Source of the DNA: an uncultured Bacteroidales bacterium
GTDB lineage: Bacteria; Bacteroidota; Bacteroidia; Bacteroidales; FEN-979
Length of the DNA: 64,000 nt
Assembly (NCBI GenBank): GCA_903877385.1
Contig: CAIRDP010000020.1
Span: 186,001 to 250,000 of the forward strand
Reading direction: 5' to 3'
Part shown: positions 1 through 64,000 of the stretch, piece by piece
Layout: every line of letters starts with the position of its first letter
Numbering within the stretch: position 1 is the first letter of the stretch
Translations under genes and position numbers: made by a program
The notes under the pieces: model-generated
Databases searched by the model: none
Told to the model about the DNA's origin: nothing
The model's input: only the letters and a program-made list of their open reading frames with translations

Positions 1-225
1 GATGAATTTTTTATTAAAAAGCTTCGGTAGCATCCAGTATGCATGCACATAGAACAAGGTGATCAGGAAAACGTTGAAGAGCAGGAAACGGGCAATGAAA
101 TATGCCCTGATGGTCTCCTGCATCTCGGGGCCCATCATAGGCTTTGGCCTGAAAATATAAGGCAGGCTCAGGAAAATGGTCCAGGCGATGATGTGGGTAA
201 AAACGGTGACAACCTTGGTTTTCAT
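1..225 (-). CDS. LytS/YehU-type sensor histidine kinase, N-terminal part (cut by window edge)
   Basis: Seventy-five codons are visible, starting with ATG at 225 and running off the left edge. The protein begins MKTKVVTVFTHIIAW and holds two hydrophobic segments (about residues 8-24 and 43-62) separated by a short charged loop, ending in HAYWMLPKLFNKKF. That arrangement, with the tyrosine/leucine/proline-rich patch after the second membrane segment, is typical of the membrane part of Bacteroidota LytS-like kinases that pair with LytTR response regulators. The kinase domain itself lies outside the window, so the assignment rests only on the membrane region. It is read away from sprA's 3' end on the same strand with a gap of about 125 bases. 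Confidence 0.55.
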   Translation of the reverse strand, partial: MKTKVVTVFTHIIAWTIFLSLPYIFRPKPMMGPEMQETIRAYFIARFLLFNVFLITLFYVHAYWMLPKLFNKKFI

Positions 226-351
226 GCCCGAAATGTCGGAAGTTTGCCGGAAAGCTTACAAATTAATCGGAGTATCAGTCCTTTTTACCGGAGAACCTTC
301 AATTAATGGCTTTTGCGCCATTCCCCTTAATGTCGCCCGAATTCTCACCAC

Positions 352-3300
352 TTACTGTGACAACGTAAACCTTAGCGCCAGTCCTCCCTGGGTGTTCGAA
401 GTGCGGTACTGGTTCGAGACATAAGGGGTGTTGATATCCTTTTTAAAATAGAACTGAACGTTAAACTTCTGGCTGAGGTTATAATCGGCTGTAAAATTGA
501 TGTTCATGACCTGCTGCCCCACCGAGATCTGGTTTATGTCCTGGTCCACCCTGCGCAGGGTTGTCCTGTTCTTTCTGATGCTGAAGTCCACTTTCAGGTT
601 CAGGTCGCTCTTTGTCTTTGCTTTCTTGCCGCCACCCAGGACTCCCGAGAAATTAAGCTTTATCCCTTTGATCCTGTAACCCAAACCTACGATGAATTCA
701 TTGGATGAGACCTCGGTAAGCTGGTTATTCGAAAAACTGAAACTGAGGGCCCGGGAGCGCCGCATTTCAAAATTGGCAAGCAGGCTGTTGATGAACCCAA
801 GGTCAATCCTGATGAGTGGACTGTATTGTTCGTTGATGGTCATGACCCCTATCTGCCGGGCAGGGATGAAGTTCCCCGCATCATCGAGCACGCTCGGAGA
901 TCCCATGGTCTCAGCGTATTGGATGTTTGAAACGAAATTGCTTACCGTATAGGTGCAGATATAGGCATGCGTTATGGTCAGGGTCCTCAGGAATGTCTTT
1001 ATCCATGGCAGCTTGGCAAGACCATCATAAGTGATCCTCCAGTTTGGCAGGGGGATCGAGGGGAATGCTGTGAGCTTGATCTTGGCAGGGTCCCTTCCCT
1101 TGTAGGCCGCAAGGAAAGCAGTTGTTAAAACATCCTGGTCCACCGGCCCGTAACCGACAGGAAATCCCGTTGAGTCGTTGGTTCCTGTTGAATTGGGGTT
1201 CTGGGCTGCGTATCGTTCGGCGATCTGCTTCCTGATCTGTTTAAGTTTTTCAAAGGCAGGCGAGACCCCGAACTTATCCTCTTTATCGAAAGAAGTGGCA
1301 ATCATGATGGTCGACATGGTAAAAGTCCCTGATTCCGAGGGCGAAAACGAGGCAAATGCCTGGGATGTGGGGGACCATTTGTAATATTCCTGCCTGGTTG
1401 AGGAAGAATTTTTCGTGGCATTGATCTCGATACGGAGATCCCTCACAGGTTCAACCGAAACGCTGATATTGAGATTTTCGGTGAATTTATTGGCATAAGC
1501 CGTATTCTGTACTGAGTCGGTGGTGATCCATCCCCTGTCGCCGGCTTTCTGCCTTATATCCTTTTGGTCACCGAATACGAATCCCAGTCCGGGAGCATTT
1601 TGCGACCAGTTGTTTCCCAATGCCTCCGGGCGGGGAAAGAAACCGGGAAGTTGCACTCCGCTGGCCTGCGTATATGTAAACTTGGCTGTCCTTACGGCCA
1701 TCAATACGCGCAAAGTCCCGTCGAGAATCATCTTGCCGATATCCTTGTCGGGCTTTTTATTTTTAAGTGAATCAAGGCTGGCTGTTTTGGCATTCTTTTC
1801 GGGAGGCCTGGCCGGGCCCCTGTCTGTCGGTGATTTTTTCTGGGAGCCGGCATTGATTTTTTTCAGGTATGGTATTTTATTGTAAAGGTTGACGAAATTG
1901 AGTGAGCCGTTAAGGGCCTTGGTACTGTTATTCTCGGCCAGGTTCCCGTATGTCGACTGTATTGAGAGGGCGCTTGCCGTCCATCGGTAAGTTCCCTGGT
2001 AACCGGCAGTGAGGGAGATCCAGTCGAGTACCGGGATCTTTGAGAACGGGAGGTCCCAGGTGATGCTGAAGGCCTGGTTGTACATATTCATGGTCCCGAA
2101 CGATAATATCTGGCTCCATACCTGTGAACGGTTGGAGTTGTCGATCACACCGGGCGGCTCATTCACAAAGGCCTGGGCATTGGCGACAAGGCTCACCTTC
2201 AATGATTTTGCAAGATCCCATTTCAGGTCATACACCCTGTTCCAGTTCCAGTCCTTGATATAAAAGGTTTCCATAGGGACAATGGCATCGGTCTTGTTCC
2301 TGAACTTACGCGCTTCAAAATCCCTGGTCATATCCGTCCTGAAAGAGAATGACTTTGGCAGGTAAGAGAAATTGAAATCCCGGATAAGCGAAAGGTATTT
2401 CGACCTGAGGAATTTGACCTTGGTGAAAGGGGTGACAACAACAGGAACAGCGCTGTAATTATACCCGAAGCCACCTATGTATTTTTTCTGCAGGTCGTAC
2501 TCTATATCCACATCCCTGTGGAAAATTTCGGAATAGGCATAACTGATGTTGAAATTTTCAATATCATAGATCCGGGGTTTTTTCTTGATATTGGTCCTTT
2601 CCTTCCTTACGTTCATAAGGTTGAAATTTTTCCTGTAGGTATACCCTTCGGTGATCCCTCTTATGGAGTCTTTTTGTGCCTTTGTATTAAACACCTTCAG
2701 CACATCCGACAGCAGCAGGTCAGGGTTGAGAGGGTCGTACTGTGGCGTATTTTTCTGCAATGAATAATCGAAATGGAAGGGAATTCTCACCCCTGATTTT
2801 ACCGGGAAGAATTTGCCGAGTTCGAGGTCGGCATCGAAACCGAACATAGTGATGGCTTCCATGGCCCTCTCGGTCTGTTTTTGTTCCAGCGATCCAAAAC
2901 CCGCGCTGGAATAACTGCCGGTCAACTGCACACGGCCCAGGTCGGCCAGGTCTACTGCAAGCCTTGCCGTGGCAGCCCATCCGCCCTTCTTGTTGAAACC
3001 TGTCAAACGAAGTTCATCCACCCAGATCTCGGCACATTTTGCCTGTCCGTCATCATCCTTATTCTGCCCTCCTTTTTTCGGGTTGCGCACTCCGATCATG
3101 ATGGATTTGATGTCGCTTATGGTAGGAGAACCCACGATGGTGATCTTGTTGGCCCCGTCCGTTTCCGAATAAGGATACGAAAGGCTGGTATTTGCCCCAT
3201 GCTGGGCCATGACGACCAGGCGGTTGTATTTCACCTGTACCAGCCTGCTCAGGTCTATATTGAAGGCATTGGCATCAGGCCATATCGCATCAGGGTTGTT

Positions 3301-6300
3301 TGCGCTGGTTCCCCAGGGAGTGAATTGCAGCGGGATTTCGTATTCGTAATAATTATCGGTAAAGTCAGAACCTATCCTGATGAAAACAGTAAGGTCGCCT
3401 GTCTTGACGTCCTGGCTCTGAATCGACTTTTCGGCATGCACATACATATTCAGGAACTTGAACTGACGGAAGTCAAATTCACAGGTTTTATAGGCAGCAC
3501 GTGCATCGCCGTCGACAAGACTGCATACCTTGAACGACATGGACTGTTCATTAAGCTTCTGCATATTGGTCGACCCCCAGTTGGTCTCCCTTTGTATCCC
3601 CGGGGGCATTACGTATGGGATAGGCTGTTTGCTCCCGTTCTCTTCAATGCTAACTGTGGCGATGTCGAAAGTGGTCTGGCTCTGCTGGTTGTCCGAGATA
3701 TATTCTCCCGGTGAGAGCAGTGAATTGGTGTACTTCCTCCATTCACCGCGGGTAAGCTCTAGGGTTGCAAAACGGCAAACGACAGGGTTCTGGAAATTTT
3801 TAAAGAACATACGCATGAAACGGATCGATGTAAAGTCGGTAATGCTGCCGACTACCTTATCGGGGGTCCTGATTGGAATTTTGAACTGGTACCATTTTAC
3901 GGCTCCCCTTTGCCCGTCGGCTAAAGGAATATTGGTTGCATAATAAACGTTATTGATGTAGTTCATACCTGCCTGCATCTGGTCCTTCTTCAGGTGGACC
4001 ACATACTGGTAATAACGTTCGGCTTCACTCAGGGTGTTATCCCTGTTTATATCCTCCACATTGGGGATTGTTGTTGCAAGTGTGGGATACGATTCGGGCG
4101 ACTGGGCCTGTGTAGGCGAGTTGCCGTCGGGTCCGTTGAACATCTTGTACCTTGCCAGGACACTGCTGTAAGCAGGGTCATTGTCATAGTCGGATCCCCT
4201 GAAATAATGATAGTCATCGGAGGAGGGGTCGGCATAGGCGCTTTTATACGCCTGGGAACCCTGTCCAAAAACAGTTTTGATCTTGCTCAGGTACTTTGTG
4301 TCAAAGAAAGTCCTTTCATCGGCATCCATAAGGCCGTCATAACCAACATCCTGGTATGGCCGCGATGCAGGGTCATTGTCAAATGCATCCACAAGGGCCT
4401 GCAGGCTGGGAACCCTGCCCCAGATCGTAGTATCCACATTTATAACAAGGGAGGAGGTAGGCAACCCATTTTCATAGCTTTTCCTGCCGTCCCTCAGGAT
4501 ATCTTCCGAAACATCCCCGAGGTTGAAGTAAAGATCCCCTGAATTATTTGAATTGGTTGAATCAGCAAAGGGATCCATCATCCAGAACTGTATGTACTGT
4601 ACGTTGGCTGCATCAAAATCGGTGGTCTCTATCCTTCGCATAATGCCGCCCCATCGTGTTTCCGGAGCTGCCAGCGTACCGTCGGCGTTAAGGCCCTTAG
4701 AATACGCCGTAGCCTGAACATCGTAATTATAGGGTCCCTTTTCCTGGGGGTAATACGCCAGGTTGAAAACAGCCAGGTTGACAGGCACACCGTTCAATGG
4801 CTGCTTATTGGGGAAGACTTCGGTTTCCCACACCTGCCTTACGGCATTTTTCGAAAGTTCCTGAACCGAAACATTGGGTGGCACCAGGCTGGTGTTTTTA
4901 TCATAAAACAAGGGGTCGATGATGTACCATGCCAGTTTTGCACGGTTAAATCCATAACCAAGTTCCGTGCTTGGCGCCGCCTCGGGGAACATTCCAAGGG
5001 AAGTTTGCATCTGGGGTGTGGAAGCAAGGTACCAGGTGCCGATATTCTTAAGATCAATAGTCGACTGTGCTCCTTCAAAATCATCGATGTAAGTGGTTCC
5101 GGTTTTGCCGATGGCTTTCGAATGCCCGGGGATGAAATCTGCAAATTCAGCATCCACAGCCACATTGGACGGGGCTTTTGTGGCTATGAACGGAAGGGCA
5201 TCGACAAGCTTTGTGATCAGGCGAGACTGAGTGCGGTATGAAAGGTTAAAGCCCCAGATCGTGTTCGACATAGGCTCATCCCCGTAATTAACCTTCTGGG
5301 TGAGCGGGCGCTCATTCAGGTTCATGATCGTGGCACCCAGGTTGAAATCCTTGTTCAGCTTGTAATCCAGGTGGGCTCCCATAAGGCGCTTGGTCTGAAT
5401 ATTAAACATCTGGTTGCTTTCGAGAGTGATATTTATCGGGGTTCCCGAATTCAGCAGTCCTTCATTGATGATACGCACCCGGCCCAGGGTGTAATCCACA
5501 GTGTAGTCAACATTTTCGCTCAGTAGCACACCTCCTGCAGTGACCTTGACCGAGCCCTGGGGAACATTGAGGGCGTTGAGGGAGATCTCGGAACCTGTGG
5601 TGGATTTATAAAACCCGTCGAGGACGAATTTGTTCTTGTCGGGATATTGCCTGGCCTGGGATTTTGTAAGGGTATACAGGGAGTCGAAGCAGTATTTATT
5701 TGAAATAGCCCTGGACCCGGCTGGGTCATTGTCGTCAAGGATTGAATCTCTCAACGACTGCCCAAATGGCTCAAGAACATTAAAAAACACTCTTCCGTTG
5801 GATGCCTGTATGTTCCCTCCCATGGTCGCCGCCTGGTCGATGAAGTCGAACATTCCGTCGGGCGGGGGATTGTTCTGCATATTCAGGTTATCCCAACCCA
5901 AAACCCTCAGCAGGGGAATTCCCTTGATCCTGCCTTCGCTGATGTAAGCGGTGGGCACTCCGTTGGAGTTACCGTTGTAAAGCACGTTCAAAGTGAAATT
6001 CTGGGCCTGTACCTGGTATGCCCCCAGTGAATACACATTCTTCATCATCAGGTTCCACATCGGGATGCGGGTATTCAGCGAAGTGCTCTTTAACAGTTTA
6101 ACCACAAGGCCTTTAGGTGTATTGATCCCCTGGTCCGAAAATTCCCCCACCTGGTAGATCTTGGGATTCCCTACTATCTGGTACTGGTAAGCGACAGCAA
6201 GAGTCTGATCCGAGTTGAGGTTGGTATTGAGGGAGATGAAACCTAGCCTGGCGTTGAAGGAATATTCAGTGGGCAGAAGTTTACGGGCGCTCTCAATCTT

Positions 6301-7614
6301 TTCGAAATCCAAACCCGAAACCAGGAAGTAAGGAGCGCCTTTAAGGTAATCGGTAACAGTATTGATATTGCGGACTTTAGCGGAGTCGGCCGAATTGGGC
6401 ATCAACCTGGAGAAGAGGGTGTTCGAAGCATTATCAGGAAGTGAATTCCCGGGGTTCGGCGAAAACTGCTGCTTGTTGTAAGGATTGTATTCTCCCACGT
6501 CCTGGAATGCTACGATATTGCGGTTCTCGGTAACGGCAGCCCCAATGTTGGTGACCCAGACTTCAATTTTAAGAATATTTACAGATGAGTTGATAAGGGG
6601 AAGGGATTTCAGGGCGTTATTGTAATGATCTCTAAAATATTGGGCTATGAAGAAATGCCTGTTTTCTTCATATTCATCGGCCCTGAGCCTGAACTTGTTC
6701 GTTTGTGCATTCCCCTGAACTGTAATGCTTTTGGTCTCGCTTTTCTGCTGGGAATAAAGGGCTGTGACGGTGAGCCTTCCAAACCTGAGCTTGGTTTTTA
6801 TACCAAAAAGACTTTCGGTGCCTTTGATAAGCGTTGTATTCAGGGGCATGTTAACATTCCCGCCCTCGATAAGCTGGATGATGTCATCTTCCTTCCCCTC
6901 GTACTTGAGTTTGAGGGTGTTCTCGAAATCGAAAGTGGCCTGGGTATTGTAGTTGATCTTGAATTCAATTTTATCGCCGATCTTGGCGATCACGTTCATC
7001 TGGATCTTTTCATTAAAGTCGAAATTGGTCTGCCTTCTCTGTCGTGTATTCAGCATGGGGTCATCCCTGCGGTTCGAGACGATGCCGAAATCGATCTGTG
7101 CAGATCCCTGGGGGCGGATGTCAACGGTATTGTTTCCGAAGATGGTTTCAAATAACTTTCCCGGGATCCGAATCTTCGGGATCACACCTTTGGAATTATC
7201 CATTCCTGCCGCCTCAGCCCTCTCTTTCCAATAACTCTGCAGGATGTTCTGCATATCCTGGTCCTGGTATTCGCTGAACGACATGGTGGTCGGGATCCTG
7301 TATGTTTCGTTGCCGATCTTGTAAACATTGTAGTACTGGTGGGTGGTAGGGTCGTATTCTACGACAGTCTTGATGTTTGGCGGATTTTTAAGGTAAAGCG
7401 GACTGGTTTTGCCTGCCCCCGGGAGGGTGGCATCATAACTGAAGGGAAACTTCATTGTGGTATCGGAAGACTTGCTTGTATCGGCGGCAAAAAAGAAAGC
7501 AGGGGTCCGTCCAAAGCTCTGCCCCGGCCGCCCGGAAACGGACGGTATCGCAAAACCTTGGAGAACCAGTAAGACAAGACAGTATTTTACAGCAATGTTA
7601 AAGTAGTTCACCAA
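352..7614 (-). CDS. sprA: SprA/Sov, outer-membrane translocon protein of the type IX secretion system
   Basis: At 2420 residues this matches the size of SprA (Sov in Porphyromonas), the giant outer-membrane beta-barrel that exports T9SS cargo and is needed for gliding in some species. An N-terminal hydrophobic segment (about residues 8-27) is followed by the SprA_N-type region containing YNVYKIGNETYRIP, long stretches rich in aromatic and Asn residues typical of beta-barrels, and repeated SprA_N-like blocks. ruvA lies directly upstream, an arrangement I recall from other Bacteroidota. The start is odd: there is no ATG before residue 54, so translation must begin at TTG (7614) or GTG (7611). 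A T9SS cargo protein at 17221 supports a working system. Identity is near certain; only the exact start is open. Confidence 0.95.
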   Translation of the reverse strand: MVNYFNIAVKYCLVLLVLQGFAIPSVSGRPGQSFGRTPAFFFAADTSKSSDTTMKFPFSYDATLPGAGKTSPLYLKNPPNIKTVVEYDPTTHQYYNVYKIGNETYRIPTTMSFSEYQDQDMQNILQSYWKERAEAAGMDNSKGVIPKIRIPGKLFETIFGNNTVDIRPQGSAQIDFGIVSNRRDDPMLNTRQRRQTNFDFNEKIQMNVIAKIGDKIEFKINYNTQATFDFENTLKLKYEGKEDDIIQLIEGGNVNMPLNTTLIKGTESLFGIKTKLRFGRLTVTALYSQQKSETKSITVQGNAQTNKFRLRADEYEENRHFFIAQYFRDHYNNALKSLPLINSSVNILKIEVWVTNIGAAVTENRNIVAFQDVGEYNPYNKQQFSPNPGNSLPDNASNTLFSRLMPNSADSAKVRNINTVTDYLKGAPYFLVSGLDFEKIESARKLLPTEYSFNARLGFISLNTNLNSDQTLAVAYQYQIVGNPKIYQVGEFSDQGINTPKGLVVKLLKSTSLNTRIPMWNLMMKNVYSLGAYQVQAQNFTLNVLYNGNSNGVPTAYISEGRIKGIPLLRVLGWDNLNMQNNPPPDGMFDFIDQAATMGGNIQASNGRVFFNVLEPFGQSLRDSILDDNDPAGSRAISNKYCFDSLYTLTKSQARQYPDKNKFVLDGFYKSTTGSEISLNALNVPQGSVKVTAGGVLLSENVDYTVDYTLGRVRIINEGLLNSGTPINITLESNQMFNIQTKRLMGAHLDYKLNKDFNLGATIMNLNERPLTQKVNYGDEPMSNTIWGFNLSYRTQSRLITKLVDALPFIATKAPSNVAVDAEFADFIPGHSKAIGKTGTTYIDDFEGAQSTIDLKNIGTWYLASTPQMQTSLGMFPEAAPSTELGYGFNRAKLAWYIIDPLFYDKNTSLVPPNVSVQELSKNAVRQVWETEVFPNKQPLNGVPVNLAVFNLAYYPQEKGPYNYDVQATAYSKGLNADGTLAAPETRWGGIMRRIETTDFDAANVQYIQFWMMDPFADSTNSNNSGDLYFNLGDVSEDILRDGRKSYENGLPTSSLVINVDTTIWGRVPSLQALVDAFDNDPASRPYQDVGYDGLMDADERTFFDTKYLSKIKTVFGQGSQAYKSAYADPSSDDYHYFRGSDYDNDPAYSSVLARYKMFNGPDGNSPTQAQSPESYPTLATTIPNVEDINRDNTLSEAERYYQYVVHLKKDQMQAGMNYINNVYYATNIPLADGQRGAVKWYQFKIPIRTPDKVVGSITDFTSIRFMRMFFKNFQNPVVCRFATLELTRGEWRKYTNSLLSPGEYISDNQQSQTTFDIATVSIEENGSKQPIPYVMPPGIQRETNWGSTNMQKLNEQSMSFKVCSLVDGDARAAYKTCEFDFRQFKFLNMYVHAEKSIQSQDVKTGDLTVFIRIGSDFTDNYYEYEIPLQFTPWGTSANNPDAIWPDANAFNIDLSRLVQVKYNRLVVMAQHGANTSLSYPYSETDGANKITIVGSPTISDIKSIMIGVRNPKKGGQNKDDDGQAKCAEIWVDELRLTGFNKKGGWAATARLAVDLADLGRVQLTGSYSSAGFGSLEQKQTERAMEAITMFGFDADLELGKFFPVKSGVRIPFHFDYSLQKNTPQYDPLNPDLLLSDVLKVFNTKAQKDSIRGITEGYTYRKNFNLMNVRKERTNIKKKPRIYDIENFNISYAYSEIFHRDVDIEYDLQKKYIGGFGYNYSAVPVVVTPFTKVKFLRSKYLSLIRDFNFSYLPKSFSFRTDMTRDFEARKFRNKTDAIVPMETFYIKDWNWNRVYDLKWDLAKSLKVSLVANAQAFVNEPPGVIDNSNRSQVWSQILSFGTMNMYNQAFSITWDLPFSKIPVLDWISLTAGYQGTYRWTASALSIQSTYGNLAENNSTKALNGSLNFVNLYNKIPYLKKINAGSQKKSPTDRGPARPPEKNAKTASLDSLKNKKPDKDIGKMILDGTLRVLMAVRTAKFTYTQASGVQLPGFFPRPEALGNNWSQNAPGLGFVFGDQKDIRQKAGDRGWITTDSVQNTAYANKFTENLNISVSVEPVRDLRIEINATKNSSSTRQEYYKWSPTSQAFASFSPSESGTFTMSTIMIATSFDKEDKFGVSPAFEKLKQIRKQIAERYAAQNPNSTGTNDSTGFPVGYGPVDQDVLTTAFLAAYKGRDPAKIKLTAFPSIPLPNWRITYDGLAKLPWIKTFLRTLTITHAYICTYTVSNFVSNIQYAETMGSPSVLDDAGNFIPARQIGVMTINEQYSPLIRIDLGFINSLLANFEMRRSRALSFSFSNNQLTEVSSNEFIVGLGYRIKGIKLNFSGVLGGGKKAKTKSDLNLKVDFSIRKNRTTLRRVDQDINQISVGQQVMNINFTADYNLSQKFNVQFYFKKDINTPYVSNQYRTSNTQGGLALRFTLSQ

Positions 7615-7663
7615 TTCCGTTTTCTTCCGTTAGCTGTGATAAGCGAAATCGCACAAACAAACG

Positions 7664-8248
7664 CTATAACATCCTTAACGCCTGTTTGATAAGCTGTTCC
7701 ACCGATAAGCCGGAGCCTTCAGTTTCAATAATCTTGTTTAATACTTTCTCCGCCAGCACCTTGGGAAAACCCAAAATGCTTAATGCAGATAACGCTTCTT
7801 CCCGGTTAGTATTGTGTAAAACCCCTGATTTTTCAGAAGGAATCAGGTTCCTGGAGAGTTTGTTTTTCAAGTCAATGATAATGCGCTCTGCAGTTTTGCT
7901 TCCGATACCTTTAATTCTTTGAAGCATAGGGGCATTCCCATCCACGATAGCCTGAGTAACTTCCAGGGGATTAAGGGATGAGAGAATGATCCTTGCCGTA
8001 TTCACTCCTACTCCCGAAACACTGATCAGGTGACGGAAGAGATCCCTTTCGACCAGGTCGATAAATCCAAAAAGCATGTGGGCATCCTCCCTCACTACCA
8101 GATGGGTGTATAACAGGCAGCTTTCTTCATCGCCAAGCCTGGAATAAGTATACACTGAGATGTTCAGCAAATAACCAACACCGTTGCAATCGATCACTGC
8201 AGAGGCGGGGTTTTTTTCGACAAGCCTTCCTTTAAGGTACTCGTACAT
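7664..8248 (-). CDS. ruvA: Holliday junction branch migration protein RuvA
   Basis: The 194-residue protein is the DNA-binding subunit that holds Holliday junctions for the RuvB motor. It starts MYEYLKGRLVEKNP and carries the N-terminal OB-fold. The first helix-hairpin-helix reads VSGVGVNTARIILS and the second IKGIGSKTAERIIID, followed by a flexible linker and the small C-terminal domain that contacts RuvB (EEALSALSILGF). Length matches the family (about 190-200). It sits three bases downstream of the TlpA-like gene ending at 8252 and about 50 bases upstream of sprA, so the three may share a transcript. Confidence 0.95.
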   Translation of the reverse strand: MYEYLKGRLVEKNPASAVIDCNGVGYLLNISVYTYSRLGDEESCLLYTHLVVREDAHMLFGFIDLVERDLFRHLISVSGVGVNTARIILSSLNPLEVTQAIVDGNAPMLQRIKGIGSKTAERIIIDLKNKLSRNLIPSEKSGVLHNTNREEALSALSILGFPKVLAEKVLNKIIETEGSGLSVEQLIKQALRML

Positions 8249-8251
8249 AAG

Positions 8252-9619
8252 CTAATTAATATTCTGGTTGAGGGCCTGTTCCAGCTCCCGCCAGGTGATC
8301 GGTTTTGCAATGATTTTTTTATCCCTGTCGAGAAGGTACGTCGTGGGAGTGGCATATACGTTGTATTCATCCTCGGCCTTCCCCAAGTATCCTTTAAGTT
8401 CTGAAACATTGATCCAGTTAAGCTTCTCCTTTTTGATGAATGAGGTCCAGTCGTTTTTACTAGTATCAAGGGAAACAGCCATTACTTCCATCTTCTTTGT
8501 TTTCTGCTTATCGTACCAGGCTTTCAGCTTTGGCATCATATCGGTGCAGTGAGGGCATTGGCTGGACCAGAAAACAAGCAGGGTGTAATCGTTTTTCAAG
8601 GACAGGAGATTCACATTAATCCCTTTCATATCAGGCACTTCAATGCCCGGTGCGATCTTGCCCACCGAAAGTTTTTTAAAATTATCCAGTTTCTTTTGTA
8701 AAGCCGATTTACGAGCAGCATCTTCGCAGGAAAACGGATCCTGGAAATTGTCGGCGATATATGTTATAACATCATCGAAATGGTATTTATCGAAACCCCC
8801 AACCAGATAATCCAGCATGAATTTGTATGTATCCGGGCTTACCGAAGCCGCACCCAGGGCAATTGTGACCGCCTTGATAAATTCGGTTTCAAGCTGCTTC
8901 TGGTTAAGGTGGCTGTTCTGGTAAATAGCAAGGTATGAGATTATCTTATCGGCAAATACGTTACTCCTGAGAAGGGCGGTATCCCTGAAATCCACCTTAT
9001 CCCAGTAATGCTGCTTAAGGTATTCCATGCGTGAATCCGTTGATAGCCGGGCCGAGAGAAAAGGGGTTTGTAAAGCCTTTTCCATCCTCATTGCATAAAA
9101 ACCAGGATGTTTTTGAAACATGGAATCAAGGAATGCAAGCTGAACCATCTGTATGGTCTCAAACTCAGCAGCTACTTTTTTGTACAGTTCATCCTTCACG
9201 GGATAAAAATCCACAACGGGCATCAGGAGTTCCAGCTTTGACTGGTTGGTCCTTGTCATGGCGGCAAAGGATTGCAATATCATATTTTCCTCAGATGAAA
9301 TTATCTTCAGCGAATCCTCCGGTGCACTGGTATAAGTCTCAAAATTAACATTCTCACGATTGAGGATAAGGTTTACAAATCCTGTTTTAGTCCAGCCCAG
9401 CCGGTACAGTCCGGCAGGGATTCCCGGGGGCAGGTTAAAGTGCAGCCGCCCGAGGGAATCACTCAGGGTGGAATCGACCAGCCTGGTCCTTTCACCATAA
9501 ATGCTTAGCAGGTAAATCTTTGCCTTCCCGAGATTTTGAACCCTTGCGTCTATTGAGTTCTGTGCAAAACAACTTACCGACGTAAAAAACAATGCTAGGA
9601 GAAAAATCTTTCTGATCAT
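8252..9619 (-). CDS. Secreted TlpA-family thiol-disulfide oxidoreductase (DUF4369-like N-terminus, DUF5106-like middle)
   Basis: ATG at 9619 is preferred; a TTG three codons upstream also keeps the frame. A signal peptide (MIRKIFLLALFFTSVSCFAQ) sends it to the periplasm or envelope. Residues about 25-120 resemble DUF4369, the middle is mostly helical (DUF5106-like), and the last 140 residues are a thioredoxin fold with the redox motif WSSQCPHC and the cis-proline loop YATPTTYLLD. CPHC is DsbA-like rather than the CGPC seen in its neighbour, which suggests a different redox potential or partner. It is a paralogue of the gene at 9704, from which a strong hairpin separates it. Substrate unknown. 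Confidence 0.8.
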   Translation of the reverse strand: MIRKIFLLALFFTSVSCFAQNSIDARVQNLGKAKIYLLSIYGERTRLVDSTLSDSLGRLHFNLPPGIPAGLYRLGWTKTGFVNLILNRENVNFETYTSAPEDSLKIISSEENMILQSFAAMTRTNQSKLELLMPVVDFYPVKDELYKKVAAEFETIQMVQLAFLDSMFQKHPGFYAMRMEKALQTPFLSARLSTDSRMEYLKQHYWDKVDFRDTALLRSNVFADKIISYLAIYQNSHLNQKQLETEFIKAVTIALGAASVSPDTYKFMLDYLVGGFDKYHFDDVITYIADNFQDPFSCEDAARKSALQKKLDNFKKLSVGKIAPGIEVPDMKGINVNLLSLKNDYTLLVFWSSQCPHCTDMMPKLKAWYDKQKTKKMEVMAVSLDTSKNDWTSFIKKEKLNWINVSELKGYLGKAEDEYNVYATPTTYLLDRDKKIIAKPITWRELEQALNQNIN

Positions 9620-9650
9620 GATGAGCAAATTAAAGCCTGGAAATTAGAGA

Positions 9651-9692
9651 TAAAGCCGCCGCCGGGATAAAATTATCCCGGCGGCGGCTTTA
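9651..9692 (-). terminator. Perfect 20-bp hairpin between the two TlpA-like genes
   Basis: Positions 9651-9670 are the exact reverse complement of 9673-9692, a GC-rich stem containing GCCGCCGCCGGG with an AT-rich tip. It lies 12 bases beyond the stop codon at 9704 of the upstream minus-strand gene. On the minus strand the stem ends in TTTA followed by TCTCTAATTTCC, so the U-tract is interrupted. It most likely ends or attenuates transcription of the 10840-9704 gene; an RNA-stability role is also possible. Confidence 0.65.
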
Positions 9693-9703
9693 CAGGATTA
9701 TTT

Positions 9704-10840
9704 TTACTTCTTTCCTTTTTTTGCAACGGCTTTCTTTTCGGCAGCCGGAGGCCCGAGCAATTCCATGAGCTTTTTATTCAGGTCTTCGCCTCTAAGGTTG
9801 CGGCCGATGATCTTAAGATCCTTGTCGAGCAGCACATTAGCGGGGATCGACATGATGCCGTATTGTTTTCCGGCAGCATTGCCCCAACCCTGGAGATCCG
9901 AAACGTGGTTCCAGGTGAGACCGTCATCTTTAATGGCTTTAACCCATTTTGCATGGTCTTTGTCGAATGAAACGCCAAGGACGTCAAAGCCCTTTTTATT
10001 GTATCCCTTATAAGCCTTTACCACATTGGGGTTTTCACCCCTGCAGGGGCCGCACCATGATGCCCAGAAATCAACCAGCAGGAGTTTTCCCTTGAGTGAA
10101 GATAGGGTGAACGCTTTCCCGGTTGTGTCGTTCATGGTGAAATCCGGAGCAACCTGGCCTATCTGTACGGCTTTCAAAACATCAATTCTTTTCCTGATCG
10201 TCTCAACATAGGTTGATTTGTTCAGGCTGGTATCGAATGAAGCTGAAGCTTCCTGGAGCTCGGGCAATTCAAACTGGTAGGCCGATCGCATGATAAGGTA
10301 AGGACCAACCACGCTTTTGGGATTAGTCTTTGCGAAAGAAACAATATTTGCTTTCACCGCTTTATCAAGCAGGTCGGAAGCTGAATCAGCCTTCTTCATT
10401 TTCAAAGTATCATTTGCATCCTTGGCTGCCTTGTATTCCTGGTAACAGGCCTCCATCAGCTTATTGATACTGTCATTCTGCTTTTTGTACAGTTTAAACA
10501 TGTCGTGGGTTGCAGAACCTGTGATGGTCGATTTGTCAACGCTGTCGGCATAGACTTCAACGCTGATCTTTGAATTTTCAATAAAAACAGGCAAAAACAG
10601 CTTGCTTTTATCAGTGATAAACCACATCTCGGGTAAACCAATCTTGCCTTTGAACGTAAATGAACCTTTTTCAAGTTTAGCCGAATCAATCTTGACCCAA
10701 TCCGACACCTCAAATTTTTGAAGGTAAACAGTCCCGCTGTCGGAGCCTATAATTTTACCGACAATCGTGTAGCTGTCCTTCTTCCCTGCACACGATGCCA
10801 GGATGACACCGATAAGCAAAATCAAGCCTAATTTTTTCAT
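9704..10840 (-). CDS. Lipoprotein thiol-disulfide oxidoreductase, DUF4369 + TlpA/ResA thioredoxin domain
   Basis: The start is set at ATG 10840 because AAGGAGGG lies just upstream and a lipoprotein signal follows directly (MKKLGLILLIGVILASC). Residues about 25-110 are DUF4369-like (YTIVGKIIGSDSGTVYLQKF). A helical linker follows, and then a TlpA-type thioredoxin domain with WASWCGPCRGENPNV and the cis-proline loop MSIPANVLLD. Such proteins sit in the envelope and reduce disulfides, for example in apocytochromes c; a diheme cytochrome is encoded at 45107. The C-terminal tail is lysine- and alanine-rich. Domain assignment is firm, substrate unknown. Confidence 0.85.
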   Translation of the reverse strand: MKKLGLILLIGVILASCAGKKDSYTIVGKIIGSDSGTVYLQKFEVSDWVKIDSAKLEKGSFTFKGKIGLPEMWFITDKSKLFLPVFIENSKISVEVYADSVDKSTITGSATHDMFKLYKKQNDSINKLMEACYQEYKAAKDANDTLKMKKADSASDLLDKAVKANIVSFAKTNPKSVVGPYLIMRSAYQFELPELQEASASFDTSLNKSTYVETIRKRIDVLKAVQIGQVAPDFTMNDTTGKAFTLSSLKGKLLLVDFWASWCGPCRGENPNVVKAYKGYNKKGFDVLGVSFDKDHAKWVKAIKDDGLTWNHVSDLQGWGNAAGKQYGIMSIPANVLLDKDLKIIGRNLRGEDLNKKLMELLGPPAAEKKAVAKKGKK

Positions 10841-10952
10841 GAAACACCCTCCTTTTATTAGTGTGGGCAAAGGTATGGATTTCCTGAATAAAAAATTGTC
10901 TATTTTTACAAAAGGATTTATGGAAACCGACAGGGATTCCCCGTATTTTACC

Positions 10953-10960
10953 TATTTTTG
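10953..10960 (+). promoter_or_regulatory. Candidate -7 element (TATTTTTG) for the GH38 gene
   Basis: TATTTTTG fits the Bacteroidota -7 consensus TAnnTTTG and lies 47 bases before the ATG at 11008. No clear TTTG -33 box is present at the expected distance, so support is moderate. Confidence 0.4.
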
Positions 10961-11007
10961 GGTCCAAGCAGGGCAACCTGGAGGTCAAAGCAAGCAATCA
11001 AGCACTT

Positions 11008-14000
11008 ATGAAATATTCAGCCATTCTTTTAATTTTCCTTTTCATCCTGTGTGAAAAGGCAATGTCACAACCGGAAGTAAAAAAAACCACTCCAAGGTAC
11101 GACCTCAATACCGACCCGGTGTTATATACCGTAGGATACGCCCACCTGGATACCCAATGGAGATGGGACTACGAGGAAACCATAAATAAATTCATCAAAG
11201 CCACGATGGACGACAACTTCGCATTATTTGAAAAGTTCAAATCCTATGTATTCACTTTTACCGGTGCAAGACGTTATAAAATGATGAAGGAATATTATCC
11301 CGAACGTTATGAAAAATTAAAAAAATACATCAACCAGGGAAGGTGGTTTGTGGGAGGATCATCCGTTGATGAATGCGATGCAAATATCCCTTCGCCTGAA
11401 TCAATAATCCGGCAGGTTTTATACGGGAATAATTATTTCCGCTCCGAATTCGGGAAAGAGAGTGTGGATTTCCTTCTCCCCGACTGCTTCGGGTTCCAGG
11501 CACACCTGCCATCGGCTCTGGCCCATGCAGGAATAAAAGGTTTTTCGACTCAAAAGCTGGTATGGGGCTCTGCCGTAGGGATTCCTTTTAACATCGGCAA
11601 CTGGAGAGGCACCGATGGCAGGGGAGTGGTTGCTGCGCTGAATGCCACCGACTATGGAGGTGATGTTGAATTCCGCTGCGATACCGTTAAGAAATGGGTT
11701 GACCGTGTTCTTGAGAACGGGCGCAAATATGGTGTTTATGCCGACTACAGGTATTATGGAACCGGGGATATTGGTGGTTCTCCTTCAACGGAGGCTGTAA
11801 AAAATGCTGTTGGTTCGCTTAACAACCCCGACAGCAAAATAAAACTCTACCTCTGTTCATCCGACCAGCTTTTCAGGGACCTTACCGAGGTCCAGGCCGC
11901 TAAACTGCCCACTTACTCAGGAGATCTTCTTCTAACCCAGCATTCGGCGGGTTCCATCACCTCACAGGCTTACATGAAACGCTGGAACAGGAAGAATGAG
12001 CAACTGGCAATGGCTGCTGAGCCGCTTGCCGTATTTGCAGACCTGGCCGGAGGAGTCAGATATCCGCAGTCGCAGTTAAATTCAGCATGGTGGCTTGTAC
12101 TTGGAAGCCAGATGCACGACATACTGCCGGGAACCTGCATTCCAAAAGCATACGAATACGCATGGAACGATGAAGTCCTGAGCCTTAACCTGTTTTCCGG
12201 GGCCCTGCTCTCATCCGCCGCCTCGGTGATCCACGGCATGGATACCCGTGTTACCGGGCAGGCAGTGGCTGTTTACAACCCGCTTGCCATAGCCCGAAAA
12301 TCCATTGTTGACGTGGAACTCAATTATCCCGATGCGCCTCCGGAGTTTGTGAAAGTTCTTGGGCCTGACGATAAAGAGGTTCCTGTTCAGATCCAATACC
12401 GTACGAAGCATTCCATACGCATTATTTTCCTCGCTTCCCTGCCCCCGGTGGGGATCTCGGTGTTTGACGTTCAGCCTTCAGCAAAACAGTCGGAAGTGAA
12501 AACTGCGCTTAAAGCCGGCAGGAATACCATGGAAAACGAATTCCTTAAAGTGAGCGTCAATGATAACGGGGATATCAGCAGTATCTTCGATAAACGCCAG
12601 AACAGGGAAATGCTCTCTGCCCCGGCCCGGCTGCAGTTTTTGCATGAGTATCCCGAATACTGGCCGGCATGGAACATGGACTGGCGTGACCGTAAGAATC
12701 CGCCCATCGATTACGTAAAGGGCCCTGCAAAGATCAGCCTGGTATACGACGGCAAGCTTTGCGATATTATTAAAATCGAGCGTAAAGGGAGGAATTCCGA
12801 TTTCACGCAGTACATTTCCCTCGCGGCTGGCGACGAAATCATCGTCGTACGCAACGAAGTTGCCTGGCAGTCAACAGGGGTGAGCCTCAAGGCTTCTTTC
12901 CCGCTCACTGCATCAAACGTCAACGCAACCTACAACCTTGGCCTGGGCAGTATCGAACGCTCCACAAACAATGAAAAGAAATACGAAGTGCCATCCCGTG
13001 AATGGTTTGACCTGACCGATAAATCTGGAAATTTCGGTGTGAGCATTCTCGAAGACTGCAAATTTGGTTCCGACAAGCCCGACGATAAAACCTTACGCCT
13101 CACCCTGTTGTACACCCCCCATGCCAATACTTACCATGAACAGGCCTGCCAGGATTTCGGCAACCATGATTTCATTTATGCCATCTATCCGCATAAGGGT
13201 GACTGGAGGACCGCACTCACCGAATGGCAGGGCAGGATGCTGAACCAGCCTGTGAGGGCTTTCGTGGTGCCACCTCACCAGGGAGCTCTCGGCAAATCTG
13301 TCTCTTTTGTCAAAGTATCCACTCCCCAGCTTGACGTCAGGGCCATAAAAAAAGCCGAGAACAATAATGATATCATTATCCGCGTACAGGAACTGCTCGG
13401 GAAAACAACCGAAAATGCAGAGATCAGCTTCTTCTCGAAGGTTGTGAAGGCGTGGGAAGTTGACGGACAGGAGCGCACTGTAGCCGACATACAGCCTGTA
13501 AACGGGAAACTGATCATCAGCATGGATAAATTTGCAATCCGTAGTTTCAGGCTGCAGTTGGAGAAACCGGCCGAGAAGCTGTTCAATCCCACCAGCATCA
13601 CCCTGCCCCTGGCTTTTGAGGAGAATGTCCTCAGCAGCAGCAGCTATAAAAAGAATGGTAAATTTGATGCCAGCGGGGTAAGCATACCTGCCGAATTGTT
13701 TCCTTCTTCAATTTCTGTGGATGGCATTGACTTTACCCTCGGTGTGAAGGCCGATGGCAAGAACAATGCCATCGCCTGCAAAGGCCAGAAAGTACTGCTT
13801 CCAACGGCAGGCAACTATAACAGGTTGTACATCCTGGCTGCAGCAAGCAGTGACACCAATGGGGTTTTCAAAGCCGGAAACACTAAGCTCTCGCTGCGCA
13901 TCCAGGCATTTACAGGGAAGATCGGGCAGTATGACAAGCGGGTTTTTGATAAATTTGGCCGTTTGAAAGGCCTCGAAAAAGCTTATATCAAGCGTGATGA

Positions 14001-14844
14001 AGTGGCCTGGTTTGCCACCCATGTGCGCAAAGACACAGCGAATATACCATACAGTTATGCTTATTTGTTCAAGTACAGCATACCCGTAAGTTCTTCCACC
14101 GGCTTTGTTCAGCTTCCCCAGAATGATGCGATCAGGATCTTTGCCATGACCGTGGCAGACGAACCTTCGGACCAGATCGTTCCGGCAATACCACTCTATG
14201 ATGATTTTTCATGGAAGAGCCCGGTATCCCTTAATCTTACAAAATCGTACGTGGATGAAAATGCTCCTGCCCTAGCCAGCTGCAGTGTAAGCAGCAACCG
14301 CGACCTGAATGCCCTGCCGGGTAAGGTCACCAGGAACGATTATGCCGACCTGCACATGCCTAACGGGGTAACCGTGAAATATTATTATACCACACCCGAT
14401 ACCACGGTAAAGAAAAAACCGGCACAGGGCATGAATCTTTCGACCCTGGTCGACGGGATGTACGATCTCCTGCCATATGATTCTGTAAACGATGTGTGGT
14501 TTGACGAAGGCGAAAGTCGTGTTTGGATGGATCTTCAGAAGGAAATCGAGATCGACAGCCTGCATGTTTTTGCCAACCTGAACAATCACAGGGGATCTGA
14601 ATTTTTCTCCCTCTGGGGCTCAAATTCTCCTTCGCCTCCCGATGTCAACGGCGATCCAAAGTCTTCGGGATGGACTTATATGATGAGCGTCCCCAACTGC
14701 GAGGTCTGGGGCAACTCTAAAGCCCTTTACACGATTTTACCAAACAAGGGAAAAACCTGGCGTTACCTGATGTGGGTGAGCGAAGGTTCGGGCCACGGGC
14801 CTTATTACTTCAGGGAGATTGATGTGTTTGAAAGGCAGAAGTAA
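11008..14844 (+). CDS. Secreted GH38-family alpha-mannosidase
   Basis: The 1278-residue protein has a signal peptide ending near AMSQ. The catalytic GH38 domain is clear: AHLDTQWRW holds the zinc ligands His46 and Asp48, LPDCFGFQAHLPS holds the presumed nucleophile Asp159, and LTQHSAGSITSQAYMKRWNR matches the mannose-site region. A middle beta-sandwich region follows (MENEFLKVSVNDNGDISSIFDKR is the typical GH38 C-terminal domain start). The last 400 or so residues go beyond classical GH38 length and look like carbohydrate-binding or discoidin-like sandwich modules. The expected role is retaining hydrolysis of alpha-mannosides from glycans in the periplasm or outside the cell. It stands alone, without SusCD genes nearby. 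Confidence 0.9.
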   Translation: MKYSAILLIFLFILCEKAMSQPEVKKTTPRYDLNTDPVLYTVGYAHLDTQWRWDYEETINKFIKATMDDNFALFEKFKSYVFTFTGARRYKMMKEYYPERYEKLKKYINQGRWFVGGSSVDECDANIPSPESIIRQVLYGNNYFRSEFGKESVDFLLPDCFGFQAHLPSALAHAGIKGFSTQKLVWGSAVGIPFNIGNWRGTDGRGVVAALNATDYGGDVEFRCDTVKKWVDRVLENGRKYGVYADYRYYGTGDIGGSPSTEAVKNAVGSLNNPDSKIKLYLCSSDQLFRDLTEVQAAKLPTYSGDLLLTQHSAGSITSQAYMKRWNRKNEQLAMAAEPLAVFADLAGGVRYPQSQLNSAWWLVLGSQMHDILPGTCIPKAYEYAWNDEVLSLNLFSGALLSSAASVIHGMDTRVTGQAVAVYNPLAIARKSIVDVELNYPDAPPEFVKVLGPDDKEVPVQIQYRTKHSIRIIFLASLPPVGISVFDVQPSAKQSEVKTALKAGRNTMENEFLKVSVNDNGDISSIFDKRQNREMLSAPARLQFLHEYPEYWPAWNMDWRDRKNPPIDYVKGPAKISLVYDGKLCDIIKIERKGRNSDFTQYISLAAGDEIIVVRNEVAWQSTGVSLKASFPLTASNVNATYNLGLGSIERSTNNEKKYEVPSREWFDLTDKSGNFGVSILEDCKFGSDKPDDKTLRLTLLYTPHANTYHEQACQDFGNHDFIYAIYPHKGDWRTALTEWQGRMLNQPVRAFVVPPHQGALGKSVSFVKVSTPQLDVRAIKKAENNNDIIIRVQELLGKTTENAEISFFSKVVKAWEVDGQERTVADIQPVNGKLIISMDKFAIRSFRLQLEKPAEKLFNPTSITLPLAFEENVLSSSSYKKNGKFDASGVSIPAELFPSSISVDGIDFTLGVKADGKNNAIACKGQKVLLPTAGNYNRLYILAAASSDTNGVFKAGNTKLSLRIQAFTGKIGQYDKRVFDKFGRLKGLEKAYIKRDEVAWFATHVRKDTANIPYSYAYLFKYSIPVSSSTGFVQLPQNDAIRIFAMTVADEPSDQIVPAIPLYDDFSWKSPVSLNLTKSYVDENAPALASCSVSSNRDLNALPGKVTRNDYADLHMPNGVTVKYYYTTPDTTVKKKPAQGMNLSTLVDGMYDLLPYDSVNDVWFDEGESRVWMDLQKEIEIDSLHVFANLNNHRGSEFFSLWGSNSPSPPDVNGDPKSSGWTYMMSVPNCEVWGNSKALYTILPNKGKTWRYLMWVSEGSGHGPYYFREIDVFERQK

Positions 14845-14880
14845 GTAGCGAAGTAGCGAAATAGTTTCACTAGCTCGCTT
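14845..14880. repeat. Short direct repeat, AGTAGCGA units (family E)
   Basis: AGTAGCGA occurs twice in direct succession right after the stop codon of the GH38 gene, followed by AATAG and a partly complementary TAGCTCGCTT. This is the whole gap between two converging genes. It resembles the other short-word repeats of the window in placement (starting at a stop codon). A weak hairpin is possible. Confidence 0.4.
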
Positions 14881-14890
14881 GTATTTTCCG

Positions 14891-17173
14891 CTATCGTTTA
14901 TCAACGATCAGTTCATCAACAAAGATCCAGGATTTTCCTCCATGGCCGATATGCCAATCGGGGCAGGTTTTAAGTGCCCTGGCATAAAATTTCACATACC
15001 TGGCTTGTGTCAGATCAATTTTTTTTCCTGCCTCGCGTATAAAAAGTTTCTTCGCCGGATCAACGGCTTGATCGAATACGGCGGTTTCGCTCCAGGCTTT
15101 GCCATCCGCAGACACAGAAATAGCAATATGTTCCGGGTAAAAGATCCACGAATTCAGGTCCTGCAGGAATTCGGCGCTGACATAGTTGAAGGTTGTGGTC
15201 TTTCCAAGGTCTGCCACTGCTTCAAAATCCTCTCCTTCCCAACCCTGCCAGAGAACGTAATAATTGGTGGATCCCCGCTTGCCATCGGTGAGAGAACCCT
15301 GCCCGTCGGCTGAGTACCTGGCGGCAGGAGGCGTAAGGGTGGTGTATGATTTTCCCACGCCCAGGTGATTGGTAAAAGCCACACTAAAAAAACGCCTGGC
15401 TTCCGTTGCATAATCATCCACAGACAAACCTCCTTCGGTGACTGACTTCACCCTGTATTGTTTTGCCTGTATTGTAAAGATCTCCAGCTGGTCTCTGATT
15501 TCAGGCCTAAGCTGATATGATCCATCTTTCTGTTCAAGAAACCCATCCGGCCCGAGTATGTTTTTTTTCGCAATTTCGAGAACCGCGTACCTCAGGGGCA
15601 GGCGTGCTTTGCAAACCCTGGCCAAAAGGGCTGAATCTCCTCTCACAGCCTGCTCTGCCTTGTCGAAATCCTCATTGTACTTTTTGAGCAGTTCAGGGCT
15701 TAGAAAAGTGTTTGTTTCCTGCTGGGGTGAGGAATAAATCCATAATGCCTTGTCGGTATTGGCAGCCGCCTGGTTAATTTCAGCCACATACTTCCTGATG
15801 AAAACGCCGGCATTACCGTAATACCCTCCGGTAAAATCATCAATAATGGAATCCACATTATATTCAGGGTTCCATTCAAGGCGTGACAGTATCCAGGCCC
15901 GCATTTCCTGCATGTCGGAATAGGTTCCGTGGCATCCTTGTTCGAAGATCCTGCCGGTTCCGTATTTTTTGAACATCCGAAGGTTGGGCTGCAGCACATT
16001 GAAATTCGGGAAAGGCGCAATCATATTCGTAAACTGGATGACGTAATCCCAGATAAGGATATCCGGTGCAATCTTTGACCAGCCCTGCAGGTCCCTAAGG
16101 AAGGACCCGGCCGAGGTATCCTGTTCAATAGGCAGGCGGCGGTCGCACTCTATGGTGCAAAGCATGATGTTCACGTTGGCCGCCGGTTTTACATGCAGGG
16201 GAGGTTTACGTGTAAACTGATAAGCCAGGGTCGAGATCACCTTATCGGGAAAAGCGGCTGCCACCTTGTTCACGAATTCGAGGAAGGAACCTGAAGGGGA
16301 CCCTTCCCGTTTATTCACTTCGGAGCATGCATCGCATTCGCAATTTCCAAAGGTGTCCATCTGGGAAACAGACCAGAATTTTGCATCGGGATTGGCCTGC
16401 ATCATCTTTTTCAGAGTATCGATGGTGATTCTGAGCACGTCGGGATTGCTCAGGCAGAGCTGGGTTTTGCGGCGTTCACCTCCGAACATTGCATAGTATT
16501 CAGGATGTGGCTTGAAATACTTATCAGGCGGGACCAGCCTGAACATGGTATGCACCCAAAGTCCCCAGTTCCTGCTGTTTCCCCAGGCCATAAGGTCGCA
16601 GCGGCTCTTGTCAAGAAAGTCAGGGTCCTCCATTACAGTGTAATATACTTCCCTGTCTTTGAATGCCGGATGACCACTGAAGTCAAGCGCCGGCAGGCTG
16701 ATCTCTGTCTGAACAGGTATGGTTTCAGCATCCGGTGCATAAAACCTGCATCCGAGGTATTTTTCAAGAAAGGAATATACTGCGTACAAAGTACCTTTTT
16801 GGGAACCTCCGCTGAGAATTATCTTCGTCCCTGAATTTTTGATCACAAAACCGTCGGGCTCCATTGCTGAAACATTGATCGATTCGGGTATACGTTGTGA
16901 GCGCCCGATCACAAACTCACAGGTCTTCATTTTCGAGGCGTCGTCGGTGATGCTGATCCTGAGCCCGCTGATCTTTTCAAGGTATTTCTGAAGCTCGGAT
17001 GCGGCTTTTATCTCAACAGGGTTGGGATTTACAGGGGTAACGATCCGGAACAAACCCAATGAGGATTTCATCCCTCCGACCGAAAGTGTAGCAACCTGGC
17101 CTTTCACAACGGGAAATGCCATCAGCATACATAAGAATACAATATATTTATTCTCAGGGTGTTGTTTGAACAT
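14891..17173 (-). CDS. Secreted DUF4838 protein with glucuronidase-like N-terminal domain and discoidin-like C-terminus
   Basis: The 760-residue protein has a signal peptide (cleavage near VVKGQ). Residues about 35-150 resemble the GH67/alpha-glucuronidase N-terminal domain (AASELQKYLEKISG, GTLYAVYSFLEKYLGCRFYAP). The DUF4838 catalytic-like barrel follows, with WSVSQMDTFGNCECDACSEVN and the late segment RIFEQGCHGTYSDMQEMRAWILSRLEWNP. The last 150 residues look like an F5/8 type C (discoidin) module. DUF4838 proteins occur in polysaccharide-degrading bacteria; a reaction cannot be named from sequence. It converges with the GH38 gene. ATG at 17173 is preferred because the hydrophobic leader follows. 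Confidence 0.75.
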   Translation of the reverse strand: MFKQHPENKYIVFLCMLMAFPVVKGQVATLSVGGMKSSLGLFRIVTPVNPNPVEIKAASELQKYLEKISGLRISITDDASKMKTCEFVIGRSQRIPESINVSAMEPDGFVIKNSGTKIILSGGSQKGTLYAVYSFLEKYLGCRFYAPDAETIPVQTEISLPALDFSGHPAFKDREVYYTVMEDPDFLDKSRCDLMAWGNSRNWGLWVHTMFRLVPPDKYFKPHPEYYAMFGGERRKTQLCLSNPDVLRITIDTLKKMMQANPDAKFWSVSQMDTFGNCECDACSEVNKREGSPSGSFLEFVNKVAAAFPDKVISTLAYQFTRKPPLHVKPAANVNIMLCTIECDRRLPIEQDTSAGSFLRDLQGWSKIAPDILIWDYVIQFTNMIAPFPNFNVLQPNLRMFKKYGTGRIFEQGCHGTYSDMQEMRAWILSRLEWNPEYNVDSIIDDFTGGYYGNAGVFIRKYVAEINQAAANTDKALWIYSSPQQETNTFLSPELLKKYNEDFDKAEQAVRGDSALLARVCKARLPLRYAVLEIAKKNILGPDGFLEQKDGSYQLRPEIRDQLEIFTIQAKQYRVKSVTEGGLSVDDYATEARRFFSVAFTNHLGVGKSYTTLTPPAARYSADGQGSLTDGKRGSTNYYVLWQGWEGEDFEAVADLGKTTTFNYVSAEFLQDLNSWIFYPEHIAISVSADGKAWSETAVFDQAVDPAKKLFIREAGKKIDLTQARYVKFYARALKTCPDWHIGHGGKSWIFVDELIVDKR

Positions 17174-17220
17174 AAATTTGCTATTACCTTTACAAAAGTA
17201 TATGAAGCAACTGAGATATT

Positions 17221-18666
17221 ATGCGTTCAATTTTCACTTCCGGCCTCTTATTGTTGTTAAGCCAGGTAACAGCGCAGAACTGGGCTCCCGTCAATCGGAG
17301 TGAGAAGTTCAATTTCAGCCTGGCAGGATTGAACTATATCTCCAATACCATCTGGGTTGATTCTGCCGTTTCTACAGGGCAGGATTCGGTATTTTACCTT
17401 AACAGGATCGTAACGGATTGTGATACCTGTATGGCTGGTTACAAGCTCTGCAACCAGGCCGGGTTCCTGAAGAAGCAATTGTTTAAACATGCCGGGGGCA
17501 TCTATGAATTCAGGCTTCCCGGCTCCCTGGTTTTCCAAACACTTGCTGCAATTGGCCATCAATGGCTATACGATACCGCCAATTCAGTGACAGCCACCAT
17601 GAGTTCCAAAAGCTTCTCAGCTGTTTTCGGCATCAACGATTCAATAGAGCGTATCAACCTCTCAAACGGAGGCGTAATTTATTTGTCAAAGAACCATGGG
17701 ATTCTGCAGTTTACCGGCATGCCCGTAAGCAATATCTATAATTTAATGGGGATTGAAGGACGCAACCTGGGGGCTCTGGTTCCAAAGTTCGCGCAAATCT
17801 ATAATTTCCAGGTTGGGGATGTGCTGCAGTATTATCATTACGACATGAATTACGGTGTTGGGTATGGTCATGAGAACCTTACCAAGATCACAGTTCTTTC
17901 GAGGGATTCAACACAGGGATCATATACATATTATATCAGAAAGATCAGCTGCAGTTGGGAGACTGATATAATCGGCCACCATGGCGACACTACCCATACC
18001 TATGAAATGGCTACAATGAGTTTTCAGGATTCACTGACCCTTCCTGCAAACTGTTATCCGAAACAGATCTATGAAAATCCCGTTCCCACAAACCTGGCAG
18101 GCCAGAACACTTCTTTTACAATGGTCGAAACCGACTCGATGGGACTATACTGTAAAAATTTCGGAAACTTTAATTACGGGGATGACGCTCCCCTGTATGT
18201 ACACGGGAACAGTTTAAACCCTCCTCAGTCCTATGAGATTCTTGCGCCTTTAACTTTCGTCCAGGCGTATGAAAGCACATATAAAACCGGGCTTGGCAAT
18301 ACCTATACCTATCTTTGGATATTTGAGGGCGGAGAGTTAGATGAGCTTATCGGTTATGTGAGAAACGGGGATACTGTGGGGACAGTCTACGGGGATGATT
18401 TTATTCTTGCAGGGGTTCATGGTTTGAGCCCTGCCTCAGGCTTTAAAATTTATCCCGATCCCTGTACAGATCAACTGCATATCACAGGAATCACACCAGG
18501 CCAGTCCTGTTATATGCTTATTAAAGATATTGCGGGCAGGGATATTCTTACTTTGACAGGCGGTTCCATTATTGATGTTTCTGCATTGAAACCCGGGATT
18601 TATTTCCTGTTTCTCAGCGATGATCAGGGACATAATTCATGGAGAACCAGGTTTATAAAAAGATGA
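17221..18666 (+). CDS. T9SS cargo protein with type A sorting domain
   Basis: A signal peptide (MRSIFTSGLLLLLSQVTAQ) is followed by about 380 residues without a recognised domain. The last 75 residues are a type A T9SS sorting domain: FKIYPDPCTDQLHITG, then DIAGRDIL, then LKPGIYFLFLSDDQG and a basic end. It should therefore cross the outer membrane through SprA. The central part is rich in Tyr, Thr and Asn and contains paired cysteines (CDTC, CNQAG), hinting at an extracellular beta-rich fold. The gene diverges from the DUF4838 gene 47 bases away. Confidence 0.8.
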   Translation: MRSIFTSGLLLLLSQVTAQNWAPVNRSEKFNFSLAGLNYISNTIWVDSAVSTGQDSVFYLNRIVTDCDTCMAGYKLCNQAGFLKKQLFKHAGGIYEFRLPGSLVFQTLAAIGHQWLYDTANSVTATMSSKSFSAVFGINDSIERINLSNGGVIYLSKNHGILQFTGMPVSNIYNLMGIEGRNLGALVPKFAQIYNFQVGDVLQYYHYDMNYGVGYGHENLTKITVLSRDSTQGSYTYYIRKISCSWETDIIGHHGDTTHTYEMATMSFQDSLTLPANCYPKQIYENPVPTNLAGQNTSFTMVETDSMGLYCKNFGNFNYGDDAPLYVHGNSLNPPQSYEILAPLTFVQAYESTYKTGLGNTYTYLWIFEGGELDELIGYVRNGDTVGTVYGDDFILAGVHGLSPASGFKIYPDPCTDQLHITGITPGQSCYMLIKDIAGRDILTLTGGSIIDVSALKPGIYFLFLSDDQGHNSWRTRFIKR

Positions 18667-18751
18667 TCTTATTATTAACAGATTCATCCCGAGAACTGCG
18701 GATTTGCTTATCTTAGCAATACCAAACATCCGGTTCCATTAATTTTTACCC

Positions 18752-18850
18752 ATGGCCATCCAACAGTACGTTGACCGTATCAATCCCCGGTTTAAAACCG
18801 GGATATCCACTGAGCATAGTTACCGTGAAGACCTGAAAATCCTGCTTTAA
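18752..18850 (+). pseudogene. Stub of a restriction-modification enzyme (type ISP/IIG-like N-terminus)
   Basis: ATG at 18752 opens 32 codons reading MAIQQYVDRINPRFKTG then ISTEHSYREDLKILL before TAA. The pattern (short helix, INxRFKTG, TEHSYRxDL) is what I know from the first residues of large N6-adenine methyltransferase/restriction polypeptides of the ISP/IIG kind. After the stop no frame continues the family, and dinD begins 140 bases later, so the rest of a gene of over 2.5 kb appears deleted. It is too short for certainty. A palindrome, CCCGGTTT-A-AAACCGGG, lies inside it at 18786-18802. This stub is the only recognisable content of the gap 18667-18989. Confidence 0.4.
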
Positions 18851-18963
18851 GCATTCGATATAATATATAGCCCTGATATCCATAGCAATGCAAAAGAATA
18901 AAAAATTCCCTGGTTGATTGAAAGACGAAAATGTTTTTGATATCATGCGGGAGTAAGCATCAA

Positions 18964-18971
18964 TATTTTTG
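18964..18971 (+). promoter_or_regulatory. Candidate -7 element (TATTTTTG) for dinD
   Basis: TATTTTTG fits TAnnTTTG and lies 19 bases before the dinD ATG at 18990. TTTG at 18936-18939 is a possible -33 box, though the 24-base spacing is longer than the usual 19-21. Confidence 0.4.
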
Positions 18972-18989
18972 TAAAAAAACGAAATTGAC

Positions 18990-19831
18990 ATGACTATTGA
19001 ATTGATCAATCAATCTGTTTTCGAGAAGTTAAAGCATGTTGATGAAAACGGGAATGAGTTCTGGTCGGCAAGAGACATGGCCAGAATATTGGAATATTCT
19101 GAATACAGACACTTTCGGGGTGTTATAGAAAAAGCGAAAGAAGCCTGCAATAACAGTAGTTTCCGCATTGAAGATCATTTCGAGGATATGCTCGGTATGA
19201 TAACAATAGGGAAAGGAGGGCAACGCCAGGTTGAAGATGTAATATTATCCAGGTATGCTTGTTATCTGATCGTTCAAAACGCTGATCCTTCCAAGGAGAT
19301 TGTGGCAACCGGGCAAACTTATTTTGCTGTTCAGACTCGCTTACAGGAAATAAGTAAGATGCAGGAATTCACCTGCCTGACAACTGAAAATGAAAAGCGT
19401 TTGTTCCTTCGCTATGAGATGAAAAAACATAACCTTCAATTAGCCGAAGCGGCCAAAGATGCAGGCGTGATTGAGCCTAAGGACTATGCGATCTTTCAGG
19501 ATCACGGATACATGGGACTTTACGGAGGACTTGATGCAAAAGCCATCCATAAGAAGAAAAACCTTAAGAAAAGCCAGAATATTCTGGATCATATGGGAAG
19601 TTCGGAGCTTGCAGCCAACCTGTTTCGTGCAACCCAAACCTAGGAGAAGATACGCCTGGAAGAGATCGGGGGAAGGAAAAAGCCAATAAAACCCATTATG
19701 AAGTTGGAAAGAAAGTGCGAAAAACCTTAGAGGAATTGGGAGGAACCATGCCCGAGAACCTTCCGGTTGAAGAGAACATCAAACGATTTGAAAAGAGTAA
19801 ACAGAAGAGACTTCCTAACCCGAAAAAGTAA
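18990..19831 (+). pseudogene. dinD: dinD-like (DNA-damage-inducible protein D), broken by a stop codon and a 1-nt deletion
   Basis: The first 217 codons match DinD (WSARDMARILEYSEYRHF, IEDHFEDMLGMI, LSRYACYLIVQNADPSKEIVA, QTYFAVQTRLQE). TAG at 19641 interrupts QT-EKIRLEEI. Shortly after ATC near 19674 the frame must shift by one base to regain the conserved tail GKEKANKTHYEVGKKVRKT...GGTMPENLPVEE, which ends at TAA 19829. The full-length reading is about 280 residues, close to E. coli DinD (274). Two independent lesions argue for a genuine pseudogene rather than one sequencing error, although the 217-residue product could still be made. DinD belongs to an SOS-associated, often horizontally moved group; its neighbour is a restriction-enzyme stub. 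Confidence 0.8.
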
Positions 19832-19875
19832 AGAGAGATGTCATCCACAAGAAGAAATAAAATTTCCAATAGCAT

Positions 19876-19904
19876 AAAAAACCTCAGGTTTCAGGCCTGA
19901 GGTT
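19876..19904 (-). terminator. Rho-independent terminator of the tonB-like gene
   Basis: AACCTCAGG (19880-19888) pairs with CCTGAGGTT (19896-19904) around a 7-base loop. On the minus strand the stem is followed by a run of T (the A run at 19876-19880 on the plus strand). It lies 21 bases past the stop at 19925. Confidence 0.8.
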
Positions 19905-19924
19905 ACTCAACCAATCGAGAGGTA

Positions 19925-20680
19925 TCAGTTCAGGACAAACTTAACAGGGAGTGTGAGAAGCACCCTCACGGCCTGCCCGTTCTGTTTACCCGGGTTCCAT
20001 TTGGGCATGGAAGCAACCACTCTTGCGGCTTCTTCGTCACATCCGCTTCCGATTCCTCTTTTCACGGTGACATGGGAAACCGAACCGTCGGGTTCTACCA
20101 CGAATTCAACATATACCCTTCCCTGGATACCAAGTTCCCTGGCTTCCTGAGGGTATTTTAGATTGAACGCAAGATACTTGTACATCTCTGCTTCCCCACC
20201 AGTAAAGACCGGCATCTCAGGTACGAAAACCAGAGGAGGCTGTTCGGCAGGAGTTTCAATGACCTTAGGAGCCGGGGTAGTTCCGGCAGGCCCTTCTTCA
20301 GTGACCGTGGCAGGGACTTCAGTGTTTGACTGATTCCCAAGTTCCTCCTGGGTGATCAGGCCTGATTCAATGTTCTCATCAACCACCACAGGCGGTCTGA
20401 GTTTCAACCTCAGGTCGGGAATCGCAGGTTCCGTGGCCGGGGGTTTCGGAATTTCAGGTTTGACGGAATTATCAATCGTTACGCTGATATCCGTCTTTTC
20501 ATGAGTTACGACAGTCCTGCTTTTGTAGCTTGCAAGAATCGGGTAGGCGAATGCCGAAGCAAGGAGGAAGATTGCAAGGAGTAAGGAAATGAAAATAACA
20601 TTTGTGTACTCCCGTCTGAGAACATAGGCGCCATAGGCCTTGTTTCTTTTCTCGAATACGATGTCGGTTAGCGTTTCCAT
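19925..20680 (-). CDS. TonB-family energy transducer
   Basis: The 251-residue protein has a short cytoplasmic start (METLTDIVFEKRNKAYGAYVLR, typical of Bacteroidota TonB), one membrane helix at about residues 28-48, and a Pro/Glu/Thr-rich periplasmic spacer (residues 60-155). The C-terminal TonB domain reads YPQEARELGIQGRVYVEFVV, DGSVSHVTVKRG and LPVKFVL. It would carry proton-motive force from ExbB/ExbD to outer-membrane TonB-dependent receptors. No exbBD genes are near, so it is an orphan copy. It has its own promoter and terminator. Confidence 0.9.
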   Translation of the reverse strand: METLTDIVFEKRNKAYGAYVLRREYTNVIFISLLLAIFLLASAFAYPILASYKSRTVVTHEKTDISVTIDNSVKPEIPKPPATEPAIPDLRLKLRPPVVVDENIESGLITQEELGNQSNTEVPATVTEEGPAGTTPAPKVIETPAEQPPLVFVPEMPVFTGGEAEMYKYLAFNLKYPQEARELGIQGRVYVEFVVEPDGSVSHVTVKRGIGSGCDEEAARVVASMPKWNPGKQNGQAVRVLLTLPVKFVLN

Positions 20681-20702
20681 ATATTACGCCTTAGTGGCAT
20701 AG

Positions 20703-20734
20703 CAAATATAATGATTTTAGATATAAAAAGCAAG
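20703..20734 (-). promoter_or_regulatory. Promoter of the tonB-like gene
   Basis: On the minus strand, CTTG at 20734-20731, a 20-base spacer and TATATTTG at 20710-20703 match the Bacteroidota TTTG/TAnnTTTG pattern with one mismatch in the -33 box. Transcription would begin about 15-20 bases before the ATG at 20680. Confidence 0.6.
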
Positions 20735-20961
20735 AAAATGCCCTGAAAAATTCACAATCAGGTTAAATTATTGATTTCCATAATTTAATCTCTCCCGGTA
20801 ACTTCCCCGTACCTTGCTGCATAACCTGAAGCCGGGGCTTGTTCCTGGGTTCATACCATTGATGGTTGACAGGGATAATTGTCATCACTGATTTTTCGTG
20901 GATGGATTTTTATGAATAAAGCCAAATGCTTATCTTTAACCTTGAAAGTTTAAGAATAAAA

Positions 20962-21483
20962 ATGGCATTCCGAAACAGGAACATCAGGCAGGGAACCAAA
21001 TCTTCAGACCCTGATCTTATTCTGGAAAAGATCCGCTATTTCTGCAGTTACAGGGAACGCAGCGAAACAGAAGTCTGGCAAAAACTCAGGGCAATGCAGC
21101 TGCCGGCGGCAAAAATCTGCAATATTCTCGGGCAGCTGAAGGAAGAAGGTTTTATCAGTGATGAGCGTTTTGCAAGGGCATTTGTCAGGGGAAAGTGGAG
21201 GGTGAACCATTGGGGACGGGTTAAGATAACTTTCGGCCTGAGGGGCATGAGGATACCCGAAAAGCTTATAGTCTTTGCACTGGAAGAGATTGATGATAAT
21301 GCCTACCGGAATATCCTGGAAGAACTGATCAGAAAAAAGTCGGCAAAACTCAGGCCCAAACAGGGAGAAAAAAATAATTCAGGAAAAACCTTGAATTTCA
21401 GGGATAAATTGTTCAATTTTGCATTAGGGAAAGGTTATGAATATGACCTTATCCGTGAAATACTTGATGAATTAAAAATCTGA
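20962..21483 (+). CDS. recX: RecX, regulator of RecA
   Basis: The 173-residue protein (from ATG 20962; an in-frame ATG at 20926 would add 12 unlikely residues) contains the three tandem three-helix repeats of RecX. Clear marks are RYFCSYRERSETEVWQKL, EEGFISDERFARAFVRGKWR (RecX core) and WGRVKITFGLRGMRIPEKLI. RecX binds and modulates RecA filaments. Its stop at 21483 is one base before the prfB ATG at 21485, so the two are surely cotranscribed. Confidence 0.9.
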   Translation: MAFRNRNIRQGTKSSDPDLILEKIRYFCSYRERSETEVWQKLRAMQLPAAKICNILGQLKEEGFISDERFARAFVRGKWRVNHWGRVKITFGLRGMRIPEKLIVFALEEIDDNAYRNILEELIRKKSAKLRPKQGEKNNSGKTLNFRDKLFNFALGKGYEYDLIREILDELKI

Positions 21484-21484
21484 T

Positions 21485-22574
21485 ATGGTTAGCCACGAAC
21501 AATTGAAAGATCTTCAGACAAGGCTTGATGCCTTGAGGAGGTATCTTTGACGTCGATACGAAACTGAAACTAATCGAAGAAGAAGAGCAGCTTACACAGG
21601 CGCCCGAATTCTGGAATAATTCAAAAGCGGCGGAGTCGGTTTTAAAATCAATAAGGGATAAAAAAATCTGGACCGAAGCTTATAAGAATGGCCAGGCAAG
21701 TTACGAGGAGCTGATGATCCTCTGGGATTTTTATATCCAGGGCGAGGGCAGTGAAGAGGACCTTGAAGGGAGTTATAAAAGTGCCCTTACGCTGATCGAA
21801 AACCTTGAATTTCGCAACATGCTCAGCGGTGAAGAAGACAGGCTGAGCGCCATTGTCCAGATCAACTCAGGCGCCGGCGGTACCGAGAGCCAGGACTGGG
21901 CCCAGATGCTGATGCGGATGTATATCCGCTATGCCGAACGCAATAAATACAAGGTTAAGGAACTGGACTTCCAGGAAGGTGATGTGGCCGGCATTAAGCA
22001 GGTCACCCTGGAAATCGAAGGGGATTATGCTTATGGTTATCTTAAAGGGGAGAACGGGGTACACCGCCTCGTAAGGCTTTCGCCTTTTGATTCAAACCAC
22101 AAGAGGCATACTTCCTTTGCCTCGGTTTATGCTTATCCAATTATCGATGATGATATCGTAATTGAGATCAACCCGGCGGATATTTCATGGGATACATTCC
22201 GCAGCAGCGGTCCGGGAGGACAGAATGTGAATAAGGTTGAAACGGCGGTGAGGCTGAAACACGAACCCACCGGCATCATTATTGAATGCCAGGAAACCCG
22301 CTCACAGGGTCAAAACCGGGAAAAAGCGCTGAAGATGTTAAAATCACAGCTATACGAAATCGAACTCAGGAAGCAAAGAGAAAAGATCGCTGTTATTGAA
22401 AGCGGTAAAAAGCGTATTGAGTGGGGATCACAGATACGTTCTTATGTGCTCCATCCTTATAAAATGGTAAAAGATCTAAGGACGACATACGAAACATCCA
22501 ATACCCAGGAAGTTCTGGACGGTGATTTGACGGAGTTTATCAAAGCTTACCTGATGGAGTATGGAAACTCATAA
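21485..22574 (+). CDS. prfB: Peptide chain release factor 2, expressed through a programmed +1 frameshift
   Basis: The zero frame starts at ATG 21485 and runs 21 codons (ending LDALRRYL) to an in-frame TGA at 21548. Reading continues in the +1 frame from GAC at 21549 ([15 protein letters not shown]) to 22574, giving about 362 residues, as expected for RF2. The shift site has all classical parts: a Shine-Dalgarno-like AGGAGG three bases before CTT, the slippery CTT, and TGA followed by C. The anticodon-like SPF motif ([15 protein letters not shown]) and catalytic GGQ (about residues 244-246) are present. RF2 reads UGA and UAA, so low RF2 promotes its own synthesis. An annotation starting at 21714 would miss about 76 residues. 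Confidence 0.97.
21539..21551 (+). promoter_or_regulatory. prfB: prfB programmed +1 frameshift signal
   Basis: AGGAGG (21537-21542), TAT, CTT (21545-21547), TGA (21548-21550), C. This is the conserved autoregulatory RF2 recoding site: inefficient termination at UGA lets the ribosome slip one base on CUU. Confidence 0.95.
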
Positions 22575-22579
22575 GAAAT

Positions 22580-22660
22580 GAATATCGAATATTGAACATT
22601 GAATGTTGATCGGATTAAGTAATTCGAAATTCAAAGTTTGTTGATCAATATTCGAAATTC
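22580..22660 (+). repeat. Composite intergenic repeat, family A (copy R1)
   Basis: The element fills the gap between prfB and the ArsC-like gene, starting five bases after the prfB stop. It begins GAATATCGAATATTGAAC, includes the near-palindrome AACATTGAATGTT, and ends with a 36-nt block (22625-22660) that matches the reverse complement of 51491-51526 at 34 of 36 positions. The order of blocks relative to transcription is the same in both copies. Confidence 0.8.
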
Positions 22661-22683
22661 TATTTTAATTAAATCGTAAATAT

Positions 22684-23031
22684 ATGATCAGAATCTACCA
22701 CAACCCCCAATGCAAAAAATCCAGGGCGGGACTGGAATACCTGAAAGGGAAAGGGAAAGAGTTCGGGATCGTGGAATACCTGAAAGAACCGCTTACTGAA
22801 AAGGAACTGGAAATGCTTCTGATGAAGCTGAATTCCAAACCCGAAGAGATAGTGCGTACCCAGGAAGAGTATTATAAAAAGAACCTGAAAGGAAAGAAAT
22901 TCAACCAGCATGAATGGATCAGGATCATAGTACAGAACCCGAAACTGCTTAAAAGGCCTATTGTTGAAGCCCAATACAGGGCTGTCGTGGGGGACCCTGT
23001 AGAGAATATTGATAGCGTGGTAAAGGGATGA
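22684..23031 (+). CDS. ArsC/Spx-family thioredoxin-fold protein
   Basis: The 115-residue protein starts MIRIYHNPQCKKSRAGLEYL, with the single conserved Cys10 in the NPxCxKSR loop of the ArsC/YfgD/Spx superfamily. The C-terminal LLKRPIVEAQYRAVVGDP matches the RP(I/L)V motif that completes the active site. It lacks the second cysteine of Spx. Glutaredoxin-coupled arsenate reductase is the textbook role, but no ars genes are near and many members of this size have unknown substrates. Family A repeats lie on both sides. Confidence 0.8.
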   Translation: MIRIYHNPQCKKSRAGLEYLKGKGKEFGIVEYLKEPLTEKELEMLLMKLNSKPEEIVRTQEEYYKKNLKGKKFNQHEWIRIIVQNPKLLKRPIVEAQYRAVVGDPVENIDSVVKG

Positions 23032-23039
23032 AGGAAGAT

Positions 23040-23081
23040 GAATATCGAACATTGAACAACGAATGTTGAATAATGAATTGT
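23040..23081 (+). repeat. Intergenic repeat, family A (copy R2, first block only)
   Basis: Starting eight bases after the ArsC-like stop, GAATATCGAACATTGAAC is followed by AACGAATGTTGAATAATGAA. It matches the first block of R1 and its orientation, but lacks the 36-nt second block. Confidence 0.7.
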
Positions 23082-23172
23082 TCATGGCTCATCGCTAATC
23101 CCTTGCTGAATAACATATACACCCCGACTGTACCCGAAACCAAAAAACCAGATAAATTCAAAAAAACCGGAA

Positions 23173-24567
23173 ATGAAAACACGCATTGAAACTGACACCA
23201 TGGGGCCCATCGAGGTTGCCATGGACAAATACTGGGGAGCCCAAACCCAGAGGTCAATGACAAACTTTAAAATCGGAGAACCCGCATCCATGCCCAAACA
23301 GGTGATCAGGGCCATGGCTGTACTTAAGAAGGCGGCAGCCATGGTCAACTCCGATCTGAAAGTGCTGGCGGAAGAGAAAATGAAGCTTATAGTAGCTGTT
23401 TGCGACGAGATCCTTGACGGGAAACTCGACGAGCAGTTCCCCCTGGTCATCTGGCAAACCGGTTCGGGCACCCAGACCAATATGAATGTGAACGAAGTGG
23501 TCGCCAACCGGGCTCATGTGCTAAACGGGGGAAAACTGGGCGAAGGCAAAACAGTCATCCACCCGAATGATGATGTAAATAAATCACAGTCATCGAATGA
23601 CACTTTCCCGGCTGCGATGAGCATTGCCGCTTATGAGATGGTTGTTCGCACCACTCTCCCGGGAGTGGAATTGCTCAGGAATACACTGGCAAAGAAATCC
23701 GAAGAGTTTAAAGATCTTGTTAAAACCGGGCGCACCCACCTCATGGATGCAACCCCACTTACCCTCGGACAGGAATTTTCGGGTTATGTTTCCCAGCTCG
23801 ATCACGGGATCCGGGCCCTGAAAAACACCCTCCCCCATCTTTCAGAACTTGCGCTGGGCGGGACTGCTGTGGGTACTGGACTTAATGCACCCAAAGGGTA
23901 TGACGACCTTGTCGCAAAAAAAATTGCGGGGCTTACCGGGCTTCCTTTTATAACAGCCCCTAACAAATTCGAATCACTTTCGGCTCATGATGCCTGCGTG
24001 GAAACATCGGGTGCGCTTAAAACCCTTGCTGTAAGCCTGATGCACATAGCAAGCAACATTCGTCTTTCAGCATCCGGGCCCCGCTGCGGCATCTGTGAGC
24101 TCATGCTTCCCGAAAATGAACCCGGTTCCAGCATTATGCCGGGAAAGGTCAATCCAACCCAGCCCGAAGCCATGACTATGATCTGCGCCCAGGTTCTGGG
24201 TAACGATGTGGCCATAAACATTGGCGGTATCAGCGGGCATTTCCAGCTGAATGTGTTCAAGCCCCTCATCATTTCCAACCTGCTCATGTCGGCCCGCCTG
24301 ATAGGCGACGCCTGCATTTCGTTCAACGACAACTGCGCCGTGGGGATCCAGCCCAATCTTGCTGCCATCAGCAGGAATCTTGAAAACTCACTCATGCTGG
24401 TAACGGCCCTTAACCCCCATATCGGCTATGACAACTCGGCCAAAATAGCTAAAAAAGCGCATAAGGAAAATAAAACGCTAAGGGAAGCCACCCTTGAACT
24501 GGGTCTTCTGAGTGATGAAGATTTCACTAAAATCGTTGATCCCAAAAAGATGACAGGCCCTAAATAA
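23173..24567 (+). CDS. fumC: Class II fumarate hydratase (fumarase C)
   Basis: The 464-residue protein interconverts fumarate and L-malate in the TCA cycle. Aspartase/fumarase motifs are all present: [17 protein letters not shown] near residue 100, [30 protein letters not shown], and the superfamily signature [19 protein letters not shown] at residues 318-336 with catalytic Ser320. Length is that of FumC. It is preceded by 92 bases after R2 and may be the last gene of the recX-prfB-arsC-like run. It converges with the GT39 gene 15 bases further on. Confidence 0.95.
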
Positions 24568-24582
24568 AGGCCTCTACGGGTT

Positions 24583-26379
24583 CTACCTCCCGTCATCTTT
24601 CAGAATCTGGATCTCTTTAATGGAGTCTTTTTTCTTATCGGTTTTGATATCCATCAGGTCCTTGTGGTCTTCGGTCATCTTTTTGGCTTCCTGCTGAATC
24701 ATATCGGTCAAAGGAATTCCTTTGTCCCTGGCCCGTTTCTGGAGTATCTGCATCCAATCGGGGTTATTCCTGATCTGCCTGATAAAAAATGCCAGGGTGT
24801 CAATTTTAGTGACATGGGTTGTAGTGTCATGGGGAATGAAGATCAGGTCCTGTTTGAGGTTGACCAGCTTGTAAACATACGCCTTTCGAATGGTATCGCG
24901 TCCCCGCATGATAGTGATGGTATCAGGGGGAAGTATCAACTCAAACAGCTTGCCAAAAAGGCCTACCGGATCTTCATAATCATCGCTTAAGGCAATGTAA
25001 TAAGCATCCTCATCCTTCTTCATGCTTCCCCTGATGCGGTTTATCCACTGGTACTTATGAATACGCTCGAGGCTGCCTATGGCATATACCTTCCGCCCCA
25101 TTGGCCTTGCGACATAATAGTCGAAGTTGGCCGCTGGGAACCAGCGGAAAGTGAAAATCGGGGAATTCCTGTCCATGATGGAGTGTTGTTCATCCCAGGC
25201 TGCAAGGGGAGCGAATTTTTCACCCAGCTGTTTCCATCCGCAGAGGTCAGCCGAAACATCATCCACCTTCCATTTTTTCAGGGGGACCCATCCGTACCGG
25301 ATCTGTGTTCCGGCCAGGGAGATCACGGCAAGCATGAAACCCATGGATATCGCCAAAGGCCACGGAACAAGCCTAAGCCTGCCGGTCTTTGATGAAGGGG
25401 TTGCAAGCCAGGCTGCAGCAATCAGTATAAAACCGATATAGGCTGGGCCTGTCCAGTGGGGCAGTGTTGAACGGAAAAGTGAAAAGGAAAGGAACACCAC
25501 CCATAGGGGCAGGCTTACCCACAAGATAAGGCGGAGGTATGATTTTTCGAGGATTTCCTTTCCCCTGAAAAGCGCAATAAAGGCCAGGATGATAATGATG
25601 ATATTGACCGGGTTGTTGTAGAAGAACTGCCCTACTATTTCGGTAAGGAGATACTGGAGTTGTATACCCGATTGGGTGATTCCGACCCGGCTTTCATGAA
25701 ATGTGAAACTGATATAGTTGTTATTGGCGTTCCAGAAAACAACAGGCATGAACAGCAGGACCGCCATCAGTAAGGCTATCCAGCTTTCCTTAGCCAGCAG
25801 CCATTTCCTGTTATGGAACAGAATATACATCCCGGCCCCGAAAAGCAAAAACACCGTGTGATATTTCGAAAGCAGTGCAAGACCAATGGTGATCCCGGCA
25901 AAGAAAAGACGAGTCCTGCTTTGACTGGAAACCGACTCATCAGGCAGGGAACAGATCAAAAGGTACATGCTCACTAACCAGAAAAAGACCTGGGGAGTAT
26001 CGGGGAGAATGAAGGTTCCTACAAGGATAAAGCCATAAAAGGAAGCAGTGAACAGGAAGGCTGCGTATAAGCCGGCAGCCGGGTTTTTGATCTTTTTCCC
26101 GATCAGGAAGATCACCCAGGTTGAAGCAGTTCCAAGCACCACCGAGCCCAGGCGGAGAAAAATTTCACTGTCGTACCTCAGGTTGAGCGTAAAAAGCTGA
26201 ATCAGCAAACCAACCATAGGCGGGTGGTCGAAATGACTCATGTCGGGGAACCTGGCATACGTCCAGTAATACACCTCGTCGTTGCCCAGCTCAATGGAAC
26301 CGGCAACCAAAGCCCTGATGGCTGCCGATAAAACCAGCAGTATCCCTAATGCCCAATATATCTTACGGTTCGATGGCAT
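24583..26379 (-). CDS. GT39-type polyprenol-phosphate-dependent glycosyltransferase, integral membrane
   Basis: The 598-residue protein has about ten membrane helices in the first 370 residues. The first periplasmic loop carries the catalytic acidic pair region ELGNDEVYYWTYARFPDMSHFDHPP, matching the GT39/ArnT/PMT superfamily pattern (D/E-E-xYY...DHPP). The C-terminal third is soluble and charged, ending in a Lys/Asp-rich tail. It should transfer a sugar from a lipid carrier to an acceptor outside the inner membrane. Its start overlaps the end of the PHP-like gene by 17 bases, so the two are translated from one message. The acceptor is unknown. Confidence 0.8.
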   Translation of the reverse strand: MPSNRKIYWALGILLVLSAAIRALVAGSIELGNDEVYYWTYARFPDMSHFDHPPMVGLLIQLFTLNLRYDSEIFLRLGSVVLGTASTWVIFLIGKKIKNPAAGLYAAFLFTASFYGFILVGTFILPDTPQVFFWLVSMYLLICSLPDESVSSQSRTRLFFAGITIGLALLSKYHTVFLLFGAGMYILFHNRKWLLAKESWIALLMAVLLFMPVVFWNANNNYISFTFHESRVGITQSGIQLQYLLTEIVGQFFYNNPVNIIIIILAFIALFRGKEILEKSYLRLILWVSLPLWVVFLSFSLFRSTLPHWTGPAYIGFILIAAAWLATPSSKTGRLRLVPWPLAISMGFMLAVISLAGTQIRYGWVPLKKWKVDDVSADLCGWKQLGEKFAPLAAWDEQHSIMDRNSPIFTFRWFPAANFDYYVARPMGRKVYAIGSLERIHKYQWINRIRGSMKKDEDAYYIALSDDYEDPVGLFGKLFELILPPDTITIMRGRDTIRKAYVYKLVNLKQDLIFIPHDTTTHVTKIDTLAFFIRQIRNNPDWMQILQKRARDKGIPLTDMIQQEAKKMTEDHKDLMDIKTDKKKDSIKEIQILKDDGR

Positions 26380-27616
26380 CCTTGCCCGGCTTTGATTTTT
26401 TATTTCTTCTTAAACTCCAGACAGCCCAAAAAATTGCAATGAGGGCCCCGAAACTAATGAACCTGAATATCCATGTCCTCGGCCAGTTAATTTCGGCTTT
26501 CAGATCATTCACCGCCAGCTCGCCGCTGTAACGGAAAACCGGGTTCAGATAAATGATATCCCCCAAACCAATGGTAGGATGGGCATGGTGGGCTATGAAA
26601 GTTATCTGGGTGCGTATATACGTATCTTCAGAGGTAAATCGGTACCAGAGACCGGAAGGGCCGTAAACGGATTTCCTGATCCGGCCATCCTGGCCGATAA
26701 ACATGACCTTGAAAACCTCTCCGCTTACCGAAACCTTAAGGGTATCCCCTGCCATCTTAACATATCTCAGTCGGGGGATCCTTTTGGCAAGGCCGGCTTT
26801 CTGCTTAAACGTCCATTTGTTTCCCATATAGATCTCAACACCGTAGGACCTGCCGCTTTTTAGCGACTTTATTATGGAATCCCTCTGGATAACAGTCGAG
26901 TGAACATAGGTGGCGCAACGCTGGATCTGGTAGGGATCCTCTATATTATGGGCATCGTCATCGGCCAGTATCCATACAACATGGCCCGACGAAAGGGCTG
27001 CATCCCACTGGGGAATTGACCTCCAGTTATTATCAAGAACTTCAACCAGGTCATAATTTGAAAGATATTTCATATCCTTCAGGGTATATCCTCCTTCCCA
27101 GTCGGGATGAGCGATAGCAACGACTTCATTCTGCGGCCTCAGCAGGTCAAGGATATGCTGCTTGTGGTTCAGGTTCTGAACTATTGAATAATCCATCCAA
27201 AGGACCTCTTTTGCCCCTATCAGCATCTGGTGCTTCTTCCTTACTCCATAACCATGTTCATAGGCCGGGATATAAAATGCCGAATCCTTAAACTCCTTCG
27301 AGATACTCTGGTAATTCGAAATCTGCGGAAGATCGTACTTCAGCATCTGCCTGTAAACCTTGTACAGCTCCTGTGCCGTATTCTTACGGCCTGAGGTAAG
27401 CCCCCACCACTCCTTTACATGAAAGTGGAAATTGCTTTTTCTCCAGCAGCTGCTGTCAAGCCCCTCGTAAGGGTTAAAGAATTTATTACCTGAAAAGACC
27501 TGAGGTTCCGGGAAATCATACACAGGAGCCCAGAAATACAGTACGGCCTCAAATCCCATCAGCAGCAAAACGAAATAAACGAGTAAGCGGAATACCCTTC
27601 CAGCGATCTTCTTCAT
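26363..27616 (-). CDS. Membrane-anchored PHP-domain-like protein
   Basis: The 417-residue protein has an N-terminal helix (residues 9-30) and a C-terminal helix (about 385-402). Between them lies a region with PHP-type metal motifs: FHFH (His64, His66), VAIAHPDWEGGY, and DDDAHN. The canonical HxHT..SDG is replaced by FHFHVKEWWGLTSG. PHP proteins are often phosphoesterases; here the domain would face the periplasm. A beta-rich segment follows. Overlap with the downstream GT39 gene suggests a joint role in envelope glycan or lipid handling, but substrate and activity are unknown. Confidence 0.6.
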   Translation of the reverse strand: MKKIAGRVFRLLVYFVLLLMGFEAVLYFWAPVYDFPEPQVFSGNKFFNPYEGLDSSCWRKSNFHFHVKEWWGLTSGRKNTAQELYKVYRQMLKYDLPQISNYQSISKEFKDSAFYIPAYEHGYGVRKKHQMLIGAKEVLWMDYSIVQNLNHKQHILDLLRPQNEVVAIAHPDWEGGYTLKDMKYLSNYDLVEVLDNNWRSIPQWDAALSSGHVVWILADDDAHNIEDPYQIQRCATYVHSTVIQRDSIIKSLKSGRSYGVEIYMGNKWTFKQKAGLAKRIPRLRYVKMAGDTLKVSVSGEVFKVMFIGQDGRIRKSVYGPSGLWYRFTSEDTYIRTQITFIAHHAHPTIGLGDIIYLNPVFRYSGELAVNDLKAEINWPRTWIFRFISFGALIAIFWAVWSLRRNKKSKPGKDAIEP

Positions 27617-27625
27617 TCTGCAAAG

Positions 27626-28888
27626 TTAAAATAAACTGATGAGCAGCCGAATATTCAGATACGTCACTATGGCAGCAATGAACAGCAACAATGCAGTAGT
27701 CCGCTTTTTATTCACATGCACGCCCATGACCTGGGCCGATGAAGTGAGGCGGATCTGCATTAAAATGGTAAAAGGCAGCTGAATACTCAGTACCATCTGC
27801 GAGATGATAAGTCCCTGGTATGGATTCCTGATAAGGAAGATGATGAGCACCGCCAGCACCAGTGAAAGCATCACTCCAAGCCTGGAATGGCTGTCTTTGA
27901 TATCGTAAGGCTCCCCGTAAATTCCAGCAAGTATGGAACCTCCCGCCATACCCGATGTGATGGTCGAAGCTAGTCCCGAAAACAGCAGGGCCACGGCAAA
28001 CACCACGCCTGCGTGGCCGCCGAGCAAAGGCTTGAGAATGCTTACAGCCTGCTGAAGCTCCTCCACCGGGGTTTTACTCATGAAAAACGTTGCTGCCGCC
28101 AATATGATGATCGCGCTGTTTATAGCCCAGCCAATGATCATAGAAAACAATGTGTCGTAAAATTCAAACTTTAACTGTCGGCGGATGACTGCCTCGTTTT
28201 CGAGATTCCACTGCCGGCTTTGAATTATTTCGGAATGTAAAAAGAGGTTGTGGGGCATCACCACTGCGCCAAGCACGCTCATCACAATGATCATCGAACC
28301 TTCGGGGATGGAAGGATTGACCCAGCCAATCCCTGCTGCCGCCCAGTCGACCTTCACCAGGCTTAGCTCATAAAGGAACGATAGCCCGATGATGGAAACA
28401 AAAGCAATGATGAATTTTTCAATTTTCCTGTATGAATTGGTGAACAGCATGATCATTACGAAAGCCAGTGTAAGAATTGCGCCTGCAGGTACCGGGATCC
28501 TGAACATCATGTTAAGGGCGATGGCCGCACCCAGGATTTCGGCCAGGGAAGTGGAGACTGATGCCCCCATTGCCGTCCAGAGAACCGACTTTGAGATCCA
28601 TGGCCTGGTATACATGGTGGCCGCTTCCGAAAGGCAGAGGCCTGTAGCAATTCCCAGGTGGGCGACATTATGCTGGAGAATGATCAGCATAATCGTTGAA
28701 AGGCTGACCATCCAAAGCAGGGTATAACCATACTCCGATCCCGCAGCAATATTCGAGGCCCAGTTGCCGGGATCGATAAACCCAACGGTTACCAGCAAAC
28801 CCGGACCAATATAGCGGAGAATGTCGAGCCCGCCAAAACCGGGTTTGTGATCCCGACTCCTAAGATCTTTGAGAAATTTATTCAGCAT
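27626..28888 (-). CDS. mntH: Nramp-family divalent metal (Mn2+/Fe2+):H+ symporter
   Basis: The 420-residue protein has about eleven membrane helices. The metal-binding motif in TM1 is FIDPGNWASNIAAGSEYGYT (Asp and Asn of DPGN). The TM6 motif is VVMPHNLFLHSEIIQSR, with the Met/His typical of MntH. Length fits the family. Expected role is proton-driven uptake of manganese or iron. No MntR or Fur gene is adjacent. It diverges from the acyl-CoA synthetase gene. Confidence 0.9.
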   Translation of the reverse strand: MLNKFLKDLRSRDHKPGFGGLDILRYIGPGLLVTVGFIDPGNWASNIAAGSEYGYTLLWMVSLSTIMLIILQHNVAHLGIATGLCLSEAATMYTRPWISKSVLWTAMGASVSTSLAEILGAAIALNMMFRIPVPAGAILTLAFVMIMLFTNSYRKIEKFIIAFVSIIGLSFLYELSLVKVDWAAAGIGWVNPSIPEGSMIIVMSVLGAVVMPHNLFLHSEIIQSRQWNLENEAVIRRQLKFEFYDTLFSMIIGWAINSAIIILAAATFFMSKTPVEELQQAVSILKPLLGGHAGVVFAVALLFSGLASTITSGMAGGSILAGIYGEPYDIKDSHSRLGVMLSLVLAVLIIFLIRNPYQGLIISQMVLSIQLPFTILMQIRLTSSAQVMGVHVNKKRTTALLLFIAAIVTYLNIRLLISLF

Positions 28889-28952
28889 ACTTTAGAGAGC
28901 CAAGTTACGAATATTGAATTATTTTTAAGAACTTCGTACTTTATTCAACTAT

Positions 28953-30599
28953 ATGACTGTTCCGAAAAACCTGACAGCTCTTTTCGAAGCCAGCATCCGC
29001 GATAACTGGGATAACCGGGCATTATCCGATTACGGCGGATCGGCTTTTACATATAAGGATGTTGCTGCAAGGATACTGGCTATCCACGGGATATTCAGGG
29101 AAAACGGGATTAAAAAAGGCGACAAGGTCGTGCTCCTTGGGAAAAACTCGGCAAACTGGGGGATCGTTTATATAGCCACAGTGGCTTTCGGTGCCGTGGT
29201 TGTGCCTATACTTCCCGACTTCAAGCCCGACGATGTTCATTATATCAGCACACATTCCGATGCCTGCCTGATGTTCGTTGAAGAGTTCATCTTTAAGGAA
29301 CTTAAAGTCACCGAGATGCCCCTGATCAGGGTTGCTTACAGGATACAAAACAATGAGGTGCTGTATTGCAAAGAAGATGGATATCGAATATCGAATAACG
29401 AACAACGGATATTGAACGAAGGGGATGCTGAAATCACAGAGGAAATGATACGGTTTGATGAATTTTCACCAGAAGACATTGCCGTTATCAGCTATACCTC
29501 CGGAACAACAGGCTTTTCGAAGGGAGTGGTGCTTCAGCATAAAAGCCTTTACGGCAATATCCTTTATGCCCACAGGAATATGCCTCTCAAGGCCAAGGAC
29601 AGGATCCTTTCGTTCCTGCCCCTCGCCCACACTTATGGTTGCGCTTTCGAATTTCTTTTCCCTTTCACCCTGGGATGCGACATCACTTTCCTCACAAAAA
29701 CCCCTTCGCCCAAAATTATCATGCAGGCCTTCCAGGAAATAAAGCCCGCTCTTATCCTGAGCGTTCCCCTGGTCATCGAAAAGATCTACAAGACCCAGAT
29801 CCTTCCCCTGTTTCGCAAGCCCGCACTGAAAATCCTGCTGGCGATACCGGGCATCAACATCCTCATTCATAATAAAATAAGGAAAAAATTGTATGATGTC
29901 TTTGGAGGTAATTTCAAAGAACTGGTCATTGGAGGAGCTGCGTTCAATATGGAGGCAGAAAGGTTTTTCAGGAAAATAAAATTCCCGTTCACCGTTGGAT
30001 ATGGCATGACCGAATGCGGGCCTTTGATGTCGTATGCGTCGTGGAAAACAACCCGGCTCGGGGCATCAGGAAGGGTCGTGGACGAACTGGAACTTAAAAT
30101 TGACTCTCCCAATCCTTATCATATTACAGGCGAGATACTTGTAAAAGGATCGCATGTGATGCTGGGGTATTATAAAAACGATGAAGCCACGAAACAGGTT
30201 ATTGATGCTGGCGGATGGCTTCATTCGGGAGACTTGGGAGTGATAGACAGGCAAGGGAATATCTACATCAAGGGCCGCAGCAAGAGCATGATCCTGGGGC
30301 CTTCGGGGAAGAACATATATCCCGAAGAGCTGGAATCCCACCTGAACAACCGTTTCATGGTGATGGAATCCCTTGTTCTTGAACGTGACGAAAAACTCAT
30401 TGCCCTGATTTTCCCCGACTATGATGCCGTTGAGAAGGCCGGGCATACGAAAGAAGAGCTCGACAAGGTCTTCAAAGGATACATCCACGATCTGAATCAT
30501 CATGTGCCCAAATACATGATGGTATCGGGTTTCGAGATTCACACCTCGGAATTCGAAAAAACGCCCAAACGGAGTATTAAACGTTTCCTTTACAAATAA
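28953..30599 (+). CDS. AMP-forming acyl-CoA synthetase (long-chain type)
   Basis: The 548-residue ANL-superfamily enzyme activates a fatty acid with ATP and CoA. The P-loop motif YTSGTTGFSKGV starts at Tyr181, GYGMTECGP is the A5 motif, and WLHSGDLGVIDRQGNIYIKGR (A7/A8) precedes the mobile C-terminal domain with its near-terminal Lys (KRSIKRF). Residues about 143-156 (GYRISNNEQRILNE) are encoded by a family A repeat kept in frame. The stop overlaps the start of the nucleotidase gene by one base. Substrate chain length is not readable; the beta-oxidation operon at 47.5-52.3 kb is a plausible metabolic partner. Confidence 0.9.
   Translation: MTVPKNLTALFEASIRDNWDNRALSDYGGSAFTYKDVAARILAIHGIFRENGIKKGDKVVLLGKNSANWGIVYIATVAFGAVVVPILPDFKPDDVHYISTHSDACLMFVEEFIFKELKVTEMPLIRVAYRIQNNEVLYCKEDGYRISNNEQRILNEGDAEITEEMIRFDEFSPEDIAVISYTSGTTGFSKGVVLQHKSLYGNILYAHRNMPLKAKDRILSFLPLAHTYGCAFEFLFPFTLGCDITFLTKTPSPKIIMQAFQEIKPALILSVPLVIEKIYKTQILPLFRKPALKILLAIPGINILIHNKIRKKLYDVFGGNFKELVIGGAAFNMEAERFFRKIKFPFTVGYGMTECGPLMSYASWKTTRLGASGRVVDELELKIDSPNPYHITGEILVKGSHVMLGYYKNDEATKQVIDAGGWLHSGDLGVIDRQGNIYIKGRSKSMILGPSGKNIYPEELESHLNNRFMVMESLVLERDEKLIALIFPDYDAVEKAGHTKEELDKVFKGYIHDLNHHVPKYMMVSGFEIHTSEFEKTPKRSIKRFLYK
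29381..29420 (+). repeat. Family A repeat inside the acyl-CoA synthetase gene (copy R3)
   Basis: ATATCGAATATCGAATAACG followed by AACAACGGATATTGAACGAA is the same word set as the intergenic copies R1 and R2. It lies in frame in the linker before the ATP-binding loop. Confidence 0.7.
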
Positions 30600-32047
30600 T
30601 GAAAAAACAATTTACTATACTGATTACGGCCTTTCTCATCCTGGCCGTGCATACGGTATTCGCCCAGAAAGGCAATGCCGGCAAAACCGAGGTCATCATC
30701 CTCCATATTAACGATATGCATGCCAAGATCGATGGTTTTGCAAAGCTTAAGCACCTTGCCGACAGCTTAAGGCACCGCCATCCTTATGTTTTTATCGTGG
30801 CGGCGGGAGATAACTTTACCGGTAATCCTTATGTTGATATGGTGGCCGATAAAGGGGCCCCGATGATCGACCTGATGAACCAGGCGGGTTTTTGCCTGAG
30901 TTGTTTTGGCAACCATGAATTTGACCTTGGGCAGGTCTTTCTTCAAAAAAGGATTGACCAGGCCAGGTTCCCTTTCATCTGCGCCAATATGAAGACAGGC
31001 TCATCGGGTCTGAAACAGCCCCCGGCTTATGATGTCCTCAAAGCCGGCAGCCTGCAGATCCCCGTGCTGGGCCTAATCGAAATAAACGGCAACGGCATAC
31101 CCGATACCCATCCATCCAAAGTCACAGGCCTCACTTTCAGCGATCCGCTGAAGACGGCCGGGGAGTATGTTGAATTGAAGAAGAAGTACGGCAGCCTGAT
31201 CGCTCTTACCCACCTGGGAGTGGAAACTGATGAGAAACTGGCCAGGGAATACCCACAATTCGATGTGATCATCGGCGGTCATTCTCATACAATATTGAAA
31301 AACGCTCTTACCGAAAACGGGGTGATGATAGTGCAGACCGGTTCTTACCAGCGTTTCATCGGCAAACTCACCCTTGTGTTCAGGGGGAACATAATTGAAG
31401 AAAAATCCGATACCCTGATTGCCATGGAGTCACTTAACGGTTCAGACCCTGCCCTGGAATCGGCAACAGGAAAATATGAAAACAACCCTGAATTCGAGAA
31501 AGTTGTGGGTATTGCCATAAGCCCGGTAAGCGGCAAGCAGGACCTGGGAGCCCTGTTTACCGATGCAGTAGCCTGGGCGGCTAAAACCAATTTCGCTTTT
31601 CAGAACAAGGGAGGGATCAGGATACAAAGCCTTAACGAGGGTGAAATAAAAGTAAAAGACATTTACCGGCTCGATCCTTTCGGGAACCAGGTTGTGGTTT
31701 ATTCATTAAGCGGGAAACAGATCGGCTCGCTTATTCTTAATTCCTATAAAAAAGAAAGGGAAATTGACCTTATACCTTCGGGAATGACCTATATGATAAT
31801 CAAGGGGGAAAACGGGAAGCCGGCAGAGCTTAAAATGTATAATCAATCGGGCAAACCACTTGATCCCGACAAAAAATATACCGTTGCCCTGAACTCTTAT
31901 ATTTCGGCTGCCTATACGTTTGAGAACAGCGATCACGGGACCATACGGGATATTACAACCGAAGAATGCCTTATCAGCTTCCTGCTTTACAGGCACAAGG
32001 TACAATACAAGGATGCCCAAAGGGCAAAACTCAGGGACAAGAAATAA
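30599..32047 (+). CDS. Secreted 5'-nucleotidase / UDP-sugar hydrolase family metallophosphoesterase
   Basis: The 482-residue protein has a signal peptide (cleavage near VFAQ). Metallophosphatase motifs are in order: ILHINDMHAKID, VAAGDNFTGNPYVD, CFGNHEFDLGQ, ALTHLGVETD and IIGGHSHT. The C-terminal 5_nucleotid_C domain includes KGGIRIQSLNEGEIKVKDIY and DPFGNQVVVYSLSG. It would remove phosphate from nucleotides in the periplasm or at the surface. The ATG overlaps the synthetase stop (TAATG), indicating translational coupling. Confidence 0.9.
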   Translation: MKKQFTILITAFLILAVHTVFAQKGNAGKTEVIILHINDMHAKIDGFAKLKHLADSLRHRHPYVFIVAAGDNFTGNPYVDMVADKGAPMIDLMNQAGFCLSCFGNHEFDLGQVFLQKRIDQARFPFICANMKTGSSGLKQPPAYDVLKAGSLQIPVLGLIEINGNGIPDTHPSKVTGLTFSDPLKTAGEYVELKKKYGSLIALTHLGVETDEKLAREYPQFDVIIGGHSHTILKNALTENGVMIVQTGSYQRFIGKLTLVFRGNIIEEKSDTLIAMESLNGSDPALESATGKYENNPEFEKVVGIAISPVSGKQDLGALFTDAVAWAAKTNFAFQNKGGIRIQSLNEGEIKVKDIYRLDPFGNQVVVYSLSGKQIGSLILNSYKKEREIDLIPSGMTYMIIKGENGKPAELKMYNQSGKPLDPDKKYTVALNSYISAAYTFENSDHGTIRDITTEECLISFLLYRHKVQYKDAQRAKLRDKK

Positions 32048-32212
32048 TAAAACCGGGTTTTTATATAGCCCGGGGCAATTCCGGTTGAGTCTCAGTTTCA
32101 AATTACGGTCAACTGAGATTATCCCCCTTTCGTCTGCTGTTTTCGGTGATTCGTCGAAATTAACTATACAGCCTTGCCGCCGGGATGTATATTTGCCTAA
32201 AATTCAGAATTT

Positions 32213-32470
32213 ATGGAAGCCATTCACTCTTTCTTTGCCGCCTTCGACATCTTCGGTATAATTTTCCAGTATTTTCTTGACAGCTTTACACGTTTCGCTG
32301 CAATATTCGAACGTTCATTCAGCTTTATAACCATACCCATCGGAAGGCTCATCAGTTCCCATCCGTCATTCTATTATAGCCTCATCATGGCCGGGACGCT
32401 TTTCGGCTTATACTTTGTTGCCACCACTGTTCTTGAATCCAGGGCCAGGGCACGCAAGATCAAAAAGTAA
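32213..32470 (+). CDS. Small membrane protein of unknown function
   Basis: The 85-residue frame starts MEAIHSFFAAFDIFGIIFQYF and contains aromatic-rich segments. One clear membrane helix at about residues 55-73 (YYSLIMAGTLFGLYFVATTV) is followed by a strongly basic tail (ESRARARKIKK). The positive-inside pattern supports a real protein. Its last 11 bases overlap the convergent alkaline phosphatase gene. No family recognised. Confidence 0.5.
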   Translation: MEAIHSFFAAFDIFGIIFQYFLDSFTRFAAIFERSFSFITIPIGRLISSHPSFYYSLIMAGTLFGLYFVATTVLESRARARKIKK

Positions 32471-33908
32471 CAGGTTTTCCCCACATCATGAATATAAGCT
32501 GGGGAATCACCGTGTTATCAAGATAACGGCCTCTCACAGGATCAGTCTGACCCGCCAATACATTGTACATTTCAGCCCCTTTTCCTTTAGCCCAAACCCC
32601 GACCAGAGCATTGGTGTGATCCCTGCTGTTGTATTTTAAGCCAGGCATTTTATTTTTCCCGTTATCAGATACGGGGGTGAATACAGGGCCTCCCCAGAGG
32701 TTGCCGCATTCATGGTCTGCAGTGATGATCAGCAGGGTCTCATTCCAGCTGGAATTTTTATTTACCCAGGCAATCACCGTATCTATGGCGTCGCTGAAGC
32801 CCTTCATCTCCTCCAGCATCCTTCCCTTTTGGTTGTCGTGGTTAGCCCAGTCGACCGCCCCTCCCTCGATCATGACAAAAAAACCATTGGGATTATTGTC
32901 AAGTACGTTAAGCCCTCCCCTTACCATTTCGGCCAAAGTTGGTAGGTTTGGGTTAAAAGGAGTGGTAAACGGAGGGGAATCTTTCGTCTCATTTTTACCG
33001 AAATCCCTGCTTTGCTGAAGCGTGGAATGTACTTCGGGCACTCCAAGAACCCGCTTCGGGGTCTTGCCATACATGAGTTTTCGAAAATCCTTCTCTGAAG
33101 TGATCAAAGTCCATGGATCAGGTATTTTATCACCGTTTACATCTGTAACCTGGTATATCTTATTATTTATAATGAAGGAGGTCTGAATCCCGCTGCCCGA
33201 CTTGAGTGAAAGCCAGAGGTTGCTGTCGGCCACGAATTTTGCGCTTGCCCATTTCGGCCCGGTATTTTTCCCGTTTTCGTCGAATTCGGGATTTCCGCAA
33301 CCCATGATCAGGTCACAGCGGCTCCTGAACAGCATATAGGTTGCAAGTTCCTCGTAATGCTGCCTTGTCCGGTTATGGGCAACAAACCCTGCAGGGGTGG
33401 CATGGCTGAACGGGACCGAGGTGATAACACCTGCCGATTTACCAATGCTTTTCGCAAGTTCACACAGATTCAACAGGGTGTCGTATGTTACCGAAAGCCC
33501 GATCACATTATTATAGGACTTCCGGCCTGTTGCCAGTGCAGTAGCTGCAGCCGCCGATTCTGTAAAATCCTTTTTAAGGTAGAGCGAATCCTTCCATGCC
33601 AGGGCGGGATTATAACCAACCGACCAGCTGAGTTTCGTCGTATCTTTCTCTTTATATTCACCTGATTTTGCAGGATACGTGGCAGCTGAGAGTTTAACCG
33701 GGAAAGACTCTATCTGCATGGGGCCGAAAAAATAATCTGCTGCTTTAACACAGTTATAACCCATACCATCGCCTATCATTATGATGACGTTTTTAGGTTT
33801 GGGGAAGGAGGATTGGGACATGGCTTTCTGAGCCAGGGATGTTCCCCCGGTCGATGAGATTAAAAGCAGGGCCAGGATCAAAAAAGCATAATTCCGTTCA
33901 TATTTCAT
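32460..33908 (-). CDS. Alkaline phosphatase (PhoA superfamily), secreted
   Basis: The 482-residue protein has a signal peptide ending near SLAQ. Motifs match the family: NVIIMIGDGMGYN (metal Asp), DFTESAAAATALATGRK (phosphorylated nucleophile Ser), SHATPAGFVAHN, FFVMIEGGAVDWANHDN and LLIITADHECGNL. Length fits. It would release phosphate from organic esters in the periplasm. Its ATG overlaps the stop of the GT9 gene by four bases (ATGA), so both are cotranscribed. No Pho box was identified. Confidence 0.92.
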   Translation of the reverse strand: MKYERNYAFLILALLLISSTGGTSLAQKAMSQSSFPKPKNVIIMIGDGMGYNCVKAADYFFGPMQIESFPVKLSAATYPAKSGEYKEKDTTKLSWSVGYNPALAWKDSLYLKKDFTESAAAATALATGRKSYNNVIGLSVTYDTLLNLCELAKSIGKSAGVITSVPFSHATPAGFVAHNRTRQHYEELATYMLFRSRCDLIMGCGNPEFDENGKNTGPKWASAKFVADSNLWLSLKSGSGIQTSFIINNKIYQVTDVNGDKIPDPWTLITSEKDFRKLMYGKTPKRVLGVPEVHSTLQQSRDFGKNETKDSPPFTTPFNPNLPTLAEMVRGGLNVLDNNPNGFFVMIEGGAVDWANHDNQKGRMLEEMKGFSDAIDTVIAWVNKNSSWNETLLIITADHECGNLWGGPVFTPVSDNGKNKMPGLKYNSRDHTNALVGVWAKGKGAEMYNVLAGQTDPVRGRYLDNTVIPQLIFMMWGKPVTF

Positions 33909-34915
33909 TTTATTCCTTTCGTTAGTTGTTCCAATACCATTTCAGGAGCGATGCTCCTGATGCAGTGACAATTGCCGGAATGCCGGCAATCGCTGCAATT
34001 CCTGTCAAGAACAAGAAAGCAGGCTTTATCGCCGAGGGGTGCCCAGCGCTGGGGGAAGATAGGCCGCATGGGTGCATACAGGCCAATTGCGAGAATGCCA
34101 AAAGCTGCGGCAAGATGAAGCGGCCCGGTGCTGGCCGCAACCAGCCCATCGCAGGATGCAATAAATTCAAGCAGTTCTGAAAGGGATAGCCGCCCGGTCA
34201 TGTCGTTGATCCTTCCTTTATGAGAAAGCAGGAAATCCCGCATCAGTTCCCCCTCTTCACTGGTCCCGGTGACAGTGATGCTGAATTTTTCCGGCGGAAG
34301 AAGATCAATCAGCTTCCCGAAATTTTCAAGCCCCCATTCACGGGCGCTGCCTTTTGACTTAGGGTGAAGGATTAGCCTGAATTTCGGCTTACTGTCGCCT
34401 TCCCGCAACACCGGCAATTGCCCCTTCAGACCGTAATATTGAGGTATTTCGGCAAGGCCGAATTCCCTTTTAATCCCTAAAGGTCCAAGTAATTTCAGGC
34501 TTAGCTGGACCTCGTGAAGGTTCGAATTCTTACGCGAAAAATGAAGCAGTTGGTTGCAGGTATACCAGGTAAATGCCCGGTGAGAAGTTGCAATCCTTTG
34601 CGGAATCATTGCGGCCCTGGCTGCTTTGCATATTTCCTTCACCGGAAAAACATGAATTATCACATCCGCTTTGAGCTCAGCGAGTGCCCCTGCAAGCATT
34701 CCGGGTTTTGAAATTTCGTCAAGGTCGACAAACCGGTCTACGAACCGGCATGCTTCGATGACAGGGCGGGTATAGTTTCGCCCGAGGAAAATGATGGTAC
34801 ATTCGGGAAATGTTTCTTTCAGAACACCGGTCATTGGGAGCGTAAGCACCACATCCCCAATGCTGTCGGTCCTGCTAAGAATGATTCTCATGATTTCAGT
34901 ATGGCTTTTGGTCAT
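33905..34915 (-). CDS. GT9-family glycosyltransferase (ADP-heptose:LPS heptosyltransferase-like)
   Basis: The protein has 336 residues, or 328 if the ATG at 34891 is used (MRIILSRTDSIGDVVLTLP is the classic family start). The two-Rossmann GT-B fold is marked by the N-terminal RTDSIGDVVLTLP and the C-terminal donor-site segment DGLVAASTGPLHLAAAFGILAIGLYAP. Such enzymes add heptose or similar sugars to the LPS core. The C-terminus has a cluster of four cysteines and histidines (CSDCRHSGNCHC) of unknown purpose, possibly metal binding. Overlap with alkaline phosphatase places both in one operon. Confidence 0.85.
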   Translation of the reverse strand: MTKSHTEIMRIILSRTDSIGDVVLTLPMTGVLKETFPECTIIFLGRNYTRPVIEACRFVDRFVDLDEISKPGMLAGALAELKADVIIHVFPVKEICKAARAAMIPQRIATSHRAFTWYTCNQLLHFSRKNSNLHEVQLSLKLLGPLGIKREFGLAEIPQYYGLKGQLPVLREGDSKPKFRLILHPKSKGSAREWGLENFGKLIDLLPPEKFSITVTGTSEEGELMRDFLLSHKGRINDMTGRLSLSELLEFIASCDGLVAASTGPLHLAAAFGILAIGLYAPMRPIFPQRWAPLGDKACFLVLDRNCSDCRHSGNCHCIRSIAPEMVLEQLTKGIK

Positions 34916-35035
34916 TATTACCGGGCAAATTTAGAATTTTTGGTTCCATCTATAATATTTTTAATTTTACTTCATTGTATCCGGGAGTAATATTTTACGG
35001 GAATTTGTTGTAAATTGTGTGTAAAATTCATCATT

Positions 35036-35284
35036 ATGGAAGATTTTGAAAAAATCCTGGTCCTTGACAATGAATTCGAGGCGGAACTTATGGAGGAAGT
35101 ACTTATGGATAAGCAGATCCCATATGGGATCATAATACGTGAGGATTCCGCTTTAGGCGGTATCGTTGACCTTGAAGAAGGATGGGGTTACCTGGAAGCA
35201 CCCGCCCGCTGCAGGGAAGAGATCATGAAGATTTATCAGGAGATCCAGGATACATCAACTGATCCGGGAGAAGAGGAAGCGTGA
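35036..35284 (+). CDS. Small DUF2007-like (putative signal-transducing) protein
   Basis: From ATG 35036 the protein has 82 residues (an in-frame start at 35015 adds seven). The pattern ILVLDNEFEAELMEEVLMDKQIPYGII resembles DUF2007 proteins, which have a small alpha/beta fold resembling PII-like regulators. The sequence is strongly acidic. Its stop codon TGA overlaps the ATG of the M28-type gene at 35284 by one base, so the two proteins are coupled and may act together. Confidence 0.6.
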   Translation: MEDFEKILVLDNEFEAELMEEVLMDKQIPYGIIIREDSALGGIVDLEEGWGYLEAPARCREEIMKIYQEIQDTSTDPGEEEA

Positions 35285-38259
35285 TGGGCTGGAAACGTTT
35301 TCTTGAGAATTTTCCCTGGTTTGAAGGGGAAGGCGGGTTTCCGCTGCCTGCATATTCGGAGTTTATGCCGCCCATGCATATCGGCTTCAGGCCCCATGAC
35401 GGGCAGGTTTATCCCTGGCATTTCAAAGAGGATGACCTGTATGGCTTTTATTTAAGCGAAGCGGAAGAGTTTCTGCATCTGAGGCCCGGAATGCAAAACA
35501 TAGGGTTGCAATGCATGGAGCATATGATACAACTGGGTAAAGGAAAACTTCCGCCAAGTATCGCCGGTCGTCATAACCGCAACCTGAAGGATAATCCATT
35601 CTGGCCGGATGAGCTTGCCTCAAAAGCAGGAAACCTTGATTACGAGAGGTATGTTTTGCTGGCTCCCCTGGCTTTATCCAAAACCAAGGACGATAAAGGC
35701 AGGTCGAGGTGGACCTTGTTCGGGAGCAGTGAGCAAGGTCCTGAAAAAGCATTCTGGAAATCGTTTTTCAAAGGAGAAAATGAAGAATATCCCGAATCCT
35801 TTTTCCTTAGATTCATGGGCAGGATCTTCCATCATGCCTATGACCGTAAAATCCATACTTCCGAGGCCATGCTTGAGGCAGGTTTCCGCATACTTCCCTC
35901 TTCAGGGAAATTGCCCGCCAAACACTGGAACGAGGCGGCACTGCCTTCATGGACTTCAAAATACCTTGTTTCGGAGAGCGACGATTTTGCAGATGCTGTG
36001 TACCTGCTTACCTTCCAGCCTTTCGGTTGCCTTCCCGGGCTGGTCAAACAAAAATATTTCTCAGGTGACTTAGCCCTGATCCCCTTCCCGGGCAGCCTTT
36101 CGCCATGGGGGAACAAGGAATACATCAGCCTGTCGGACAAGCTTTATAATGCGATACAGTTTCCCATGCTGAGGCTGGTCTCCCGAAATGAAGATAATTA
36201 CGGGATCAGGGTTCCCCAGTCGGGCTGGTTTCACGAACCCTCGCCGGGGAATGAGAAACCCGACATCCTCGAGGAACTCCTGCTAAATACCTATGTACGC
36301 ACAAGCCGCTGGGACCGGGCTGATAAAACCGCTAACCCCCTGGTTGGCAGTAAGGAGATCGACCCTGTCGCTCAAACTCTATTTAACACCACGCTTGCGG
36401 CCCTTGACTTGTATAACAAACCCATGGCCAGGAATGTGCAGCTTCTGAACGAACATATAGAACTTCTGCTTGACGGCCCGAGGGCAGGGAAGAAGGAAAT
36501 AGAACATGCCGCTAAAGTCGTACTCTCAGGAGGGCTTTTCCGTTACCGTTTTTATTTTCCGCCCATGCAGGCCGGGAAGCATGAGATCTTCTGGCACAGA
36601 CCGCTTGTGGCATGCATTGATACGGCGACTGCAGCTCCCATCGTTTTCCCCGATCTCCTTCACGGGTACCTCACCGCTTATGATACGGCAGGTCCGGATC
36701 CCTCAAGAGCGATCGAGCTATGGCCCAGGATGATGGAAAGGCAGCCCCATACCTCCATCCTGAAACATTTTATCTCGGAGCATGACCACAGCAAGCACCT
36801 GACCGCTTTCAACCTGATGACCTTAATGGATGTTTGCGAATTGCTTGAATTGCCATCCCTCGAAAAAGACTTTGCCCGCCACCTGATCAGGATTAAAAAA
36901 GATGCAGGCCTTGAAGACTGGCTGGGGATTCTGCATGAACGGACATACCAGCCTGGGCTGGCCCACAGGTCAAGGGTGTTCATAGAAAACATTGTAAGGG
37001 ATAACGATACCTCGCTGCAGCCCCTGACGTTCGGCCATACAGCTACAAGAAAATACGAAGAGGATTTTTGGAACAGGATATGCTTCCTTGCCTGCGGCGA
37101 TTATATCAACAAGGACAATGCCGATGTGGTCCAGGACCATCCCACCCTGAGTAAAACGAGGCATAAGGAAAGGGACCTTCACAGGCTGGGCGATTACCTG
37201 CTCAGCAGCCACCGAAAGGCCATTGCAGACGCCGGTATGCAAGGGATGGCCGAAGCAGGTGAGTTACCCTTCAAATGGGAGACCGATTTTGATTTTACAC
37301 AGTTTGGTGGCTGGAAAGCCAACCTGGAGGGTACCGAATATGAAAGGAACATCCTTGTTATCATACCTGGGAAGAACAGGAAAGAAGCCGTGATCATGGG
37401 CGACCATTACGACACGGCTTATATGGAAGATGTGTATGACAAGTCGGAAGGCGGAACCGGGGCAAGGCTTTCAGCTGCCGGGGCCGACGACAATCATTCT
37501 GCGACTTCCACCCTGCTTCTTGCCGCTACTGCGTTTTTGAAGCTTTCAAAGGAAGGCAAACTTGAAAGAGATATCTGGCTCATCCATCTTACCGGGGAGG
37601 AATTCCCTTCGGACTGCATGGGAGCCAGGGATTTCTGCCGGAACTATGTACAAAAAACCCTTAAGATGCGCAGGGAGGACAACAGCTATAAAGACCTCAG
37701 TGATGTGGAAGTTAAAGGGGTTTTTGTGATGGATATGATTGCGCACAACCGCGATAATGCAAAGGACATCTTCCAGATATCCCCGGGGCGAACCCTTGAA
37801 TCGGTAAACCTCGGGTATAAGGCCCACCTGGTCAACCGGACCTGGAATAAACTCGCCTTGGAGCAGAATTCGGGACCGGAGAGGGCCGGTTGCAAAAGAG
37901 GGGAAAGGATTAAAATGCAGGATGCTGGATCAGGGATAAAGGATGCAGGATACAGTATGCAGGATACAGTATCAGGGGTTCAGGATTCGGGATGCAGGAT
38001 TCCCGAAAAGGCATTGTTCCTGCCCCTTGAAGGGGAAGTTCGTACTTGGGAAGATGCTACCAGTTCATTATACAATACCGATGTGATGATATTTTCCGAC
38101 ATCGGGATCCCCTGTGTTCTTTTCATGGAAAATTATGACATCCATCGCCAGGGATATCATGACACCCATGACACCATGGAAAACATTGACCTGGATTATG
38201 GTTCGGCATTGTCGGCGATTGCTATTGAAACCGTTGCCCAGGTTGCGGCAGGGAAATGA
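35284..38259 (+). CDS. Large cytoplasmic M28-family zinc peptidase-like protein with unknown N-terminal region
   Basis: The 991-residue protein (GTG at 35281 is an alternative start) has no signal peptide. The C-terminal third is an M28 domain with a full set of metal residues: GDHYDT (His708, Asp710), GADDNHS (Asp735/Asp736), TGEEFPSD (Glu772, Glu773), MDMIAH (Asp817) and GYHDTHDT (His959). The first 650 residues are unlike anything I recognise and are rich in Trp, His and Tyr. Residues about 878-907 are encoded by a GATGCAGGAT repeat kept in frame. M28 enzymes are usually exported aminopeptidases of 300-600 residues, so size and location are unusual. The coupled DUF2007-like gene lies directly upstream. 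Confidence 0.75.
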   Translation: MGWKRFLENFPWFEGEGGFPLPAYSEFMPPMHIGFRPHDGQVYPWHFKEDDLYGFYLSEAEEFLHLRPGMQNIGLQCMEHMIQLGKGKLPPSIAGRHNRNLKDNPFWPDELASKAGNLDYERYVLLAPLALSKTKDDKGRSRWTLFGSSEQGPEKAFWKSFFKGENEEYPESFFLRFMGRIFHHAYDRKIHTSEAMLEAGFRILPSSGKLPAKHWNEAALPSWTSKYLVSESDDFADAVYLLTFQPFGCLPGLVKQKYFSGDLALIPFPGSLSPWGNKEYISLSDKLYNAIQFPMLRLVSRNEDNYGIRVPQSGWFHEPSPGNEKPDILEELLLNTYVRTSRWDRADKTANPLVGSKEIDPVAQTLFNTTLAALDLYNKPMARNVQLLNEHIELLLDGPRAGKKEIEHAAKVVLSGGLFRYRFYFPPMQAGKHEIFWHRPLVACIDTATAAPIVFPDLLHGYLTAYDTAGPDPSRAIELWPRMMERQPHTSILKHFISEHDHSKHLTAFNLMTLMDVCELLELPSLEKDFARHLIRIKKDAGLEDWLGILHERTYQPGLAHRSRVFIENIVRDNDTSLQPLTFGHTATRKYEEDFWNRICFLACGDYINKDNADVVQDHPTLSKTRHKERDLHRLGDYLLSSHRKAIADAGMQGMAEAGELPFKWETDFDFTQFGGWKANLEGTEYERNILVIIPGKNRKEAVIMGDHYDTAYMEDVYDKSEGGTGARLSAAGADDNHSATSTLLLAATAFLKLSKEGKLERDIWLIHLTGEEFPSDCMGARDFCRNYVQKTLKMRREDNSYKDLSDVEVKGVFVMDMIAHNRDNAKDIFQISPGRTLESVNLGYKAHLVNRTWNKLALEQNSGPERAGCKRGERIKMQDAGSGIKDAGYSMQDTVSGVQDSGCRIPEKALFLPLEGEVRTWEDATSSLYNTDVMIFSDIGIPCVLFMENYDIHRQGYHDTHDTMENIDLDYGSALSAIAIETVAQVAAGK
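37914..38003 (+). repeat. Family B repeat (GATGCAGGAT words) inside the M28-type gene
   Basis: GATGCAGGAT-like words (ATGCAGGATGCTGGAT, GGATGCAGGATACAG, ATGCAGGATACAG, GGATGCAGGATTC) occupy about 90 bases with no stop in frame. They encode a Gly/Asp/Gln/Ser-rich loop between the metal-ligand Asp817 and His959 blocks. Confidence 0.75.
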
Positions 38260-38332
38260 AGCGAGAAAATATTCATGAGATAAGCCAGCAGGATAAACCC
38301 TACACCAAAGATGCCGGCGATATCTGCAGTTG

Positions 38333-38698
38333 TCAGCTAGGATGATTCCCTGTTCTGCGGAACAAGAATTTGAGCAGGATCTGGTCGAAGAGTACTATGA
38401 AAATGCCCACCCCTATCAGTCCCGTTACCATAAAACGGTTCCTTGCAATCCAGTTAATCCAGGGCAAAGGATCAGTTTTGGCAGGAAAAACAAGGCAGGT
38501 CACCATAATAATGAGCGCTGCTATTACCAGGCCGGCCTTCAGGCCGAATTCCGAAAGAAGTTCTTTCCAGGCCAGCTGTTTCTCCAGCTTTTTTACCAGA
38601 AGGGAGGTAAATGTGTCGGGAATGATAAAATCGGGGGGCTGACGAAGGGCATCGTCGATCAGGCCATCCAGGTTTTCGTTAAATTCTTTCATTTCCAT
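38333..38698 (-). CDS. Membrane partner of the ECF sigma factor (possible anti-sigma factor)
   Basis: From ATG 38698 the protein has 121 residues and starts MEMKEFNENLDGLIDDAL. A soluble N-terminal half of about 55 residues is followed by two membrane helices (about residues 56-73 and 89-110). It begins 17 bases after the sigma stop. Position and topology (short cytoplasmic domain before membrane helices) suit a factor that holds the sigma at the membrane. There is no zinc-binding HC2 motif, so the assignment is inference. Confidence 0.55.
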   Translation of the reverse strand: MEMKEFNENLDGLIDDALRQPPDFIIPDTFTSLLVKKLEKQLAWKELLSEFGLKAGLVIAALIIMVTCLVFPAKTDPLPWINWIARNRFMVTGLIGVGIFIVLFDQILLKFLFRRTGNHPS

Positions 38699-38714
38699 GA
38701 CTGCAAATTTAAAA

Positions 38715-39293
38715 TTATTCTGCCTCAAAAAGCACCTGCTGCATATCGGGGACCAGTTCCGTCATTTTCTGCCTGATGATCTCCCGGCCCCGGCTAAGGT
38801 AACTTTTAACAGTGCCCTCGGGCATTCCCGTGATCTCTTCAATTTCCCTGTATGAAAATTCTTCCAGGTGAAACAAAGTGACAACGGTTCTGTACTGTAA
38901 AGGCATTTTTTCAATGATCTGGTGGACGAGTTTTTTCATGGTATTCCTGTCGATATTGTTCAGCAAGGGCGACACATCCGATGTCGCCAGGCTCACAGGC
39001 CCCAGGGAAGATGCATCGGAAAGCACTTCACGCTTGCTTTTCCTCACATGGTCAACGCAGGCATTATAAGCAATGGACCCTATCCAGGTCGAGAGTTTGG
39101 AATCCCCCCTGAACTTATCTATCTGCTTAAATACCCTGATAAATACTTCCTGGCAAAGATCCTCCGCATCCTCCTGGCGGTTCGTCATCCGCAGTACCAT
39201 ATGCCATACCAAGTTCCGGTGTTTATCGACCAGGAACCTGAATGCATTTGTATTTCCTGCTTTCAGGGCGTTGACCAGTGCAACATCATCCAT
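38715..39293 (-). CDS. ECF-type RNA polymerase sigma factor
   Basis: The 192-residue sigma-70 family protein contains sigma2 (RQEDAEDLCQEVFIRVFKQIDKFRGDSKLSTWIGSIA split at the known helices) and sigma4 (MPLQYRTVVTLFHLEEFSYREI, then GMPEGTVKSYLSRGR helix-turn-helix). The ATG lies 11 bases from a CGAC -10-like element. A matching promoter is found before the gene at 39550, suggesting autoregulation and at least one target. The next gene on the strand encodes a likely membrane partner. Confidence 0.9.
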   Translation of the reverse strand: MDDVALVNALKAGNTNAFRFLVDKHRNLVWHMVLRMTNRQEDAEDLCQEVFIRVFKQIDKFRGDSKLSTWIGSIAYNACVDHVRKSKREVLSDASSLGPVSLATSDVSPLLNNIDRNTMKKLVHQIIEKMPLQYRTVVTLFHLEEFSYREIEEITGMPEGTVKSYLSRGREIIRQKMTELVPDMQQVLFEAE

Positions 39294-39303
39294 TGTATTA
39301 TAC

Positions 39304-39328
39304 GTCGCTCAGTTTTATAAAAGGTTGC
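39304..39328 (-). promoter_or_regulatory. ECF-type promoter of the sigma gene (GCAACCTTTT, 11 nt, CGAC)
   Basis: On the minus strand GCAACCTTTT (39328-39319) is followed 11 bases later by CGAC (39307-39304) and GTATAATAC. The same two boxes with identical spacing stand at 39488-39512 on the plus strand. The start codon lies so close that the message would be nearly leaderless. Confidence 0.65.
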
Positions 39329-39365
39329 AGTTAAATGTAATAAATTAATCAAGCGAGATACACCA

Positions 39366-39428
39366 TGTACAATGTACAATGTACCAGTACCCAGTACCAA
39401 GTACCCAGTACCAAGTACCAAGTGCCAG
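39366..39428. repeat. Short-word repeat, GTACCAAGTACCC units (family D)
   Basis: GTACAATGTACAATGTACC is followed by several copies of AGTACCCAGTACCA and AGTACCA. It lies midway between the two divergent ECF-type promoters. Confidence 0.75.
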
Positions 39429-39487
39429 ACAAATAAAAGGCATTATGCAGGAGCCGGGATCACTTGATAAAAAAATCTCCTGTTTCT

Positions 39488-39512
39488 GCAACCTTTTCAT
39501 CAGGGCTTCGAC
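39488..39512 (+). promoter_or_regulatory. ECF-type promoter of the 39550 gene
   Basis: GCAACCTTTT (39488-39497), an 11-base spacer and CGAC (39509-39512) followed by TTATTAAGC match the sigma gene's own promoter box for box. This places the gene at 39550 in the predicted regulon. Confidence 0.65.
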
Positions 39513-39549
39513 TTATTAAGCAAATGTTAAATTTTAAAACCCTTGCCAT

Positions 39550-39909
39550 ATGAGTGAACAAATTGGAGCCGCAATCGTAACTGCGGTAGTATTCTTCGGA
39601 TTATATTCCTTATTGAAAGTGCTGACCGACTACCTGTTACGTCGCAAGATAGTCAACAGCGGACATATTGAGAAAGCCGGGATCATGGAAAACATCAGCA
39701 GCGAAACCAACAAATATCCAACCCTGAAATGGGGCCTGGTAAGCCTTTTTGCCGGTGCAGGCATGATACTCATCCAGATCCTTTCCAGGGCTGGGCGCCT
39801 TAACTGGGACCAGGGCGCCGATGCGTTTCTTCCCGTAGGGATTGAACTGATATTTATTGCCGCAGGTTTCCTGTTGTTTTTCTTCATTGCCACGTCAAAA
39901 AAGTCGTGA
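39550..39909 (+). CDS. Small DUF6249-like membrane protein, predicted ECF-sigma target
   Basis: The 119-residue protein has three membrane helices (about residues 5-25, 58-78, 92-114) with a polar loop after the first (RRKIVNSGHIEKAGIMEN). The layout resembles DUF6249 proteins that accompany ECF sigma factors in Bacteroidota. Its promoter matches that of the divergent sigma gene. Function unknown; a stress-related membrane role is an inference. Confidence 0.65.
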   Translation: MSEQIGAAIVTAVVFFGLYSLLKVLTDYLLRRKIVNSGHIEKAGIMENISSETNKYPTLKWGLVSLFAGAGMILIQILSRAGRLNWDQGADAFLPVGIELIFIAAGFLLFFFIATSKKS

Positions 39910-39972
39910 TTTGTGAGCCGTGTCCGACGATTCTAAAGGAACACGTAAATGAAATAAACAATTGTTCCGAAT

Positions 39973-40008
39973 AACCGTGAACCGGATTTAGAGTCAGGGT
40001 TCACGGTT
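39973..40008. terminator. Hairpin between convergent genes (39550 gene and tandem uvrA)
   Basis: AACCGTGAACC (39973-39983) pairs with GGTTCACGGTT (39998-40008) around a 14-base loop that contains the uvrA-like stop codon. There is no T-run on either side, so it is a weak bidirectional terminator or an RNA-stabilising hairpin. Confidence 0.45.
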
Positions 40009-43000
40009 TCCGGCTTTCAACAGGTACCCGCCGGCCATTCCACCTTCGGGGCCTAATTCAATAATAAAATCAGCCTCGGCAACGATCTGCCGGTCATGTT
40101 CAATGATGATAAGAGTATTTCCCTGGCCGGCCAGGCCGTTGAAAAGCTTTAAGAGGTTTTCAATATCGCTGAAATGAAGTCCCGTTGAAGGCTCATCGAA
40201 TAGGAAAAGAGATGCGGGATGCGGGATGCGGCGTGTAATTTGGTTCAATAATTCCTTTGACAGGTTTAACCGCTGGGCCTCGCCTCCCGAAAGGGTATTC
40301 AAAGGCTGTCCCAGCTTAAGGTAACCCAGGCCGGCCAGTTCAAGATTCAGAAGGATTGAACTAAGGTTCTTATTCCCCATGAAGAAAGCTGATGCTCCGG
40401 CCAGGCTCAATTCGAGTACTTCTGCAATATTTGCTCCCTGGTACCTCACTTCCAGTATACCGGGCCTGTATCTTTTTCCAAGGCAACCCTCGCATTCCCT
40501 GTAAATATCGGGCATGAAATCCATGCTGATCCTGGTCCTGCCTGTGCCCTCGCAGGCAGGGCATTGAGATTGTTTGCCAAGGAAAGAAAAATGGTTCTTG
40601 CCGAAGCCCTTTTTCTTTGCATCTTCCGTTGATGCAAACAGCGTCCTTACCAGGTCGAAAACCCCTGAATAGGTTGCAACAACGGCAAGCGGGGAGCTGA
40701 ATTCCTCCCTCTGTTCCACAGTGACAATCCGGCTGAAGTTTTCAAAACCGCTTATTCCGCTGCAACCGACAGCTCTTCCCTCCTGCCAGGAGGCATGGAG
40801 AAGATCAAAAACCAGGCTGGATTTCCCGCTTCCCGATACCCCGGTAACACAGATGATGCCTCCCGAAGGAATTTCCAGGTCGAAATTTTTCAGGTTATGG
40901 ATGAAGGCATTGTTTATTCTGAGTCCGGATGACATCGCCCTGGGAGCATGTTTTACAGGGTTCAGCAAGGTTCGCAGGTATTTCCCCGTTATCGAATTCA
41001 CCGATCCCATGATCTCTTTGGGACTGCCTTCGGCAACGATCTCACCACCCAGGGATCCGGCGCCGGGACCCATATCGATGATATGATCGGCCCCTAGAAT
41101 CAACTCCCGTTCATGTTCAACGGTAATCACTGTATTTGACGAAGCGATTAGCTGCCTTATATGTGTGAGCAACCTTGAAATATCCCGGGAATGCAATCCT
41201 GCCGTAGGTTCATCAAGTACGTAGATCATCCCCGACAGTCCCGAACCGGTCTGTCCGGCCAGTTGCAGGCGCCGGGTTTCACCATGGGAGAGGGAACCTA
41301 CGCTCCGCGAAATCGTCAGGTACGAAAGGCCGAGGGTTTCCAGGATAGCCAGCCTGCGGAGGATCTCAGCAATCAAGGGTGTACTTATCACGGTAATGTC
41401 AGCTTGTTCAGGCCTGCTTAAAAACTCAATGCAGCCGGCAATGCTGAGCTCCGATATTTCCTTTATGTTCTTATGGCGGATGAGCCATGACAAAGCCCCG
41501 GCATTTAATCTGCTTCCAAGGCAATCCGGGCATTCCAGGCTGCTCATCACATGGATCATATTCTCGCCCCGGTGGTCGGCATGCTTGCGGGTATATTCTT
41601 CATTGACCAATTTAAGAAAGCCCTGCCAGCGGCCTTTGAACTGATGCACTCCGCTTCGCTTGTTCCTGAGGAATTCCCAGCTTACATCATAAGTCTCGTC
41701 CCCGCAACCTTCGAGGGCAAGTTCTTTTGCTACGTCCGAAAGTTCGTTCCATGGCCTGCTGTAATCAATTCCATGCTTCTCCCCTACGGCCCTGAGGCTT
41801 GCAGTATACTGCCCGTAAGGATCCCCATAAAACCTGCCTGTTTTGCTGCCGTCCATCGCCCCCTGCAGTATGGATAGTCCGGGATTGCTTATAAGTTTTG
41901 CAGGATCGCAAAGTGTAAGCATTCCAAGCCCGTCACATGCGGGGCAGGCGCCCTGGATGTGGTTGAAAGAGAACAGGCTTGAGAGCGGCCTTTCGCCCGG
42001 GCCTTCGCCTGCCTTTGAAAACAGCAGGCGGAGGAGGTCGTAAATCCCGGTATAAGTCCCTACGGTAGAGCGGGGATTGGTTTGCAGGCCCGACTGTTCA
42101 ACGGCAAACGAGGGTCGCAAGCCTTGAATCTCATCAAAATCCGGTTTATCCTTCATCCCTATCCGGGATCTTGCATAGGCCGAAAAATTGCCCAGGAAGC
42201 GGTTCCGGGCCTCGGCATGAATGGTATCGAAAGCCAGGGAAGATTTGCCGCTGCCCGAAACACCGGTGATGACGGTAAGAAGGCCGTGGGGGATAGTTAC
42301 ATTGATTCCCTTGAGGTTGTTCGTAGTTACGTTTTTCAGAGTTAAGGATGCGGGATGAGGTGCTTCGCACCGATACGGGACGGGGTGCTTCACAACGAAG
42401 GGGGATGTGGCGCTTTGCGCTGATGCGGGATGCGGGATGGGGTGCTTCGCATTGATGCGGGATGCATCCTGAAAATATTCCTCTCCACTGCCAAAAAACA
42501 CAATTCGCCCTCCCTCTTCCCCGCTTCCGGGGCCAAGCTCTGTCACATGGTCTGCTGATTTTATCAAGGCCGGATGATGTTCAATGCAGATCATGGTATG
42601 GCCGTGGTTTGCAAGGCCGTTCAGGCAGGTCAACAATTTTTTCACATCATCATTATGCAGCCCGGTCGTTGGCTCATCCAGTATGTACAGTGTATGCACC
42701 GACGGCGGTTTCGCAAGTTCCGTTGCCAGTTTTACCCTCTGGGCTTCTCCCCCGCTGAGAGTCGAGGAACGCTGCCCCAGTGTGAGGTACCCGAGCCCGA
42801 GTTCGTCCATGGTTTGCAGGTAACGCAATATTCTTTTCTCTCCTTCAAAGAAAGAAAGGGCCCCGGAGACCTGCATTTCAAGAACCTCGTAAATATTTTT
42901 ACCTTTAAAAAGCACCTTCAGGGTTTCATTGTCGAAACGCCTGCCATTGCAGCTTTCGCAAAGTGTTTCAACGTTTCCCATAAAATGCATGCCTGTTTGC

Positions 43001-44922
43001 CTGTAGCCGGCTCCCTCGCAGTCCTCGCAACGGCCGCCGCTGGTATTGAATGAAAAACGGCTTTTCCCGAACCCCTTCTCAAGGGATGCTGGCAGTGATG
43101 CAAACAGGTCGCGGATATGATCGAAAAGGCCGGTATAGGTGGCGGGATTGCTCCGGGGGGTACGGCCTATGGGCGACTGGTCGATTTCGGTAAGGCGTTT
43201 AATGGCTTCCCAACCTTCAATGGAACTGAACTCCCCCCCCTCTTCATTGCTGCCGTTCAGTTTCCTCCTGAAAAAACTTCCCAGAGTCTGGTGCACAAGG
43301 CTTGCTTTTCCTGAACCTGAAACACCAGTCACGACATTCAGCGCCTGTAACATGAATGAAACATCAATTTTTTTCAGGTTATGATGAACAGCCCCCGAGA
43401 TCTTCAGCTCAGCCTTGTTTTCCCGAACAAGGGCAGGAAAATCCACGCGTTCACGTCCCCATAAATAAGCCAAAGTCCTGCTTCCTGCAATAATTTCTTC
43501 GGGAAGCTTGTGCAATTCCTGTACGGCACAGTTAACAAGTACTTTCCCACCCAAAATCCCGGGTCCCGGCCCAATATCGATCAATTGGTCGGCATGCCTG
43601 ATGAATTCCTCGTCATGTTCAACCACAATTATACTGTTCCCCTGGTCGCGGAGCTGTTTCAGCAATGCGATGAGCGACAGGATCTCGGCAGTATGCAATC
43701 CTATGGATGGTTCATCAAAAACATAGATCATCCCGCTGAGGCCCGAACCCATCTGGGTTGCAAGCTTCAGTCTGCGTGATTCCCCTGCCGATAAGCTTCC
43801 CGATTCCCTGTCAACCGAAAGATGACCCAGCCCCAGCTGTTTCATACTGCCGACCAGGGTTGTTATGCCATGTATGATCTCCTGTGAGGCTTCTTTCAGC
43901 CCCGGAAGAAATTCCACGGCAGCAATCGATTCGGCCATCACGGTCACGGGCAGGGCCGACAATGCCGCCAGGTCCCAACCCCCGACCTTCACCGAAAGGG
44001 CCTTTTCATTCAGCCTCTTACCTTTACATGCTGAGCAGGAGGTGGTTCTCACAAACCTGAGTATATTCTTATTCCTGTCCCGCTTCAGGATCTCTTCCAT
44101 GACAGGGATGATGCCTTTATAAACCCCCATTTCACGGGGTTTTGCAGTGATCCCGCTCCATTTCATCCTGGATTCCAGTGGATGTTTCCCAAACGGAACT
44201 TCGATCTTGCTGCTACCGTATAATATCACCCGCTTATTTTCGGGGGTAAGGTCTTTCCAGGGTATGTCGATAGTAAAGCCTTCGGCCCTGCATACCTGGT
44301 CCAGCACCTCCAGGGTCACCTGTGAATACATTATATACCCGTTGGGGGTGGTTATGGCCATGCATCTCTGGCGGATGGACTTTGCCGCATCCTCAACCAG
44401 GAGGTCGGGATCAAGGCGGTCTTCAACGCCAAGTCCTTTGCAATGCGGGCAGGCCCCATCGGCCGAATTAAAAGAAAATAAACTGCGGTTGATCAGAAAA
44501 TCCGGAGCCCGGAGCCCAGAGCCCGGAGCCCAGAGCCCAGAGCCCGGTGCCTCATCCCAGGCCTTACCGGTTCGGGCAAACAAAAGCCGCAGGTGATCGT
44601 AGATCCCGCTGATAGTCCCGACGGTGGACCTGGGGTTGTTGATCGCCGATCGCTGGTCCACGGCCACCGCCGGGGACAGGCCTTCGATGCGTTCAACTTC
44701 AGACCGTTTCATTTTCCCGAGAAACATTCGTGCATAAGCCGAAAAAGACCCGAAATACCTGAACTCAGCTTCACGGAAGAGCACATCGAAGACCAGGGAG
44801 GATTTTCCTGAGCCGGAAACACCGGTAACCACGACAAAGCTGTTCCTGGGAATGTCCAGGGTAACCGACTTCAGATTGTTCTCGGAAGCATTGACTATCC
44901 TTATCACTTCATTTTCATCCAC
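39994..44922 (-). CDS. Tandem UvrA-like protein with four ABC ATPase modules, lacking UvrB-binding domains
   Basis: The 1642-residue protein is two UvrA-like halves in one chain. Walker A motifs GVSGSGK(S/A)S have their lysines near residues 40, 539, 892 and 1366. Signature motifs are LSAGE, LSGGE, LSHGE and LSGGE in order. UvrA zinc modules are kept (for example CEDCEGAGY...CESCNGRRF and CPACEGTG...CEGCLGKRY). In both halves the segment from Walker A to the first Cys motif is about 100 residues shorter than in E. coli UvrA, removing the UvrB-binding domain. It is therefore not a standard excision-repair UvrA but resembles UvrA2/class III proteins, possibly tied to damage tolerance or drug resistance. 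Three repeats are translated: residues about 125-141, 819-859 (the fusion junction) and 1564-1571. Confidence 0.85.
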   Translation of the reverse strand: MDENEVIRIVNASENNLKSVTLDIPRNSFVVVTGVSGSGKSSLVFDVLFREAEFRYFGSFSAYARMFLGKMKRSEVERIEGLSPAVAVDQRSAINNPRSTVGTISGIYDHLRLLFARTGKAWDEAPGSGLWAPGSGLRAPDFLINRSLFSFNSADGACPHCKGLGVEDRLDPDLLVEDAAKSIRQRCMAITTPNGYIMYSQVTLEVLDQVCRAEGFTIDIPWKDLTPENKRVILYGSSKIEVPFGKHPLESRMKWSGITAKPREMGVYKGIIPVMEEILKRDRNKNILRFVRTTSCSACKGKRLNEKALSVKVGGWDLAALSALPVTVMAESIAAVEFLPGLKEASQEIIHGITTLVGSMKQLGLGHLSVDRESGSLSAGESRRLKLATQMGSGLSGMIYVFDEPSIGLHTAEILSLIALLKQLRDQGNSIIVVEHDEEFIRHADQLIDIGPGPGILGGKVLVNCAVQELHKLPEEIIAGSRTLAYLWGRERVDFPALVRENKAELKISGAVHHNLKKIDVSFMLQALNVVTGVSGSGKASLVHQTLGSFFRRKLNGSNEEGGEFSSIEGWEAIKRLTEIDQSPIGRTPRSNPATYTGLFDHIRDLFASLPASLEKGFGKSRFSFNTSGGRCEDCEGAGYRQTGMHFMGNVETLCESCNGRRFDNETLKVLFKGKNIYEVLEMQVSGALSFFEGEKRILRYLQTMDELGLGYLTLGQRSSTLSGGEAQRVKLATELAKPPSVHTLYILDEPTTGLHNDDVKKLLTCLNGLANHGHTMICIEHHPALIKSADHVTELGPGSGEEGGRIVFFGSGEEYFQDASRINAKHPIPHPASAQSATSPFVVKHPVPYRCEAPHPASLTLKNVTTNNLKGINVTIPHGLLTVITGVSGSGKSSLAFDTIHAEARNRFLGNFSAYARSRIGMKDKPDFDEIQGLRPSFAVEQSGLQTNPRSTVGTYTGIYDLLRLLFSKAGEGPGERPLSSLFSFNHIQGACPACDGLGMLTLCDPAKLISNPGLSILQGAMDGSKTGRFYGDPYGQYTASLRAVGEKHGIDYSRPWNELSDVAKELALEGCGDETYDVSWEFLRNKRSGVHQFKGRWQGFLKLVNEEYTRKHADHRGENMIHVMSSLECPDCLGSRLNAGALSWLIRHKNIKEISELSIAGCIEFLSRPEQADITVISTPLIAEILRRLAILETLGLSYLTISRSVGSLSHGETRRLQLAGQTGSGLSGMIYVLDEPTAGLHSRDISRLLTHIRQLIASSNTVITVEHERELILGADHIIDMGPGAGSLGGEIVAEGSPKEIMGSVNSITGKYLRTLLNPVKHAPRAMSSGLRINNAFIHNLKNFDLEIPSGGIICVTGVSGSGKSSLVFDLLHASWQEGRAVGCSGISGFENFSRIVTVEQREEFSSPLAVVATYSGVFDLVRTLFASTEDAKKKGFGKNHFSFLGKQSQCPACEGTGRTRISMDFMPDIYRECEGCLGKRYRPGILEVRYQGANIAEVLELSLAGASAFFMGNKNLSSILLNLELAGLGYLKLGQPLNTLSGGEAQRLNLSKELLNQITRRIPHPASLFLFDEPSTGLHFSDIENLLKLFNGLAGQGNTLIIIEHDRQIVAEADFIIELGPEGGMAGGYLLKAGNREP
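40211..40231 (-). repeat. Family B repeat in the tandem uvrA (loop before Walker B of module IV)
   Basis: On the coding strand GCATCCCGCATCCCGCATC encodes RIPHPAS directly before LFLFDEPSTGLH. Canonical UvrA has a short loop here. Confidence 0.7.
42347..42468 (-). repeat. Family B repeat array at the fusion junction of the tandem uvrA
   Basis: About 120 bases of GATGCGGGATG and GGGTGCTTCGCA words alternate with slight changes. The coding strand gives KHPIPHPASAQ...KHPVPYRCEAPHPAS, joining the second ATPase module to the start of the third. Confidence 0.8.
44502..44550 (-). repeat. Family C repeat (GAGCCCGGAGCCCA words) in the tandem uvrA
   Basis: GGAGCCCGGAGCCCAGAGCCC-type words repeat for 49 bases, encoding APGSGLWAPGSGLRAP in the first half. 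This is the site where UvrA proteins normally carry the UvrB-binding domain. Confidence 0.75.
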
Positions 44923-45106
44923 AGGCCTTAATCTACAACTTAAAAACCCCGGATCTCATCCGCAGACTATAAATAAAATAATCAGACGAGTCCCCGTATC
45001 CCCGAACTTCAGGCAGGAGGAGTGAAATTCAAGGGAGGGTTTCATAAAAGCAAAAATAATTCATTTAAATATTGACAAGGGCTTATTTCTTCTCCATCTT
45101 TGTATT

Positions 45107-46087
45107 ATGAAAACAAAAACCTGGGCATGGATCCTGGGTGGCCTGGTGGCGGCCCTGATCCTTATCGTAGCGGGAGTGATGCTATATATCCGCTTTGCTT
45201 TACCGAATGTTCCCTTGCAGAATATCTCCCTGCAGATCACGCCTGAACGGGTCGAACGCGGCAAATACCTCGCGAACCATGTTACGGTATGCATGGATTG
45301 CCATTCGGGCAGGGACTGGGAGAGATTTTCGGGACCTCCGATCCCTGGTACTCTTGGAAAAGGCGGGGAGGTATTTGACCAGAAGATGGGATTCCCCGGG
45401 GCTTTTTCATCACCGAATATCACGCCTTTCAATCTCAGCGGATGGACGGATGCTGAGATCTACAGGGCTATTACCAGCGGGGAGACCAAAGACGGCAGCG
45501 CCATGTTTCCTATCATGCCTTACTTCGCCTATGCCACTATGGACAGTGAGGATATTTATGCCATCATTGCTTACATCCGTTCAATACCTTCGGTTCGTTA
45601 CACTGCACCCCCTTCCAATCCCGCATTCCCTATGAACCTGGTGCTGCGTACCTTTCCAAAAAATCCCCGGCCGGTTCCCCGTCCTCCCGAGAGTGACACC
45701 ATTAAATACGGTGAATACCTTGTGAGGGCTTCGGGTTGTATCGAATGCCATACCACTGCAAAGCACGGGCAGATTGTGAAATCGCTGGCATTTTCAGGAG
45801 GTAGGGAATTTATCATGCCGGGCGGGGTTCTTAGTTCTCCGAATATAACTCCCGACGAGGAAACCGGCAGCGGAAGGATGAGCAGGCAGGATTTTATCAG
45901 CCGTTTCAAGGCTTATGACCCTGCAAGTTATAATGCACCCAAACTTAGCCGTAAGGACATGCCTACCATCATGCCCTGGACCATGTATGCAGGAATGGAA
46001 GTAAAGGACCTTTCGGCAATTTATGCTTACCTGCATTCTCTGCCGGCAAAGAAAAATCTGGTTATAAAGTGGAAGCCCTTGCAATAA
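45107..46087 (+). CDS. Membrane-anchored diheme cytochrome c
   Basis: The 326-residue protein has an N-terminal helix (residues 7-30) acting as signal anchor. It carries two haem-binding sites: CMDCH at residues 62-66 and CIECH at 211-215. Each is followed by a cytochrome c fold with late methionines (SAMFPIMPYFAYATM and RKDMPTIMPWTMYAGM) as candidate axial ligands. It would pass electrons in the periplasm. No oxidase genes are next to it. Similar diheme proteins accompany dehydrogenases or serve in respiration; the partner is unknown. Confidence 0.85.
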   Translation: MKTKTWAWILGGLVAALILIVAGVMLYIRFALPNVPLQNISLQITPERVERGKYLANHVTVCMDCHSGRDWERFSGPPIPGTLGKGGEVFDQKMGFPGAFSSPNITPFNLSGWTDAEIYRAITSGETKDGSAMFPIMPYFAYATMDSEDIYAIIAYIRSIPSVRYTAPPSNPAFPMNLVLRTFPKNPRPVPRPPESDTIKYGEYLVRASGCIECHTTAKHGQIVKSLAFSGGREFIMPGGVLSSPNITPDEETGSGRMSRQDFISRFKAYDPASYNAPKLSRKDMPTIMPWTMYAGMEVKDLSAIYAYLHSLPAKKNLVIKWKPLQ

Positions 46088-46090
46088 GGT

Positions 46091-46468
46091 TTAATGCGTT
46101 GCCCCGAAAACCATCCCGCTGATCATGGGGATGAGCCAGACGATCCAAACAAACAGGCTGAATTTGTGAAAGCTTGCGATTTGCTTTTCATTTTTCCTGA
46201 GAAGCACTATCGTCGCCCAAACTGCGTGGAACAGCATCAGCAGAACGGCAATATTTCCGGTGATCCCGTGAAACGTAGCCCTGAAGAGGCTCCCGCTTAT
46301 AATGCTCATGGCGGTTGTCCCTGTGGTATCTGCAACAAGCCCTCCCCAGAAGAAAGCCAGGTGCCACCATTTCAGGCGTTGCTGTATCCTTTCGGCCCAT
46401 ACGCCAACGGTGTAGAGGAGGCAGGCGATATTGATAAATACGATGGCAATGATCAGCGCATGGCTCAT
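46091..46468 (-). CDS. HsmA/TIGR03987-family four-helix membrane protein
   Basis: The 125-residue protein has four membrane helices. It starts MSHALIIAIVFINIACLLYTVGVWAER, then KWWHLAFFWGGLVADTTGTTAM, a pattern known from the TIGR03987/HsmA family. Conserved His residues in the helices suggest a possible haem or metal role, which is inference. It converges with the cytochrome c gene three bases away and diverges from the SDR gene. Confidence 0.75.
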   Translation of the reverse strand: MSHALIIAIVFINIACLLYTVGVWAERIQQRLKWWHLAFFWGGLVADTTGTTAMSIISGSLFRATFHGITGNIAVLLMLFHAVWATIVLLRKNEKQIASFHKFSLFVWIVWLIPMISGMVFGATH

Positions 46469-46505
46469 GAGGCAAAAATAGAATTTTTTATTCTGATTTA
46501 AACTC

Positions 46506-46538
46506 TTTGTTCAGAAATACGGCAAACATCTATATTTG
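46506..46538 (+). promoter_or_regulatory. Consensus Bacteroidota promoter of the SDR gene
   Basis: TTTG (46506-46509), a 21-base spacer and TATATTTG (46531-46538) match the -33/-7 consensus exactly. The ATG at 46566 lies 27 bases downstream of the -7 box. Confidence 0.7.
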
Positions 46539-46565
46539 TATTAACCAATCACAATCATTTATCCT

Positions 46566-47486
46566 ATGCAAACTATCTTAGGCAGCGGGGGCGCTATCAG
46601 CCGGGAACTGTTACCCGAACTGGTAAAATATACCGACCGCATCCGTCTTGCAGCTCGCAATCCAGGGACTTATTCAGGGAAAGAAGAGCTTTTTAAAGTT
46701 GACCTGCTTGATGCAGACAGGACGGCAATGGCCGTTGAGGGCTCCGATGTGGTTTATCTTCTTGCGGGTCTTCAGTATGATATCCGTGTTTGGAAAGTAT
46801 CCTGGCCCCGGATCATGGACAATGTGATCGAAGCCTGCAAGAAACATAATTCAAAGCTCGTTTTCCTGGATAATGTTTATATGTATGGACTGGTTAAGGG
46901 GTGGATGACTGAAAAAACTCCATACAGGCCTTGCAGCCGTAAAGGCGAGGTGAGGGCCGCCATCGCAAGCAGGCTCATGGATGAGTCCGGCAAGGGGAAC
47001 CTGCATGCAATGATCGCCCGTTCGGCTGATTTTTTGGGTCCTGCGGCCACAAACACCTTCATGCATCCCATGATCTTTTTGAAACTGAAGGAAAAGAAGA
47101 AAGCAAGCTGGCTTTGCAACGACAGGCTCATGCATTCTTTCACATTCACTCCCGATTCGGGTAAAGCATTAGCCCTGTTGGGCAATACCCCCGATGCCTT
47201 TGACCAGGTATGGCATCTGCCCACTGACCATTCCCCATTGAACGGCAGGGAATTCATCGGCCATGCAGCTTTTAATATGAAGGCAAAAGCCGAATATTCG
47301 GTCATGAAGACCTGGATGATGAGGATGGGAGGGCTGTTCAGCCGTCTTGCGCTGGAAAGCCTTGAAATGGCCTACCAGTATGAGAATGAATACCTTTTTG
47401 ACAGCTCTAAATTTGAAAGCAGGTTTTTCAAGGCAACGAGATCGGTGATGGCGGTGGAAATCACTGCAGCATCATACAAAACTTAA
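46566..47486 (+). CDS. NAD(P)-binding epimerase/dehydratase-like (atypical SDR) protein
   Basis: The 306-residue protein has a Rossmann start trimmed to MQTILGSGGAISRELLPEL, with GSGG-x-I replacing GxxGxxG, an acidic strand-2 end, and VVYLLAGLQYD. It keeps YMYG (the SDR Tyr position) without a clear YxxxK lysine, pointing to the atypical SDR group that binds NAD(P) but may not be a classical oxidoreductase. Length fits. The gene is single, with its own consensus promoter. Substrate unknown. Confidence 0.7.
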   Translation: MQTILGSGGAISRELLPELVKYTDRIRLAARNPGTYSGKEELFKVDLLDADRTAMAVEGSDVVYLLAGLQYDIRVWKVSWPRIMDNVIEACKKHNSKLVFLDNVYMYGLVKGWMTEKTPYRPCSRKGEVRAAIASRLMDESGKGNLHAMIARSADFLGPAATNTFMHPMIFLKLKEKKKASWLCNDRLMHSFTFTPDSGKALALLGNTPDAFDQVWHLPTDHSPLNGREFIGHAAFNMKAKAEYSVMKTWMMRMGGLFSRLALESLEMAYQYENEYLFDSSKFESRFFKATRSVMAVEITAASYKT

Positions 47487-47520
47487 GTCGAGAAAAGCTA
47501 TAATTCGCAGTCGCCTTGAA

Positions 47521-48663
47521 TTATTCCTTCGAAACTGCCCGGGAGATGACCACCCTCTGAATCTCAGATGTGCCCTCGTAAATCTGGGTAAGCTTGGCTT
47601 CACGCATAAGGCGTTCAACATGGTATTCCTTTACGTATCCATAGCCTCCATGTATCTGCACCGCTTCGGTGGTCACCCACATGGCGGTATCGGCGGCAAA
47701 CAGCTTGGCCATGGCGCTTTCCGTTCCATAGGGCATATGGTTGTCCTTAAGCCAGGCTGCTTTATACACAAGATTCCTTGCTGCTTCAATACGGGTGGCC
47801 ATATCCGCAATTTTAAAGGCAATGGCTTGATGATTTATAATCTCAGTACCGAAGGCCTTGCGTTCTTTTGAGTATTTCAGGGCCCTTTCATAGGCTCCTT
47901 CGGCAATTCCCAAAGCCTGGGCTGCAATGCCTGTGCGGCCGCCTTCAAGCAGTTTCATTGCAAATTTAAAACCGAAGCCATCCTCACAGATCCTGTTTTC
48001 CCTGGGGATGACAACATCGGTAAACATCACCGAATGCGTATCGGAACTGCGCATCCCCATTTTATCTTCATGCGGGCCGAGGGTGATCCCGGGGGTGTTC
48101 CTTTCGACTATGAAAGCATTGATCCCCTTGGTTTTGATCCCCGGATTTGTCTGGGCAATGACCAGGTAAACGGAACCTTTATCGGCACTGGTGATCCAGT
48201 TCTTGACCCCGTTAAGCAGGTAATGATCGCCTTTATTGATTGCCGTTGTTCGCTGTGAAGAGGCGTCGGAACCCGCCTCTGGCTCCGAAAGAAGAAAGGC
48301 CCCGATTTGTTCACCGGTAGCCAGGGGGCGAAGGTACTTTGCCTTCTGCTCTTCCGTACCGAAACGTTCAATGCCGTAACAGGCGAGGGAGTTATGGACT
48401 GCCAGGATCACCGCTACCGAAGCGTCGCATTTGGAAATTTCCTCTATGGCCAGGGCATAGGAGATGGCGTCCATTCCACCTCCTCCCCATTCGGGTGATA
48501 CATTCATGCCAAGAAAGCCGAGTTCGGCAAGACGGCGGACATGCTTAGTCGGGTAGATACTGTTGGCATCGCGTTCGAGCACATCAGTAAGGAGTTCGCG
48601 CTGGGCAAATTCCCTTGCCGAGTCGCGGATCATTTTCTGTTCTTCAGTTAGTTCGAAATTCAT
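47521..48663 (-). CDS. Acyl-CoA dehydrogenase (short-chain/butyryl type)
   Basis: The 380-residue FAD enzyme oxidises acyl-CoA to trans-2-enoyl-CoA. It begins MNFELTEEQKMIRDSAREFA. The FAD/substrate motif AFLLSEPEAGSDASSQRTTA and the C-terminal IYEGTSEIQRVVISR are diagnostic; Glu in YEGTSE is the catalytic base in short- and medium-chain members. It is the last gene of the operon enoyl-CoA hydratase, 3-hydroxyacyl-CoA dehydrogenase, thiolase, acyl-CoA dehydrogenase. An ETF partner is not in the window. Confidence 0.93.
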   Translation of the reverse strand: MNFELTEEQKMIRDSAREFAQRELLTDVLERDANSIYPTKHVRRLAELGFLGMNVSPEWGGGGMDAISYALAIEEISKCDASVAVILAVHNSLACYGIERFGTEEQKAKYLRPLATGEQIGAFLLSEPEAGSDASSQRTTAINKGDHYLLNGVKNWITSADKGSVYLVIAQTNPGIKTKGINAFIVERNTPGITLGPHEDKMGMRSSDTHSVMFTDVVIPRENRICEDGFGFKFAMKLLEGGRTGIAAQALGIAEGAYERALKYSKERKAFGTEIINHQAIAFKIADMATRIEAARNLVYKAAWLKDNHMPYGTESAMAKLFAADTAMWVTTEAVQIHGGYGYVKEYHVERLMREAKLTQIYEGTSEIQRVVISRAVSKE

Positions 48664-48698
48664 GGCAATTTTATTAGAACGGTAAGAAATTCGTAAGG

Positions 48699-48732
48699 AA
48701 GACGTGAAGTAGAACGTGAAGAAGAACGAAGA
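48699..48732. repeat. Short-word repeat, GAAGTAGAACGTGAAG units (family F)
   Basis: GAAGACGTGAAGTAGAACGTG is followed by AAGAAGAACGAAGAG in the 99-base gap between the thiolase and acyl-CoA dehydrogenase genes. Its word set differs from those in the other two gaps of this operon. Confidence 0.6.
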
Positions 48733-48762
48733 GATTAGTCACTCAATATTCAACTTCCCTTT

Positions 48763-50001
48763 TTACTTCTTAAACACTATAGACACCAGCGTTTTATCAT
48801 CTCCTCCCATATTCGCCATAAGGCCGTACTGACGGTCAGCGGGAATGTTCACCTGCGATGCACCGGCTTTGCCTTTCAGTTGTTCCCATAAGGTCACAGC
48901 CATATGAACCCCGGTGCCCCCGGTGGGATGACCCCATCCAATGAGTCCGCCGGTGGTATTGATCGGGAAATTCCCGTCGCGGGCAGTGTTCCCTGCAATA
49001 ACATACTCCGGACCCTTCCCCTGAGGAGCCAATCCGAGGGCCTCTACCGCCATGATCCCTGCCACTGTAAAACAGTCGTGGATCTCGGCTGTGGCAACCT
49101 GCTGAATCGATATCCCTGCACACTCCAGGGCATTTGAAACAGCCGTCTTCATGGTAGTCAAAGCTGTCATTTCGGGAGGGGGCTTTGTGATATCTTCTTC
49201 AACCTGCCCGTACCCGACTACTTCAACCGCATCCGAAACCGGGATCCCGCAACGCTTCAGTCCTTCCTCGCTCATGATGGCGATTGCCGAAGCCCCGTCC
49301 GACACCTTGGAACAATCCAGGGCTGTTAGATTCTCAAGAAAAGTTTTAGGGTTAGGTTCCGCCATGGCCGCTGCTTCAAGGTCCTTCGTTGTATTATGAT
49401 ATTCCTGTGCAGTCGGGCAAAGCCTCGCGTTTTCTATAGCATTCCTGTACCAGCGGGCGAAGCCCTTCCGGGTCATCTCCCTGCCAAACTTGTTAAAATA
49501 TGCTCCCGCCCTGTCGCTGAACTGCCCAGGGAAGAAATAAGCATGCCCGTCCTTGCGGTTTGCAGCCCATCCTGCCGGTGCGAGAAAGTCGGCGCAATAT
49601 ATTGCTTTCACCGTATTCTGTACCTCAAAACCTACGGCCAGGACCACTTCGGCTGTTTCGGCGAGAATGCTTTTAATCCCGCTCATCAGCGCCAGGCCAC
49701 CGGTCCCGCAAGCCCCTTCTACACGGATCGCCGGCTTGTAACGAAGGCCTTCGTCGATAAAAGGAAAAAATGCAGCCAGGTTGGCCTGCCTGTTGAAACG
49801 AGAAGCCATGAAATTTCCTATCACACATTCATCCACATTCTTCGCTCCTCCGATGAGTTTCAGGGTCCCCTGGCCGGCTTCCTTTATATAATCCTCCAAA
49901 CCCGGGCGCTCTTTCTTCGGATTGAATTCCTTACGGCCGCTTCCCATGGAAATGGTATTGTACCCGGCCACCATATATACTTTTCTTCTCAGTTTTTTCA
50001 T
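48763..50001 (-). CDS. Thiolase-family acyltransferase (acetyl-CoA acetyltransferase / SCP2-thiolase-like)
   Basis: The 412-residue protein has the nucleophilic Cys in VEGACGTGGLALMSG (near residue 97), the HDCF motif (AEIHDCFTVAG) and the late GWGHPTGGTGVHMA with its catalytic His. Spacing and the HDCF motif place it with SCP2/archaeal-type thiolases rather than the FadA/AtoB type. In the operon it would cleave 3-ketoacyl-CoA, or condense acetyl-CoA in the reverse direction. Thr and Ser residues around SDGASAIAIM fit the family. Confidence 0.88.
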   Translation of the reverse strand: MKKLRRKVYMVAGYNTISMGSGRKEFNPKKERPGLEDYIKEAGQGTLKLIGGAKNVDECVIGNFMASRFNRQANLAAFFPFIDEGLRYKPAIRVEGACGTGGLALMSGIKSILAETAEVVLAVGFEVQNTVKAIYCADFLAPAGWAANRKDGHAYFFPGQFSDRAGAYFNKFGREMTRKGFARWYRNAIENARLCPTAQEYHNTTKDLEAAAMAEPNPKTFLENLTALDCSKVSDGASAIAIMSEEGLKRCGIPVSDAVEVVGYGQVEEDITKPPPEMTALTTMKTAVSNALECAGISIQQVATAEIHDCFTVAGIMAVEALGLAPQGKGPEYVIAGNTARDGNFPINTTGGLIGWGHPTGGTGVHMAVTLWEQLKGKAGASQVNIPADRQYGLMANMGGDDKTLVSIVFKK

Positions 50002-50038
50002 TTCAAAATGTTTTTAAACAAATAACACTTTTAACCCC

Positions 50039-50071
50039 ATCCTGCATCCTGCATCCTGCATCCCGCATCCT
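50039..50071. repeat. Family B repeat (GCATCCT words) in the gap before the thiolase gene
   Basis: CATCCTGCATCCTGCATCC followed by TGCATCCCGCATCCTC. The reverse complement gives GATGCAGGATGC words, the same family as inside the M28-type and uvrA-like genes. Confidence 0.8.
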
Positions 50072-50112
50072 CTTCAGAGCAGTACAACAGCCTTGATGCC
50101 CTGCCGGCATGA

Positions 50113-51450
50113 TCAATCCATGTAATCGTTGATCGGTCCGTAAGCATGGAAAAACCCTGTGAGCAGAACCGTGTTCACATCGGCATCGTTAAATGCAACC
50201 CCGCCCGAAACAAGGTGTTTGCCAATCTCCCTGGACTTCTTCACGTAATTTCGGGCGATCTCTGCACCCACCGATTCAGCCGACTTCAGCTGGGAAAAAT
50301 ATGGTTTCAGCAGATCGTCCTTGGCCTTATTGCCTACAACAGCTTTCCAGGCAGGAGGAGCCGGCATGGCACCCAGTTTTGCTTCCACGGCAGCCTGCAT
50401 CAGGCTCACCGGCACATATTCGCTTTTCAGGGGATCGTACACAGCTACGATCTTTCCTTTTTCGTATTTCATTACCCCGTCTTTCTGCGAACCGTCGGAA
50501 TACTGTCCGCCCCTGATTCCCTGTTCCAGCAACTTGTCGAGGAGCTTGGTGTGGATCTCCTCATCTTTGGTATACGGGTTCATCACGAACATGATGAAAC
50601 TGCAAACATCAACACCAACATAGTCAATAAGCTGGAAAATACCCATAGGCCTTACCAGGTATTCCTGGCTGATCCTGTTGGTCGCATATATAGCTTCAGA
50701 TATTGACATGCCCTTATCCATGAGAGTATGGATCACCTCCACGGCGTAAAGGATGTCGCGCATGAAATGCCCGTTACCGATGAAGCCAGCAATATCATGG
50801 GCAGGCACCACAACTTTCCTGAGGTTCTTTGCATAAGCCAGGGCAAATTCACCCACTTCCTTAAGTGTATGTTTACTGTGGATGAGTTCCACCAGTTTCT
50901 GGACTGCAGGGGGATTGTAAAAATGGAAACCTATGATGCGGCCTCCGAGACCCGCCCCCTCATCAATCACCGTGATGGGGATTGACGATGTGTTGGTAAA
51001 GAACCAGGGTTGCTTGGGATTGTTCTGGTTTATCTGTGAGAATATTTTGATTTTCAGTGCCGAATCTTCCTTGATTGCCTCAAAGATCATCGTTGAATCA
51101 TAGGCTGCTTCCAGACGCGTTGTTGGCCTTACCACGTTCATCACATCGAAGATGTACTGGGCTATGATCTCATCATTGTCGACCAGCTCACGCCGTTCGG
51201 CATAAACAGCCCTTAAACCGACTACCTTCTTTTCGGCAATTTTCAGGATCTGGGCCCTTAGGTAGCGCATTACGCCCGAGAGGGCCTCATCCGAAACGTC
51301 TATTGCATTCAGTACAAAGGTCCTGCCTTTGTTCCCGGGCTTCAGGCTCAGGTCGGCCATCTCAACCGCCGTGAGCAGCAGTAGGCCGCTTCCCATTTTA
51401 CCTGCGGCACCCAGCACCGACACATGCTGTAATCTTTCTTCGTAAGTCAT
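50113..51450 (-). CDS. 3-hydroxyacyl-CoA dehydrogenase
   Basis: The 445-residue protein has the NAD-binding fingerprint SVLGAAGKMGSG in the first 25 residues and the family segment FFTNTSSIPITVIDEGAGL. GRIIGFHFYNPPAVQKLVELI follows, with the catalytic His in GFHFYNP, and the C-terminal domain shows GFIGNGHFMRDILYAVE (the usual GFxxNR is GFIGNG here). It oxidises 3-hydroxyacyl-CoA to 3-ketoacyl-CoA. It is the second gene of the operon, 118 bases after the hydratase gene with a family A repeat between. Confidence 0.9.
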   Translation of the reverse strand: MTYEERLQHVSVLGAAGKMGSGLLLLTAVEMADLSLKPGNKGRTFVLNAIDVSDEALSGVMRYLRAQILKIAEKKVVGLRAVYAERRELVDNDEIIAQYIFDVMNVVRPTTRLEAAYDSTMIFEAIKEDSALKIKIFSQINQNNPKQPWFFTNTSSIPITVIDEGAGLGGRIIGFHFYNPPAVQKLVELIHSKHTLKEVGEFALAYAKNLRKVVVPAHDIAGFIGNGHFMRDILYAVEVIHTLMDKGMSISEAIYATNRISQEYLVRPMGIFQLIDYVGVDVCSFIMFVMNPYTKDEEIHTKLLDKLLEQGIRGGQYSDGSQKDGVMKYEKGKIVAVYDPLKSEYVPVSLMQAAVEAKLGAMPAPPAWKAVVGNKAKDDLLKPYFSQLKSAESVGAEIARNYVKKSREIGKHLVSGGVAFNDADVNTVLLTGFFHAYGPINDYMD

Positions 51451-51490
51451 TGGTTTGATAGTTTGGTTTTTGGATTTACTTCAATAATTT

Positions 51491-51567
51491 GAATATCGAA
51501 TATTGATCAACGAACTTTGAATTTCGATTTAGTCAATTCAACATTCATCATTCAATGTTCAATGTTC
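51491..51567 (-). repeat. Composite intergenic repeat, family A (copy R4)
   Basis: The element starts two bases after the hydratase stop and runs to 41 bases before the next ATG. In the transcript direction it has the block ATTGAACATTGAATG (51563-51549) and then the 36-nt block at 51526-51491, which matches R1 (22625-22660) at 34 of 36 positions. Confidence 0.8.
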
Positions 51568-51568
51568 C

Positions 51569-52339
51569 TTACCATTGGGGCTTGCGTTTCTCCATAAACG
51601 CCTTCATCCCTTCTTTGGTAGCTGCTTCCCCGAAAAGCTGAGCAAAGGCTTTGGCCTCAAGAATGCTGCCTTCGTCAAACGAAAGCGAAATCCCTTCGCG
51701 GATAAGCTTCTTGATGGCCGGTATGGCGCCGGACCCGTTGGAAGCGATCTTTGAAGCAAGCTTCATCACCTCTTCCACCAGGGTTTCGGGTTCGCAAAGC
51801 TTCTGAACAAGGCCGATCCTCAACGCATCTTCAGCCGTGATGGTATCAGCCGTAAGGATAAGGTACAAGGCATTGCCCAGGCCCGAAATCCTCGATAAGC
51901 GCTGGGTGCCGGCATAACCGGGGGTGAGCCCCAGGTTCATTTCCGGTTGCCCGAATTTGGCAAGCTTGCTGGCAAACCTGAAATCACAGGCCATGGCCAG
52001 TTCACAGCCACCGCCCAGTGCATACCCGTTAACGGCTGCAATTACAGGGATGCGCATCTGCTCCAAAAGGGCAAAAACTTCCTGCCCCACCCTTGAGAAA
52101 TTAAACGCTTCGGGCGGAGTCATCCCTGACATCTCGGCGATATCGGCCCCTGCAGCAAATGCTTTGCCCTCGCCGGTCACAACCAAAACCCTCACATCAT
52201 CCCTGGCTTCGAGATCCTGGAGAAAATGTTTCATCTCGGTGAAAAATGCCGTGTTGAGGGCATTAAGTACAGCCGGCCGGCTGATTGTTACCGTGGCAAT
52301 GCGGTCGGCAATAGAAACTTTAAGAATTTTATATTCCAT
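51569..52339 (-). CDS. Enoyl-CoA hydratase (crotonase family)
   Basis: The 256-residue crotonase hydrates trans-2-enoyl-CoA. The oxyanion-hole segment is AFAAGADIAEM. Both catalytic glutamates are present, in ALGGGCELAMACDF and FGQPEMNLGLTPGYAGTQRL. The end MEKRKPQW is typical for the family. It is the first gene of the four-gene beta-oxidation type operon and diverges from the gene at 52482. Confidence 0.93.
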   Translation of the reverse strand: MEYKILKVSIADRIATVTISRPAVLNALNTAFFTEMKHFLQDLEARDDVRVLVVTGEGKAFAAGADIAEMSGMTPPEAFNFSRVGQEVFALLEQMRIPVIAAVNGYALGGGCELAMACDFRFASKLAKFGQPEMNLGLTPGYAGTQRLSRISGLGNALYLILTADTITAEDALRIGLVQKLCEPETLVEEVMKLASKIASNGSGAIPAIKKLIREGISLSFDEGSILEAKAFAQLFGEAATKEGMKAFMEKRKPQW

Positions 52340-52481
52340 TGTTAATCAATTAACAATTAAACGTTTTAGAGGACTTAAATTTACTAATAATAGGTAACGA
52401 AAAATAATTTTGAAAAAAAATGTTAGGTTTACATCCGCATTCGGAAACAATCAGCATGACGGTAAATCCTTTACAGTTTAT

Positions 52482-54518
52482 ATGAAAAAACGTATATTTT
52501 TAATCAGTATTGTTCTGCATGGGTTATTGTTCCTCCCGCTTCATTCTTCTTCCCAGGCTTCCTTTCACACCGATGAACTGAAACTTGATCTGGGGAAACA
52601 GGGGCAGCTCAAATCGCTCAGCAGTCTTGCCCTGAATAAGGATTACCTGTACAAAGGTTCTGAATCATTCCTAATAAAGATAAGAACTGAAGGCGGATGG
52701 GAATCTCCCGGCAGCCTTACTGCCATGAAAGAGCAAGGCATGATCAGGCTCAGCTATCCTGCAAGCAAAGTGAGCCTTGAAATCAGGGTAAGCGAAAAAC
52801 CGGCATACCTGGTATTCGAAATCATCAATGCTGAGCCGGTTGGCAAGGTGGATCTCATAAACTGGGGGCCGGTTCCCCTGGCCATCAGCAGAACCGTTGC
52901 AGAGATCATCGGCGTGAGCAGCAACGACTCCATAGCCATCGGGCTCATGCCCCTGAACGTAAAAACCCTTGGAGGTTTTCCGCTGAACGACGAAGGCTCG
53001 GATCCCTCGAGAAGCAGCTCAGCTCAAAAAACTGATTTTGGCTCGGTGGTACAGGCATACTGCCTGGACCGTTCACGACCCCGCATGGTTGACGGCTGGT
53101 GGGGACAGTTTCCCGGCATGCCGGTTGAACCCATCCCCGGGGAAACTGTCAGGGGATCGAAGATCGCCCTGTTTGCCTGCAGGCCAGGGATGATGCTTAA
53201 CAGGATTGAAACTATAGAACTGGCCGAAGGCCTCCCCCACCCGATGATTGAAGGCAGCTGGTCGAAACGCTCCCGGCTTTCGGGCAGGTCTTATCTTATT
53301 GCCGATTACTCGGAAGAAACCATTGACGAACTGCTTGAGTACACCAAAAGGGCAAACCTGCAAACCCTCTACCATATGAATGCCTGGGCCTCCTGGGGGC
53401 ATTATGAATTGAACACCGGCTTCTTTCCCCACGGTCTGCCGGGCCTGAAAACATGCATGGATAAAGCGAAAAGCAAAGGCATACTGCTAGGTGCCCATAC
53501 CCTTACCAATTTCATCAACACCAATGATGCCTATGTGAGCCCGGTTCCCGACCACCGGCTTGCAGTTACCGGGAGCAGCAAACTAACGACCGCTCTCGGT
53601 GAAACCGATTCAACCATCAACCTGGAATCAACGAAGTACTTCATCAACGAAAAGGCAAACTGGCTGCATGCGGTTCGCATCGACGACGAGCTGATCATAT
53701 ACAGGGCCGCCACATCCGCCAGCCCATTCCAGCTGAAAGGATGTAAACGCGGGGCTTTCGGGACAAAGCCATCGGCACACAAAAGAGAAAAAGAGGTAAA
53801 TAAATTACTCGATCAGCCCTATATGGTTTTTTTTCCCAACCTGGAACTTCAGCAGGAAATCGCATTGAACCTGGCCAAACGCTTCAATGAGACCGGTTTT
53901 TCGCAGATGGACTTCGACGGTTTCGAAGGCTGTCTTGCTTCGGGGCAGGGCGATTATGCCCAGGAACTTTTTGCCAAAACCTTTTACGAGAACCTGGACC
54001 ATACGGTTCTTAACGGAACCAGCATGTCGAAACCGTTTTACTGGCATATCAACACTTACTGCAACTGGGGGGAGCCCTGGAACGGGGGATTTACCGAGAG
54101 CATGCAGCAATATCGCATCGACAACCAGGGGCTGTTCGACCGCAACCTGATGCCGCATATGCTGGGATGGTATCTTCTTACCGACAGCACAACCCTACCC
54201 GAAATGGAATGGATGCTGGCCCGTGCTGCGGGTTATAACGCGGGTTTCGGCATGGCAACCAGCCTGAAAGCTTTAAGGAATAACCCGCTTACGCCCGAAC
54301 TCCTGGATGCCATACGTGAATGGGAGATCTGCCGCAGTAACAAGGTATTTCCCAGGGAACTTATCGACGATCTGAAAGACCCTTCAAAAGAATTCCACCT
54401 CGAAAAGGTCTCGGCCGTGGTATGGGATCTTTATCCCATGGTCAGAACCGGAATGGTAAATGGAAAACCCCGGTACGAACGCGGTAAACCCGTGAGGATA
54501 AAAGTGTATGTGGAATAA
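52482..54518 (+). CDS. Secreted protein, possible glycoside hydrolase-like TIM barrel, unassigned family
   Basis: ATG 52482 is chosen because a signal peptide follows (MKKRIFLISIVLHGLLFL; an upstream in-frame start at 52410 adds 24 polar residues). The first 230 residues look beta-rich. From about residue 270 the text alternates strand and helix as in a TIM barrel, with NAWASWGHYELNTGFFPHGL, GILLGAHTLTNFINTNDAYVS and TGFSQMDFDGFEGCLASGQGDY. The acidic Asp/Glu cluster in MDFDGFEG sits where GH-A-like or GH27/36-like enzymes keep catalytic acids. I cannot assign a CAZy family. No SusCD genes are adjacent. Confidence 0.6.
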   Translation: MKKRIFLISIVLHGLLFLPLHSSSQASFHTDELKLDLGKQGQLKSLSSLALNKDYLYKGSESFLIKIRTEGGWESPGSLTAMKEQGMIRLSYPASKVSLEIRVSEKPAYLVFEIINAEPVGKVDLINWGPVPLAISRTVAEIIGVSSNDSIAIGLMPLNVKTLGGFPLNDEGSDPSRSSSAQKTDFGSVVQAYCLDRSRPRMVDGWWGQFPGMPVEPIPGETVRGSKIALFACRPGMMLNRIETIELAEGLPHPMIEGSWSKRSRLSGRSYLIADYSEETIDELLEYTKRANLQTLYHMNAWASWGHYELNTGFFPHGLPGLKTCMDKAKSKGILLGAHTLTNFINTNDAYVSPVPDHRLAVTGSSKLTTALGETDSTINLESTKYFINEKANWLHAVRIDDELIIYRAATSASPFQLKGCKRGAFGTKPSAHKREKEVNKLLDQPYMVFFPNLELQQEIALNLAKRFNETGFSQMDFDGFEGCLASGQGDYAQELFAKTFYENLDHTVLNGTSMSKPFYWHINTYCNWGEPWNGGFTESMQQYRIDNQGLFDRNLMPHMLGWYLLTDSTTLPEMEWMLARAAGYNAGFGMATSLKALRNNPLTPELLDAIREWEICRSNKVFPRELIDDLKDPSKEFHLEKVSAVVWDLYPMVRTGMVNGKPRYERGKPVRIKVYVE

Positions 54519-54544
54519 AGCCGTCACTGATCGACAATCGCTGG

Positions 54545-55840
54545 TCAGAAGGCCTCGTTGATATTAAGGAAAAGGCCTCTTGAGCCATTCATGCCAAATC
54601 CCATATCTATGGTAAGGTTTGAGAGGGATTTTTTATTCAGCATCACGCGGAGGCCAGCCCCGCAACCGGGAGCAATATACTCGAAGAGATGCTGAGTCTT
54701 ATCATCGTTATCACAAGTGGTGGCATTGCAAAATAAAACCCCGCCCAGTATCCCTGTATGCTGGCTTATAGGGAACCTGTATTCAGCTTCCCCATAAAGA
54801 TAGTCCACACCCCTCATCCTTCCCTGCACATAGCCCCTGCCGCTCCTTCCGTATGTGTCCCAACCAATGGCGGGCAGATCGAGGTAAGGCAGGTGTCCGT
54901 ATAAGAGAAACCCTCCGCTGTACCAGAACGCTATAAGATGGGATGGGTTTCGCGGGGACAAACGGACGTACGTCCTGAATTCGGTGTATACGGTCATTGA
55001 ATTTTGTGAGCTCCCGATCCAGCTCAGGTTGAACTTGGGCATAATGCTGGCATAATAGCCTTTTGTGGGGCGGCAGGAATTGTCGCGGCTGTCGTACAGC
55101 AGGGATAACACCAATCCCGAAACGCAGTATGATTCAGGGTTGAAGCCGTATTTTGTGGAATAAAGATAATGCTGGGTCAAAAACAGGTGGGCAGGATCAA
55201 GATCCAGTTTTGAGTCGACAATGTCGCACTGGTAATCCAGCTGGTAACCCCCGCCAATGTAAAACCTTCCTGTTACCCGCTTGTTCACGGTCTCGTAGAA
55301 CCTGAAAAAGTCATATTTCATTGGTTCCGCCTCACTGCTGGCCGAAGCTGCAACATCCCCGTTAGGCATGATCCAGCTGGTGGAGTCAACTCCCCTGATA
55401 TTTGAGCCCAGTCCGTAAGTCGGCTGGTAATAAATAAAAAAGCGCCAGTCGCCTTTGAAAATGAGGTTCGCATGGCTGGTGAATATGCTGGACCGTAGTG
55501 AAATCAGCAACTGATGCTTGGAAGTCACCTGCAGGTTGGTTGCAAAAGCCGAGATCGGGGTGTTTTTGGGGTCACCGAAAAAGATTGCAGGGTTAAACGT
55601 GGCTCCCACCACTATCCCCAGGGCAGGGTTATACCCAATAACAGGGAAAGCCGAGATATAGAGCTTGTTTGGCTTTATTACAACGGTATCGGTAAGACGC
55701 GCCTTTTCCTTTTTTATGGACCTGAGCACATCAAATATATCCAGTTGCTCGAATTTCGTTTCCTGCTTCTCCTGGGCAAAGCAAGAAAAGGGGAGCCAAA
55801 GGGCGGCAAAAAAAAGAATCACTATGATCTTCTTTTTCAT
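54545..55840 (-). CDS. Omp85-type outer-membrane beta-barrel protein (BamA/TamA surface antigen domain, no POTRA)
   Basis: The 431-residue protein has a signal peptide (ending SCFAQ) and a short periplasmic linker (FEQLDIFDVLRSIKKEK). About 350 residues of alternating strands end in a C-terminal Phe. Diagnostic pieces of the bacterial surface antigen domain are LYDSRDNSCRPTKGYYASI, GVDYLYGEAEYRFPI and GAGLRVMLNKKSLSNLTIDMG. There is no room for POTRA repeats, so it belongs to the short Omp85-like group. Its ATG overlaps the MscS stop by four bases. Function unknown. Confidence 0.8.
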   Translation of the reverse strand: MKKKIIVILFFAALWLPFSCFAQEKQETKFEQLDIFDVLRSIKKEKARLTDTVVIKPNKLYISAFPVIGYNPALGIVVGATFNPAIFFGDPKNTPISAFATNLQVTSKHQLLISLRSSIFTSHANLIFKGDWRFFIYYQPTYGLGSNIRGVDSTSWIMPNGDVAASASSEAEPMKYDFFRFYETVNKRVTGRFYIGGGYQLDYQCDIVDSKLDLDPAHLFLTQHYLYSTKYGFNPESYCVSGLVLSLLYDSRDNSCRPTKGYYASIMPKFNLSWIGSSQNSMTVYTEFRTYVRLSPRNPSHLIAFWYSGGFLLYGHLPYLDLPAIGWDTYGRSGRGYVQGRMRGVDYLYGEAEYRFPISQHTGILGGVLFCNATTCDNDDKTQHLFEYIAPGCGAGLRVMLNKKSLSNLTIDMGFGMNGSRGLFLNINEAF

Positions 55841-57498
55841 TCTTTTTTCAGGTTCACTCCAAATGCCGGCTGGGTGTATTCTTTGGGGATATGGTCGTCG
55901 GGAATGGCAATTTTATTCCCTTCACGCAAGGCCCGGTAATGAGGCGACATGATCTCCACACCTGAATTATTAAAGCTTTCCTGGATATTCCTGTGAAGAT
56001 CAGAAAGGGTTTGGGCGATTTTTGAAGCATCCCGGGTATACGCGTTGACCTGGTAGGAAACATAAAAATCGTCGAGGCTGGTCTGCAATACAAAAGGCAA
56101 GGGTGACTGTATAATATTTGAAGTCGCTTTTGCCGCATCGATCAGAAGCTGGTGCACCTGTCTCCAGGGAGCATCATAGCCGATGGTTACCGTGGTATGA
56201 AGTATCAGACCTGCCTCCAGGGCAAGAGTGGTGTAATTTATTACTTCCGAAGCGCTGATCTTGCTGTTGGGTATAGTGATGATCTCGTTTTTAATGGTGC
56301 GGATCTTGGTCACAGCCATGGTCTTTTCAACCACATCCCCTACATTATCGCCAACCTTGATCCTGTCGCCAAGCTGGAAAGCCCTTGTGAAAGTGAGTGA
56401 GAAACCTGCCACCAGGTTGCCTAAGATGCTGGCGGATGTGAGTGAGAAAAGCAGGCCGATGAAAACAGAAACGCCCTGGAAAATCCTTGAATCCGAGCCC
56501 GGCAGATAGGGATATATCATGATGATCGAAAAAGCCCAGATCAGGAACCTGATAATATTGAAGACCGGCAGGGCCCATTCGGGGTAAAAACCTCCCAACT
56601 TAATAGCCCCTTTTTCGATTTCTGTTTTCAGGAACCTGAATAACCTGATAACCATGGTTGTTATGAAAACGATGACCATTATAGTCAGCAGGTTGGGAAT
56701 GAACTGCCATAAGGCATCTAAAAAATTCCGTATCGGTGTAAGTATAAACCTGAGGAATATCAGGGAATAAACCTTGGTCCAGGGCAGGAGATAACTCGTA
56801 AGCCAGAGGGCCGTAAAAAACATCAGTACGATCAGTACATACTTGGCTGCAACATTCAGAATATGGAGGAACCGCATCTGTCGCTGGACCGGGATGACCT
56901 GGTAATCCCTGATTTTAATTTTTGACAGCAGTCCCGACTTTGCCTCAAGTATCTTTTTGTCGAAAAACTTATGCAGCTTATTGACCAGGAAGATGAATAT
57001 GATCAGTAATACCAATATGATGCCCGAGTAAATGACGCTTTTAAACAAGCCTGCCTCGGAGTTCTGTTCAATATGTTGCTGCAGTGCCCCGGAAATTTGT
57101 TTATGCCTTTCAAAGGCAATGAGATCGGCCGGTTTGCTCTCGGCTTTTGAATCGGCCGGGGTGACCGATGTTATAACCTGGCTGCCAAAAACAATATTAA
57201 TATCGCCTTCTTCATGAATGATGAGCAGGGAATCTGTTTTAAAAAACGGGTCTGCAGCCAGCGCCCTTATGATTTCCGTGATGGTTTTGGCCCGGTTTTC
57301 GGCTGAATAAGGGCCTATCCTGGCTTTTATACTGAATAAAGTCCTGCCAAAGGGATTTACCGGGTATCCGTTGAATTCAGCCTTGATTGAATCAGTCCGG
57401 ACCTTGCTATCCTGGGCAACTGACAGGGAAGGGAACAGTGTGATGGCTAAAAGGGTCATCGAGAATATTCTGATCTTAATGCCTGTGGTTTTCTGCAT
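55837..57498 (-). CDS. MscS-family mechanosensitive channel, with N-terminal periplasmic region
   Basis: The 553-residue protein has a signal-like start (ending SVAQ), a periplasmic region to about residue 150, a helix at about 155-175, further membrane helices, and the MscS core. The pore-lining helix and beta domain read FSLTSASILGNLVAGFSLTFTRAFQLGDRIKVGDNVGDVVE, in separate known elements, followed by IPNSKISASEVINYT. The C-terminal domain has PLPFVLQTSLDDFYVSYQVNAYT. It would relieve turgor on osmotic downshock. It overlaps the Omp85-like gene, linking an inner-membrane channel with an outer-membrane barrel. Confidence 0.88.
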   Translation of the reverse strand: MQKTTGIKIRIFSMTLLAITLFPSLSVAQDSKVRTDSIKAEFNGYPVNPFGRTLFSIKARIGPYSAENRAKTITEIIRALAADPFFKTDSLLIIHEEGDINIVFGSQVITSVTPADSKAESKPADLIAFERHKQISGALQQHIEQNSEAGLFKSVIYSGIILVLLIIFIFLVNKLHKFFDKKILEAKSGLLSKIKIRDYQVIPVQRQMRFLHILNVAAKYVLIVLMFFTALWLTSYLLPWTKVYSLIFLRFILTPIRNFLDALWQFIPNLLTIMVIVFITTMVIRLFRFLKTEIEKGAIKLGGFYPEWALPVFNIIRFLIWAFSIIMIYPYLPGSDSRIFQGVSVFIGLLFSLTSASILGNLVAGFSLTFTRAFQLGDRIKVGDNVGDVVEKTMAVTKIRTIKNEIITIPNSKISASEVINYTTLALEAGLILHTTVTIGYDAPWRQVHQLLIDAAKATSNIIQSPLPFVLQTSLDDFYVSYQVNAYTRDASKIAQTLSDLHRNIQESFNNSGVEIMSPHYRALREGNKIAIPDDHIPKEYTQPAFGVNLKKE

Positions 57499-57588
57499 AT
57501 GCCCTTGCTTGCATTGTAAATTACTTTACGAATTTAAAACAATTTATCATGACACAAAGCGTATTAAACAGGGGGTGAATATTTTTCC

Positions 57589-57596
57589 TATTTTTG
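57589..57596 (+). promoter_or_regulatory. Candidate -7 element (TATTTTTG) for lysC
   Basis: TATTTTTG fits TAnnTTTG, 39 bases before the lysC ATG at 57636. The -33 box is not clear. Confidence 0.45.
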
Positions 57597-57635
57597 TGCC
57601 CCTGTTATTTTATTTAGTTTAAATACAAATAGTAT

Positions 57636-58955
57636 ATGAATATCATGAAATTTGGCGGCACTTCGGTAGGATCGGCCGAAAGGATAAAAGATGTCGTCAG
57701 GCTTACATTCTCATACCCGGGGCGGAAAATGGCGGTACTTTCAGCCATGTCGGGCACTACCAACAATTTGCTGGAGATCTCCGACTACCTTACAAAAAGG
57801 AATACCGATGCGGCTAATGACAAGATCAACCTGCTCGAGAAAAAGTATAAACAGCTGGCCGATAAATTATTTTTTTCGGAGGATATCCGAAACAGGAGTT
57901 ACAGCCTGCTCAGGGAACATTTTACCTATATCCGCTCATTCACACAGGACCTCTTCACTGTAAACGAGATGAAATGTGTGGTAGCGCAGGGAGAATTGCT
58001 TTCAACTGCCCTGTTTGAGCTGTATTGCCGTGAGAGTGGCTTTAACGCAGTGCTGCTGCCTGCCCTGAATTTCATGCGCATCGACAGGGAACAGGAACCC
58101 GACCAGTTTTATATCAAGGAGAACCTGAACCGGGAAATGGATAAATACCCTGAGGCTTCGTTTTTTATCACCCAGGGGTTTATCTGCCGCAATGCCTTTG
58201 GCGAGATTGACAACCTGAAGCGGGGAGGCAGCGATTATACCGCTTCACTCGTAGGAGTTGCTTTGAATGCTTCCTCTATCCAGATCTGGACCGATATTGA
58301 CGGCTTCCATGACAATGACCCCAGGTTTGTCGAAAACACTCATGCCATTGCCGAGCTGTCGTTCGACGAAGCAGCTGAGCTGGCCTATTTCGGGGCCAAG
58401 ATATTGCATCCCTCGACCATATTGCCGGCCAAGGTGGCAGGCATCCCGGTCATCATTAAAAACACCCTAAACCCTGCTGCGGCCGGGTCAACCATTACCG
58501 ACAAGGCATCGGGCAAAGGCATAAAAGCCATTGCCGCCAAAGACGGTATCACCGCTATCCGCGTGAAATCAGGAAGGATGCTCCTGGCCTATGGTTTTAT
58601 GCGAAAGGTGTTCGAGATCTTCGAAATTTACAAGACTCCTATCGACATGATCACCACTTCGGAAATCAGTGTTTCCTTGACGATAGACGATACCAGCAGG
58701 CTTAGCCGGATTATCGCTGATCTTAAGCATTACGGTACGGTTGAAACAGACAATGAACAGACTATTATTTCGGCGGTGGGTGAAGGCATTTCCGACGACA
58801 GTGAGGCCGCCCGGCTTGTATTCACAGCCCTTGCAGGCATCCCTGTAAGGATGATCTCTTACGGGGGAAGCCGGCATAATATTTCCATACTGATCCCTTC
58901 CTCATTTAAGAGCCGTGCCCTGAACGCGCTCAGCTCAATATTATTCAATCACTGA
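57636..58955 (+). CDS. lysC: Aspartate kinase (monofunctional)
   Basis: The 439-residue kinase phosphorylates aspartate, the first step toward lysine, threonine and methionine. The N-terminal motif is MNIMKFGGTSVGSAERI; the catalytic domain has GFICRNAFGEIDNLKRGGSDYTASLVG and IWTDIDGFHDNDPR. The last 140 residues hold two ACT domains (IEIYKTPIDMITTSEISVSLTID), which bind a feedback inhibitor. Eleven bases separate it from lysA, so together they form a lysine-biosynthesis pair. Confidence 0.95.
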   Translation: MNIMKFGGTSVGSAERIKDVVRLTFSYPGRKMAVLSAMSGTTNNLLEISDYLTKRNTDAANDKINLLEKKYKQLADKLFFSEDIRNRSYSLLREHFTYIRSFTQDLFTVNEMKCVVAQGELLSTALFELYCRESGFNAVLLPALNFMRIDREQEPDQFYIKENLNREMDKYPEASFFITQGFICRNAFGEIDNLKRGGSDYTASLVGVALNASSIQIWTDIDGFHDNDPRFVENTHAIAELSFDEAAELAYFGAKILHPSTILPAKVAGIPVIIKNTLNPAAAGSTITDKASGKGIKAIAAKDGITAIRVKSGRMLLAYGFMRKVFEIFEIYKTPIDMITTSEISVSLTIDDTSRLSRIIADLKHYGTVETDNEQTIISAVGEGISDDSEAARLVFTALAGIPVRMISYGGSRHNISILIPSSFKSRALNALSSILFNH

Positions 58956-58966
58956 CATCCGCATAC

Positions 58967-60121
58967 ATGTTCAGAACGGAGATCATAGAAAAATTCGGCC
59001 AGGTTCCAACCCCACTGTATTATTATGACCTGGACCTGCTGAATGCCACGATCAGCAGGTGTTTGCTGGAAGCCGGGAGGTACGGGTTCCATCTGCATTA
59101 CGCACTCAAGGCAAATTCCAACCCTAAAATCCTGCAGATCATCAGCGCCAACGGCATGGGGGCCGATTGCGTCAGCGGCAATGAAGTCAGGGCCGCGCTC
59201 GAAAACGGGTTCCCTGCCGACCAGATCGTGTTTGCCGGAGTCGGGAAAACCGACGACGAACTGCGGCTTGCGCTGAAGCATGGCATTCAAAGCATCAATG
59301 TGGAATCTATCCAGGAGATGGAAGTCATCAACGGATTGTGTGAAAGCATGGGCCTGAAATCCCCGATCTCGCTTAGGCTGATCCCCAATGTGGATGCGCA
59401 TACCCACAGATACATCACTACCGGTCTCGAGGAGAATAAATTCGGTATTCTGCCCTGGCAGTTTGACTCAGTTCTTGAGAAACTCCGTTCCCTGGAAAAG
59501 CTTGAGCTTAAAGGGCTGCATTTTCATATCGGCTCCCAGATCACCGACCTGGATGTGTTCAAAAGCCTCTGCGAAAGGGTGAACGAGATCAATGCCTGGT
59601 TTATCGAACAGGGGTATCTTACGGATATCATTAATGTGGGGGGCGGACTGGGTGTGGATTATGGCAAGCCCGACAAATGCAGCATCCCTGATTTCGAGTC
59701 CTATTTCAGGATTTTCGGCGATCTGATTGAACTCCAGGGCCGCCAACAGCTTCACTTTGAACCGGGCAGGGCTGTCGTGGCCCAGTGCGGCAGCCTGATC
59801 ACCCGGGTGCTCTTTGTAAAAGAAGCCGTGAACACCCGTTTTGCGATTGTCGATGCTGGAATGAACGACCTCATCAGGCCGGCGCTTTACCAGAGTTATC
59901 ATAAAATAGAGAACCTGACATCCACAGGTGAAAAAAGAAAATACGACGTGGTAGGCCCTGTATGCGAATCATCCGATTGCTTCGGGAAGTCGGTGGTCAT
60001 GCCCGAAACCCTGCGTGGCGACCTTTTAGCGATACGCTCAACCGGCGCTTACGGGCAGACCATGGCCTCACGTTATAACCTCAGGGACCTGGCCGCGGAA
60101 CTGTATTCGGATGAGATATGA
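58967..60121 (+). CDS. lysA: Diaminopimelate decarboxylase
   Basis: The 384-residue PLP enzyme converts meso-diaminopimelate to lysine. Lys48 in HYALKANSNP is the PLP lysine. GLHFHIGSQI, NVGGGLGVDYG, FEPGRAVVAQCG and GPVCESSDCFGK are the fold III family motifs, the last with the active-site Cys from the partner subunit. It is slightly shorter than most (about 410-420), as known in Bacteroidota. It follows lysC. Confidence 0.95.
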   Translation: MFRTEIIEKFGQVPTPLYYYDLDLLNATISRCLLEAGRYGFHLHYALKANSNPKILQIISANGMGADCVSGNEVRAALENGFPADQIVFAGVGKTDDELRLALKHGIQSINVESIQEMEVINGLCESMGLKSPISLRLIPNVDAHTHRYITTGLEENKFGILPWQFDSVLEKLRSLEKLELKGLHFHIGSQITDLDVFKSLCERVNEINAWFIEQGYLTDIINVGGGLGVDYGKPDKCSIPDFESYFRIFGDLIELQGRQQLHFEPGRAVVAQCGSLITRVLFVKEAVNTRFAIVDAGMNDLIRPALYQSYHKIENLTSTGEKRKYDVVGPVCESSDCFGKSVVMPETLRGDLLAIRSTGAYGQTMASRYNLRDLAAELYSDEI

Positions 60122-60129
60122 GATCATTG

Positions 60130-60666
60130 TCATCGCCCGTACAGCGGAAAGACCGGCATGTCCAGTACTTTAAGCTTCCATTTTAACCCGATTTTAAACC
60201 TTTCCCTCGACAGGGAAAGGCTTAGTATTCCTGCACCAAGAAATGGAAGGGTATAATACGCCATATCAGGAGTAAAAACCTGCTCATTGTTTGCCAGGTG
60301 GTCAATGGTGATAACTCCGAACACTATTCCCGAAAAAATGATACAGGAAAATCCAAACTTCCTGGGGAACTTATACTTTTGATATATAAACCTGATATTG
60401 TCGTACTGAACGGTAACCGGCACATAGGTTTGCAGGGTCATGTATTTTTCGCCTATTTCCCAGAGATGCCCGGCCATAAAGGTATCGGGCTTCACGGTCC
60501 TGAGAATGAATTTATCTTCGGTATGAAAAAAGAATTTCCGCTTTGACCCTACTTTCTCAAGAAGAAGGGTTTTCTGGGGCAGGACATCCGTGCAAAAAAA
60601 TAACAGTACACTCAGAAAAACAATGCGCTTCAGTAGATTACCCGCTGATGGTCCTGCATTTTGCAT
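60130..60666 (-). CDS. Membrane-associated protein of unknown function
   Basis: From ATG 60666 the protein has 178 residues (an in-frame start at 60732 would overlap the upstream gene). A signal-like helix (NLLKRIVFLSVLLFFCTDVLPQ) is followed by a polar domain with KFFFHTEDKFILRT and YMTLQTYVPVTVQYDNIRFI, one or two hydrophobic segments (IIFSGIVFGVITI; YTLPFLGAGILSL), and a basic end. No family recognised. The ATG is separated from the upstream stop by one base, so the two genes are coupled. Confidence 0.6.
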   Translation of the reverse strand: MQNAGPSAGNLLKRIVFLSVLLFFCTDVLPQKTLLLEKVGSKRKFFFHTEDKFILRTVKPDTFMAGHLWEIGEKYMTLQTYVPVTVQYDNIRFIYQKYKFPRKFGFSCIIFSGIVFGVITIDHLANNEQVFTPDMAYYTLPFLGAGILSLSLSRERFKIGLKWKLKVLDMPVFPLYGR

Positions 60667-60667
60667 T

Positions 60668-60883
60668 TTATTCCCCGAATTTACAACTGAACCCAAGGTT
60701 AAGGATCGACAGGGCACCTTTGCCGAATTCACCGCAGAATGAACCTATCCCGTATGAACAATACAGTTCATTGAAAACGTCGGCATGACCTTTTTTCTCA
60801 GTTGCAAGGGTTTGCTGGGTTTGAGCGTTGGCAATCCCTGACAAGAGCAGGATAAAAAGCACGGATAATAATAGGTTTTTCAT
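60668..60883 (-). CDS. Tiny secreted protein of unknown function
   Basis: The 71-residue protein starts with a clean signal peptide (MKNLLLSVLFILLLSGIANAQ). The mature part, about 50 residues, ends GALSILNLGFSCKFGE, reminiscent of the last strands of an outer-membrane barrel, so it may be the remnant of a larger barrel gene. It is coupled to the downstream gene at 60666. Confidence 0.55.
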   Translation of the reverse strand: MKNLLLSVLFILLLSGIANAQTQQTLATEKKGHADVFNELYCSYGIGSFCGEFGKGALSILNLGFSCKFGE

Positions 60884-60994
60884 GGCGTTTATCTGTGAGG
60901 TTTCTAAAGTTTGGCTTCAGGAATGAGCTGTTATCACAAAGTTACATTAATAATGATTAAATTTGATCAGGTATTTGAAATTAATTTCCGTATT

Positions 60995-61915
60995 ATGCAC
61001 TATCCCCTGGTATACAAAACAATACTATCGGTAAAGGACTGCCGTTTCCTGAAAATTCCGGTTCTTTTGTTCTTTTTTATTATCCTTTCATTCCCTTCCG
61101 TCGCCCAGTTTCCCTTAAGCGTCATGACGTTCAACATCCGTTATAATAACCCTGCCGACAGCATTTATAACTGGGATCACCGCAAAGGCATGGTATATGA
61201 TGTATTTCTGAAGTACAAACCCGACCTTGCAGGCCTGCAGGAAGTCCTTTACAGCCAGCTTACTGATCTCAGTGATACTCTTAAAGGATATTCACATTTC
61301 GGAGCCGGGCGCGACGACGGGGATAAAGCCGGTGAATTTGCCTGTATTTTTTATAAAACTTCCAGGTTTACCCGGGTGGACCAGGCAAACTTCTGGCTTT
61401 CAAAAACCCCGGATATCCCGGGCTCGAAGTCCTGGCACACCGCCTGCACCAGGATGGTGAGCTGGATGATGCTGAGGGACAGGCAAAGCGGCCAGCTTTT
61501 TTTCATCTTCAACACCCATTTTGACCATGCCAGCGAAGAAGCCAGGATTGAAAGCGCCAAACTGCTCAGGAAACAGATCGATGAGATCACTTCGGGCAGG
61601 CCGGTAATCGTTTGCGGTGATTTTAACTCAACCGCCTCCGATTCGGCCTACAAGATCCTTACCCGAAAATCAGTTCCGGGGTTTCTCACCGACACCAGGG
61701 CCTCACTTAACGATTCTGTAAAACAGCCCTCCTATTCCTTCGTTGGCTTTCCGTTCCATCCCGAAGAAGGAAACCTCATCGATTTCATCTTCACAAGGAA
61801 TGCCCCTGTTTTTAAAGTAAAGACGTATCAAATCATCACCGATAACCGCAACGGGCTATACCCATCAGACCATCTGCCCGTAATAACCGAATTTTCGGTC
61901 AAAGGCTTAAAATAA
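60995..61915 (+). CDS. Secreted endonuclease/exonuclease/phosphatase (EEP) family hydrolase
   Basis: ATG 60995 is chosen because a hydrophobic export signal follows (PVLLFFFIILSFPSVAQ); in-frame ATGs upstream to 60911 only add residues. The 306-residue product has the EEP core: LSVMTFNIRYNN (Asn/Asp), LAGLQEVL (catalytic Glu), NTHFDHASEEAR, PVIVCGDFNSTASDS, and YPSDHLPVITEF (catalytic His). The family includes DNases, sphingomyelinases and inositol phosphatases. The secreted position fits extracellular phosphodiester cleavage, but the substrate cannot be read. Confidence 0.85.
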   Translation: MHYPLVYKTILSVKDCRFLKIPVLLFFFIILSFPSVAQFPLSVMTFNIRYNNPADSIYNWDHRKGMVYDVFLKYKPDLAGLQEVLYSQLTDLSDTLKGYSHFGAGRDDGDKAGEFACIFYKTSRFTRVDQANFWLSKTPDIPGSKSWHTACTRMVSWMMLRDRQSGQLFFIFNTHFDHASEEARIESAKLLRKQIDEITSGRPVIVCGDFNSTASDSAYKILTRKSVPGFLTDTRASLNDSVKQPSYSFVGFPFHPEEGNLIDFIFTRNAPVFKVKTYQIITDNRNGLYPSDHLPVITEFSVKGLK

Positions 61916-61979
61916 AAAGACCATACCTTAAGTCTTTTTAACACCTTCGTACGTCATTATACTGAAACCCTGAAATCTC

Positions 61980-62528
61980 ATGGACAGCAGTATTCAGCAC
62001 TTTCCACAGTCAAACGAAGAATTCGGCTGCTTTGTAGACCAGCACCTCGACCGCTTTGTAAGGCATGCTGTTTCCTGCCTCGGCAACATCCACGACGCCG
62101 AGGACATTGTCCAGGAAGTCATCCTCAAAGCTTTCCGTAACAGGCTGGAACTCTCGGCTGTTAGTAAGCCTCAGAACTATATCCACCGGATGATCTCGAA
62201 TTCCTGCCTTGACCATTTACGAAGGAACGGTTGCAGGGAAGCTTACATCCGGCGTAGCCTCAACGATAAGGAAGAAGAACATGCAGAACCTTATGAAGCT
62301 TTACTGATCCGCCGGGAGGAAAACCTGGAGGTTCAGATGATGCTCGACAGGCTTCCGCCCGAACAGGCCGAAGTGATCCGTTTAAGGTTTGCCGCAGAAT
62401 TGAGCTTCGGCGATATTGCCGAAATCATGTCGGCTCCTCTTACCACGGTAAAATCGAGGTTTTCATACGGGATGAACAAACTGAGATCGGGGTTTCTCTC
62501 AAAAAAGGAGGTGTACGATGAGTTGTGA
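61980..62528 (+). CDS. ECF-type RNA polymerase sigma factor (second)
   Basis: The 182-residue protein contains sigma2 (NIHDAEDIVQEVILKAF, NYIHRMISNSCLDHLRR) and sigma4 (LPPEQAEVIRLRFAAELSF, then SAPLTTVKSRFSYGMNKLR). It ends inside the start of the anti-sigma gene (11-base overlap), the usual sigma/anti-sigma layout. Upstream at 61952 CGTCATTATAC resembles the -10 region of the first sigma gene (CGACGTATAATAC), but a matching -35 box is not evident. Confidence 0.9.
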   Translation: MDSSIQHFPQSNEEFGCFVDQHLDRFVRHAVSCLGNIHDAEDIVQEVILKAFRNRLELSAVSKPQNYIHRMISNSCLDHLRRNGCREAYIRRSLNDKEEEHAEPYEALLIRREENLEVQMMLDRLPPEQAEVIRLRFAAELSFGDIAEIMSAPLTTVKSRFSYGMNKLRSGFLSKKEVYDEL

Positions 62529-63864
62529 ATTTATCAATGAAAGGATCTCTGATCTTTTTGACGATACCCTTGCCGCTTCGGAAAGGGAAGAACTGATGGC
62601 CCATATTAAAAGTTGTGATGACTGCGGAAGGCATTTCGGGGAAGTTTCAGAGCTTGCTGCCGTGATCAGGGCAAACAGCCAGCTTGCTGCCAGCACAGGG
62701 TTTCGTGAAAGCCTGATGAAAAAGATCGGGGAAGAAGCCATGCCACGAAAAGAAAAACAGGGCAAAGTCGTGAAGCCGTTTGCATTTAAAAAGGCCCTCA
62801 GGATCGCCGCTTCAGTACTGCTGCTTATTGGTGTGATCATCGCCATAGTGGTGATGACAACTTCACGTAACCCGGCCGTGGCGGCGGGAAAGCTCATTGA
62901 CCGTTCCCTGCTGGCGATGATGGAAATGAAATCGGTGCAGATGAAGTTCAGGATCAGGACCCTGGGGACTGAGGGTTTCGATTTTGTAGATCCATCGGGC
63001 GGTTTCATGGGTTGCCGCTTGTGGAAAACCTTTGGGGATCCCCCGAAATGGAGGATGGAAAAAGAAGGGCGAATAGTGATCATGGACGGGAAGGACCAGT
63101 ACCTCCTGCTTGCAGGATCAGGGTTTACCTTGAAAGGCAGCCCTCAATGCGGGTTCGTGGAATGGATGAGAATTTTCCTGGATCCTGCAAAACTGCTTGA
63201 GTCGGAAAAAGAATTCGCCAGGGCCCACCATTCTTACTGCAAAATTGAGGAGAAAGGCCAGCACATCATCCTTACCATCAGGGCAAAGGCTTTGGGGAAT
63301 TTTCAAAACAGCTTTGCCCTGAACAGTTCGGTACAGGAATCGAACAACACCAGGGTATACACTTTTAACAAAGCCAGCATGCTGCCCGAATCCCTTGAAG
63401 TTACCATAGAAAACGGGCCGCACAGCATCCCGGTGATAGAACTTGACAGCATCACGTATAACCAGCCGGTGCCGGATTCCCTGCTCAGCTTTAAACCCCT
63501 CAAGGGCTTCCCGGTAATCTCCCTTGATGCCCTCGACAGCATAAACCGCGGGGGGATATCCGGGGTGAACAGCAGCTCAGCCGCCCGAATTTTTTTTGAG
63601 GCCCTTAACAAAAATGACAATGTGCAGATGAAACGCCTTTATCCCCTGGGCATACTGGCAGGAGGCAATTCATTCAGGGACCTGCAGAAACGCTATGCCG
63701 GCCTTGAGCTGGTATGGTTGGGAAAACCATTCAAATCGGGCCTTTACATAGGCGACTTCATTCCTTATATGATCAGGCTGAAAAGCGGCGACACCATACG
63801 GGGAACTCTTGCCCTGAGAAAGGATAATCCTTCACATGCATGGAATATCGACGGAGGGTTTTAA
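62518..63864 (+). CDS. Anti-sigma factor with zinc-finger (HC2) domain and LolA-like periplasmic domain
   Basis: The 448-residue protein starts MSCEFINERISDLFDD, with HIKSCDDCGRHF giving the His-x3-Cys-x2-Cys zinc site of HC2 anti-sigma domains (residues 29-36). One membrane helix lies at about residues 95-117. The remaining 330 residues are periplasmic and begin like LolA/DUF2092 domains (MKSVQMKFRIRTLG), with the strand pattern SITYNQPVPDSLLSF. The large sensor domain suggests detection of a lipid or envelope state, which is inference. It overlaps the sigma gene and is followed one base later by another secreted-protein gene. Confidence 0.8.
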   Translation: MSCEFINERISDLFDDTLAASEREELMAHIKSCDDCGRHFGEVSELAAVIRANSQLAASTGFRESLMKKIGEEAMPRKEKQGKVVKPFAFKKALRIAASVLLLIGVIIAIVVMTTSRNPAVAAGKLIDRSLLAMMEMKSVQMKFRIRTLGTEGFDFVDPSGGFMGCRLWKTFGDPPKWRMEKEGRIVIMDGKDQYLLLAGSGFTLKGSPQCGFVEWMRIFLDPAKLLESEKEFARAHHSYCKIEEKGQHIILTIRAKALGNFQNSFALNSSVQESNNTRVYTFNKASMLPESLEVTIENGPHSIPVIELDSITYNQPVPDSLLSFKPLKGFPVISLDALDSINRGGISGVNSSSAARIFFEALNKNDNVQMKRLYPLGILAGGNSFRDLQKRYAGLELVWLGKPFKSGLYIGDFIPYMIRLKSGDTIRGTLALRKDNPSHAWNIDGGF

Positions 63865-63865
63865 C

Positions 63866-64000
63866 ATGAAAAAGATACTTTTTATACTGATCACAGCCTG
63901 GCTTTCTACCGGAGCTTCGGCCCAGGATACCATTATAAACCAGGCCGAGGACCTCTGGGGAAACCCCATACCGTTCAACCACCTCATTCAGTCGCCCTTA
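63866..64000 (+). CDS. Secreted protein, N-terminal part (cut by window edge)
   Basis: ATG 63866 is one base after the anti-sigma stop. Forty-five codons are visible: a signal peptide (MKKILFILITAWLSTGASAQ) and the start of the mature protein (DTIINQAEDLWGNPIPFNHL). It is likely the third gene of the sigma/anti-sigma operon. Family not recognisable from this length. Confidence 0.6.
   Translation, partial: MKKILFILITAWLSTGASAQDTIINQAEDLWGNPIPFNHLIQSPL

Follow-up and report, generated by a model that had tools for sequence, protein, structure and literature searches.

What fills the long gaps between the genes of a β-oxidation operon in an uncultured bacterium of the order Bacteroidales, and how might the filling have arisen? 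The window, by which is meant the whole stretch of 64,000 nucleotides that was analyzed (C20:186001-250000), belongs to a source genome of 4.30 Mb in 67 contigs, ~20% of which was sampled as stretches. The operon lies on the minus strand and comprises the genes for enoyl-CoA hydratase (ECH, gene 1; 51569..52339; Pfam PF00378), 3-hydroxyacyl-CoA dehydrogenase (HAD; 50113..51450; PF02737/PF00725), thiolase (48763..50001; PF22691/PF02803/PF00108), and acyl-CoA dehydrogenase (47521..48663; PF00441/PF02771). The genes were called by a simple codon-usage ORF scorer, and their start positions are therefore approximate.

The gaps that separate these genes lie at 51451-51568 (118 bp), 50002-50112 (111 bp), and 48664-48762 (99 bp), as given by a sequence-only reading made earlier. 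That reading regarded operon gaps as usually a few bases long, which is roughly right: array-free congeners have 12 and 51 bp at two of these gaps, and among the co-directional gaps of 10-1000 bp in the genome sample the median length is 109 bp with arrays and 48 bp without. It also held that each gap is padded with a repeat family of its own (families A, B, and F), either by a non-random insertion of repeats into spacers or for a role in setting relative expression. The analysis described below inclines us, with some reserve, to the view that what fills the gaps belongs to a population of short tandem arrays, restricted to one lineage and built of 7- or 8-base units, that would arise by template switching and slippage.

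Repeats in the Three Gaps

Family A occupies the hydratase-dehydrogenase gap as an imperfect hairpin of two heptamer arms, 1-2 nt behind the ECH stop codon (51491..51567, minus strand), and was identified by its period-7 score and RNA folding. Its left arm is of the TTGAAYR type, and its right arm, which is inverted, reads ..ATTCGTTGATCAATATTCGATATTC. A second complete element, found through the recurrence of family A, lies in a convergent gap at 22575..22668. The dehydrogenase-thiolase gap carries a family B array of 4.9 copies, (GGATGCA)n/(CATCCTG)n (50038..50071, minus strand), recognized as a tandem repeat and by its recurrence across the genome. The best period-7 scores of these two gaps lie above those of all 1000 dinucleotide-preserving shuffles. 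In genome-wide searches, a family B 25-mer was found at 57 places with ≤3 mismatches and a family A 21-mer at 54 places, versus 0 for the reversed control in each case. The A 21-mer had 0 exact matches among viral contigs, and an Rfam scan of positions 47000-53000 gave no match to any RNA family.

By contrast, “family F” in the thiolase-acyl-CoA dehydrogenase gap is a local tandem repeat with a unit of ~12 nt (48698..48728; period-12 score). Its period-12 score was reached in 0 of 1000 shuffles, and the gap is ordinary at periods 7-8 (p 0.21). The pattern recurs at one other place in the genome, with 3 mismatches; F is therefore not a dispersed family, nor is it a 7/8 array. Thus, the proposal that each gap carries a repeat family of its own survives for A and B, which are dispersed and have period 7, but not for F, and the recurrence that had been suggested as a check is found genome-wide for A and B, with F as the exception. 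The same gap also contains, behind the thiolase stop codon, the short sequence TTGAATATTGA (48743..48753, minus strand), which reads as a probable relic of family A. At the site matching TTGAATATTGA, a full family A element stands behind the thiolase stop codon of the closest congener, G005 (L032).

Unit Size and Distribution Across the Order

The size of the unit was determined from 464 kb of the source genome (195 gaps, 26.3 kb intergenic). Intergenic tandem runs reach 9.94 per kb at lag 7 and 4.99 per kb at lag 8 and are at 0.00 at lags 5, 6, 9, and 13; the multiples 14, 16, 21, 24, and 28 are also elevated in this intergenic DNA. The corresponding values are 0.18 (lag 7) and 0.03 (lag 8) runs per kb in coding DNA, and 0.00 in simulated gaps. 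When whole arrays were counted over 864 kb, 0 were found at lag 5, 4 at lag 6, 47 at lag 7, 16 at lag 8, 0 at lag 9, and 4 at lag 10, a few of the lag-8 arrays being tetramer repeats that were excluded from later steps. Lag-7 arrays are predominantly intergenic, with 0.90 per kb between genes versus 0.03 within them. In some arrays the unit changes from 7 to 8 bases partway along (e.g., ACCCAGTACCCAGTAACCCAGTAACCCAGTACCC).

For the order as a whole, 46 relatives were sampled in addition to the source genome, mostly with 20-60 kb each. The relatives are metagenome-assembled genomes (MAGs) of uncultured Bacteroidales, mostly derived from lakes. Of the 37 genomes sampled in the window's family, 31 have arrays with 7/8-base units; the pooled densities for the family are 13.86 (lag 7) and 7.68 (lag 8) runs per kb, compared with 0.00, 0.07, 0.60, and 0.21 at lags 5, 6, 9, and 10, respectively. 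Ten genomes from other families of the order yielded 0.00 (lag 7) and 0.04 (lag 8) over 27.6 kb of gaps. Given this difference between the 37 genomes and the 10, the arrays are, within this sample, confined to the window's family or at any rate very heavily concentrated there. Named loci at a greater distance also show some excess at both lag 7 and lag 8, over a higher background, and the boundary of the clade is therefore not exact.

Turnover at Orthologous Gaps

Seven congeners, whose dehydrogenases are 82-90% identical, were compared gap by gap. Family A occupies the hydratase-dehydrogenase gap in the source genome and G003. The same gap holds an octamer array of AGTAGCGA with an inverted partner in G005, a GTGACTA heptamer array, again with an inverted partner, in G006, and a long GGATAACT/GGATAGCT octamer array in G007; no such array is present in G002, where the gap measures 51 bp, or in G001. 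The family at a given gap thus does change among relatives, as had been proposed for checking, the occupant of this one being A, octamers, the GTGACTA heptamer, or none. Among the congeners, ~40 bases ahead of the dehydrogenase start are recognizably conserved, and it is the stretch behind the hydratase stop codon that varies. The dehydrogenase-thiolase gap contains B in the source genome, short remnants of B in G004, G006, and G007, and an octamer (CCCAGTAA) in G005, and is merely 12 bp long in G002 and G003. Elsewhere in the window, a repeat scan located an array of GTACCAA/GTACCCA/GTACAAT heptamers between divergent genes (39362..39427); in the congener comparison, G001 has no such array at the orthologous gap (L154). 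Array lengths given here come from MAGs, in which assembly can shorten arrays.

Arrays Inside Genes

Predicted reading frames contain 19 of the 30 family B places examined, some of these places overlapping. In a kinase-like gene, one loop has no insertion in G003, an 18-residue B hairpin in the source species and G005, and differing heptamer arrays in G004, G006, and G007; every one of the insertions preserves the frame. A UvrA-like gene (39994-44922, minus strand) has arrays at three loops, at which the congeners have none or other 7/8-base repeats. An in-frame array directly before the Walker B motif (40211..40231, minus strand) is replaced by other families or by nothing in the congener comparison. 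The repeat scan and the same comparison delimit an in-frame region of GATGCGG-type arrays (42347..42465, minus strand), and an in-frame CCGGAGC heptamer array (44502..44551, minus strand) lies at a loop that in G004 is filled by a different and longer block of repeats. Examples of the congeners' repeats at the loops of this protein are peptide repeats of the RNSSIVN type in G003 and of the SSYPVIQ type in G004. An M28-type peptidase gene (35284-38259) contains a family B array at 37915..38000 on the plus strand, which was found by the repeat scan and is in frame. A B-like array in a Tex-like gene (L008) was also considered as a clean insertion and rejected, since the congener proteins are equally long.

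Placement and Dispersal

Among gaps of at least 60 bp, an array is present in 34 of 144 co-directional, 3 of 32 convergent, and 5 of 88 divergent gaps. In co-directional gaps, arrays follow the stop codon at a median distance of 5 nt (≤9 nt in 24 of 35), and their median relative position in the gap is 0.10, with a uniform distribution rejected (KS p 5e-5, n=27). This placement fits selection against arrays in promoters and the translation leader; a preference for 3′-ends is also compatible with it. An inverted copy lies ≤150 bp away from 17 of 56 arrays (~30%), versus a mean of 3.6 and a maximum of 6 in a control that compared arrays with the flanks of other arrays. The RNA of the family A gap folds with a z-score of −2.46 into a stem that is interrupted by a mismatch roughly every seven bases. 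The B and F gaps fold no better than their shuffles (z −0.86 and −0.62).

Sharing of units was examined on 141 gaps from 23 genomes, each gap being represented by a single array. Two arrays agree in their unit, with ≤1 mismatch, in 12.7% of pairs within genomes versus 2.8% of pairs between genomes; 0 of 2000 label permutations reach this value, which holds without the window's genome too. Since units are common far more within than between genomes, the arrays have spread inside each genome. Copies of family A have strings of at least three units in common, in a fixed order, and therefore whole segments have been copied, not units alone. Chimeric elements with an octamer left arm and a family A right arm are found at L081 and L090. 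In long arrays of 7-mers, the identity of units drops with their separation, from 0.73 to 0.59 across five units, which is the pattern expected from local duplication.

Relationship to Known Repeats

Heptamers have been recognized since 2007 as over-represented in bacteria, and slippage over the footprint of the polymerase has been offered as a hypothesis (PMC4692102). The GGGAATC and GGGGA(C/T)T repeats of Xanthomonas and Nostoc are intergenic tandem heptamers whose function is not known (Rehm et al., 2015; PMC4692102). The GGGAATC repeats resemble the present arrays in that they are mostly intergenic 7-base units near the 5′ neighboring ORF, are scarce between divergent ORFs, and vary in length among close species; however, one G-rich unit is dominant there and most sites are common to the species, whereas dozens of unrelated 7/8-nt units are found here and the family changes from one species to another at a site. 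TAACTGA heptamer repeats occur in Beggiatoaceae, Cyanobacteria, and five Bacteroidetes (MacGregor, 2015; PMC4679880) and share several features with our arrays, namely intergenic direct repeats with other heptamers admixed, repeat-free orthologous gaps in relatives, and 7-nt indels. In the BOGUAY genome, by contrast, the repeats sit immediately ahead of start codons and few related heptamers occur, whereas the present arrays lie behind stop codons and belong to many families; the TAACTGA unit is absent among the listed heptamer units of our arrays. The STRR heptanucleotides of cyanobacteria (Calothrix), as they are cited in PMC4692102, likewise comprise several tandem heptanucleotide families per genome; the lineage and the units are different, and octamers and paired inverted arms are added in the present case.

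Two other classes of dispersed elements bear comparison. Rickettsia palindromic elements also form several families, have palindromic members, and are inserted in frame in unrelated protein genes, but they are elements of ~150 bp with a conserved peptide for each family (PMC10969869). The present arrays are variable in length and without fixed ends, and their lengths and units differ among congeners at one and the same loop, so that neither a fixed length nor a conserved peptide is found. REP/BIME and MITEs are, like family A, dispersed imperfect palindromes behind genes; unlike them, our arrays show no dependence on RAYT and no target duplication was seen, and most families are without inverted ends. 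The arrays thus belong with the known heptameric repeats (STRR, TAACTGA, GGGAATC), with 8-nt arrays abundant in addition. No report of heptameric tandem repeats in Bacteroidetes was found in the open-access literature. What is new is the clade, the rule of 7- and 8-base units over many unrelated sequences, the exchange of families at fixed sites, and the in-frame arrays in conserved genes.

Origin and Function of the Arrays

The favored model for the arrays, consistent with the strings shared by their copies, would begin with the copying of array DNA to a new place through template switching during DNA synthesis. The array would then grow or shrink by slippage, one unit at a time, the step of 7-8 bases possibly corresponding to the length held by the polymerase, and inverted arms may arise when synthesis copies back across a hairpin. 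Purifying selection would clear promoters and translation leaders, so that arrays persist in the loops of proteins and downstream of stop codons. The copying step is included because slippage alone leaves multi-unit strings, such as the 21-mer at 54 places, at unlinked sites unaccounted for. A point against the slippage part is that a universal polymerase footprint would not explain the restriction to one family. It is conceivable, if doubtful, that a dedicated machinery or a property of a polymerase writes and disperses arrays of exactly 7- or 8-base units in this family, continually refilling sites behind stop codons and in loops.

Other explanations were weighed against this model. That chance or low-complexity sequence has been mistaken for repeats might be suspected of individual gaps that are short and AT-rich, but we give the idea practically no credence: for A and B it is refuted by the shuffled and reversed controls, which gave zero, and the genomes of other families, analyzed by an identical method, are practically at zero as well. 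A more substantial alternative, although we consider it rather unlikely, is that the arrays are functional RNA elements, REP/BIME-like, whose hairpins behind stop codons terminate transcription, protect the 3′-ends of mRNAs, or fix the proportions in which operon genes are expressed, with the unit sequence being unimportant. The enrichment just behind the stop codon in co-directional gaps, the depletion of divergent gaps, the excess of inverted arms over expectation, and the fold of the family A gap all speak for it, but purifying selection alone also predicts the observed placement, the majority of arrays have no inverted arm, and for the B and F gaps the fold is no better than in shuffles. 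Moreover, some congeners are array-free at the matching gap, as in the 12-bp HAD-thiolase gaps, and arrays are also found within coding genes. The suggestion that the repeats set relative expression found no support in the data analyzed, in which gap occupancy turns over between close species. It is the other suggestion, a non-random insertion into spacers, that is borne out by the strict unit size, the recurrence across the genome, the restriction to a lineage, and the exchange of families at one gap.

An enzyme acting on the arrays would be a further possibility. Non-autonomous mobile elements of the MITE/REP type, moved by a transposase such as a RAYT-like Y1, could account for the 17-bp inverted ends and the recurrent ~80-bp form of family A, and one Y1 gene with an HIH motif and a conserved tyrosine is present in each of the 8 genomes of the genus. 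However, no correlation is seen between the number of Y1 genes and the density of arrays (rho −0.21, p 0.17; 47 genomes), arrays occur in genomes without a Y1 match (G011, G019, G021, G030, and G034), and none flank the Y1 gene, which together exclude RAYT/REP mobilization as a requirement. Many families, moreover, consist of units only, without defined ends, and in a search for target site duplications the shared flank words were not above those of shuffled flanks (p 0.13, a weak test in which several list entries overlap). We therefore regard mobile elements as improbable. Even less probable, to the point of being remote, is templated writing, in which a telomerase-like or repeat-adding reverse transcriptase would make 7-8-nt repeats that are then integrated. 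The strict unit size combined with many unit sequences does resemble RNA-templated repeat addition, and a short ncRNA serves DRT10 as the template for cDNA made of tandem repeats (PMC12632851). However, the example unit of DRT10 is 9 nt, and chromosomal integration was not found described there (PMC12632851); the decay of unit identity along arrays suits local duplication; and RVT_1 is present in just 2 of the 8 genus genomes, with arrays in nearly all, which excludes RVT_1 reverse transcriptases as a requirement.

Returning to template switching and slippage as the preferred origin, the best reading is that most copies of the arrays are tolerated passengers and mostly not regulatory. Hairpin families such as A may have a secondary action on mRNA ends.

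Implications

In practical terms, these lake MAGs are harder to assemble and annotate because of the repeats. Explanations for the abundance of seven-base repeats in bacteria also become testable: a clade of many species with a large, strictly 7-8-base effect that is absent from sister families lends itself to comparative tests of gene differences, array birth, and rates of turnover. If dedicated writing were true, the family would possess a generator of its own for sequence between genes and in protein loops. The in-frame arrays in the UvrA-like and kinase genes mean that one process also rewrites protein loops.

Heptamer arrays in and beside genes

An in-frame array of the dispersed heptamer family B (MQDAGSGIKDAGYSMQD...) lies at window positions 37915-38000 (+) inside an M28-type peptidase gene (35284-38259). 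The UvrA-like gene (window 39994-44922, -) encodes a double-length product of 1642 aa, three loops of which contain heptamer-encoded inserts, one directly preceding Walker B; the same three loops in congener orthologs carry no insert or different repeat families. A kinase-like gene (L021 862-1833; also L339-L344) harbors a single hypervariable, array-filled loop, in which the heptamer arrays differ from congener to congener and which is empty in the congener genome G003. A gene with a PEHFVDEKTGLPTL motif (L008 1111-2988, -), judged by eye to be Tex-like, is approximately as long as in congeners despite containing a B-like 25-mer match (at most one mismatch).

The stop codon of the 3-hydroxyacyl-CoA dehydrogenase gene is separated from its B array by approximately 40 bp (window 50072-50112); congeners lack this segment, and their dehydrogenase has a different C-terminal end (EYLD* vs. 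NDYMD*). Chimeric elements, in which the right arm of family A is joined to a left arm from one unit family, occur in L081, L083, L090, L094, and L105.

Y1 transposase-like gene

Each sampled genome of the genus contains exactly one Y1 transposase-like gene (L141-L148), comprising an open frame of 146-162 aa with an HIH motif, in a shared gene neighborhood. This single-copy RAYT-like gene is vertically inherited and probably domesticated.
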